In this document: one piece after another, positions 1-41,229 of the stretch
Layout: every line of letters begins with the position of its first letter
How positions within the stretch are numbered: the first letter of the stretch is position 1
From: Aestuariivirga sp.
GTDB lineage: Bacteria > Pseudomonadota > Alphaproteobacteria > Rhizobiales > Aestuariivirgaceae
Length of the DNA: 41,229 nucleotides
Direction of reading: 5' to 3'
Assembly: GCA_030680855.1 (NCBI GenBank)
Contig: JAUXUN010000040.1
Location: 1 to 41,229 of the forward strand
Notes under the pieces: model-generated
The model's database searches: none
Seen by the model: only the letters and a program-made list of their open reading frames with translations
What the model was told of the DNA's origin: nothing
Program-made: the position numbers and the translations under genes

Positions 1-202
1 CGCTGCACATCCGGTCCAGTTCTTCCAGCGAAAGGAGGTCGCGCTTGGGCAAAAATGTCATGTCCTCCGCCATGCAATATACACAACGGAAATCGCAGCG
101 GTCCGTCACCGACACGCGGAGATATGAAATGCCACGGCCAAACGAATCGACAAGGCGGCTTTGGGCGGCTCCGGCGATCGAGGGCTGGAACATCTGATTC
201 AT
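1..202 (-). CDS. moaA: GTP 3',8-cyclase MoaA, N-terminal part (cut by window edge)
   Basis: Reading down from an ATG at 202, 67 codons are open to the window edge. The product carries the radical-SAM signature CDFRCVYC (CxxxCxxC) about 36 residues in, preceded by the MoaA-like stretch [16 protein letters not shown]. MoaA turns GTP into the precursor of cyclic pyranopterin monophosphate, the first step of molybdenum cofactor synthesis. An AGGAA ribosome site lies about 9 bases before the ATG. The gene sits just behind aioA, whose product needs molybdopterin, so supplying cofactor for arsenite oxidase is the obvious role (inference). A terminator separates the two, and a TATAAT at 219-224 without a clear -35 could give it its own promoter. 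The C-terminal cluster and the rest of the barrel lie outside the window. Confidence 0.9.
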
Positions 203-224
203 GTCATGCTGTTCCTGAATTATA

Positions 225-260
225 GAAGAAGAAAAGCGGCCCGGCTATTAACCCGGGCCG
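225..260 (-). terminator. Intrinsic terminator behind aioA
   Basis: On the minus strand, 12 bases after the aioA stop, the arms CGGCCCGG and CCGGGCCG (253-260 and 237-244) form a perfect 8-bp stem with an 8-nt loop, followed by the T-rich tract CTTTTCTTCTTC. This is a good rho-independent terminator. It should end most aioBA transcripts before moaA. Confidence 0.8.
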
Positions 261-272
261 TTGCTGCATGAC

Positions 273-2744
273 TCACGATGCCACATATTCTTGCGACTTG
301 TAGGACAACCTGCTGGTCGAAGGTGTAGCGTCAGAAATCTTCCTGATGTTCGCCCAAGTGTGCTTGTAGTTAGGCAGGATCAGCTCGTTGACACCCGCAT
401 TGACGATGTTTCCCTGCGCACCATTCGGCGCGCCGAACACCATGAAGGTTTCCTTCCGACGGGCCGTTGGCGTTGGATAGACCAAAGCCTGGGTCGCCCC
501 GACATCGTTATATACCTCCACCAGATCACCCTGCTTCAAATTCAGTTCCGCCATGTCCTCCGGATTGATCTCGATGAATGGCAAGGGAAAGCGGTCGGAC
601 ACGAAGTCGTTGCCCTTGTCGAGGAACCAGTTCTGCCAGATGATGTTTGCACGGCCGTTGTTGATGAGGAACGCATAATTGTCTCTCTGCGCGGCTTTTC
701 CAGCCGCCTGCAATCCGCGCCATTGGCCGGCGCAGAACAGAGCCTTCTTGTCTTCGCGGCCATGCCGGTCGAACTTGCCGTCAGCATAGAGGCGCTTCAC
801 TCCCACAAGCTTGCCGTCCTGGAAGTCAACGACCGGTTCCTGAACGCCGTTGTTGCCCATGGCACGTAGCCGCTCATAGGTGACAATCTTGCCAGTGTTG
901 GCATGGTATCCATCCATGAAGGCATCTTCTTCCGACTTCCAGTCATAGCCCTTGAACTGGTCCGCATATTCACTGCGGCCCTGCTCACGAATAACGCGTT
1001 CCAGATGCTGGGCCATGCCCGCCGCGATCATGCAATCAGGCTGTGCAGAACCCGGACCATCCATGTATTTCTCGACCAGGCGCATACGGCGCTCACCGTT
1101 CATGGAGGTCAGGTTCATCTCGCCCGATTCCACTGCAGGCAGGATCACATGCGCGGCCTGGCCGATTTGACTGTGGATGATGTCCACATTGACCGAAAAC
1201 AGTCCGCCTGCATTGATCGCGCCGACGATGGCATCGACCAGTTCCTCACGGGTGGCTCCAGCGCGGGCGTCCATGGCGTCCTTCACCATGTTGGTGCGGC
1301 GATTATACTCCCGCTTGAAGGCCGTAGCATTGAGCGTCGTCTTGTAGTGGTCGTTGGCCCAGACGTGGTGGACTTTGCCCTTTCCAGCGATCAATAGCTG
1401 ATCGATGTAAGGCGCAGGACGGCCCACATGGGCATCGGATGGCCGCATATAGCCTTCCTGGTGGCCGCCGAGACGGCAGACGCCGCCGCCTTCGCGGCCA
1501 ATGTTGCCGGTGGCGAGGCCAATGTTCACCAGCGTGCCGATGGCGCGATAGTTATCATTGCCCCAGATGATGCCCTTCTCATAGGCGGTCACGCATTTGC
1601 GGCGCGATCCATCATCTTTTGGCTTGGCGATCCACTCGGCGGCTTTCACGATGTCGGCTTCCGATACGCCACAGATCGCGGCGCCATCAGCCAGAGACGT
1701 CCGGCATTCCTGCAGGGCGAACTCGAAACTGCCGAGCGCTGCCGGATGAGCTTCATCCAGCGGCTGGGCGACATCGCCCTGAAAAGTGGAATTCGCGATG
1801 AATTCCTTGTCCACCCAACCCTGATCAGCGATATAGGTGAAGAGCGTGTTGAACAAGGCGACATCGGTGCCTGTCTTGATGGCCAGATGGAGAACATTGT
1901 CCTTGCCGGCTTCGACTTCGCAGGCGTTAGCCGTCACTGTGCGGCGCGGATCGACGATGATAACCTTCGCGCCATTCCGCATCCCCGGAACCATATGATT
2001 GAGAAAGAGGTTGGTCTGGCACTCCAGGGGATTGGTGCCAACGAGGAAGATTGTGTCCGTCATCGTGTAGTCTTCATAGGCGTAGTTGAGCTCGCCCACA
2101 CCCATGTCACGGGTCGAATGCACCTCCGAATTATAGGCGGGACGATTATGGATGCGGCAATGCTTCACCTTCATGGACTCGAAGTAGAGCTTGCCGGTGC
2201 CCCAGGTATTTTCGTAGCCGCCAGCCGATCCACCATGGTCGAACATGGACACGAAGAGATCGTCCTCATTGTCCTTGTCGATAACCCGCGCGGTAACGCG
2301 GGCCACGAGATCAAGTGCGTCGTCCCAGCTCGTCGGTTGCCACGTGCCATAACGCCAGATCATCGGCTCTTCGAGGCGTTGTTGCTGTGTGCCAGTCTTG
2401 TCGGAACGGCGATTCTCGGCCATGCGCGCACCGCGCACGGAACCCAGCCCCGAATTAACGCTGCATTCCTTGTCAGGCTTGACGACAAGATGCACATCCT
2501 TGCCGTTCTGCTTGACGACATTATACATTGATGGCGAATACCAAGCCTCGCTGTTGGCCGGTTGCTGCTTCGAGAGATCGACGCCGAGCGCATTCTCGTT
2601 CGGAGCGGTGCCCCCCTGCTTGTTTACCGGCCATGTATAGGCATTGTAGCCGCAGCCCACGATGCAGTAGTGGCAAGTGACGTTGTGCTTCGTTGCGTCC
2701 GCAGGGATGATCGGCAGACGGTCGATGTTTCGTTTGAAAGCCAT
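273..2744 (-). CDS. aioA: Arsenite oxidase large (molybdopterin) subunit AioA
   Basis: This 823-residue protein is the catalytic subunit of periplasmic arsenite oxidase. It oxidises arsenite to arsenate at a bis-molybdopterin guanine dinucleotide molybdenum and passes electrons to a [3Fe-4S] cluster. The cluster ligands are visible as C24, C27 and C31 (CHYCIVGC). S102, in GLGSVRG, stands where most family members have a fourth Cys, which is the hallmark of AioA. The length matches known AioA proteins. It has no signal peptide, as is usual, because it is exported folded with the Tat-signal-bearing AioB. The ATG at 2744 follows a strong GGGAGGA ribosome site. The gene lies 13 bases behind aioB in the same transcript and ahead of a terminator. 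No cytochrome c gene follows, unlike several rhizobial clusters. Confidence 0.97.
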   Translation of the reverse strand: MAFKRNIDRLPIIPADATKHNVTCHYCIVGCGYNAYTWPVNKQGGTAPNENALGVDLSKQQPANSEAWYSPSMYNVVKQNGKDVHLVVKPDKECSVNSGLGSVRGARMAENRRSDKTGTQQQRLEEPMIWRYGTWQPTSWDDALDLVARVTARVIDKDNEDDLFVSMFDHGGSAGGYENTWGTGKLYFESMKVKHCRIHNRPAYNSEVHSTRDMGVGELNYAYEDYTMTDTIFLVGTNPLECQTNLFLNHMVPGMRNGAKVIIVDPRRTVTANACEVEAGKDNVLHLAIKTGTDVALFNTLFTYIADQGWVDKEFIANSTFQGDVAQPLDEAHPAALGSFEFALQECRTSLADGAAICGVSEADIVKAAEWIAKPKDDGSRRKCVTAYEKGIIWGNDNYRAIGTLVNIGLATGNIGREGGGVCRLGGHQEGYMRPSDAHVGRPAPYIDQLLIAGKGKVHHVWANDHYKTTLNATAFKREYNRRTNMVKDAMDARAGATREELVDAIVGAINAGGLFSVNVDIIHSQIGQAAHVILPAVESGEMNLTSMNGERRMRLVEKYMDGPGSAQPDCMIAAGMAQHLERVIREQGRSEYADQFKGYDWKSEEDAFMDGYHANTGKIVTYERLRAMGNNGVQEPVVDFQDGKLVGVKRLYADGKFDRHGREDKKALFCAGQWRGLQAAGKAAQRDNYAFLINNGRANIIWQNWFLDKGNDFVSDRFPLPFIEINPEDMAELNLKQGDLVEVYNDVGATQALVYPTPTARRKETFMVFGAPNGAQGNIVNAGVNELILPNYKHTWANIRKISDATPSTSRLSYKSQEYVAS

Positions 2745-2757
2745 GATTTATCCTCCC

Positions 2758-3279
2758 TCAGAGCACGTTCGACAGGCGGCCGTAGAGCAGTTCATCGACG
2801 CCTTCGGCGTAGATGTCGCCCTTGTCATCGACGCGCAGCCTGTATTGCGGCAAATTCTGCGTGGCCTGTCCCCAGGTCTGCTGGCCACCCGCTTCGCAAT
2901 CGAAGACCGAGTAGTGGCCGGGACAATTCATCGTGCGGCTTTCGGCATTGTATGAAAGCGGGAAACCCTTGTGCGGGCAGACCGTGGTGAAGCCGACGAT
3001 GTCGCCATCGGGACCAACTCCGCCTTCCACAGCCTTGCCCAATTTCAACAGAACGCCTGGCGCATCCTCGTCAGGATAAGAAACCTCCATTGGCTCGTTG
3101 AGTTTAAGATCGTTGACATTGGCGAGCTTTCCCGAGGGGTAATCAAGCAATGCACCGTTCGTGGCGGCTTTTGCATCCTTGGCCATAAGCCCCACCATTG
3201 GCAGTGCTGCGGCGGTAGCTAGTCCTCCGCGCAGAAACTGGCGGCGCCCAACTTCGACAAGTTTGTCACATCTTTTCAT
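2758..3279 (-). CDS. aioB: Arsenite oxidase small (Rieske) subunit AioB
   Basis: This 173-residue protein is the Rieske [2Fe-2S] partner of AioA. A twin-arginine signal (GRRQFLRGG, residues 11-19, then a hydrophobic stretch to an A-K-A-A cleavage region near 39) exports the AioAB complex to the periplasm. Cluster ligands are C101 and H103 (CPH) and C119 and H122 (CPGH). The two extra cysteines that form a disulfide over the cluster in the Alcaligenes enzyme are replaced by F106 and G121, the same substitutions known from the Rhizobium NT-26 enzyme. The ATG at 3279 has a GGGAG ribosome site. The gene leads the aioBA transcript, behind the palindromic sites at 3399-3453. Confidence 0.96.
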   Translation of the reverse strand: MKRCDKLVEVGRRQFLRGGLATAAALPMVGLMAKDAKAATNGALLDYPSGKLANVNDLKLNEPMEVSYPDEDAPGVLLKLGKAVEGGVGPDGDIVGFTTVCPHKGFPLSYNAESRTMNCPGHYSVFDCEAGGQQTWGQATQNLPQYRLRVDDKGDIYAEGVDELLYGRLSNVL

Positions 3280-3398
3280 GGCAGATCTCCCATTGCAGAA
3301 ACTTTGTTGCTTGGGGACATGCTAGACGGATTTTGGGGAGTGGCTTATTTGCAGTGCAGCAATTTGGGATTGATTGTTTACAGCGACTTAGCCCAATG

Positions 3399-3420
3399 CA
3401 TGTTCGGAAATCCGGACATG
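3399..3420. promoter_or_regulatory. Promoter-proximal palindrome, probable AioR site
   Basis: The arms CATGTTCGGA and TCCGGACATG, separated by AA, form an inverted repeat with one mismatch. It shares the core GTTCGGA-AA-TCCG with the palindrome at 3432-3453, and the two centres are 33 bp apart, three helical turns. It lies about 120 bp upstream of the aioB start. Twin sites on one helix face are typical of enhancer sites for NtrC-type regulators. Assignment to AioR is inferred from the neighbouring gene. Confidence 0.7.
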
Positions 3421-3431
3421 CTGCGGTTGCG

Positions 3432-3453
3432 AAAGTTCGGAAATCCGAACTTT
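3432..3453. promoter_or_regulatory. Promoter-distal perfect palindrome, probable AioR site
   Basis: AAAGTTCGGA and its exact complement TCCGAACTTT flank a two-base centre: a perfect palindrome with 10-bp arms. It begins five bases past the aioR stop codon. It is the stronger of the two copies in the aioR-aioB gap. I found no canonical GG-N10-GC sigma-54 promoter between these sites and aioB on either strand. Confidence 0.75.
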
Positions 3454-3457
3454 GCCT

Positions 3458-4777
3458 TCAGCGGAACTCTCCGGTAATTTCTAGCCGACGCATCTTCTCC
3501 CACAGAGTCGTGCGGGAAATGCCAAGAAGCTTTGCTGCTTCAATGATATGGCCATTGGTTTCCTTGATGGCGCGCTCGATCTGGCGGCGTTCGGCAAAGT
3601 TGCGCGTCTGGGAAAGTGTCGCAAAGGCCTGGATCAGTGGGTGTTCCGATTCGACGAGATCGGGGAACAGATCCATAGGCATGATCCATTCGCCGTTTGC
3701 CAAGGTCAAGGCCCGTTCCACCCGGTTCTTCAACTCGCGCACGTTGCCGGCCCAACTGTATTCGAGGGCTGCTTCCTGTGCCAATGTGCTGAAACCCTTG
3801 GCGCTTCGACGATCACCGTGTTGAAACTGTTGGAAGAACAGGTCCATAAGCCAGGGGATGTCATCTGGCCTGCTCCTGAGAGCGGGCAATTCAACACTCA
3901 TGGCATTTATGCGGTAATAAAGGTCTTCACGAAAGCGGCCTTCTCGTACCGCCGCCGTAAGATCGCTATTCGTAGAGCAGACAATGCGGCCGTGGAACTG
4001 CAGCAATTGCTCGCCACCCACCCGGTTGAATTCGCGCGTCTCCACCAGCCGCAAGAGCTTGGCTTGGAATTGGGTTGGCAGTTCCGCGACTTCGTCCAGA
4101 AACAGGATGCCGCCGCGTGAACGCTCGGCAAAACCGCGATGAAAGCCGGTTCCTCCCGTGCCTTTGTGGCCAAAAAATTCATTTTCCATGAAATCGGCGG
4201 GGATCGCCGCACAATTGACCCCAATGAAGGGCTCCTTTGAACGTTGCGAGACGCGATGCAGGAAGCGGGCACAGACTTCTTTTCCAACTCCCGTTTCACC
4301 CGTAATGAGAAGTGGAGTGGTTCGGTCGCTGACCCGCCTTAGCATGGTTTCAATACTGCGCATGGCGTCAGAGACGCCCAGGACGTCCTCCGCACGCAAC
4401 ATTGGATTGCGCAGTATCAGGCTTCGCGCCCGTTCGATGAAGGCACCGGTATCGAAGGGTTTGGTGACATAGTCGCTTCCCCCGGCCCGCATAATGGCAA
4501 CGGCCTGGTCGATGTCGCCATAGGCGGTCACAAACAGGAACGGTGGCACCTGGGAAGCAGCCGCGAGCTGCCGAAACAAGTCATCACCGTTGATGTCAGG
4601 AAGCTTGATGTCACAGACCACGAGATCGGGAGTTGTGGCCCGGAGGCTACGCAGGGCCTCCGCCCCCGTCTTCCACCAATCCACGTGACAGCCTTCCAGG
4701 GACAGGCTCTGCACCAGCGATTCACCCATTACGGGATCATCCTCGATTAGCCCAACCACGCGTCCATCAAGCAGCAT
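3458..4777 (-). CDS. aioR: Response regulator AioR, NtrC-type with atypical GAFTGA loop
   Basis: This 439-residue protein is the DNA-binding partner of AioS and should activate aioBA. Its receiver domain (about 5-120) has the phosphoacceptor D56 in VVCDIKLP and K106. Its AAA+ domain (about 130-365) has Walker A GETGVGKE at 160-167, Walker B ILFLDE at 224-229 and a REDLYYR arginine-finger region at 283-289. A Fis-type helix-turn-helix occupies about 398-434. The sigma-54 contact loop is abnormal: after FGH comes KGTGGTGFHRG (204-214) instead of EKGAFTGA, and the stretch to Walker B is three residues shorter than in NtrC. Family members without GAFTGA, such as TyrR and Rhodobacter NtrC, work with sigma-70. 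The 5' end overlaps aioS by 11 bases. Confidence 0.93.
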   Translation of the reverse strand: MLLDGRVVGLIEDDPVMGESLVQSLSLEGCHVDWWKTGAEALRSLRATTPDLVVCDIKLPDINGDDLFRQLAAASQVPPFLFVTAYGDIDQAVAIMRAGGSDYVTKPFDTGAFIERARSLILRNPMLRAEDVLGVSDAMRSIETMLRRVSDRTTPLLITGETGVGKEVCARFLHRVSQRSKEPFIGVNCAAIPADFMENEFFGHKGTGGTGFHRGFAERSRGGILFLDEVAELPTQFQAKLLRLVETREFNRVGGEQLLQFHGRIVCSTNSDLTAAVREGRFREDLYYRINAMSVELPALRSRPDDIPWLMDLFFQQFQHGDRRSAKGFSTLAQEAALEYSWAGNVRELKNRVERALTLANGEWIMPMDLFPDLVESEHPLIQAFATLSQTRNFAERRQIERAIKETNGHIIEAAKLLGISRTTLWEKMRRLEITGEFR

Positions 4778-6236
4778 CTTCTAACTCCGCAAGCTTTGGC
4801 TGCACTACCAGCCTGATGGTCGTGCCCGAAGCACTGCTTTTTACCACAATGAGTTTTCCGTTCATTTCATCACAAAGGCGCTTCACAATCCAGAGCCCCA
4901 GTCCAGATCTCTTATCAAGGGGAACGGACCCTGCCCCGTTACGTTCAAGGTATTCCCGGATATGAGCCGGAAGCCCGCCCCCCTGATCCGAGACATCTAC
5001 AACCAATGCGCCACTTTCGATCCGCGCATGAAACTTGACACTGCCGTCTTCGGCGCTCGACGCGCAGGCATTGAGCAACAGATTGAGCACCGCATCGCGA
5101 ACCGGAACGGCAGGAACATGAACCGCTTCGGTGATTTCGTTCGTCCATTCTAGATTGAGCCTCTTGCGCTTGGCTTCAGGCTTTACCAACAGGCGGAGGT
5201 CATCAAGGTCAACCATGGTGAGGTCCCTTGGACGCTGGTCGGCACGATAGGAGGCTAGCGTGGAGCGAACGAGGTCGCGAATGCCGGTCAAACCATGCTC
5301 CAGCAAACGAATGGAGGTCGCACGAACCTGCTCGCGCGTCCCATGCTTTTTAAGCGCATCCAAGGCGTTGAACATGCCGCCGAGCGGATTGTTGATTTCA
5401 TGCGCCATGCCCGAAGCAAGTCGGCCAAGGCTTGCTACTTTCTCTTCCTCAGCCAGTTGCACGGCCAGAAATTCGCGCTCATTCACCGCCTGCGACAGGA
5501 CATTGTAGCGGCCAAACAGGCGGCGAAACTCGCTGCTTTGGCGCATCACGATTGAATCCGGAATGAGATTGATCTTGCCCTGGCTCGCCTGGTCGAGATG
5601 CAGCGACATGATGCGAACCGGCCTCATCATGCGCAAGACAGCCAGATACCCGACAATTGCCAGGACAAAGGTGAGCAGAAGATTGGTAAGAAGCAAAGTT
5701 CGCAGCACGTCACTGCGCTCCTGCAACAACGCGCCGATATCAGCCTCCGCATAAATTTTGCCGATTTCACGGTCCTGATAGGGCAATGGTCTCAACAGGA
5801 AGGCAGTGGCTTTGTCTTCATTGAGGATGACTTCCCGGCCAGCGGTGAAGTGCGCCAGAACCTCTTTTTCCGCAACCGTGTCAGAAGGGAATTTGGCTGG
5901 ATCACTTGCTGCCAATATCTTCCCTTCGGCATTGGTGACAATCGTCCATCGCACATTCAGTCCTCTGTAACGCTCTCGCGACCTATCCAAAGTATCGAAG
6001 ACTTCCCAAACATCGCCGCGAAACACCGAGGGAATGAGCGAGGCCGACAAGCCATCCAGATAGGCCGAGGCGAGTTGCTGAAGGTGCTGTTCCTGATTTT
6101 CTTCGAGACGGGCCAGAACGCGATTCGTGATGATGGCGCTTACGGTGAACATAAGCACCGCCACAAGCAGGGGCACTTTGAACGACAGTGGCCAGGTCAT
6201 GGGGTTTAGCCGGCTAACTGGATTTGCCCCGCTCAT
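4767..6236 (-). CDS. aioS: Arsenite-responsive sensor histidine kinase AioS
   Basis: This 489-residue inner-membrane kinase phosphorylates AioR. Two membrane segments (about 19-38 and 180-203) enclose a periplasmic sensor region of about 140 residues, followed by a HAMP-like linker. The dimerisation box SGMAHEINNPLGG carries the phosphoacceptor H279. The ATPase domain has N389 (LNLLLNAC), DQGGGLP at 417-423 and GLGLW at 445-449. The gene overlaps aioX by ATGA and aioR by 11 bases, so the three are translationally coupled. In known systems arsenite-loaded AioX signals to the periplasmic part of AioS. Placement between aioX and aioR makes the assignment firm. Confidence 0.94.
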   Translation of the reverse strand: MSGANPVSRLNPMTWPLSFKVPLLVAVLMFTVSAIITNRVLARLEENQEQHLQQLASAYLDGLSASLIPSVFRGDVWEVFDTLDRSRERYRGLNVRWTIVTNAEGKILAASDPAKFPSDTVAEKEVLAHFTAGREVILNEDKATAFLLRPLPYQDREIGKIYAEADIGALLQERSDVLRTLLLTNLLLTFVLAIVGYLAVLRMMRPVRIMSLHLDQASQGKINLIPDSIVMRQSSEFRRLFGRYNVLSQAVNEREFLAVQLAEEEKVASLGRLASGMAHEINNPLGGMFNALDALKKHGTREQVRATSIRLLEHGLTGIRDLVRSTLASYRADQRPRDLTMVDLDDLRLLVKPEAKRKRLNLEWTNEITEAVHVPAVPVRDAVLNLLLNACASSAEDGSVKFHARIESGALVVDVSDQGGGLPAHIREYLERNGAGSVPLDKRSGLGLWIVKRLCDEMNGKLIVVKSSASGTTIRLVVQPKLAELEDAA

Positions 6237-7132
6237 GATCCCAGTCCCCTCACCAGCATCATTTTCGCAGCAATCGTGTCGAAAAGTGTCTCGGGTTCAT
6301 CGGCAAAGCCATCGAGCTTCAGCATGTTGAGGACATGCCTACCCTCGTCGTCCTCCGACATCTCGATTAGCGCCTTATGTAACAACTCAACCGCTTCTGA
6401 CAGTCTCTGGGTCCGCAGACAGGCAACCGGTGGAAATCCTAGCAGTTCCGAGACGGCAACAATTTCAGTTTTGGCAGTGAGTTCGGGTTCAAGTGATGAC
6501 ATCACTTCCCACACATATCCATCGACGCTTCCGCTCTGGGCCAGCCCTGATGCAACGGCCCGAACTACATTGCGGTGCCCGTAAGTGAAGATCGTCTGGC
6601 GGAAAAACTGGTCGGGCCTAAGTTTTCGTTCCGCCAGCAGTGATGCAGTGACCAGATACCCAGAATTGCTGTTCGGGTCAGAGAAGGCGTGAATGTCACC
6701 TTTCAAGTCTTCAATGCTGGTTGCCACCCGTCCCTTAGGGGCAATCAAATAGGACTGATAGAGCGGCTTGCCGCGCCAGACCGGGACGGCGATCAATGAC
6801 AACTGCTGGCGGAACTGGGCGAAGGGGTAGCCGCAGATCCACGCGCCATCTAGTTGACCAGAAAGCAACAGGGCTGTGATCTCCTCATAAGTGCGCCGTT
6901 GGATCAGTTGCACGTCGCGCCCGGTCTTGCGTGAAAGATAGGCCTTCAATCGCGTCAACAGTTCGAGATCATTGGTCAGGAACACAGGTGTAAGGCCAAA
7001 GTTAAGCGCAGATAATGCATTCGCAGCAGTCGCTGTGCGGCTCATAGCAAACAACGCACTACCGCCGATCAATGCACTGAATTGGCGTCGTGAAGGACTC
7101 TTGGTCTGGTTCTTAGAGGCAATGTATTCCAT
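6233..7132 (-). CDS. aioX: Periplasmic arsenite-binding protein AioX
   Basis: This PhnD/phosphonate-type substrate-binding protein, 299 residues from the chosen ATG, senses arsenite for AioS. A twin-arginine signal (SRRQFSALIGG, residues 14-24) precedes the mature domain. The single Cys in AWICGYPF (C100 from this start) matches the arsenite-binding cysteine known to be essential in Agrobacterium AioX. The frame stays open to 7273, but the upstream 47 residues do not look like a signal peptide, and starting at 7132 places the Tat motif near the N-terminus. The ribosome site there is weak (GGCAGCGG), so a non-ATG start slightly upstream is possible. The stop overlaps the aioS start. Confidence 0.92.
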   Translation of the reverse strand: MEYIASKNQTKSPSRRQFSALIGGSALFAMSRTATAANALSALNFGLTPVFLTNDLELLTRLKAYLSRKTGRDVQLIQRRTYEEITALLLSGQLDGAWICGYPFAQFRQQLSLIAVPVWRGKPLYQSYLIAPKGRVATSIEDLKGDIHAFSDPNSNSGYLVTASLLAERKLRPDQFFRQTIFTYGHRNVVRAVASGLAQSGSVDGYVWEVMSSLEPELTAKTEIVAVSELLGFPPVACLRTQRLSEAVELLHKALIEMSEDDEGRHVLNMLKLDGFADEPETLFDTIAAKMMLVRGLGS

Positions 7133-7192
7133 ACCGCTGCCAATTCTAATCAGCCCTTGAGTTATGTCCAGTTTTTCAAAGCATCTCCCTTG

Positions 7193-7220
7193 ATAGTACA
7201 ATGCCCACAAAATTCCGCAA
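7193..7220 (-). promoter_or_regulatory. aioXp: Possible sigma-70 promoter for aioX
   Basis: The minus strand reads TTGCGG (7215-7220), a 16-base spacer, then TACTAT (7193-7198) preceded by TG, about 60 bases before the aioX ATG. This resembles a -35 / extended -10 promoter. It would give the sensor genes their own expression, apart from aioBA. It is called by eye only. Confidence 0.35.
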
Positions 7221-7334
7221 CGCAGCATTGATTGTGAAACTGTGCTTGACAAGTTCAGCAGCGCCGTGACCATACCGAAAGCGCGCCGATTGGGAGAACC
7301 GGGGTGAACTGCTTTGTCTCAAAACTTTCAGAAA

Positions 7335-7362
7335 GAGGGTTACCCTAGATGAGGGTGCCCTC
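7335..7362. repeat. Tandem GC-rich palindromes upstream of aioX
   Basis: Two 12-base elements, GAGGGTTACCCT at 7335-7346 and GAGGGTGCCCTC at 7351-7362, begin with the same six bases 16 bp apart. Each contains a palindrome of five-base arms. They lie between the speE-like stop and the aioX promoter region. They could be an operator or part of a transcription-ending hairpin; no T-run follows. Confidence 0.35.
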
Positions 7363-7381
7363 AAATGAGATTTAGCGGCCG

Positions 7382-8110
7382 TCACGCAGCTTCCAGCGGA
7401 GAATGAGAGGCACAGACTGTTTGGGTGCATGGCTGGTCCTGCAGCCGATTGTGGAAGGTTACGGGCTCTGCCCAAGCCTCGGCGAACACGCCCCCAAGCC
7501 GTTCCGTGAATGCCGGATCAGGTTTTTCGTTCGACCATAGCCCGAAAACGCCTCCCGGCTTCAAATGCGCGCTCAGGGCGCGCAGCCCATCCGGCTGATA
7601 GAAGCTTGTGCTGCGCCCGTCGAGCAACGCTTCCGGCGAGTGATCGATATCCAAGAGGATGGCATCGAACCGTCGGCCCGGCGCCGCCGCATCGAAACCT
7701 GAGCGCCCCATCGCCAGGGCGAAAAAATCACCCTGTACAATCCGGCTCCGGCGATCGCTTGCAAGTTTGGTCCCTAATGGCAGCAGGCCAGTCACATTCC
7801 AATCGATCACGGCTTCAAGCAACTCGATGACAATAAGGGACTTAGCCTTCTCATTCTCAAGAACCGCCCGCGCCGTATAGCCTAGGCCCAGACCGCCGAC
7901 GACCACGTCGAGTTGCCCGCCTTGCAGGACCGCCAGCCCCAGCCTCGCCAAAGCGATCTCCGAGACGGTAAACTGGCTCGACATCAGGTATTCATCGCCG
8001 AGCTTGATTTCGAAAATGTCGGCACCCGACGAAAGTTCCCGCCGCCGCCGGAGACTGAGTGCTCCTATCGGCGTGATGCGATAGTCCAGTTCCGCGAATA
8101 ACTCACTCAT
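7382..8110 (-). CDS. Spermidine synthase-like protein (SAM-binding fold)
   Basis: This 242-residue protein resembles the polyamine aminopropyltransferase/spermidine synthase superfamily. A short beta N-terminal part leads to the nucleotide-binding loop VVVGGLGLGYTARAVLE (about 70-86), an acidic strand end VIELLEAV and a DAILLDIDHSP strand further on. The glycine loop differs from the GGGDGG of true spermidine synthases, so the polyamine substrate is unproven and it may be a methyltransferase-like relative. A GGGAA lies 11 bases before the ATG at 8110. It is not an aio-cluster gene in systems I know, and its link to arsenite is only positional. Confidence 0.75.
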   Translation of the reverse strand: MSELFAELDYRITPIGALSLRRRRELSSGADIFEIKLGDEYLMSSQFTVSEIALARLGLAVLQGGQLDVVVGGLGLGYTARAVLENEKAKSLIVIELLEAVIDWNVTGLLPLGTKLASDRRSRIVQGDFFALAMGRSGFDAAAPGRRFDAILLDIDHSPEALLDGRSTSFYQPDGLRALSAHLKPGGVFGLWSNEKPDPAFTERLGGVFAEAWAEPVTFHNRLQDQPCTQTVCASHSPLEAA

Positions 8111-8268
8111 TCAGTTTGTTTCCCGGCATAAATCCGGATAGCAATCTAAGAATTGCCGCCATGGTGGTCTTTTGAGCCGTCGGGAAGAAATCTGCAAGAA
8201 GGCACTGTCGCATCCATCTGGAACGACAGTCGGCGCACCTGCCAAACCTGAGACGCTGCAATTCCCGC

Positions 8269-8602
8269 TCAGCTTGAAACTGTCCGTGGGCCATAAAGAA
8301 TGACCAGCGCGCCCGCGACGCAGATGATGGCGCCAGCCGTATCCCAGCGATCTGGCCTGGTTCCTTCGACTGCCCAGAGCCAGCCCAGCGATGCCGCAAT
8401 ATAAATTCCGCCGTATATCGCATAGGCGCACCCGGCCGAGTTTGTCTTGGCAAGCGTCGGGAGATAGGCAAACAGAACCAGCAGGATGCATCCCGGTATG
8501 AGCCAAAGAATTGAGTGCCCCCAATCGAAGCCACGCCCAAAGGGCAAAACATCCGGCGATCTCCGCAATTGATGCTGCAACAAACGCGGCGATTGATTTA
8601 AT
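8269..8602 (-). pseudogene. ynfA: YnfA/UPF0060 membrane protein, frameshifted
   Basis: The minus strand encodes a recognisable YnfA-family small membrane protein in two frames. The first part ([20 protein letters not shown] then LRLG, 8602 to about 8540) gives way, at a run of five G in TTGGGGGCAC, to the second part (HSILWLIPG through [27 protein letters not shown] and ALVILYGPR) in another frame. One extra G explains the shift: removing it joins the halves without gap. The codon where family members start is ATT at 8600-8602, with an in-frame stop just before, and no ribosome site is visible. Either a decayed gene or, less likely, a sequencing error at the G-run combined with a rare start. 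YnfA proteins are thought to be SMR-like drug exporters. Confidence 0.8.
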
Positions 8603-8684
8603 TTAGTGAGCCCTGGGCAATCCGGTTGCCTTTTGCATTCGACTTGCGAACATTCCAAGCGCAGTCCAGCTTCGTTCCAGCCCG

Positions 8685-9935
8685 CTAAGCAATCAACCGC
8701 CGGTCATATTCCAGAACGGCATTCAGCAAGACTTGCGCTGAAGCCGCGCATTCCTCGGGTTTAACTGATTCAGCCTCATTATGCGACAAGCCGCCAAGAC
8801 ATGGCGAAAACAGCATCGTGGTCGGCGCAACCCGCGCCACATAACAGGCGTCGTGCCCGGCGCCTGAAGCCATCACGCGATAGGAATAGCCAGACTTTTC
8901 GGCGCCGAGCTTGACGCATGCTATCAAATCCGGGGCAAAGTTCACGGCAGGGGACTTCCAGATTTGTTTTTCCTCGAGTTCCAGGTTCAGTTCGGAGGCA
9001 ATTTTTGGCAACGCTCCCTGGTACTCCTTTACCATCTGGTCGAGAACGGCTTCGTCGGGATGGCGCAGATCGACGGTGAAGAACACTTCTCCCGGCACCA
9101 CGTTGCGGCTGTTGGGTCTGTTTTCGATCAGCCCCACGCTTGCCACTCCGGGAAGGTGCCGCATGCCCACCTGATGAATTGCTTCAATCATGCGGGCGGC
9201 ACCCAGAAGGGCATTTTTCCGGAGCCCCATGGGCGTGGCGCCCGTGTGGCTTTCCTGCCCACGGACCGTTACCTCATACCAGCGCATGCCCTGCACGCCC
9301 GTGACCACGCCGATCATCTTGCCTTCGGCCTCGAGAATGGGCCCCTGTTCAATGTGTAGCTCAAACATCGCCTGAAACTTCTGGGTGCCCACCGGAATCG
9401 AACCCTTGTAGCCGATCCGCTCAAGCTCGGCACCGAATGCCTTACCGTCACGGTCCTCGCGCGACCAGGCAAATTCCTCGGTGAAGACACCCGAATAGAC
9501 ACCGGACGCCAGCATCGCCGGGGCAAAGCGCGAACCTTCCTCATTGGTCCAGTTGACGATCATCACTGGAGCATTGGTTTCATATCCTGTTTCATGGAGG
9601 GTGCGCATGGCTTCAAGGCCACTGAGGACTCCCAGCACACCGTCGAACTTGCCGCCGGTGGGCTGGGTATCGAGATGCGATCCCATGGCAACCGGCAACA
9701 GGTCCGCCCGCTTGCCCGGACGGACAGCAAACATGTTGCCGCACGAATCCACGGTGACGGCGCAGCCAAGGCTTTCACAGGCACTGCGGAACCAGTCGCG
9801 CACCCGCTTGTCCTCGTCGCTCAGCGTCAATCGTTTGATGCCGCCTTTTGCCGTCTTTCCGAATTCCGCCGTCTCCATCAGGGAGTCCCACAGGCGTTTG
9901 GCATTGATTGTAAGGTTCTGCTGCGGTTTTGGCAT
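8685..9935 (-). CDS. M20-family N-carbamoyl-L-amino acid hydrolase / ureido-amidohydrolase
   Basis: This 416-residue zinc-dependent amidohydrolase is of the HyuC/AmaB/allantoate amidohydrolase group. Metal and catalytic motifs are in place: [35 protein letters not shown], the dimer-domain [14 protein letters not shown] and the C-terminal [11 protein letters not shown] and GLSHNEAE. Such enzymes cleave N-carbamoyl amino acids, ureidopropionate or similar ureides; motifs alone do not settle the substrate. The frame opens at 9986, but an ATG at 9935 with AAGGGA about nine bases before it fits the family start better. It is transcribed divergently from the DksA-like gene, with no pathway partner next to it. 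Confidence 0.88.
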
Positions 9936-9997
9936 GAACGGCGTCCCTTTTTCTGCGTGCGGCAACCCATTTGCCGCTGTTCCCATGATCTTCTAGT

Positions 9998-10390
9998 ATG
10001 GCAGCCAGTATAGGATCGGACAGGGAGAGCGGGCAAGCAGTGGCCGAAAATTTACCCGACGTCGACACATGGCGTGAGCGGTTGCTGGCGTTGCAGCATG
10101 AAATCGAAGCCTTGGCCGATTCGTCGGCCGAAAGCCGGAAGCCCGTGGAACTGGACCAGGCAAGCGTTGGCCGACTGTCGCGCATGGATGCTATTCAGGG
10201 TCAGGCCATGGCGATGGCGTCGCAGCGCCGGAGACAGGACGAATTGCTGCGAATCCGGGCCGCACTGCGGCGCATCGAGGACGGCGAATACGGCTTCTGC
10301 GGCGTTTGCGGCAATGAAATAGCGCCTGCCCGGCTTGCCCTCGACCCGGCAACGCCGACCTGCGTTTCCTGCGCTGGGGCAAGAAGGTAG
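9998..10390 (+). CDS. DksA/TraR-family zinc finger protein
   Basis: A 130-residue protein with a helical N-terminal half and a C-terminal four-cysteine zinc finger (CGVC, then CVSC), preceded by RRIEDGEYGFCG, the usual DksA/TraR signature. Proteins of this group bind the RNA polymerase secondary channel and modulate initiation. The acidic tip normally seen in DksA is not obvious, so this is a short relative rather than DksA itself. The ATG at 9998 lacks a ribosome site; the GTG at 10040 has AGGGAGAG ten bases before it and is a serious alternative (116 residues). It stands alone, divergent from the amidohydrolase. Confidence 0.8.
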   Translation: MAASIGSDRESGQAVAENLPDVDTWRERLLALQHEIEALADSSAESRKPVELDQASVGRLSRMDAIQGQAMAMASQRRRQDELLRIRAALRRIEDGEYGFCGVCGNEIAPARLALDPATPTCVSCAGARR

Positions 10391-10689
10391 CAAATTTCGC
10401 CAGGAACAATTTCGGCTACGGTACAATTGGCTTGAACTCGCAGGCCCGCTTCGATAAACGGGCCGCTGGTGAGGTTTTTCAGTGGTCTCCCCAATAGCAT
10501 TCAGGAACGTCACAAGCCAATGTAACTGCACGAAACTATGCAATCAAAGAGCCAGCAGCGACACCCAGAGGGGCAATTGTCCATCATCGCTGTAGTTCCA
10601 TAATTGTGGCTGCCGCAGCCGCCTCAACCTCAACCAGATCAAAATCAAATGCCATCCAGGCGGTAGCCGCCTGGCAGATAGGAGTGGCA
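10391..10689. other. Gene-free stretch with two hairpins
   Basis: I see no convincing gene here. It contains two perfect inverted repeats: GGCCCG/CGGGCC at 10443-10464, followed after ten bases by TTTTT (a weak terminator candidate for the DksA-like gene), and CCAGGCGG/CCGCCTGG with a TAG loop at 10656-10674, six bases before the AGGAG of the sulP remnant. The second could affect translation of the downstream gene when it was intact. Confidence 0.4.
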
Positions 10690-11773
10690 TTGTTATATCT
10701 ATCGCTTTCGCGACTTCGCACCGAATGGTTCGGCAACATTCACAGGGATATTCTCGCAGGTCTGGTCGTGGCGCTGGCGCTGATCCCCGAGGCAATCGCC
10801 TTTTCGATCATAGCTGGAGTGGATCCAAAGGTCGGCCACTAAGCCTAATTCTCGATTGCGGTCACCATTGCCATCGTTGGCGGACCCCCCGGGGATGATC
10901 TCCCCGGCAACGGCGGCAACAGCGGTTCTGATGCCGACCCTGGTCAAGGATCACGGCCTGCTGTACTTGCTCGCCGCTACGGTGTTTGCCCGAGCGCTGC
11001 AGGTGCTGGCAGGGCTCATTGGTCTTAGCTATCTCATGCGCTTTGTGTCCCGCTCGGTGATGACTGGCTTTGTCAACGCACTCGCCATTCTCATATTCGT
11101 GGTGCAACTGCCCGAACTCACCAACGTGCCATGGCTCACCTATGTGAAGTCCGGCGGCAGCGGCAGGCTCTCCACATTTTGTGCGGGCGCGTTTCTGTTG
11201 TTCCTGATCGTCTTTCTCGGTGAATGATTGAGCCTCATTCCCATGGCGGCCCTCGTTGCCATCATGATTATGGTTTCAATCGGCACCTTCAGCTGGATCT
11301 TGATCAAGAACTTGAAATTTCACCCGCGCAGTTCCAGCGTTGTCATGCTCGCGACGGTGGTAGGCGTGGTGGCAACCCATAATCTCGCTTTCGGAGCCCT
11401 GATTGGCGTACTTCTTTCAGGAATCTTCTTTGCATGGAAAATTTCGCAGTTATTCCGCGTGACTTCGTCGCTGTCGGAAGACGGCACAACGCGCACCAAT
11501 TCGATCGAGGGCCAGTTGTTTTTCGCATCGGCTGACGAATTCACGGCATCATTCGACTTCAAGGAGGTGCTGGAGAAGGTCAAGATTGATGTCACTCACG
11601 CCCATATCTGGGATATTTCCAGCGTAATCGCGGTTGATATGGTGGTGCTTAAATTCAGGCGCGAGGGCGCGGAAGTTGAGATCATTGGCCTCAATGAGGC
11701 CAGCGAAACCATCGTCGACAGGCTTGCCATCCACGACAAGCCTGGCGCCCTCGAACGGCTGATGGGACATTAG
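10690..11773 (+). pseudogene. SulP-family sulfate/bicarbonate permease, decayed
   Basis: Fragments of one SulP transporter run in order. The N-terminal part ([37 protein letters not shown]) ends in TAA at 10840-10842, with a second in-frame TAA two codons on. The same frame continues as FSIAVTIAIVGG until a frameshift in the CCCCCCGGGG run near 10887-10894. The next frame gives PGMIS...VKDHGLLYLLAAT and SRSVMTGFVNALAILIF up to VPWLTY, which joins directly to VKSGGSGRLST, so roughly 150 residues of the membrane core are deleted. A TGA at 11225-11227 replaces an expected Trp codon. A cytoplasmic STAS domain ends the gene. The start is taken as the TTG at 10690 behind AGGAG. It cannot make a working transporter. 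Confidence 0.9.
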
Positions 11774-11786
11774 AGAGCAAAGCAAT

Positions 11787-11993
11787 ATGAGCAAGATCAT
11801 CGCTTGCGTTGACGGATCAGTCTATACGGATAGCGTCTTCGATCATTCAGCCTGGGCCGCGAAACGCCTTTCAGCATCCGTGGAAGTGCTGCAGGTTCTT
11901 GGGCGTCGCGAGTTATCTTCATCCGACCTCAGCGGCAGCATTGCGGCGGAAATGATCCGCCATTGCCTGATTCCAATCGTATTGGTCCGGTAA
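11787..11993 (+). pseudogene. Universal stress protein, internally deleted
   Basis: The frame starts like a two-domain UspA protein (MSKIIACVDGS, SAWAAKRLSASVEVLQVLGRRE) and ends like its C-terminus (EMIRHCLIPIVLV), but is only 68 residues instead of about 280. The middle has been lost in frame near residue 50. It begins 13 bases after the SulP remnant; sulP-usp pairs are common in proteobacteria, so the two decayed together. ATP-binding residues are gone and no function is expected. Confidence 0.82.
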
Positions 11994-12140
11994 TAGACGA
12001 GGGAAGGCCAAGGTTCCGGGGTCGGACCAAGCCAACGCTTGACTGGAGCGTTGTTGGTTCATACTGCAGTCTGCAATTCAGCGCATCTTGACTGCCCGCC
12101 GAGCAAGATGGCCACACCTCTCTCTGTGACGGCCTTTTCG

Positions 12141-13079
12141 CTAATTCCAGTCGGTTAGCGTCTGTCTTGAAGACAATATGGCAGCATGCCACGGAGGAAT
12201 AGGTCGGTCATGTTCAATACAGATCACGACCGCAAGTTCACTTTCTTCGCTTTGCGAGGCGATTGCGTTTAAATCGCTGGTCTGGGGAATTTCATGAAGC
12301 CGAATGTACTTGCCTTCGCGGCGCATGAACGACTTGACAAAATCGCCACCTGAATAGTCATACACAACATCTGCTTTCATCAAGATCCGGCAGTCCTTCA
12401 ACGTCATCAAATCCCGCTCCAATGGAATTTGGAGAGTGATGGGCTCGTGCCGGTGTACGGAAACTTCAAGCAATGAAGCAAGCACGGAACACTCATCATG
12501 CTCCATTGGCGCGGTTCCATCGATGGCCAATCCAGCAAATCGCTGCCACACTGCTCGCCGCAAACCGCTGTCATGAATGGCATGCATGATGCGGCTTCTC
12601 ATGCGTCTGGCAAGGGCACCCCATTCGCCAAGGTTGTCTGGCAGGATGGATTCAATGCGCTGCCGAATTGCCTGCGCCAGTACGGGCGCAGCTCCGCTGG
12701 TGGAAATACTGACAATCACCGGTGAACGGTTGACGATGGCGCCAAATTGAAACTGACAGAGTTCGGGCTTGTCCACCATGTTGTACGCAACGCCGGCTGC
12801 TTGCAATTGTTTGGAAAATTTTGCGGCTTCCGCCTCATCAGCAATGTCGGCAACGACGAAAGAATACTCACGCAGTAAAGATTCCACTGGTGGCAGGCTA
12901 TCCAGCTCGTGAACCAGCGCGCCGGTTGCCTGCAAGAGTTCAGCCTTCCACCTGGCCCCTTGTGACATGCCAATCACCAGCGCTTTCTTGCCTCGAAGGT
13001 CAAGAAACAACGGCAGTAGGGAAAGCTCGCCGATGCCACGTTCCAACAACTCACTCCGCCGCTTGCAAGTGCCTGCCAT
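12141..13079 (-). CDS. cysG: Siroheme synthase (CysG/Met8-type) with truncated methyltransferase domain
   Basis: 312 residues from the ATG at 13079 (AGGGG nine bases before it). The first 190 residues match the precorrin-2 dehydrogenase/ferrochelatase half of CysG (FLDLRGKKALVIG, VADIAD, NMVDKPE, NRSPVIVSISTSGAAPVLA, ESILPDNLGEWG). Siroheme is the cofactor of the NirB nitrite reductase in the same operon. The nucleotide loop reads GMSQGAR rather than the usual GGG-x-VA-x-R. The C-terminal part keeps only a trace of the uroporphyrinogen methyltransferase (LMTLKDCRILMKADVVYD) and lacks its GAGPGD loop and later motifs, so precorrin-2 must come from another enzyme. The gene overlaps the end of nasA by 29 bases; the frame could extend to 13139. 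Confidence 0.8.
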   Translation of the reverse strand: MAGTCKRRSELLERGIGELSLLPLFLDLRGKKALVIGMSQGARWKAELLQATGALVHELDSLPPVESLLREYSFVVADIADEAEAAKFSKQLQAAGVAYNMVDKPELCQFQFGAIVNRSPVIVSISTSGAAPVLAQAIRQRIESILPDNLGEWGALARRMRSRIMHAIHDSGLRRAVWQRFAGLAIDGTAPMEHDECSVLASLLEVSVHRHEPITLQIPLERDLMTLKDCRILMKADVVYDYSGGDFVKSFMRREGKYIRLHEIPQTSDLNAIASQSEESELAVVICIEHDRPIPPWHAAILSSRQTLTDWN

Positions 13080-15675
13080 GGAGCATCCCCTGTATTTCCG
13101 CGCGGCACGAACCGCAGCCTGTTCCAGCCATCGTAACATCGCCTACAGCGTTTACCGTGCGGGCACCTCCAGCAATGGCTGATTGAATTGTAGCCTTGCC
13201 CACACTATTGCAGGCGCAAACAATACTGCCGCAGTCACGTGAGCTGCCGCTGCGGCCCGCAAGAATGCGAAAGGCATCTGTCTTTGAGTGAGTTCTTCCC
13301 AACTGTTCCGCTAGCCAACTGCGCGCCACCGCCACGGGCTCCCACGACACAAATAGGGCGCCCATGAACTGCTGGTTTTCAAATGTAGCGTAGCGGAATG
13401 CCCCCGCCTGTTCATCGACATAGGCCATGAGCTCAGTCGACTGCAGCAAGCCCTCGGCAAATTGCATCCAGTTTTCGTTGGACTGCTCACCGGCAAGTTC
13501 CAACCGGAAGCCGTTCTCTGCGCGCGCTTCGGCCCAATATCCAACATTCTGCATTTTAGGCCGCTGCGTGGTCACTGCAAAACCATACCATGCTGCCAAA
13601 AATGGCTTAACCACCACGGGTGTAAATTTTAGCTCCGGTTGGCCGGATACAGAGTCAGGATTCGGTGCAATCAACGCATCAACCCGTGCCTGATTGGCGT
13701 TCGTCTCGTTCCAATGCATCGGTGCAAAGACCGTGCCTTGTTGCTGCTTCTCGCTCACCAAGGCACGCAGAATAACTTCACCACGGTCTGATGATACCCG
13801 CACCAGGGAAGCGGGGGCAATTCTTGCCTTGCGCGCATCTATAGGATGAATTTCGATGAATGGTTCAGCGATATGCATCATCAACCTCGCCGATTTTCCA
13901 GTGCGCGTCATCGTGTGCCATTGGTCACGAATGCGGCCCGTATTCAGCGCCAGAGGAAATGAGTGCGTGGTATGCCCTTTTGGTTTCCGGAAGGGCGTTG
14001 CAACAAAATTGGCGCGTCCACTCTCGGTAAAGAATTTTCTATCGCCAAACATGCGCCCCTTGCCACCGCTGTTCTTGGGCTTTGGCCACTGGAAAGGTTG
14101 CAATGCCTCGTATTCTTCATTGCTCATATCAGCGTAAGCGCCGATATCCATGGCGCGCGTACCATGGTTTTCAAACGCACTCAACGCTGCATGCTCGCTG
14201 AACACGTCCGCCGCACTCCCATATCCAAACCCTCCAAAGCCCATGCGCGTTGCAACATCGGAAATGATTTTCCAGTCTGTCCTGCTTTCCCCGGCCACGG
14301 GCAGAAAAGCCCTTTGCCGCGAAATTCTGCGCTCGGAATTGGTAACTGTGCCATCCTTCTCGCCCCAGGCAGCAGCAGGAAACAGCACATGAGCCAGTCG
14401 TGTTGTATCCGTATCACGAATTGCATCGCTCACTACGACAAAGGGGCATTGTTTCAGTGCATCCCGAACTGCATTCGCATCGGGCATGCTCACAACAGGA
14501 TTGGTCGCCATGATCCAGATGGCCTTGATGCGCCCATCACGCACTGCCTCGAACATGTCCACGGCCTTGAGGCCGGGTTCCTTTGCAATAGCAGGGCTTT
14601 TCCAAAAACGCTGCACGAGTTCGCGATGGATGGGGTTCTCGATTGCCAAGTGGGCAGCGAGCATATTGGCGAGCCCACCCACTTCACGGCCACCCATGGC
14701 ATTGGGCTGGCCCGTCACAGAAAATGGCCCCATGCCCTCACGCCCGATGCGCCCGGTAAGCAAGTGGCAGTTGATGATGGCATTGACCTTGTCGGTTCCA
14801 GCACTCGATTGATTGACCCCTTGCGACCAGACGGTGACCGTGCGTTCGGTGTCGGAAAAGAGGTGATAAAAGCTTTCAAGTTCCGACTGCGAAACACCTG
14901 TAATCTCGGCAACGTTACACTCCCGTGCAGCGGCCACAGCCTCCGTCAATCCAGTAGTATGCTTGGAAACAAATTGCGCATCGGTTTTACCGTTGTTGTG
15001 CAAATGGACCAGGAGTCCATTGAACAGGGCCACATCACTGCCAAGTTTAACCCCGAGATGCAGGTCCGCAAACTCGGCGGTGGCCGTTTTGCGCGGATCA
15101 ATCACAACAATTTTTATGCCGCGCATTTCCTTTGCCGCCATCAGGCGCTGAAACAGCACGGGATGACACCAGACGAGATTGGAGCCGACCAGCACAACGA
15201 GATCGGCAAGCTCCAAGTCTTCATAATTTCCGGGCACCACATCAGCCCCGAAAGCCCGCTTGTGGCCGGCAACAGATGATGCCATGCAGAGGCGGCTGTT
15301 AGTGTCGATATTTGCTGAACCGATGAAACCCTTCATCAGCTTGTTGGCAACGTAGTAGTCTTCCGTCAGCAATTGGCCGGAAACATAAAAGGCAACTGAG
15401 TCCGGCCCATGTTGCGCAATGGTTTCGTTGAATTTGTTAGCAACAAGGTCGAGTGCCGCGTTCCACGTTGCGTGTTCACCCGCAATTTCCGGAAACTGCA
15501 ACCGGTCATCAAGCGAAAGTGTTTCGGCGAGAGCCGAGCCCTTCGAGCATAGCCTGCCAAAATTCGCCGGATGTTCGGGGTCGCCCCGAACCGTGACATC
15601 ACCATTTTCTTCACGCCTCGCGAGAATGCCGCAGCCAACGCCGCAATAGGGACAAGTTGTGCGGCATTGGCCCAT
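13051..15675 (-). CDS. nasA: Assimilatory nitrate reductase, molybdopterin catalytic subunit
   Basis: This 874-residue cytoplasmic enzyme reduces nitrate to nitrite. An N-terminal [4Fe-4S] motif (CPYCGVGC, residues 8-15, with the fourth Cys in RLCSKGS) begins the Mo-bisPGD domain. The C-terminal 70 residues form a BFD-like [2Fe-2S] domain (IVCACNSVGKATI, then GTGCGSC), typical of the NasA/NasC group fed by NAD(P)H or ferredoxin partners. No Tat signal is present, consistent with the cytoplasm. It starts with ATG at 15675, sharing one base with the nirD stop. Like AioA it depends on molybdenum cofactor. Confidence 0.95.
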   Translation of the reverse strand: MGQCRTTCPYCGVGCGILARREENGDVTVRGDPEHPANFGRLCSKGSALAETLSLDDRLQFPEIAGEHATWNAALDLVANKFNETIAQHGPDSVAFYVSGQLLTEDYYVANKLMKGFIGSANIDTNSRLCMASSVAGHKRAFGADVVPGNYEDLELADLVVLVGSNLVWCHPVLFQRLMAAKEMRGIKIVVIDPRKTATAEFADLHLGVKLGSDVALFNGLLVHLHNNGKTDAQFVSKHTTGLTEAVAAARECNVAEITGVSQSELESFYHLFSDTERTVTVWSQGVNQSSAGTDKVNAIINCHLLTGRIGREGMGPFSVTGQPNAMGGREVGGLANMLAAHLAIENPIHRELVQRFWKSPAIAKEPGLKAVDMFEAVRDGRIKAIWIMATNPVVSMPDANAVRDALKQCPFVVVSDAIRDTDTTRLAHVLFPAAAWGEKDGTVTNSERRISRQRAFLPVAGESRTDWKIISDVATRMGFGGFGYGSAADVFSEHAALSAFENHGTRAMDIGAYADMSNEEYEALQPFQWPKPKNSGGKGRMFGDRKFFTESGRANFVATPFRKPKGHTTHSFPLALNTGRIRDQWHTMTRTGKSARLMMHIAEPFIEIHPIDARKARIAPASLVRVSSDRGEVILRALVSEKQQQGTVFAPMHWNETNANQARVDALIAPNPDSVSGQPELKFTPVVVKPFLAAWYGFAVTTQRPKMQNVGYWAEARAENGFRLELAGEQSNENWMQFAEGLLQSTELMAYVDEQAGAFRYATFENQQFMGALFVSWEPVAVARSWLAEQLGRTHSKTDAFRILAGRSGSSRDCGSIVCACNSVGKATIQSAIAGGARTVNAVGDVTMAGTGCGSCRAEIQGMLHGRHLQAAE

Positions 15676-16010
15676 CAGGCAACTCGCGGAAGGGCAAGCG
15701 CCACATCAAGGTATATGCGCCCCGCTTCAACTTTTACTGGAAACCGCCTGGTGCAGCCCTTGTCTTGGCCTTGGGCGGAGCCACTGTCCAGTCCGATCAC
15801 CCAGTTGTGCAAAGGACAGGTCACCGAAGTGCCATGCACGATGCCCTGGCTGAGCGGCCCGCCCTTGTGGGGGCAGCGGTCGCGCAGGGCGAATACTTCG
15901 TCATTCACTGTGCGAAAAACCGCAACGTCGCCCGAAGTTGTTTTCACCACGCGCGAACCTTTTTGCGGAATTTCATCAACCCCGCCGATATCAATCCACG
16001 TGTCGCTCAT
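15675..16010 (-). CDS. nirD: Nitrite reductase (NADH) small subunit NirD
   Basis: A 111-residue Rieske-fold subunit of assimilatory nitrite reductase. The 2Fe-2S ligand motifs are CPHKG and CPLH, about 20 residues apart. It pairs with NirB for reduction of nitrite to ammonium. It overlaps nirB by ATGA at its start and touches nasA at its end, so stoichiometric translation of the three is likely. Confidence 0.94.
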   Translation of the reverse strand: MSDTWIDIGGVDEIPQKGSRVVKTTSGDVAVFRTVNDEVFALRDRCPHKGGPLSQGIVHGTSVTCPLHNWVIGLDSGSAQGQDKGCTRRFPVKVEAGRIYLDVALALPRVA

Positions 16011-18454
16011 TCCGCCGCCTGCTTGAAGGTAAGGTTTGCCATCGGCCTGAATTCATGGGCGGCAACGCCCCTGGCGCGCTCCTCCCATGGGTCCTTCTGC
16101 GAGAAGGATTGCGCAAAAACGAAGCGCTCATAAAGTGCCTTGCGCTTTGTCGCATCTTCCAGAACCGCGGCCTTGATTGAAGTTGAGCCTACGCGCTTGG
16201 CCCATTTGTAAATGCGTTCGAGGTAGCGTCCTTGCTCCCGATAGAGCTGCACAAGCGCCGCTATGACTTCAATGGCTTCCTCTTCGGTTTTCACATGGCC
16301 CAAAACCTCCGTGCCCTTGATGTCAAGACCAGCAGCACCAGCAAAATGAATCTCGTAGCCGGAATCAACGCAGATCACGCCCACATCCTTGCAGGTGGCT
16401 TCCGCACAATTACGCGGGCAACCAGATACGGCCATTTTCACCTTCGCGGGGGTCCATGCCCCCCACATGAATTTCTCCAGCTTGATGCCAAGCCCGGTTG
16501 AATCCTGCGTACCAAAGCGGCACCAATCTGTGCCGACGCAGGTTTTCACCGTGCGCAGCGCCTTGCCATAGGCGTGGCCCGAAACCATGCCCGCCGCGTT
16601 GAGATCGGACCATACAGCGGGAAGATCGTCTTTCTTCACCCCAAGCAAATCAATGCGCTGGCCACCCGTGCATTTCACGGAAGGGATGGCAAACTTGTCC
16701 ACCGCATCGGCAATGGCGCGCAACTCTTTCGCGCTGGTAACCCCGCCCCACATGCGCGGCACCACGGAATAGGTGCCGTCTTTCTGGATGTTGGCGTGTA
16801 CCCGCTCATTGATAAATCGCGACTGGCTGTCATCAACATAATCTCCGGGCCAAGTAGCGAGGAGATAATAATTGAGGGCTGGGCGGCACTTGGCGCAGCC
16901 GCAGCTTGTCTTCCAGTTCAACTCCTGCATCAGTGCCGGAATGCTCTTGATTGACTTTGCAACAATCAGACGGCGCACATCATCATGGCCCAGCTCCGTG
17001 CAGCCGCACATCGGCTGAATGGCAGTTGGATTGAAGGCATCGCCCAGCTTTACCTTAAGCAACTGCTCAACCAGGCCTGTGCAGGAACCGCAAGAGGCGG
17101 ATGCCTTGGTGTGTGAGCGCACATCATCAACGTTTTTCAGCCCGAGTTTTTCGATGGCACCCGTGATCTTTCCCTTACAAATGCCGTTGCAGCCGCAGAT
17201 TTCCGCATCATCCGGCAAGGCTGCAACGGCCGCCGTAGGGTCCAGGGGGGTGCCCCCCTGATACGACTGGCCGAAAATCAAAGTGTCGCGCATTTCGGAA
17301 ATATCGACACTGCGCTTCAGCATATCGAAGAACCAGGCGCCGTCCGACGTTTCGCCATAAAGCACGGCGCCCACGATGCGATTGTTCTTTAATACGAGGC
17401 GCTTGTAAATTCCCTGCCGCGCATCTCTTAGAACAATTTCCTCCCGGTCCTCGCCTTCGGCAAAATCACCTGCTGAGAAAAGATTTATGCCCGTGACTTT
17501 CAGTTTTGTTGCCGTCACCGACCCCGCATAAGCGGCAGGTTCCGCCGCCAATGTTTTGGCAAGGATGCCCGCCATTTCATAGAGCGGCGCCACGAGGCCG
17601 TAAACCATTCCACGGTGTTCGGCACACTCACCAAGGGCGAAAACATCAGGGTCCGATGTGCGCATTTGATCGTCAACGACAATCCCGCGCTTGACCTCCA
17701 GCCCGCTTTCCTTGCCCAGGACCGCATTGGGACGAATGCCGACAGCCATTACGATGATGTCAGCTGGAACAATGGTTCCATCCGCCAATTCAACGCCTTC
17801 GACACGGCTCGAACCAAGAATTGCTTTCGTATTGGCCCCGTTGAGAACTGTGATGCCACGCTCCTCAACTGCCTTCTTGAGCAAGTGCCCGGCGGCGGGA
17901 TCAAGTTGGCGCTCCATCAGCGTCGGCATGATGTGGATGACGGTGACTTTCATGCCCTGTTCGGCCAGGCCCGCAGCCGCTTCAAGCCCCAGAAGCCCGC
18001 CGCCAATCACCACCGCATTGCCGCGTGACTTGGCGGCAATCATCATGGCGTTGACATCGTCGAGATCACGATAGGTGAGCACCCCCGCCATGTCATTGCC
18101 AGGAACGGGAATGATGAACGGCACGGAGCCTGTGGCGATCACCAGCTTGTCATAGCTTTCGACAATGCCGGTATCAGATGTGACTGTCTTTGCTGCCCGG
18201 TCAATCGTCTTGATCTTGCAGCCCTTGTAAAGCGTGATGCCATGCTTGATGTACCAGCCATCTCCGTGGATGACGATTTCCTCGAAGGTTTTCTCGCCCG
18301 ACAGTACCGGCGACAGCATGATGCGGTCATAGTTGACGCGCGGCTCCGCATTGAAAATGGTGACTTCATAGGCATCGGGCGCCGCTTCAAGCAGGTTCTC
18401 CAGCATCCGCCCCGGGGCCATGCCATTGCCGATTATGACGAGTTTCTGTTTCAT
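16007..18454 (-). CDS. nirB: Nitrite reductase (NADH) large subunit NirB
   Basis: About 815 residues. It reduces nitrite to ammonium with six electrons from NADH. In order it carries an FAD/NAD(P)-binding oxidoreductase part (VIIGNGMAPGRMLE; second dinucleotide loop VVIGGGLLGLEAA), BFD-like [2Fe-2S] segments (CGCNGICKG...CGSC; CGCTELG...CGCAKC) and the siroheme/[4Fe-4S] domain with CVGTDWC and GCPRNCAEATC. The frame is open from a TTG at 18466 that overlaps the transporter gene, but the ATG at 18454 has GAGG six bases before it and is preferred. The siroheme is made by the cysG product at the end of the operon. Confidence 0.95.
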   Translation of the reverse strand: MKQKLVIIGNGMAPGRMLENLLEAAPDAYEVTIFNAEPRVNYDRIMLSPVLSGEKTFEEIVIHGDGWYIKHGITLYKGCKIKTIDRAAKTVTSDTGIVESYDKLVIATGSVPFIIPVPGNDMAGVLTYRDLDDVNAMMIAAKSRGNAVVIGGGLLGLEAAAGLAEQGMKVTVIHIMPTLMERQLDPAAGHLLKKAVEERGITVLNGANTKAILGSSRVEGVELADGTIVPADIIVMAVGIRPNAVLGKESGLEVKRGIVVDDQMRTSDPDVFALGECAEHRGMVYGLVAPLYEMAGILAKTLAAEPAAYAGSVTATKLKVTGINLFSAGDFAEGEDREEIVLRDARQGIYKRLVLKNNRIVGAVLYGETSDGAWFFDMLKRSVDISEMRDTLIFGQSYQGGTPLDPTAAVAALPDDAEICGCNGICKGKITGAIEKLGLKNVDDVRSHTKASASCGSCTGLVEQLLKVKLGDAFNPTAIQPMCGCTELGHDDVRRLIVAKSIKSIPALMQELNWKTSCGCAKCRPALNYYLLATWPGDYVDDSQSRFINERVHANIQKDGTYSVVPRMWGGVTSAKELRAIADAVDKFAIPSVKCTGGQRIDLLGVKKDDLPAVWSDLNAAGMVSGHAYGKALRTVKTCVGTDWCRFGTQDSTGLGIKLEKFMWGAWTPAKVKMAVSGCPRNCAEATCKDVGVICVDSGYEIHFAGAAGLDIKGTEVLGHVKTEEEAIEVIAALVQLYREQGRYLERIYKWAKRVGSTSIKAAVLEDATKRKALYERFVFAQSFSQKDPWEERARGVAAHEFRPMANLTFKQAAE

Positions 18455-18462
18455 GACTGGCC

Positions 18463-19257
18463 TCAAGCCGCCTCTACAAAGCGATGGCGCTCGTAGAGGA
18501 ATTTCAAGACTAACTCGCGGTACTGCACATAACTGCGTTCTGCCACGAGTTCGAGGCGGCGGCGAGGACGGGCAAGATTCACCTCAAGAATATCGCCGAT
18601 CTTCGCCGCAGGGCCATTGGTCATCATCACCACACGGTCAGACAACAACACGGCCTCATCGACATCATGGGTAATCATCACCATGGTATTGCCAAGCCGC
18701 GCATGGATATCCATCACCGAGTCCTGCAAGTGGGCACGGGTTAAGGCATCAAGCGCCCCAAAAGGTTCATCAAGCAGCAGAATTTTAGGCTCCATCGCCA
18801 GGGCTCGCGCGAGCCCCACGCGCTGCTTCATGCCGCCTGAAATTTCCGCTGGCCGCTTGTCCTTTGCGTGCTGCATCTGAACCAAGGCAAGGTTCTGCAT
18901 GATCCAGTCATGCCGCTCCGCCCTGGAACGCGACGAACGGAACACCTTGTCAACCGCAAGCCTGACATTCTCATAAACCGTAAGCCAGGGGAGCAAGCTG
19001 TGGTTCTGGAATACCATGGCCCGTTCTGGACCAGGCCCATTAACTTCCCGGTTCTCGAGCAGAACCCCGCCATCCGAAACTTCGGTAAGCCCAGCAATCA
19101 GATTGAGCAAGGTTGATTTCCCGCAGCCGGAATGGCCGATGATCGAAACAAACTCGCCCTTGTCGATGCTGAGCGAAATATCTTTCAGGACCTCCGTAAC
19201 GACACCGCCACGCTCGAAGGACTTGGAAACATGGTCGACTTTCAGATAATTGCTCAT
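18463..19257 (-). CDS. nrtD: Nitrate ABC transporter ATP-binding protein
   Basis: A 264-residue ATPase of the nitrate/sulfonate/taurine importer family. Walker A is GHSGCGKST, the signature is ISGGMKQRVGLARAL, Walker B is ILLLDEPFG and the switch His lies in MITHDVDEA. A single ATP-binding domain without a fused solute-binding domain makes it NrtD-like rather than cyanobacterial NrtC-like. It follows nrtB by four bases and ends eight bases before nirB. With NrtA and NrtB it takes up nitrate, possibly also nitrite. Confidence 0.93.
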   Translation of the reverse strand: MSNYLKVDHVSKSFERGGVVTEVLKDISLSIDKGEFVSIIGHSGCGKSTLLNLIAGLTEVSDGGVLLENREVNGPGPERAMVFQNHSLLPWLTVYENVRLAVDKVFRSSRSRAERHDWIMQNLALVQMQHAKDKRPAEISGGMKQRVGLARALAMEPKILLLDEPFGALDALTRAHLQDSVMDIHARLGNTMVMITHDVDEAVLLSDRVVMMTNGPAAKIGDILEVNLARPRRRLELVAERSYVQYRELVLKFLYERHRFVEAA

Positions 19258-19261
19258 GGTA

Positions 19262-20161
19262 TCAGCTCGCTGCCGTGCCGCGGGTTATGATTTGGCCAAG
19301 CGCCGCCACCAGACGGTCAAGCGCAAAGCCGGTGAAACCAATGTAGAACAGGGCCACGATGATGTCGGACAGTCTGGAGGAATTCCACGCATCCCAGATA
19401 AAGAAGCCGATGCCAACACCTCCGGTGAGCATTTCAGCGGCAACGATGGCGAGCCACGAAAGGCCAATGCCAATGCGAAGCCCTGTGAAAATGTAGGGCG
19501 CCGCCGCTGGCACCATGATCCTGAAAAAATATTCAATTGGGTTGAGTCGCAGCACCGCTGCCACATTGCGATAGTCCTGCGGTATATTGCGCACGCCCGC
19601 CGCCGTATTGATCAGCACCGGCCAGACCGAGGTAATGAAAATTACGAAAATTGCAGAGGGATTGGAGTCGCGAAACGCCGCCAGTGAAATCGGAAGCCAT
19701 GCCAGGGGTGGAATGGTGCGGAGCACCTGGAAGATGGGATCCAGCCCACGCATAGCCCAAACGGATTGGCCAACTAGGGCTCCCATCAAGATGCCGGCGA
19801 CGGCGGCAAAGCCAAATCCAATGGCAACACGCTCAAGTGAAGTGAGGACGCGCCAGCCAAGGCCAATATCCTGGGAGCCAAAATCAAAGAATGGATTGAC
19901 GATGAGGTCATTGGCGTCTGCCCAGACCTGCAATGGAGACGGCAGGGTAGAACCCTCAACGCCGAATGCCATTTGCCAGATGATCAGAAGCACCGCTGTC
20001 ATGATCAGCGGCGGCAGAACCTTTTCGCCGATTGAAGAAAGGCGTTGCAAGAGGGGACGATATGAAGATTTTGCCCGCGGCGTGAAAGCAATAACGCGTT
20101 CTTTCCGTGGGTCTTCCACTGTTTGAGGTAACATGGCTATTTTTCGCGCAGTGGCCGTCAT
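19262..20161 (-). CDS. nrtB: Nitrate ABC transporter permease
   Basis: About 299 residues with several hydrophobic segments and the binding-protein-dependent transport signature near the C-terminus (AAAPYIFTGLRIGIGLSWLAIVAAEML, split here as AAAPYIFTGLRIGIG and LSWLAIVAAEML). It forms the membrane channel for nitrate import. The frame opens at 20212 inside nrtA, but the ATG at 20161 with GGAAGGA ten bases before it is the better start. The N-terminal 50 residues are polar and cytoplasmic. Confidence 0.92.
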   Translation of the reverse strand: MTATARKIAMLPQTVEDPRKERVIAFTPRAKSSYRPLLQRLSSIGEKVLPPLIMTAVLLIIWQMAFGVEGSTLPSPLQVWADANDLIVNPFFDFGSQDIGLGWRVLTSLERVAIGFGFAAVAGILMGALVGQSVWAMRGLDPIFQVLRTIPPLAWLPISLAAFRDSNPSAIFVIFITSVWPVLINTAAGVRNIPQDYRNVAAVLRLNPIEYFFRIMVPAAAPYIFTGLRIGIGLSWLAIVAAEMLTGGVGIGFFIWDAWNSSRLSDIIVALFYIGFTGFALDRLVAALGQIITRGTAAS

Positions 20162-20189
20162 GCTCTTGCAGTCCTTCCCATTAATCCGG

Positions 20190-21482
20190 TTAAGCGATTT
20201 TCTTGATCGCAAGGCCTTCGAGATAGGCGGTGATGTTGTCGGGATCGAAAACCTTGCCGTCGAAGAAGGTTTCAGGTCCGCGTGACGGCGATGCCGGAAG
20301 ATCGGTGATACCCAGTTCCTTCGCCGCTTCCAGCCACAGGTCGTGGCGGTTCACCTTGTCAACCAGCGCTTTCACATCCAGGTCGGGCGCAAATTTCCCC
20401 CAGCGGATGTTCTCGGCCAGGAACCACGCATCATGGCTCTTGAAGGGATAGGAGGCGTGATCTGCCCAGAACTTCATCCGCAGGCTTTCGTCCTTCGCGG
20501 TCCGGCCATTGCCGTAATTGATGTCGCCCTTGAGTCTGCCGATAATGTCCGCAGGCGGAACGTTGAACCACTGGCGCTTGCCGACGATGGCAGCGAGTTC
20601 GTCCTTGTTATCCATGGCCTCGCACCATTGCTGGGCTTCCATGACAGCCATCAGAATGGCCTTTACCGCATTTGGATTTTTCTCAACCCAGTCGGCCCGC
20701 ATCGACAGCGCCTTTTCGGGGTGGTCCCTCCACAATTCGCTGGTGGTTGCTGCTGTGAATCCAATGCCCTGATTGACCAGCTGCTCGTTCCACGGTTCGC
20801 CCACGCAGAACGCATCCATGTTTCCAACCTTCATGTTGGCGACCATCTGCGGCGGCGGCACCACAATGGTAGAAACATCGGATTCCGGATCGATGCCGCC
20901 CGCCGCCAGCCAATAGCGCAACCAAAGGTCATGGGTTCCACCCGGGAAAGTCATGGCAACCTTCACTTCCTTGCCGGCTGACTTTTTTGCTTCAAACGCT
21001 GCCTTCAGCTTGGAAGCGTCAAGCCCAGCGCCCGTATCCTTGAATTCATTCGACACTGAGAGGCCCTGGCAATTGTAATTGAGCCTGGCCAAAATCGACA
21101 TCGGCACTTCAACATTGTTTTGCGTTACCTTGCCGGTGCTGATGAGGTAGGGCATGGGCGAGAGGATATGGGCCCCGTCTATGCCATTGGCCTCCCCGCC
21201 GAGAACCAGATTGTCGCGCGTGGCAGCCCACGAGGCCTGCTTGGCCACTTCAACATCGGGCATGCCGAATTTTTCAAACAGGCCCTTTTCCTTGGCAATG
21301 ACCAGAGGAGCCGCATCAGTGAGTGCGATATAGCCGAGCTTGGCACCTGTAACTTCCGGTGCAGCCGTCGCCGCATAGGCACCGCTCGGCATGAGCTGGC
21401 GCGCTGCTGTGAGAAGGGCGGCCGTCGCCACCGATCGTCTGATGAAGGAACGTCGGCTTAGTCTGGTTGATAGTGTGGGCAT
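20190..21482 (-). CDS. nrtA: Nitrate ABC transporter substrate-binding protein
   Basis: A 430-residue NrtA/SsuA-type periplasmic binding protein. A twin-arginine signal (SRRSFIRRSV, about residues 9-18) with a hydrophobic stretch and cleavage near AYAATAA targets it to the periplasm folded. The body contains the CmpA/NrtA signature stretches YNCQGLSVSNEF, PGGTHDLWLRYWLAAGGIDP and GEPWNEQLV. The ATG at 21482 has an excellent AGGAGA ribosome site; an upstream ATG at 21521 lies in the leader terminator and is rejected. It is the first gene after a sigma-54 promoter and antitermination leader. Confidence 0.95.
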   Translation of the reverse strand: MPTLSTRLSRRSFIRRSVATAALLTAARQLMPSGAYAATAAPEVTGAKLGYIALTDAAPLVIAKEKGLFEKFGMPDVEVAKQASWAATRDNLVLGGEANGIDGAHILSPMPYLISTGKVTQNNVEVPMSILARLNYNCQGLSVSNEFKDTGAGLDASKLKAAFEAKKSAGKEVKVAMTFPGGTHDLWLRYWLAAGGIDPESDVSTIVVPPPQMVANMKVGNMDAFCVGEPWNEQLVNQGIGFTAATTSELWRDHPEKALSMRADWVEKNPNAVKAILMAVMEAQQWCEAMDNKDELAAIVGKRQWFNVPPADIIGRLKGDINYGNGRTAKDESLRMKFWADHASYPFKSHDAWFLAENIRWGKFAPDLDVKALVDKVNRHDLWLEAAKELGITDLPASPSRGPETFFDGKVFDPDNITAYLEGLAIKKIA

Positions 21483-21519
21483 CGAGAATTCTCCTGAATA
21501 TATGTCCGACAAGGTCCCC

Positions 21520-21556
21520 AAAAAACAAAAACGCCACTGGAACTTTCAGGAGCGGC
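21520..21556 (-). terminator. Leader terminator upstream of nrtA
   Basis: On the minus strand GCCGCT (21551-21556) can pair with AGTGGC (21533-21538, one G-U pair) around a 12-nt loop, followed by C-G-TTTTT-G-TTTTTT. It lies between the sigma-54 promoter and the nrtA ribosome site, so unregulated transcripts should stop here. It is the expected target for NasT antitermination. GGAG segments upstream (near 21575-21585) could pair with CTCC in the stem as an antiterminator. Confidence 0.65.
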
Positions 21557-21599
21557 TCGCATCGAGACCTCTCCGAAAACTCCGGCGACGTTGCCGTTC

Positions 21600-21639
21600 G
21601 GCCCGATTTTGAGCCTGCTGATGGAAACCAACTCTGGTT
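21600..21639 (-). promoter_or_regulatory. Tandem hexaloop hairpins, probable NasT (ANTAR) RNA target
   Basis: Two small hairpins stand ten bases apart in the nrtA leader RNA. Hairpin 1 is AACC-AGAGTT-GGTT (21626-21639); its six-base loop has A at position 1 and G at position 4, the known ANTAR recognition pattern. Hairpin 2 is GGCTC-AAAATC-GGGCC (21600-21615), a five-pair stem with one G-U and a six-base loop with A at position 1 but A, not G, at position 4. Dual hexaloop hairpins ahead of a terminator are the established target of ANTAR antiterminators such as NasT, whose gene is adjacent. Confidence 0.65.
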
Positions 21640-21653
21640 GCTGTTAACTCCTT

Positions 21654-21669
21654 TGCACGGCGCGTGCCA
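21654..21669 (-). promoter_or_regulatory. nrtAp: Sigma-54 (-24/-12) promoter of the nrt-nir-nas operon
   Basis: TGGCACG, four bases, then GTGCA: GG and GC are exactly ten bases apart, as required, and the -24 half is a perfect consensus. Transcription should start near 21643, just before the hairpin pair. This points to nitrogen control by NtrC. A 16-bp imperfect palindrome (CAGCAGAA and TTCCGCTG, 21754-21769) and TGCAC half-sites lie 85-120 bp upstream, where an enhancer would be. Confidence 0.85.
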
Positions 21670-21753
21670 ACTGGCGAAATTAAATAAAGCTATGTTATTT
21701 CAATGGCTTAAAAAAATTTATAGAAATACCCGGGGACTGCACGGTCAAATATC

Positions 21754-21769
21754 CAGCAGAATTCCGCTG
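21754..21769. promoter_or_regulatory. Imperfect palindrome upstream of the sigma-54 promoter
   Basis: CAGC-x-GAATTC-x-GCTG is a 16-bp near-palindrome with one mismatched pair, about 85 bp upstream of the -24 box. TGCAC/GTGCA half-sites flank it (21739-21743 and about 21777-21786), resembling parts of the NtrC consensus TGCACC-N5-GGTGCA. It is a candidate activator site, not a clear NtrC match. Confidence 0.35.
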
Positions 21770-21785
21770 AAATATTGTGCAGTGC

Positions 21786-21809
21786 AAAAACGCGCCCTAA
21801 ATTTAGGCG
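21786..21809 (-). terminator. Possible terminator at the end of nasS
   Basis: CGCCTAAA and TTTAGGGCG (21793-21809) form a stem with one bulged G that includes the nasS stop codon, followed by CGTTTTT on the minus strand. It would separate the nasTS transcript from the regulated nrtA promoter. Confidence 0.45.
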
Positions 21810-22954
21810 GTAGCAAATGGCAGCGACGCGAGATAGGATTCCATCTGCCTGGGATCGAAAATCCGGCCATCAAAAAAGCCACCTAATTCGTTCCGTTGAC
21901 GATACTGAGCGCCTATTGTTTCCGCATAGATTTCCGGCCTGTAGCACTTCATTGCCAGCTCGATATTTTGCTTGGAAAAACCGGCCTGTCCCCAGCGTGC
22001 CATCTGGGAATAGAACCAAGCTGCATGGGCGGGCTCCGGCAATGTTGATTGCGGCGCATCAAAGGAAAGAAAACCTGGAATGCGCCGCTGCGCACTGCCA
22101 ATTTCCAATGACCCCGTCAGGGCTGGAAGGATGACTTCAACGGATTGCGAAAGATAAGTGGGCAACGATAGCAACGAGGCCAATGCCGTTGCATTGTCGG
22201 GCTTTGCACACCAGCGTGCACTTCTGTCAAAGGCGCGCAGCAAGGCTTGAAGTTCATCTCTGTGTGCATCTGCCCAACTTTCACGAACACCAAGGACTTT
22301 CTCCGGGCTGTCCTTCCATATTTCAATCTTGCTGGTGACAACAACACCCGTGCCGTTCGCCACCACCGCCGTATTCCATGGTTCACCAACGCAATAGCCA
22401 TCGAGATGGCCCGTTTGCATGGCCTCCGGCATAAGCGGCGGCGGCACAACGGCAATCGAAACATCAATCATGGGATTGATGCCGCATTCCGCCAGCCAAT
22501 AACAGAGATCGTAATTATGGGCGGAGAAGGCATGCACAATTCCAAACACCGGCTTCGGCAATCCGGCGCGCGAACGTTGTTGCAAGACCTGTCGAAGCGC
22601 TAAGCCCATTTCGCGCGCGGTGCTGAGAGATGTGGCGCCATGCGCTTTCATCTTCGTCCACAATTTGGTGGATACTGTTACCGCATTTCCGCCCAGCCCG
22701 AGCGCCATGGGCACGATGATTGAAGGCGACAGGGGCAGCAGTTGCAGCGCTGCCGCAATCGGCATGGGCGCCAAGAGATGGGCCGCATCAAAATGGCCAA
22801 CCGCCATGCGGTCGCGAATATTTGCCCAGGAAGTTTCGCGTGACAATTCAAGGGTCACGCCTTCTTCCGCGGCAAATCCCATTTCATGGGCCGCTATCGG
22901 AATGGCCGCATCGGTAAGCGGCAAGAATCCAAGGCGTACTATCTCTCGTGTCAT
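21803..22954 (-). CDS. nasS: Nitrate/nitrite sensor NasS
   Basis: A 383-residue protein built like the NrtA binding protein (LGFLPLTDAAIPIAAHE, GEPWNTAVV, WKDSPEKVLGV, GFFDGRIFDP) but with no signal peptide, so it stays in the cytoplasm. In the NasS-NasT systems known from Paracoccus, Azotobacter and Bradyrhizobium, NasS holds NasT inactive and releases it on binding nitrate or nitrite. Its start overlaps the nasT stop by ATGA, which fits a 1:1 complex. Confidence 0.9.
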   Translation of the reverse strand: MTREIVRLGFLPLTDAAIPIAAHEMGFAAEEGVTLELSRETSWANIRDRMAVGHFDAAHLLAPMPIAAALQLLPLSPSIIVPMALGLGGNAVTVSTKLWTKMKAHGATSLSTAREMGLALRQVLQQRSRAGLPKPVFGIVHAFSAHNYDLCYWLAECGINPMIDVSIAVVPPPLMPEAMQTGHLDGYCVGEPWNTAVVANGTGVVVTSKIEIWKDSPEKVLGVRESWADAHRDELQALLRAFDRSARWCAKPDNATALASLLSLPTYLSQSVEVILPALTGSLEIGSAQRRIPGFLSFDAPQSTLPEPAHAAWFYSQMARWGQAGFSKQNIELAMKCYRPEIYAETIGAQYRQRNELGGFFDGRIFDPRQMESYLASLPFATA

Positions 22955-23571
22955 TGCTTGCCTTTCCCGCCGAGCAGCCCCGCTGCCGTCACGATGCTTT
23001 GTGCGATTTCAACCATGCGCCGGTTCTCTTCCATGGCCGCGCGGCGCATGAGGTCGTAGGCCGCTGGCTCATCCATGCTGCGCTGCTGCATCAATATGCC
23101 CTTGGCACGATCGATGAGTTTCCGGTCACCAAGCGCCCGCTTGGCATCATCCCGCTCGTTCCGCAGTTTCGCGAAATTCTTGAATCGGATAATCGCCATA
23201 TCGAGGATCGGTTTCACCCTCTCTTTTTTTAGCCCATCAACAATGTAAGCGGAGACACCAGCTTCAACTGCCGCCTCAATCATGCCCCTGTCGGAATGAT
23301 CAACGAACATGGCAATGGGGCGCTGCACGCTGCGCGAAACCTGAAACAGGCTTTCGAGCGCGTCACGATTGGGATTCTCGATATCAATGACAATGACGTC
23401 GGGCGCAGTTTCTTCAATTCTGCGAACCAACCCGGCGATTTCATGAACGACTACAACACGGGCATAGCCCGCCTCACGCAGCGCCTCCTCGATGACACGC
23501 GCCCGCAAGCTGTTCTCATCGACGACCAAAATGGATAAATCGTCTTCCCGCATGAGGGCAATCTCGCTCAT
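22951..23571 (-). CDS. nasT: ANTAR-type antitermination regulator NasT
   Basis: A response-regulator-like protein of about 206 residues with a C-terminal ANTAR RNA-binding domain. The pseudo-receiver part (LSILVVDEN, DVIVIDIENP, SAYIVDGLKK) precedes a coiled linker and the three-helix ANTAR domain (ALGDRKLIDRAKGILMQQRSMDEPAAYDLMRRAAME). It should bind the hairpin pair in the nrtA leader and let polymerase pass the terminator. The start is uncertain: ATG at 23571, 23553 or 23595 are in frame and none has a clear ribosome site. Confidence 0.9.
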   Translation of the reverse strand: MSEIALMREDDLSILVVDENSLRARVIEEALREAGYARVVVVHEIAGLVRRIEETAPDVIVIDIENPNRDALESLFQVSRSVQRPIAMFVDHSDRGMIEAAVEAGVSAYIVDGLKKERVKPILDMAIIRFKNFAKLRNERDDAKRALGDRKLIDRAKGILMQQRSMDEPAAYDLMRRAAMEENRRMVEIAQSIVTAAGLLGGKGKQ

Positions 23572-23580
23572 GCGAAGTGT

Positions 23581-23595
23581 TTGTGCAATGCACAA
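23581..23595. promoter_or_regulatory. Perfect 15-bp palindrome just upstream of nasT
   Basis: TTGTGCA-A-TGCACAA is a perfect palindrome with seven-base arms ending ten bases before the chosen nasT ATG. Just upstream on the minus strand is TAAAAT, a possible -10. The TGCAC half resembles NtrC half-sites. At this position a bound protein would more likely repress than activate. Confidence 0.45.
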
Positions 23596-23653
23596 TTTTA
23601 ATCGATGTTGTAGATCTCGCCGTGGCGCCGTAAATGGCCAGGGTTTTTCTGCA

Positions 23654-23803
23654 GTTGAAGCTGAATGGACGTGCCGTGATCAATGGCGGTCGCCGAATTT
23701 CCTATCCCGCGCATTCACGGCTTTTCCAATTGAGAAAGGGTCGGAATATTTAGGGCGTATGCAATGACGACGCGTTCCGTGTGCGCTATGTGTGCAGCAA
23801 GGT
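23654..23803 (+). repeat. Dispersed repeat copy R1 (left of the catabolic block)
   Basis: This stretch aligns by eye, in the same orientation, with 40925-41085 (R2). Shared blocks include the GCTGAA-x-GGAC, TCAA-x-GGCGGT, CCGAATT, ATTCACGGCTTTTCCAATTGAGAA, GTGCGCTATGTGTGCAG segments, with substitutions and one indel of roughly ten bases. It lies between nasT and the tetR gene and is non-coding as far as I can tell. I do not recognise the family. Confidence 0.75.
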
Positions 23804-23842
23804 AGGGTTTGTTGTGTGAAGTACAGTGAATTGCTCAATCTC

Positions 23843-24574
23843 CTATCCGCCCTCGGAGGGCAAGCGGCCATAGGCGCCGAGACACCAGAGCTCAGTGAGC
23901 AATTCCGCAACGGCTTCTTCGTCATTTGCCAAGTGGGTTAGGGCAGGGTCTTGCCGGAGATAGAGTTGAGTCAGGAATTCATCGATCATGCCGCCAAGCG
24001 CATAGGCGGTTGGCAGAAATTCTTCGACCGAAGCTGTTCCGCGGCGGCGTGCGATGGCCGAAGCCATGCGCGTGTTCCAGCCCCGGCTCAATTCCAGAAA
24101 CGCTTTACGAAAGGCGGTGTCCTCTCGGCGGAGGCTGTTGAGGCAGCGCATCAAGCCAGCGTTGGCCTTGAAGACCTTGACGTAAGTCAGAGTGGCGTCC
24201 CTGACCCGTTCGCGTGATCCGCTCGCGCCACCTCTTGAATTGGCCAATTGCTGATAGAGAAAAATGGCGAAATCGCCGACGAGAGTCTCGATGGCTGAGG
24301 GTAAATCGGGGAAGTAACGGTAAAAGGTTCCGTGGGCGAGACTTGCAGCCGATGCCACATCGGCAACACGCATGCCCGACTGTTCAGCACCGTCAGACAG
24401 TTGTTTGGCAATGCTTGCCAGCAGCCGCAGCCGCGTCCGCTGGATCTTTCGGATGCCTGGTTCATCCGCCGCCTTGAGAAGTGCCTGCATGAAGCTCAGT
24501 TGCACATCCTCTTCAGCAAGGTGTGGGATTTCCATTGAATCAGTCATGGCTGTCATTTGCCCATATTGACTCAT
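23843..24574 (-). CDS. TetR-family transcriptional regulator
   Basis: About 243 residues. An N-terminal helix-turn-helix (RTRLRLLASIAKQL, VADVASAASLAHGTFYRYFPD) is followed by an all-helical ligand-binding domain, with the recognition helix motif GTFYRYFPD typical of TetR. It probably represses the divergent CoA-ligase operon through the palindrome at 24595-24616, and an acyl-CoA would be a natural inducer (inference from the operon content). The frame opens at 24673 but would cross the operator and the ligase start; the ATG at 24574 with AGGA ten bases upstream is chosen, with 24547 as alternative. Confidence 0.87.
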   Translation of the reverse strand: MSQYGQMTAMTDSMEIPHLAEEDVQLSFMQALLKAADEPGIRKIQRTRLRLLASIAKQLSDGAEQSGMRVADVASAASLAHGTFYRYFPDLPSAIETLVGDFAIFLYQQLANSRGGASGSRERVRDATLTYVKVFKANAGLMRCLNSLRREDTAFRKAFLELSRGWNTRMASAIARRRGTASVEEFLPTAYALGGMIDEFLTQLYLRQDPALTHLANDEEAVAELLTELWCLGAYGRLPSEGG

Positions 24575-24594
24575 TTCGGGTAGTCCTGTAAATG

Positions 24595-24616
24595 AAAATG
24601 ATATCAATATCATTTT
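24595..24616. promoter_or_regulatory. Perfect palindromic operator between tetR and the ligase operon
   Basis: AAAATGATAT and its exact complement ATATCATTTT flank CA: perfect 10-bp arms in the divergent gap, 20 bases before the tetR start and 22 before the ligase ATG. Size, symmetry and place fit a TetR dimer operator controlling both directions. Confidence 0.8.
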
Positions 24617-24638
24617 TGATGGTTTGGAGAAGGTCGTA

Positions 24639-25946
24639 ATGCTTTTGGAGAGGGCGGATTTTGCCGATCTCAAGATCCTGGCAGCCCATCGCCAGCATTT
24701 GTGGGAGAAACAGCGCGGCTATGTAGCTGCGAACTCGCCATTGCATCGCCGCGCCTGGGCAAATGCCAAGGTTCCACTTCGACTGGAGGAGCTTTCCGAA
24801 TTTCCCTTGATTAACAAGGAGATGTTGCGAGAAAGCCAGCAAGCCCACCCCCCGTTCGGGGATTACTTGGCAGCCCCCGCCACTAAAGTTGCCCGCGTTC
24901 ATCGAACTTCGGGCACGACGGGTACGGCCATGAATCTGGCCCTGTCACTGAAAGATGCCCATGAAACGGCTGTTATCGGTGGGCGCGCGCAGGCGGCCGG
25001 CGGTTTGGGACCGGGCCACCGGGTGGTCCATTGTCTCAATTATCGTCTGTGGATGGGCGGGTTCACCGATCACACCACATTGGAATCGACAGGAGCCACC
25101 GTCGTGCCGTTTGGTGTGGGCGACACGAAACTGTTGATCCGCACCATCCACGAACTCGGCATTACGGCGATTTCTTGCACGCCCTCCTATCCGGCAGTCC
25201 TGGAACGGGTGCTCGCTGAACATTTTCCCGGTATCACGCCCCGTGATCTCGGCCTCAGGCTCGGCCTTTTCGGCGGGGAGGCCGGGTTGGACAATCCGGA
25301 ATTTCGCAATCGTCTGGAAAGAACCTGGGGCTTCAAGGTCCGCAACGCCAATTATGGTGTCAGCGATGTCTTCTGCAATTTCGCGGGCCAAAGTGAAATC
25401 GACAATGATTTGCATTTTATGGCACTCGACGTTCTCCATCCCGAGCTTGTTGATCCCGCGAGTGGTAAATCACTTCCTTGGCAGGAGGGCGAACGTGGTG
25501 AACTGGTGCTCACTCATCTCAGCCGCGAATGCCAGCCATTGGTGCGCTTTCGCAGCGGTGACATTATCGTCCTCACCGGAACCGGGCAAGCCGCTTGCGG
25601 GCGCACCGCGCCGCGCTTTCGTGTCGTGGGCCGTAGCGACGACATGATCGTCATCCGCGGGATCAATGCGTTCCCCACGCAGATCGCCGCCGTGCTCAAT
25701 CAGCATGAGGCGTTGTCGGGTGAGTATCGCATCGTTCTTGATGGGCCTGGACCTTATGATTTTCTCCCCGTCGAAGCGGAAACCGCAAATGGCCGCGCTC
25801 ACGCTGGCGACAGACTTGGCGCGGCATTGGAGGCGCAGATCAAGCGTGATATCGGGATAACCTCTAAAGTCACGCTATTGCCTTTCGGCACATTGCCGAG
25901 GACCGAAGGCAAGACCCGGCGCGTCATCAGAAAGGACAAGCCATGA
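24639..25946 (+). CDS. PaaK-like acyl-CoA ligase (AMP-forming)
   Basis: A 435-residue adenylate-forming enzyme of the phenylacetate-CoA ligase group. Visible are the phosphate loop HRTSGTTGTAMN, CTPSYP, LFGGEAGLDN (A5-like), the ATP-ribose motif RSGDIIVLTG and the hinge GRSDDMIVIRGINAFPTQI, then the small C-terminal domain. It activates a carboxylic acid to its CoA thioester; the acid is unknown, but the downstream carboxylase suggests a branched, unsaturated short acid such as isovalerate or 3-methylcrotonate (inference). The ATG at 24639 has GGAGAAGG five bases before it, which favours it over the TTG at 24624. It leads a six-gene operon with overlapping junctions. Confidence 0.88.
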   Translation: MLLERADFADLKILAAHRQHLWEKQRGYVAANSPLHRRAWANAKVPLRLEELSEFPLINKEMLRESQQAHPPFGDYLAAPATKVARVHRTSGTTGTAMNLALSLKDAHETAVIGGRAQAAGGLGPGHRVVHCLNYRLWMGGFTDHTTLESTGATVVPFGVGDTKLLIRTIHELGITAISCTPSYPAVLERVLAEHFPGITPRDLGLRLGLFGGEAGLDNPEFRNRLERTWGFKVRNANYGVSDVFCNFAGQSEIDNDLHFMALDVLHPELVDPASGKSLPWQEGERGELVLTHLSRECQPLVRFRSGDIIVLTGTGQAACGRTAPRFRVVGRSDDMIVIRGINAFPTQIAAVLNQHEALSGEYRIVLDGPGPYDFLPVEAETANGRAHAGDRLGAALEAQIKRDIGITSKVTLLPFGTLPRTEGKTRRVIRKDKP

Positions 25947-26701
25947 CCCGAACCGTTCTCACGGAAGATCTAGGCGAAGGTGTCCGCGTCGTTTCGCTCA
26001 ACCGGCCCCACCGCCTGAACGCCATTGTTCCCGAAATGCTCGATCACCTGGTCGAAGCGGTCGACGCCGCAAACGGCGACAGCACAATTCAGGCGATCGT
26101 TTTGACCGGGATCGGCCGTGCTTTCTGTTCGGGTGATGATCTGAAGGAGTTTGACTCGCAGGCAACCGGCGAGCCATCGACCACCGCATATGTCGAGCGC
26201 ATCCAGGATGTGACGCGTTCAATCGTTTTTGGCGACAAGCCAGTCGTTGGGGCCATCCGCGGTTGGGCCGTCGGCGGCGGGCTCGAATGGGTCATCAATT
26301 GCGACTTTGCAATTGCCGCAGAGGGAACGCGTTTTTTCTTCCCTGAAGTATCGTGGGGCCTATTTGTAACTGGTGGGGTCAGCGAAATTCTGCCGCGCCT
26401 TGTGGGGCTCCAACGGGCGCGCGAAATGATTTTGCTTGGCGAAAAATTTGACGCAAAGCAGGCGCAATCCTGGGGGCTGGTAAGTGATGTAGTCGCGGAT
26501 GTAGACTTGATGCTTTCAGCTACTGCGCTTGCAAAGCGTTTGGCAGCGCTACCTGTCGGTCCGGTCAGGAACCTGCGGCGCATTTTTGCAGGCCGGGAAG
26601 GCCTGGGGCTTGAAGCGGCAATGACGGCTGAGACGAAAGCAACCGTGCAGGGTTTTCTCGATCCGGAAACGGCCAAACGTGTCGGAGCATTCAGCCGATG
26701 A
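25943..26701 (+). CDS. Enoyl-CoA hydratase/isomerase (crotonase family)
   Basis: A 252-residue crotonase-fold enzyme. The oxyanion and active-site segments are [11 protein letters not shown] (near 57-67), [15 protein letters not shown] (E aligned with crotonase Glu144) and FFFPEVSW (E aligned with Glu164), so both hydratase glutamates seem present. In a 3-methylcrotonyl-CoA pathway it could act as 3-methylglutaconyl-CoA hydratase, or it could hydrate methacrylyl-CoA from valine. It overlaps the ligase and the carboxyltransferase by four bases each. Confidence 0.85.
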
Positions 26702-28287
26702 CCATCCTTCCAACAGTAATTGACCCCAAGAGCGCTTCGTTTCAATCGAACATGGCACACAACTCGTCGCTAGTCGAAGATCTGCGCCAAAAAATAGCTG
26801 TTGCCGGGCGAGGCGGGCCTGAGGCGTCACGCCAGCGGCATGTGGCTCGGGGCAAATTACTGCCGCGTGACCGCGTAATGCGCTTGCTTGATCCCGGTTC
26901 GCCATTCCTTGAAGTGGGCGCGCTCGCGGCAAATGGCATGTACAATGATGAAGCTCCGGGATCGGGGATCATCGCCGGAATAGGCCGAGTATCGGAACGT
27001 GAGGTGATGATCGTGGCCAATGATGCCACGGTCAAAGGTGGGGCTTATTTCCCAATGACCGTAAAAAAGCACCTGCGCGCCCAGGAGATAGCGCTCCAGA
27101 ACCGCTTGCCATGCACTTATCTCGTTGACAGCGGTGGGGCAAACCTGCCGCACCAGGCCGAACTTTTTGCCGACCGGGAACATTTCGGGCGCATTTTCTT
27201 TAACCAGGCCAACATGTCCGCCGAGGGTATTCCGCAGATCGCCTGCGTGATGGGAAGCTGTACGGCGGGCGGAGCCTATGTCCCGGCAATGTCGGACGAA
27301 ACGGTGATTGTGCGCAATCAAGGCACGATCTTTCTCGCTGGTCCGCCCCTAGTGAAAGCGGCCACGGGAGAAGTGATAACCGCGGAAGAACTCGGCGGTG
27401 CCGAAACCCATGGCCGCCGCTCTGGCGTGGTTGACCATGTTGCAGAGAATGATGAACACGCCTTGCTGATTGTCCGCGAGATCGTGACAAGGCTCAATCG
27501 CGTGAAAACGGTTGATATCGAAATCACGGCGCCGCGTCCCCCGAAACTTGATCCGCTTGATCTCTATGGCCTGATCCCCCAGGACGTCCGCACACCCTAT
27601 GAGGTGCGCGAAGTGATCGGCCGCATTGTCGATGGTTCCGAGATGCATGAGTTCAAGTCGCTATACGGCACCACGCTGGTTTGCGGCTTTGCGCGCATCT
27701 GGGGTATTCCAGTCGCTATACTGGCCAACAATGGCGTGCTTTTTTCCGAGAGCGCCTTGAAGGGCGCGCATTTCATCGAACTCGCCTGCCAGCGCCGTGT
27801 GCCGCTCCTGTTTCTGCAGAATATTTCCGGTTTCATGGTCGGCGGCAAGTACGAAGCCGGCGGCATCGCCAAGGATGGCGCCAAGCTGGTGACGGCGGTG
27901 GCAACCGCAAGCGTGCCGAAAGTTACCGTGCTGATCGGCGGCAGTTTTGGCGCGGGCAATTACGGCATGTGTGGGCGCGCCTCCGGCCCGCGCTTCCTGT
28001 TCACCTGGCCAAACAGCCGGATCAGCGTGATGGGCGGCGAACAGGCCGCCTCTGTGCTGTCATCGGTCCGCAGCGATCAAATGTCGGCTGCAGATGAGGA
28101 AGAATACAAGGACACAATCAGGTCCCGCTACGAGGCTGAAGGCAATCCTTACTTCGCCACTGCAAGGTTGTGGGATGATGGCATCATTGATCCCGCCCAG
28201 ACGCGCGATGTGCTGGGACTCGCATTCTCCGCAGCACTGAATGCGCCAATTCCCGAGCGGCCGCGCTTCGGCGTGTTCCGGATGTAG
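26698..28287 (+). CDS. mccB: Methylcrotonyl-CoA carboxylase-type carboxyltransferase (beta) subunit
   Basis: A 529-residue carboxyltransferase with N- and C-terminal crotonase-like halves. Stretches typical of MccB/LiuB are [74 protein letters not shown] and the C-terminal [12 protein letters not shown]. It moves CO2 from biotin to the acyl-CoA, for leucine 3-methylcrotonyl-CoA to 3-methylglutaconyl-CoA. Geranyl-CoA carboxylase is a near relative that I cannot exclude. Its ATG overlaps the hydratase stop; mccA follows after two bases. Confidence 0.92.
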
Positions 28288-28289
28288 CG

Positions 28290-30164
28290 ATGATTGAAAG
28301 CCTCCTCATCGCCAATCGTGGTGAGATTGCCCGCCGCATCATTCGCACGGCGCGCGCGCTTGGCATCCGCACCATTGCCGTTCATTCCGATGTTGATGCC
28401 GGCATGCCATTTGTGCGCGAGGCGGATGAAGCGGTCATGATCGGCCCGGCGCCAGCGCGTGAAAGCTATCTCGTTGGCGCCGCGATATTGGAGGCGGCAA
28501 GGACAACAAGAGCTGCCGCAATCCATCCGGGCTACGGCTTTCTCTCCGAGAATGCGGAGTTCGCCGAAGCAGTTCAGGCAGCGGGACTCGCCTGGGTCGG
28601 AGCGCCACCTGCTGCCATCCGGGCCATGGGACTGAAGGATGCGGCAAAGCGTTTGATGCTGGAGGCAGGCGTTCCCGTAGCGCCCGGCTATTTGGGCGAA
28701 GACCAGTCAGCCGGACACCTGCAAAACGAGGCCAGCAAAATCGGTTACCCGGTGCTGATCAAGGCGGTTGCCGGTGGCGGTGGAAAAGGCATGCGCCGGG
28801 TTGATGAGGCGGGAGCCTTTGCCGATGCCCTAGCCTCGTGCCGCCGCGAAGCCGCAGCATCATTTGGCGATGATCGCGTACTGCTTGAAAAATATATCAG
28901 CGGCCCGCGCCATATCGAAGTTCAGGTCTTCGGCGACAGTCACGGCAACGTCGTCCATCTGTTTGAGCGTGATTGCTCCCTGCAACGGCGCCACCAGAAG
29001 GTGATCGAGGAAGCACCCGCACCGGGCATGGATCGGGCCACGCGCCAGGCGATCTGTTCGGCTGCTGTCAAGGCAGCGCGCGCTGTGGATTATGTTGGAG
29101 CCGGCACCGTTGAATTCATCGCCGATGCATCCCATGGGCTGCGAGCCGATCGCATCTGGTTCATGGAGATGAACACCAGGCTTCAGGTCGAACATCCGGT
29201 GACCGAGGCGATTACCGGACAGGACCTGGTTGAATGGCAATTGCGGGTCGCATCTGGCGAACCTTTGCCAAAGCAGCAGGATGAACTCGCAATCTCCGGC
29301 TGGGCCATGGAGGCGAGACTCTATGCCGAGAATCCTGCGACTGGATTTCTGCCTTCAATCGGCAGGCTGGACCGCCTGCGCCTGCCAAACGACATCCGGG
29401 TCGATAGCGGCGTCGAGGAGGGCGGTGAAATCACAGCACATTACGATCCGCTGATCGCCAAGCTCATTGTTCGTGCGAGCGACCGAACTGAGGCGGCGGC
29501 AAAGCTCGCCAGGGCCTGCGGCCAGATCGAGGTCTGGCCGGTGCGAACTAATGCAGGCTTCCTTGCCCGCACTGCGAGCCACTCCGACTTCATCGCCGCC
29601 CGAATTGATACCGGATTCATTGAGCGCCACGGCGCGCAATTGATTCCGGGCATTGAGCCTGATGCCGCAGTGCTGCAGGCGGCAGCCCGGGCGCTGGTTT
29701 CGAACCAAACCAATGATCCATGGACGGCAATCACAGGGTTTCGAATCGCGGCTCCTCTGCACACTGATGTTGCTGTTCAGATTGCTGGCGTAACCTATAT
29801 GGTTTCAATTGACCCAACGATGGAACCGACCGGCACATCTGCCACTATGGCCGATGGCGTGCGAGTGCTTTTTATGGAAGGTCAGGTGTGGCCTTTCGGG
29901 CTGCCCCGCGCCGACAGATCGGGAGGCGGCGCGGCCTCTGACGGCATGATACTGTCACCGATGCCGGGTCGGGTGATCGCGGTTGATGTGGCGTTGGGAA
30001 ACAGGGTCAAAAAGGGTCAGCGGCTGGTTGTCATCGAAGCCATGAAGATGGAGCAGGGGCTTGTTGCGCCATTTGATGGTGTCATAACAGAGCTGAAAGC
30101 AAGGGTTGACGCGCAGGTATCCGAGGGCGCTTTACTGGCGCGGGTGGAGAAGGGAGAAAGCTGA
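28290..30164 (+). CDS. mccA: Methylcrotonyl-CoA carboxylase-type biotin carboxylase (alpha) subunit
   Basis: A 624-residue fusion of biotin carboxylase and biotin carrier. It starts with LIANRGEIARRIIRTA and has the ATP-grasp loop AVAGGGGKGMR, the catalytic stretch FMEMNTRLQVEHPVTE and a C-terminal biotinyl domain with the biotin site K586 in AMKMEQ. It carboxylates biotin with bicarbonate and ATP and hands it to MccB. Length and order agree with LiuD/AccA1. The stop shares one base with the MaoC start. Confidence 0.93.
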   Translation: MIESLLIANRGEIARRIIRTARALGIRTIAVHSDVDAGMPFVREADEAVMIGPAPARESYLVGAAILEAARTTRAAAIHPGYGFLSENAEFAEAVQAAGLAWVGAPPAAIRAMGLKDAAKRLMLEAGVPVAPGYLGEDQSAGHLQNEASKIGYPVLIKAVAGGGGKGMRRVDEAGAFADALASCRREAAASFGDDRVLLEKYISGPRHIEVQVFGDSHGNVVHLFERDCSLQRRHQKVIEEAPAPGMDRATRQAICSAAVKAARAVDYVGAGTVEFIADASHGLRADRIWFMEMNTRLQVEHPVTEAITGQDLVEWQLRVASGEPLPKQQDELAISGWAMEARLYAENPATGFLPSIGRLDRLRLPNDIRVDSGVEEGGEITAHYDPLIAKLIVRASDRTEAAAKLARACGQIEVWPVRTNAGFLARTASHSDFIAARIDTGFIERHGAQLIPGIEPDAAVLQAAARALVSNQTNDPWTAITGFRIAAPLHTDVAVQIAGVTYMVSIDPTMEPTGTSATMADGVRVLFMEGQVWPFGLPRADRSGGGAASDGMILSPMPGRVIAVDVALGNRVKKGQRLVVIEAMKMEQGLVAPFDGVITELKARVDAQVSEGALLARVEKGES

Positions 30165-30616
30165 TGGCCGGACGCTTTTTTGACCAATGGAAGGTGGGTG
30201 ACCGCATTGCCCACGACATCCACCGTACGGTCACCGAGACCGACAATCTTATTATCTCGACACTGACCCACAATCCCCAACCCCTGCATCTTGATGCGGA
30301 ATATGCGGGCGCCACGGAATTCGGACGTATTGTCGTCAATGGCACCTTCACCTTTGCCCTGATGGTCGGATTGGCGGTGGGGGACACAACGCTTGGAACG
30401 CTGATTGCCAATCTCGGCTATGACAAGGTGACCATGCCGAAACCAGTGTTCATTGGCGATACCTTGCGGGCTGAAACCGAGGTGGTGGAACTTAAGGCTT
30501 CAAAATCCAGACCAAACGCCGGCATCGTCACCTTCCAGCACCGCGCCATAAACCAGCGTGAAGAAATCGTCTGTCAGTGCCTGCGCATGGCATTATTGAA
30601 GAGGTCCGCGAAATGA
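30164..30616 (+). CDS. MaoC-family acyl-CoA hydratase
   Basis: A 150-residue single hot-dog domain. The hydratase segment reads LTHNPQPLHLDAEYA followed by TEFGRIVVNG, then GDTTLGTLIANLG and SKSRPNAGIVTFQH. This is the variant seen in the mycobacterial MaoC protein encoded beside accA1/accD1 and citE rather than the SGDxNPLH of PhaJ-type hydratases. Such enzymes hydrate enoyl-CoA with R stereochemistry, so it may convert 3-methylglutaconyl-CoA to (R)-HMG-CoA for the lyase next door (inference). It overlaps citE by ATGA. Confidence 0.86.
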   Translation: MAGRFFDQWKVGDRIAHDIHRTVTETDNLIISTLTHNPQPLHLDAEYAGATEFGRIVVNGTFTFALMVGLAVGDTTLGTLIANLGYDKVTMPKPVFIGDTLRAETEVVELKASKSRPNAGIVTFQHRAINQREEIVCQCLRMALLKRSAK

Positions 30617-31455
30617 GGTTGCGATCGCTCTTATTCGTGCCGGGCGACCAGCCCGAACGCATGGAAAAAGCGATCAGCGCAGGTGCCGATGCGCTGATCC
30701 TCGATCTTGAGGATGCTGTTACGCCGGATCGGAAGAAGGAGGCGCGTGCGTGTGTTGCAAAATTCCTCTCGCGCGAGCCACGCCCCGTACCACTGTTCGT
30801 CCGTATCAACCCGCTCGGCAGTGGCCTGGCTGACGCTGATCTTGCGGCCATCATCGCGGGCAAGCCGGATGGCATTGTGCTGCCCAAGGCGGAAGGCGGC
30901 CGTTCACTCATTGATCTCGATCAGCGCTTGAAAATCTTGGGCGATTCCCATGCGGTTATCCTGCCGATTGCCACCGAGACGCCAGCCGCAATATTCGCGC
31001 TCGGCAGTTATGGCGACGTGACGCCGCGGCTCTGTGGCTTGACTTGGGGGGCGGAAGACTTGCCCGCTGCAATCGGGGCCGCAACATCGCGGGAAGAGGA
31101 CGGACGTTACACACCGCCCTATGAAATGGCACGGTCCCTGACGCTGTTCGGAGCGCATGCAGCGGGTGTTCCCGCCATTGAGACGGTTTATCCCAACTTC
31201 CGCGACCTTGACGGACTCAATGCCTATGCCGCACGGGGGCGGCGCGACGGGTTCTCGGGAATGATGGCCATCCATCCGGCGCAAGTTGAGGCGATCAATG
31301 CGGCCTTCACGCCAAGCAAAGCCGAGATCGCATGGGCAAGGCGCATTGTTGAATTGTTCAAAAAGAATCCCGGTATCGGCGCGCTAAGCCTGGACGGGAG
31401 GATGGTGGACGCACCCCATCTTAAGCAAGCCAAACGCCTGCTCATTGAAAAATAG
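30613..31455 (+). CDS. CitE-like beta-hydroxyacyl-CoA lyase (HpcH/HpaI family)
   Basis: A 280-residue TIM-barrel lyase: LFVPGDQPERMEKA, LILDLEDAV, VRINPLG, VLPKAEGG, WGAEDL (metal ligands) and GMMAIHPAQVEAIN. The family cleaves malyl-, citramalyl- or (R)-HMG-CoA. No partner citrate lyase genes (citD, citF) are present, so it is a stand-alone enzyme. By position after MCC and MaoC it resembles Mycobacterium tuberculosis Rv2498c, shown to cleave (R)-HMG-CoA in leucine breakdown and citramalyl-CoA. The frame is open from 30577, but the ATG at 30613 overlapping the MaoC stop fits the family N-terminus. Confidence 0.86.
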   Translation: MRLRSLLFVPGDQPERMEKAISAGADALILDLEDAVTPDRKKEARACVAKFLSREPRPVPLFVRINPLGSGLADADLAAIIAGKPDGIVLPKAEGGRSLIDLDQRLKILGDSHAVILPIATETPAAIFALGSYGDVTPRLCGLTWGAEDLPAAIGAATSREEDGRYTPPYEMARSLTLFGAHAAGVPAIETVYPNFRDLDGLNAYAARGRRDGFSGMMAIHPAQVEAINAAFTPSKAEIAWARRIVELFKKNPGIGALSLDGRMVDAPHLKQAKRLLIEK

Positions 31456-31457
31456 CC

Positions 31458-32651
31458 TTAGCGCATCAACTCGAGGCCAATGGCGGTCGCCTCGCCGCCG
31501 CCTATGCACAACGTAGCAATACCCTTGCGGGCATCACGGGCGATCATGGCGTGAAGTAGTGTCACTACAATGCGCGCACCCGATGCGCCAATGGGATGGC
31601 CCAGCGCACAAGCACCGCCATTGACGTTGACGATATCCCCAGGCAGGCCGAGATCGCGTATCGCCGCCATGGCCACAACGGCGAAGGCCTCATTGATCTC
31701 ATAGAGCTCCACCTCAGATGATCGCCAGTCAAGTTTTTCCAAAAGCGCGTTAACCGCGCCTATGGGAGCCGTGGTGAATTGTGCGGGTTCGCGCGCATGG
31801 CCGGCGTGGCCAGCAATGATCGCAAGCGGGGCCACACCGATTTTTTCCGCTTCCGAGGCGCGCATGAGAACCAGGGCCGCCGCACCATCGGAAATTGACG
31901 AGGAATTTGCCGCCGTCACTGTGCCGCCTTCACGGAAGGCCGGCCGCAATTGCGCGATGCGGCTGACATCGGCCTTGCCGGGCTGCTCATCGCGGTCGAG
32001 CCTAGCATGGTTCCTGCCCACCGCCTCATCGACACCAACCAGTTCCTTGCTGAATGCGCCCGAATCCAGCGCGGCACGGGCACGTTCAAGCGAAGAGATC
32101 GCATAGGCATCCTGTTGGGCGCGCGAGAACTGGTAGGCTTCGGCCGTGTCCTCGGCGTAGGTTCCCATAAGTCTGCCGGAATAGGCATCTTCCAGCCCGT
32201 CAGTGAACATGTGGTCTTTGACCTCGCCGTGGCCCAGGCGCAAGCCGCCGCGCGCTTTGGGCAGGAGATAGGGCGCGTTGCTCATCGATTCCATGCCGCC
32301 CACCACGACTCGGGCGTTGCTGCCGGCTGCAATGCTGTCGTGGCCGAGGATCAGCGCCTTCATGCCTGAACCGCAGACTTTTGAGACAGTAGTGGCTGGA
32401 ACGCCCTGCGCTAAACCAGCACCAAGGCAGGCCTGCCGCGCCGGATTCTGGCCCACGCCCGCCGGCAGGACATTTCCCATGAAGACTTCGTCCGCGGATG
32501 ATAGGCCGCTCTGCTCCAGGGCCGACTTGATGGCAATCGAACCGAGCCGTGGTGCGAAAAGGCCCGACAATGCGCCTTGAAAACTGCCGATGGGCGTGCG
32601 TTTCGCCGCGGTGATGACGATGGGGTCCTGTTCCGTTATCATGATCTCCAT
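31458..32651 (-). CDS. Acetyl-CoA C-acetyltransferase (thiolase)
   Basis: A 397-residue degradative/biosynthetic thiolase. Active-site residues are C93 ([12 protein letters not shown]), H352 ([13 protein letters not shown]) and C382 ([10 protein letters not shown]). It can cleave acetoacetyl-CoA, the end product of leucine degradation after CoA transfer, or 2-methylacetoacetyl-CoA from isoleucine. The open frame continues to 33407 across the divergent dehydrogenase gene, but the ATG at 32651 with GGAGG five bases before it is clearly the start. It lies on the opposite strand to its neighbours, its stop two bases from the citE stop. Confidence 0.93.
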
Positions 32652-32798
32652 AATGGCCTCCGGTGTTGGAAAAGCTTCGACTTCACTTTCCCAGCGTTCT
32701 GCCAATGCTTCGACAAGACTATTGCATCGGCAACAGGCAGTCGAGGCATCTTTCCAATATGTCGTAAATGGCCGATACTGGGACAAGAGGGTGTGTTC

Positions 32799-33938
32799 AT
32801 GCAATTCGACCTTACGGACGAACAACGTGCAATTCAGGACACGGCCCGCCGCTTTACAGCGGAAGCCATTACGCCACACGCCGCCCTGTGGGATGAGAAA
32901 TGCACGTTTCCGCGCGCCACGGTCAAGGCGGCAGCGGACTTGGGTTTCGGCGCCATCTGCGTTTCGGAAGCCGCAGGCGGCGCCGGACTCGGGCGGCTGG
33001 AAGCAGCGTTGATCATGGAGGCCATGGCCTACGGCTGCCCTTCGACCTCGGCCTTCATCTCGATCCACAACATGGCGGGTTGGATGATCGACCGCTTCGG
33101 CAGTGCCGCACTCAAGGCGAAATATTTGCCATCGCTCGTGACCTGTGACCAGCTTGCCAGCTATTGCCTGACTGAGCCGGACTCGGGCTCCGATGCATCG
33201 GCGTTGAAGACGCGCGCGGTGCGGGAGGGTGATTTCTATGTCGTTACCGGTTCCAAGGCCTTCATTTCTGGTGCTGGTGAGAATGAGATTTATGTCGCTA
33301 TGGTGCGCACCGGCGGCGAAGGACCCAAGGGCATCTCCTGCCTGGTAATTGAAAAAGACATGAAAGGCGTCACCTTCGGATCGCAGGAGAGGAAGCTCGG
33401 CTGGCATTCACAGCCCACCGCACAAGTGCATTTCGATCGTGTCCGTGTTCCGGTGGAAAACCTCGTGGGCGAGGAGGGGCAGGGCTTTCGCATCGCCATG
33501 CAAGGGCTCGACGGCGGGCGCATCAACATTGCGGCTTGTTCGCTGGGCGGCGCCCAACGCTGCCTTGATGAGGCTGTGGCCTATACGCGAACCCGCCGCC
33601 AGTTCGACCAGCCGATAGCCGAATTTCAGGCAACCCAGTTCACCTTGGCCGACATGGAAACGAATTTGCAGGCTGCACGTGCTCTGCTCTATTTCGCCGC
33701 TGACAAGGTGACCTCTGGAAGCCCCGATGCCACCCGTTTCTCGGCCATGGCCAAGCGCTTTGTGACCGACACCTGCATGCAGGTGGCCGACCGGGCGCTG
33801 CAGCTCCATGGCGGCTATGGGTATCTCAAGGATTTTCCCATCGAACGAATCTACCGCGATCTTCGGGTGCATTCCATTCTTGAGGGCACCAACGAGATCA
33901 TGCGGGTAATCATCGCGCGGGAGCTGCTGCGCCAATGA
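32799..33938 (+). CDS. Acyl-CoA dehydrogenase, probably isobutyryl-CoA dehydrogenase
   Basis: A 379-residue FAD enzyme. Typical stretches are YCLTEPDSGSDASALKT, GSKAFISGAGENEIYV, RKLGWHSQPTAQV, the Arg-rich TRTRRQFDQPI and the C-terminal LQLHGGYGYLKD and HSILEGTNEIMR. The last carries the catalytic Glu at the position used by short-chain and isobutyryl-CoA dehydrogenases. The two genes behind it, HIBCH and 3-hydroxyisobutyrate dehydrogenase, define a valine operon, which supports isobutyryl-CoA as substrate. The ATG at 32799 has AAGAGGG upstream; the longer frame to 32577 is rejected. Confidence 0.9.
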   Translation: MQFDLTDEQRAIQDTARRFTAEAITPHAALWDEKCTFPRATVKAAADLGFGAICVSEAAGGAGLGRLEAALIMEAMAYGCPSTSAFISIHNMAGWMIDRFGSAALKAKYLPSLVTCDQLASYCLTEPDSGSDASALKTRAVREGDFYVVTGSKAFISGAGENEIYVAMVRTGGEGPKGISCLVIEKDMKGVTFGSQERKLGWHSQPTAQVHFDRVRVPVENLVGEEGQGFRIAMQGLDGGRINIAACSLGGAQRCLDEAVAYTRTRRQFDQPIAEFQATQFTLADMETNLQAARALLYFAADKVTSGSPDATRFSAMAKRFVTDTCMQVADRALQLHGGYGYLKDFPIERIYRDLRVHSILEGTNEIMRVIIARELLRQ

Positions 33939-34990
33939 AGGCCCAGGAAGTCATCATCGGCAGTGGCGGTGGCTGCGGTCAAGTTACCCTTAACCGCCCC
34001 AAGGCTATCAACGCGCTCAACATTGGCATGTGCCGCACGATCATCGCGGCCCTGCAATCATGGGAGTTCGATCCGGAAATTGCTGCCATCATCATTGATC
34101 ACAGCGATGGCCGCGGCTTCTGCGCCGGCGGCGACCTTCGCGCCCTGTATGAAAATATCCGAATTGGCGGCAACGAAGTGCTGGATTTCTTCCGCACTGA
34201 ATATCGCCTGGATCATTTACTTTTCACGTTGGCCAAGCCGTCGGTGTGTTTCATGGATGGAATTGTCATGGGCGGAGGGGCGGGCATCGCCATGCCGTGC
34301 CGCTACCGTGTTGCCACCGAATCAACCGTATTTGCCATGCCAGAAACCGGCATCGGATTTTTCCCGGACGTTGGTGCCGGCTGGTTTCTGTCGCGCCTGC
34401 CCGACCGCATCGGTCAATGGCTGGCGCTGACGGGCGCCAAGTTGGACGGCGCCGATTGTCTCAGGCTTGGATTGGCGACGCATTTTCTGCCGCGCAGTGA
34501 ACTGGCGAGTGTGAAGGCCCGCATCCAGAAAGCGCCTGACGAGCTCGAGGTTATCCTGAGCGATGCCTCGGTTTCGCCGCCACCCGCACGAATTGATATG
34601 TTTCATACAGATATCGACAGGCTGTTCGCAGCTGACCGGATCGAAGATATTTTCGCAGTGCTGAACGCCGATCCATCGCCTTGGGCAGGCGAACAATTGG
34701 CGGCGATACGCAAGAAGTCTCCGCGATCCTGCAAGGTGGCCCTGCGTGCGCTTGCTGAGGGCCGAATGCTGACCCAGTTTTCCGAGATCATGCAGCTGGA
34801 ATATCGCGTTTCCTCGCGGCTCGCCCGCAAGCCGGATTTCAGCGAGGGTGTGCGGGCTTTCGTGATTGACAAGGACGACCGCCCAAAGTGGCTGCCGCCA
34901 CGTTTCGAAGACGTGAGCGACGATGAGATCGACGCGATCTTTGCGCCATTGCCCGAGAATGGGGAATGGACACCATTGAAGAGGGAATGA
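33935..34990 (+). CDS. 3-hydroxyisobutyryl-CoA hydrolase (HIBCH)
   Basis: A 351-residue crotonase-fold hydrolase, longer than hydratases. GFCAGGDLRALYE, GIVMGGGAGIAMPCRYRVATE, PETGIGFFPDVGAGWFLSRLP and the C-terminal EGVRAFVIDKDDRPKW are HIBCH hallmarks. It frees 3-hydroxyisobutyrate from its CoA ester in valine degradation, so the next enzyme acts on the free acid. It overlaps the acyl-CoA dehydrogenase stop by four bases. Confidence 0.92.
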   Translation: MKAQEVIIGSGGGCGQVTLNRPKAINALNIGMCRTIIAALQSWEFDPEIAAIIIDHSDGRGFCAGGDLRALYENIRIGGNEVLDFFRTEYRLDHLLFTLAKPSVCFMDGIVMGGGAGIAMPCRYRVATESTVFAMPETGIGFFPDVGAGWFLSRLPDRIGQWLALTGAKLDGADCLRLGLATHFLPRSELASVKARIQKAPDELEVILSDASVSPPPARIDMFHTDIDRLFAADRIEDIFAVLNADPSPWAGEQLAAIRKKSPRSCKVALRALAEGRMLTQFSEIMQLEYRVSSRLARKPDFSEGVRAFVIDKDDRPKWLPPRFEDVSDDEIDAIFAPLPENGEWTPLKRE

Positions 34991-34992
34991 CC

Positions 34993-35889
34993 ATGGCTGT
35001 GATCGGTTTTATCGGCGTTGGCAACATGGGAACGGGCATGGCCGCCAATCTAATCAAGACTGGCCATATGGTCCGGGCCTTCGATGTATCAGACGCGGCC
35101 CTTTCCCACGCAGTTGAGGTGGGAGCGACGCGCGCGAGTTCGGTGACGGAAGCGGTTAAGGGAGCTGCTGCGGTTATTACCATGTTGCAGACGGGCCAAC
35201 AGGTGCGCGACGTCTATGAGCGTGAGGCCTTTGCGGCTGCGTCGCGCCAGGCAATCCTGATCGATTGCTCGACCATAGATGTGGCCACCGCTCGTGCCGT
35301 CGGCGAGGCTGCGACAGGGCGAAGCCTTGCCATGGTCGATGCGCCGGTTTCAGGCGGTGTTGCCGGCGCGATTGCTGCCACACTGACTTTCATGGTGGGG
35401 GGCACGGACAAGAGCTTTGCCATGGCCCAGCCCATTCTCGCGGCCATGGGCAAAACGGTGATCCACGCGGGTCCTGCCGGATCCGGCCAAGCCGCGAAAA
35501 TCTGCAACAACATGCTGTTGGGGGCTTCGATGATCGCCACCGCTGAAGCATTCAATCTGGCAATCAAGCTGGGCCTCGATCCGCAAGTGTTCTTCGATAT
35601 CAGCTCGAAAGCTTCCGGCCAATGCTGGTCGATGACGAGTTATTGCCCGGTGCCGGGTCCGGTGCCTGCTGCTCCGTCCAATCGCAATTATGACGGCGGA
35701 TTCATGTCCGCGCTCATGCTGAAGGATCTCAAGCTCGCCATGGCGGAATCGCAGGCAACAGGCGCCAGCGTGCCGATGGGAGCGTTGGCCGAAAGCCTGT
35801 ATCAGAACTTCGTCAATCTCGGCGGCGCAGCAAAGGACTTTTCCGCCATCATCAAGCTGCTGGATGGCAGTTGGCGTGCACCTTCCTGA
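34993..35889 (+). CDS. mmsB: 3-hydroxyisobutyrate dehydrogenase
   Basis: About 298 residues. The NAD-binding loop is GFIGVGNMGTGMAANL. The substrate motif DAPVSGGVAGA and the active-site GPAGSGQAAKICNNM, with its conserved Lys, mark a beta-hydroxyacid dehydrogenase. It oxidises 3-hydroxyisobutyrate to methylmalonate semialdehyde. ATG codons at 34966, 34987 and 34993 are in frame; GAGGG is well spaced only for 34993. Methylmalonate semialdehyde dehydrogenase (mmsA), the next step, is not in the window. The stop touches the stop of the convergent isovaleryl-CoA dehydrogenase. Confidence 0.93.
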   Translation: MAVIGFIGVGNMGTGMAANLIKTGHMVRAFDVSDAALSHAVEVGATRASSVTEAVKGAAAVITMLQTGQQVRDVYEREAFAAASRQAILIDCSTIDVATARAVGEAATGRSLAMVDAPVSGGVAGAIAATLTFMVGGTDKSFAMAQPILAAMGKTVIHAGPAGSGQAAKICNNMLLGASMIATAEAFNLAIKLGLDPQVFFDISSKASGQCWSMTSYCPVPGPVPAAPSNRNYDGGFMSALMLKDLKLAMAESQATGASVPMGALAESLYQNFVNLGGAAKDFSAIIKLLDGSWRAPS

Positions 35890-37053
35890 TCAGGCCGTCT
35901 CGTTGAAGATCTCGCGGCCAATCAGCATGCGGCGGATTTCGGAAGTGCCGGCACCGATCTCGTAGAGCTTGGCATCGCGTAAGAGTCGGCCTGCCGGATA
36001 ATCATTGGTGTAGCCATTGCCGCCGAGCGCCTGGATGGCCTCCAGTGCCATCTGCGTTGCACGCTCCGCCGCATAAAGAATGCAGCCCGCCGCATCCTTG
36101 CGCGTTGTCTCGCCACGGTCGCAGGCGCTAGCCACTGCGTAGACGTAAGCCCGGGAGGCACTTAGCGTCACATACATATCAGCGACCTTGCCTTGCATGA
36201 GCTGGAATTCACCAATGGCTTTGCCGAATTGCTTGCGCTCATGAATATAGGAAACGACCACGTCGAGACATGCTGCCATGATGCCAAGCGGCCCTGCCGA
36301 CAGCACGACGCGCTCATAATCGAGGCCCGACATCAAGATGCGGACGCCTCCACCTTCCTCCCCCAAACGATTCTCGAAGGGCACCTCGCATTGGGTGAAG
36401 ACGAGTTCGCAGGTGTTGGAACCGCGCATGCCGAGCTTGTCGAGTTTGAGCGACCGCGAAAACCCTGCCATGGTGCCTTCGACCACAATGGCGGTAATAC
36501 CCTTGGCACCCGCAGCGGGGTCGGTTTTGGCGTAAACGACAAGTGTGTTCGCGTCTGGACCATTGGTGATCCACATCTTGCGGCCATTGAGAATGTAGCG
36601 GTCGTTGCGCTTCTCGGCGCGGAGCTTCATCGAAACCACATCCGAACCCGCTTCGGACTCCGACATGGCGAGGGCTCCCACATGTTCGCCCGAAATGAGC
36701 TTCGGCAGGAAACGCTGCTTCTGTTCGACCGTTCCATGACGGTTGATCTGGTTGACACAGAGATTGGAATGGGCAGCATAGGACAAGCCGACAGAGGCCG
36801 AGGCGCGGCTCAATTCTTCCACAACAACACAATGGGCGAGATAGCCCAATCCAGCGCCGCCATAGGCCTCATCTGTTGTAACGCCGAGTATGCCGAGCGT
36901 GCCCATCTCTTTCCACAGATGCATGGGAAACTGGTTGCTGCTGTCGATTTCGGCGGCAAGCGGGGCCACGCGCTCGCGGGCAAAGCGGCGCACACTCTCC
37001 CGCAGCAGCTCTGTATCGCTGTTTGTTGCGTAGTTCAGGCCAGATTCATACAT
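35890..37053 (-). CDS. liuA: Isovaleryl-CoA dehydrogenase
   Basis: A 387-residue acyl-CoA dehydrogenase close to IVD/Liu[79 protein letters not shown] and [14 protein letters not shown]. The Glu in DYERVVL is in the position of the catalytic base specific to isovaleryl-CoA dehydrogenases. The C-terminal [12 protein letters not shown] carries Gly where the usual base sits. It makes 3-methylcrotonyl-CoA for the MCC encoded upstream. It is on the minus strand between two plus-strand operons, divergent from bkd by 104 bases. Confidence 0.95.
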
Positions 37054-37069
37054 TTATTGCTTTCCGCGA

Positions 37070-37112
37070 GAATTGGTCCCGTGCCGACATTACCGTGATT
37101 GCGGCCCAATTC
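37070..37112. promoter_or_regulatory. Widely spaced inverted repeat in the liuA-bkd divergent gap
   Basis: GAATTGG (37070-37076) and CCAATTC (37106-37112) are perfect seven-base complements 29 bases apart in the shared promoter region of liuA and the bkd operon. They could be paired binding sites, for example for an Lrp/BkdR-type regulator. No such regulator gene is in the window. Confidence 0.3.
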
Positions 37113-37139
37113 AAATCGGGAGTAGCATGCGCCTAATAG

Positions 37140-39418
<2,279 letters not shown>

Positions 39419-39424
39419 AGCAAA

Positions 39425-40639
39425 ATGGGACGTTATGTTTTCAAGCTGCCTGATGTGGGTGAGGGCGTTGCCGAAGCCGAGATTGTGAAATGGCACGCCG
39501 CCGTTGGTGACAACATTGGCGAAGAGCAACCGCTTGTTGACATCATGACCGATAAGGCAACGGTGGAGATCGTCTCGCCGGTGTCGGGCCGCATCGTGTC
39601 GCGTAACGGCGATGTGGGCAGCAAGCTTTCTGTGGGTTCCGAATTCGTCGTGTTCGAGGTGGAAGGCAGCGAGACCGTGGCACCGCCACCATCAGCAGCT
39701 CCTATCGTCAAATCGACTCCGCCCGCTGCCATGCCCAAACCAAAAGGAAAGGCACAGGCCCCGCCCGCCGTTCGGGTTCGCGCCGCGGCTCTTGGCATTG
39801 ATTTATCTTCAGTTGCCGGAACCGGCCCTGCAGGCAGAATTCAGCACGGCGACCTTGATGCGGTCCTGCTTGCGCGCCAGGGTGGGACTCCGCCGGCTGC
39901 GAGACCGGTTATGGGTGCCAAGGAAGAGGGCGTCGAAGATATCAAAATCTTCGGCCTCCGGCGGCGCATCGCCGAACGCATGCAGGATGCCAAGCGCCGG
40001 ATTCCGCATTTCGCCTATGTCGAAGAGGTCGATGTGACAGAGCTCGAGACTTTACGGGCTGAGCTCAACTCCGCGCGGGGTACGGGGGGGCATCTCACAG
40101 TGCTCGCGTTTTTGGTGCGTGCTCTGGTCAAGGCCATTGCCGACCATCCCGGCATCAATGCTCACTTCGATGATGCAAAAGGCGTGATCCGCCGCTTCAC
40201 ATCTGTTCACGCCGGAATTGCAACGCAGACCGAGCGCGGACTGCTGGTGCCGGTCATCCATCACGCCGAAACCATGGACCTATGGCAAATAGCAGCGGAA
40301 ATTGCGCGATTGAGCCAAGCCGCGCGATCGGGCAAAGCATCGCGCGACGAATTAACCGGCTCGACAATAACCGTCTCCAGCCTCGGAGCATTGGGCGGCA
40401 TCGCTGCGACCCCGATCATCAATCCACCGGAGGTGGCGGTGATTGGCGTTAACCGCATTGCTGAGCGCCCCATGGCGGTGGGCGGCGAAATCGTCGTCCG
40501 CAAAATGATGAACTTGTCATCGTCATTCGATCATCGCATTGTTGACGGCTTCGAAGCGGCGGCATTGATCAAACGTGTGAAAGACTGTCTCGAATCCCCG
40601 GCTCTGCTCATCGTAGCGCCAGTGCCGGACCATTCCTGA
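39425..40639 (+). CDS. bkdB: Branched-chain 2-oxoacid dehydrogenase E2 (dihydrolipoyl acyltransferase)
   Basis: A 404-residue E2. The single lipoyl domain (1-80) carries the lipoyl site K44 in MTDKATVEIVSP. An Ala/Pro-rich linker leads to the E3/E1-binding domain (about 115-150, VRVRAAALGIDLSSVAGTG, GRIQHGD). The acyltransferase domain has the catalytic SSSFDHRIVDG, with H370 and D374. It transfers isovaleryl, isobutyryl and 2-methylbutyryl groups to CoA. The usual fourth gene for E3 (lpdV) does not follow. Confidence 0.95.
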   Translation: MGRYVFKLPDVGEGVAEAEIVKWHAAVGDNIGEEQPLVDIMTDKATVEIVSPVSGRIVSRNGDVGSKLSVGSEFVVFEVEGSETVAPPPSAAPIVKSTPPAAMPKPKGKAQAPPAVRVRAAALGIDLSSVAGTGPAGRIQHGDLDAVLLARQGGTPPAARPVMGAKEEGVEDIKIFGLRRRIAERMQDAKRRIPHFAYVEEVDVTELETLRAELNSARGTGGHLTVLAFLVRALVKAIADHPGINAHFDDAKGVIRRFTSVHAGIATQTERGLLVPVIHHAETMDLWQIAAEIARLSQAARSGKASRDELTGSTITVSSLGALGGIAATPIINPPEVAVIGVNRIAERPMAVGGEIVVRKMMNLSSSFDHRIVDGFEAAALIKRVKDCLESPALLIVAPVPDHS

Positions 40640-40924
40640 AAGCTGCGGGATATAGATGGCAAAAAACAATGGCCTCTTTGCCTGAGGGATGCCACCCGCC
40701 TTGGGGGCGACCTGATTTCGCATGTTCATGGCATTTTCAATTAAGAAGTGAGGAAAGGCCGGCCTATGAGGAGCGTGTGCAGCGACTTGGGCTGGGGCCC
40801 GCTACTGGTTTCACGGACACTGAGTTAAGGTGTCTTGAAGGAACTGAAGACTGCAAATGCCAAGAGGTGTATTCAGCCGCGAGGTCCGTTGTTGGCCCAT
40901 CTGAGAAGTGACGGACTTCTGAAT
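40640..40924 (+). other. Gene-poor tail behind bkdB with a third, partial repeat copy
   Basis: No E3 gene or other recognisable gene is present. A frame of 80 codons (40669-40911) has no family resemblance and no ribosome site. From about 40728 to 40785 the sequence resembles the central part of repeat R2 (TTTTC-x-AATT-x-AGAAGTGAGGA, then GGC-x-TATGA-x-GAGCGTGTGCA), so a degenerate third copy (R3) overlaps this frame. No convincing terminator for the bkd operon was seen. Confidence 0.5.
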
Positions 40925-41085
40925 GTTGAGGCTGAACGGACTTATCGTAATCAACGGCGGTTGCCGAATTCCTGATCCCGCGTATTCACGGCTTTTCCAA
41001 TTGAGAAGTGAGGAGGGGTCGGGCTATGAAGAGCGTGTGCAATGACGACCCTTTCCACGTGCGCTATGTGTGCAGTGAACCAAGG
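40925..41085 (+). repeat. Dispersed repeat copy R2 (right of the catabolic block)
   Basis: The direct counterpart of R1 (23654-23803), about 17 kb away in the same orientation. It is interrupted by frequent stops, so probably non-coding or the relic of a gene. It ends within ten bases of the insertion-sequence end at 41092. Repeat similarity was judged by eye. Confidence 0.75.
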
Positions 41086-41091
41086 AAACTA

Positions 41092-41229
41092 GGCCCTGTT
41101 GACAAACTGTTTCAAGCACATCCGAACTGCCTGAACCAGAGGCGGATTGAGACGATGTGGACGAAGGCAGCATAGCTGAGTTCGGTCTTGTCGTAACGTG
41201 TCGCGAGGCGCCGGGCATTCTTGAGTTTG
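41092..41229 (-). mobile_element. End of an IS5-type insertion sequence (cut by window edge)
   Basis: The element end appears to be GGCCCTGTTGACAAACTG from 41092, preceded by CTAG at 41089-41092, a target known for IS427-like members of IS5. Inside it the minus strand encodes a transposase C-terminus. The other end is outside the window, so family and target duplication cannot be confirmed here. Confidence 0.65.
41112..41229 (-). CDS. IS5-family transposase, C-terminal 38 residues
   Basis: The frame enters from the window edge and reads KLKNARRLATRYDKTEL, SYAAFVHIVSIRLWF and RQFGCA before TGA at 41112-41114. R-R-x-A-T-R-Y-D-K is the conserved tail block of IS5/IS427-type DDE transposases, which contains the last catalytic-domain segment. 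The N-terminal part lies beyond the window. It lies about 20 bases inside the element's end, as expected. Confidence 0.75.
   Translation of the reverse strand, partial: KLKNARRLATRYDKTELSYAAFVHIVSIRLWFRQFGCA

Follow-up and report, generated by a model that had tools for sequence, protein, structure and literature searches.

Operons for arsenite oxidation controlled by aioXSR have been described as sigma-54 dependent. The arsenite oxidation response regulators AioR/AoxR of NT-26, Agrobacterium and Herminiimonas, the last taken from its paper only (PMC2848651), adjoin aioBA as does the regulator studied here; unlike it, they carry the GAFTGA loop and go with a -24/-12 promoter. In Herminiimonas, where a GAFTGA-bearing AoxR is described, an rpoN mutant is reported to lose arsenite induction (PMC2848651). 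Li et al. surveyed 12 aioXSR operons and list palindromes together with a -24/-12 element in all of them (PMC3834237). In the open-licence literature, we found no paper joining AioR and GAFTGA and none on arsenite oxidation, AioR and sigma-70 together, and among the papers listed for phrases like "lacks the GAFTGA" none is on arsenite by title. The operon examined here, judged by its sequence, breaks the rule of Li et al. that aioXSR operons have a -24/-12 element. Should our reading hold, 7 of the 31 order-sample genomes with aioR next to aioB would not be sigma-54 dependent in this respect, and predictions based on rpoN or on -24/-12 elements would miss them.

The window, a 41,229-nucleotide stretch of an Aestuariivirga contig, carries aioX-aioS-aioR-aioB-aioA in this order on the minus strand (Table 1). 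A first-pass annotation had read the L1 loop of AioR as KGTGGTGFHRG, with no GAFTGA; translation and alignment confirm this reading, and the range of 3977-4200 noted for it is wider than the loop but includes it. It had also held the distance from FGH to Walker B to be three residues shorter than in NtrC, and the stretch (KGTGGTGFHRGFAERSRGGI) is indeed shorter by three residues in alignments, both against NtrC-family proteins of known structure and against GAFTGA AioRs. The Walker A, Walker B, arginine-finger region and Fis-type HTH are intact in the alignment, as had been claimed, and sensor I and sensor II are present as well, while the receiver Asp (CDIKLPD) and the HTH (SRTTLWEKM) are conserved with the known AioRs. 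The window AioR thus has the AAA+ motifs of sigma-54-dependent enhancer-binding proteins and lacks their GAFTGA; its L1 loop is gone and its DNA-binding domain retained, as in GAFTGA-less activators of sigma-70 promoters. The further proposal that the AioXSR sensor chain is kept agrees with the presence of aioX and aioS upstream of aioR and with the retained AioR operators. Before aioX, neither an AioR operator nor a -24/-12 element was found consistently, the single better scores being an operator-like 14.8 in L126 and a -24/-12-like 13.4 in L209, and a plasmid search with the intergenic DNA gave no match. Elsewhere in the window, a thiolase ORF (31458-33407) has about 260 residues ahead of the thiolase domain without a Pfam match at E 1e-5, which could reflect a misassigned start or a genuine extension.

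Table 1. Features of the aio operon and its upstream region, in window coordinates.
Feature	Position	Strand	Remarks
aioA, large subunit	273..2744	-	TIGR02693
aioB, small subunit	2758..3279	-	TIGR02694; likely ribosome site GGGAG 3287-3291
Predicted -10-like hexamer TAGCAT	3319..3324	-	85 bp from proximal operator centre
TGCRNYGCA box TGCACTGCA	3350..3358	-	34 bp before the -10-like hexamer; 6/6 family clusters with aioB
Proximal AioR operator palindrome TGTTCGGAAATCCGGACA (+ strand)	3401..3418	.	score 26.5; 33 bp from distal
Distal AioR operator palindrome AGTTCGGAAATCCGAACT (+ strand)	3434..3451	.	score 22.0
aioR, receiver + AAA+ + Fis-type HTH response regulator without GAFTGA	3458..4777	-	439 aa
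HTH	3482..3541	-	conserved with GAFTGA AioRs
Arginine-finger stretch GRFREDLYYR	3911..3940	-	intact
Walker B LFLDE	4091..4105	-	intact
Shortened L1 loop KGTGGTGFHRG, replacing GAFTGA	4133..4165	-	aa 205-215
Walker A GETGVGKE	4277..4300	-	intact
aioS, sensor kinase	4767..6236	-	86% identical to aioS of L125
aioX, periplasmic binding protein	6233..7273	-	Pfam Phosphonate-bd

AioR has matches at E 1e-90 or better in 5 of the 37 genus genomes and 8 of the 69 family genomes. The loop region is readable in seven of those eight family AioRs, none of which has the GAFTGA loop (the window, L125, L126, L184, L185, L190 and L191). The alignment of this loop across many aio clusters, which the annotation had put forward as a check, shows six family relatives sharing the short form. 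Its residues vary among the loopless relatives, reading KGTGAAGFHRG in G775 (same genus, AioR 87% identical), and the family members L126, L184, L185, L190 and L191 have other letters in the same short loop. The eighth match, L186 (G788, same genus), is a broken aioS/aioR remnant with three stops inside the AioR match, and aioBA was not found in the stretch fetched from that genome. Sequencing error or a frameshift as the cause of the loop loss is rejected, since the short loop is common to the six family relatives and the frame is open. A pseudogene is likewise rejected for the window gene, with a dN/dS of 0.083 against L125. The value is 0.064 for L126-L190, 0.089-0.187 in three GAFTGA pairs and higher in other loopless lineages (0.31 for L151-L153, 0.19 for L205-L207); dS is saturated for L164-L187 and, in the window's family, for L184-L185.

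To assemble the comparison set, samples of 385 class genomes and 397 order genomes were searched for AioR (13 and 39 with matches, respectively) and for arsenite oxidase TIGR02693 (10 and 34), the latter search avoiding selection by AioR score. It comprises 54 clusters with aioB downstream of aioR, 42 of the GAFTGA type (defined as G[AS]F[TS][GS]A) and 12 loopless. Among the 34 aioA-bearing genomes of the order, the AioR is of the GAFTGA type in 24 and loopless in 7 (G000, G608, G397, G400, G428, G549 and G634); for the remaining 3 (G395, G439 and G702), no such AioR is among the fetched stretches. Ten plasmid loci, including NT-26 and Agrobacterium, were fetched from among the matches listed (60 of at least 5000), and eight entered the set. 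In a further set of 80 loci, aio neighbours were examined for L002-L009; L002 and L003 entered, and L010-L081 were left out. The AioR matches G398:C241, G484, G512 and G680 were left out of the fetched stretches. Loci dropped were L004, whose aioB is on the opposite strand, L202, whose AioR is weak, and L203, L204, L206, L208 and L210, which have no AioR; loci whose stretch yielded no aioB or no AioR (L005-L009, L127, L154, L155, L162, L163, L165-L170, L172, L173, L186, L191, L199, L200 and L211) stand outside the set. Here, L187 was used in place of the badly cut L170, and L191 is loopless on a contig that stops short of aioB. A single genome contributes both L145 and L146, and the AioRs of L193 and L201 are identical.

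The promoters before aioB divide in the same way as the loops. A weighted scan for TGGCACG-N4-TTGCW over the 250 bp before aioB (shuffled median 10.7, 95th percentile 12.4, 99th 13.2) has its top-scoring site between -50 and -73 in 42/42 GAFTGA clusters, with scores of 11.7-15.4 of 15.4. The 12 loopless clusters score 8.7-12.0, and in 11 of them the best stretch lies outside this interval; in L126 it lies inside and scores 9.7, under the shuffled median. The two ranges touch, as the GAFTGA cluster L144 reaches 11.7 and the loopless L207 reaches 12.0 at -238. Full separation of the groups is reached by a leave-one-out matrix confined to -100..-24 (shuffled median -2.1, 95th percentile 5.6, 99th 9.4), with a GAFTGA median of 17.0 and minimum of 8.9 (L144) against a loopless maximum of 0.1. 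L144 is weak in both tests, falling below the shuffled 95th percentile in the scan and below the shuffled 99th in the matrix. As a positive control, the site that the scan picks in NT-26 (TGGCACAACGATTGCA, L192) is the RpoN promoter printed for that strain (PMC6011840). A degenerate -24/-12 element in the loopless clusters is rejected, given that a bare GG-N10-GC in -95..-35 occurs in 1/12 loopless clusters (L126) against 38/42 of the GAFTGA type. The window's own aioB promoter has no -24/-12 element by either scan. Overall, loop label and promoter label are identical in 54/54 rows, a -24/-12-like site being present in 42/42 GAFTGA and 0/12 loopless clusters (p ~3e-12 if the clusters were independent, which, being kin, they are not).

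The operators are retained. The palindrome TGTTCGGA-NN-TCCGAACA stands upstream of aioB in 42/42 GAFTGA and 12/12 loopless clusters. At least two copies at a score above 5 are present in 40/42 and 8/12, respectively, and adjacent copies usually have a spacing of 29-33 bp; no distal operator was found in the other 4 of the 12 loopless clusters, and some second copies are weak (5.6 in L135 and 5.4 in L158, where the shuffled 95th percentile is 5.8). The window has the tandem palindromes that characterize AioR systems, and they match those of Li et al. in kind and place, letters aside (PMC3834237). From the proximal operator centre to the GC of the -12 box, the 42 GAFTGA clusters fall into bands at 71-76 (11 clusters), 81-86 (28) and 94-95 bp (3), with none between. 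Such banding is what a need for the proteins to sit on the same face of the helix would produce, and it looks like helical phasing.

Downstream of the operator, the six family clusters that include aioB have a TGCRNYGCA box, a TAGNNT hexamer 34 bp on and then the ribosome site, and the hexamer keeps a distance of 84-86 bp from the operator centre in 6/6 despite a varying distance to the ATG. For the looser TANNNT, this distance is 83 in L151 and L153, 90 in L205, 91 in L207 and 76 in L164, and L187 has none at 70-100 bp. TANNNT at 83-86 bp is found in 8/12 loopless versus 0/42 GAFTGA clusters, and at 83-91 bp in 10/12 versus 1/42, in a distance window set after viewing the alignment and over rows that are kin within each lineage. 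The hexamer lies roughly at the usual place of the -12 box in most sister operons. A core promoter formed by a -10-like hexamer at a fixed operator distance is suggestive only; TAGCAT is weak, sharing 4 of 6 letters with TATAAT, and by eye no -35 hexamer was recognised in the loopless aioB promoters.

Since the clusters are kin, the association of loop and promoter has to be read on trees. We built an AioR tree without the loop columns and an AioS tree without rows of at most 380 aa (2/55). On the AioR tree, the loopless rows need 4 changes (bootstrap 5-95% range 4-4), of which the starred branches force 3, and a single loopless clade is rejected (p-AU 0.00018). The AioS tree likewise needs 4 changes, all 4 forced by starred branches, and rejects a single clade (p-AU ~2e-41). 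The four loopless groups are the window's family, L151 with L153, L164 with L187, and L205 with L207. A single origin of the loop loss is thus rejected by the AU tests under the models used; caution is called for by the long branch of L205 and L207 and by the AioR tree bootstrap, which had not settled. The independent pairs, 3 on starred branches and 4 on all branches, all agree in loop and promoter, and the tree-aware sign test gives p 0.25, as it cannot reach significance with 3-4 events. From these trees we infer that loop and promoter element were lost as a pair a minimum of three times, and probably four, across the sampled aio clusters.

The ATPase shows a graded loss. Its AAA+ motifs are retained, by alignment, in the seven AioRs of the window's family, and five of the six AioRs of the other three loopless lineages have lost Walker B residues, reading LGE in L153 (where Walker A has also changed Lys to Arg), LRE in L164, IED in L187, VNG in L205 and INA in L207. 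The sixth, L151, keeps Walker A and Walker B and is changed in the sensor I and R-finger stretches. This decay would be expected if promoter remodelling were no longer needed. Across the loopless AioRs, the receiver Asp is kept in 13/13 and the HTH in 12/12 (L191 being cut short); L205 and L207, despite their deleted L1 loop and missing Walker B, still have the receiver Asp, the HTH and a perfect operator. An explanation by loss of rpoN is rejected, because the gene was found in 7/7 genomes searched, including the window's own, six of which have a loopless aioR beside aioB; with rpoN still present, the change would be specific to the aio operon. The window's genome has seven matches to the sigma-54 activator domain, three of them weak, and the four strong ones comprise a protein with GAFTGA, one with GSFTGA, the loopless AioR and one more without the motif. 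L180, on C44 of this genome, is a second activator-type protein without GAFTGA.

In a quick AioA tree, from which rows of at most 700 aa (4/52) were omitted, one 14-row clade (SH-aLRT 100) holds 10 of 11 loopless and 4 of 37 GAFTGA rows, L126 being the exception. Loopless regulators accompany one AioA subtype in this tree, and because enzyme and regulator trees disagree, operon parts may have been exchanged. A second, distant AioBA type (AioA 41% identical) is present in L202, L203 and L208, with no adjacent aioXSR in the stretch, and G422 carries both types.

We consider it likely that AioR now activates a sigma-70-type aioB promoter, with AioXS sensing kept and sigma-54 remodelling gone. As in relatives, AioX and AioS would sense arsenite and phosphorylate AioR, to judge by the kept genes, receiver Asp and HTH, and phosphorylated AioR would bind the two palindromes, at about -97 (proximal) and -130 (distal) of the predicted start. 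It would then not remodel sigma-54 polymerase, because the protein is without the GAFTGA loop and the promoter without the -24/-12 element, and would instead recruit or stimulate housekeeping (sigma-70-type) polymerase at a promoter with the -10-like hexamer. The possible switch from sigma-54 to sigma-70 that the first-pass annotation had proposed is supported: the missing -24/-12 element before aioB and the kept operators speak in its favour, and the former, with the GAFTGA loop missing too, makes sigma-54 independence of the window AioR a strong inference. The sigma-70 replacement is a weaker one, drawn from the hexamer at its fixed place and from precedents, and the ATPase motifs intact in the window family, needless for a plain sigma-70 recruiter, count against it. 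On balance, though by a narrower judgement, we also favour the broader reading that a sigma-54 activator became a sigma-70 activator about four separate times in one metabolic operon by the same paired route: GAFTGA would have been lost, a -10-like element similarly spaced from the kept operator would have taken the place of the -24/-12 element, and the AAA+ ATPase would then have decayed in three lineages, the window family representing a stage with the ATPase intact.

Other explanations must be weighed against this one. AioR could be a repressor or anti-activator that, unphosphorylated, loops the DNA between its two operators and silences a sigma-70 promoter until arsenite relieves it. The kept operators and HTH would suit such a role, and the GAFTGA-less NtrC of Caulobacter is described as repressing as well as activating (PMC10274813); the operator centres, 85 and 118 bp upstream of the hexamer, nevertheless lie where an activator would and do not overlap it, and we regard repression as unlikely. 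Slightly harder to credit is control of aioB by another regulator, with AioR an accessory or a relic. The TGCRNYGCA box, at about -42 of the predicted start in all six family clusters, would fit the place of a class II activator and corresponds to the core of the Bradyrhizobium PhaR consensus (PMC6201568), so that PhaR binding is a possible lead, with a carbon-store input to arsenite oxidation. Against such a regulator, AioR and its operators are under constraint, and the other three loopless lineages lack the box at this position. The presence of rpoN and the intact ATPase motifs of the window family would also be compatible with an AioR that still uses sigma-54, its GTGGTG stretch serving as an unusual loop at a promoter that goes unrecognised. 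We hold this to be very improbable, as the window promoter has no GG dinucleotide in -95..-35, no matrix match exists in any of the 12 loopless clusters, and the loop residues vary among relatives. Activation of a sigma-70-type promoter by AioR is the reading that we carry forward.

TyrR is an AAA+ activator-type protein without GAFTGA that acts at sigma-70 promoters. The same is described for VpsR (PMC10274813), and both, not being arsenite two-component regulators, are set apart from the window AioR by description, a match to the TyrR model aside. GAFTGA-less activators at sigma-70 promoters are thus already known, and what is new here is the arsenite system, the repeated origin and the matched loss in protein loop and promoter. 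The AioRs of NT-26 and Agrobacterium are 51% identical to the window AioR and have the same operator type. One close parallel is the NtrC of Caulobacter, which has lost GAFTGA and acts at sigma-70 promoters, as we propose for the window AioR, and for which there is evidence that ATP binding and hydrolysis are both needed (PMC10274813). That case concerns nitrogen genes in one genus (PMC10274813), whereas the aio losses are about four separate ones in one operon type, each without the promoter element. The NtrC of Rhodobacter capsulatus is likewise an NtrC-type regulator with the GAFTGA loop deleted and a further precedent for activation at a sigma-70-type promoter; described as a nitrogen regulator, it has a larger L1 deletion than Caulobacter NtrC and requires ATP binding, not hydrolysis (PMC10274813). 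By analogy, the window family, its ATPase motifs intact, may resemble either R. capsulatus NtrC, in needing ATP binding, or Caulobacter NtrC, in needing binding and hydrolysis. If our reading is true, the aio operons would amount to a repeated natural experiment on sigma-54 to sigma-70 switching, offering sister operons of either kind, an operator in common and a graded loss of the ATPase, so that the role of the ATPase without GAFTGA would be directly testable. The aio case further differs from that of R. capsulatus NtrC in its arsenite oxidation sensor chain, operator and promoter, and its sister operons with GAFTGA and a -24/-12 element allow a direct comparison.
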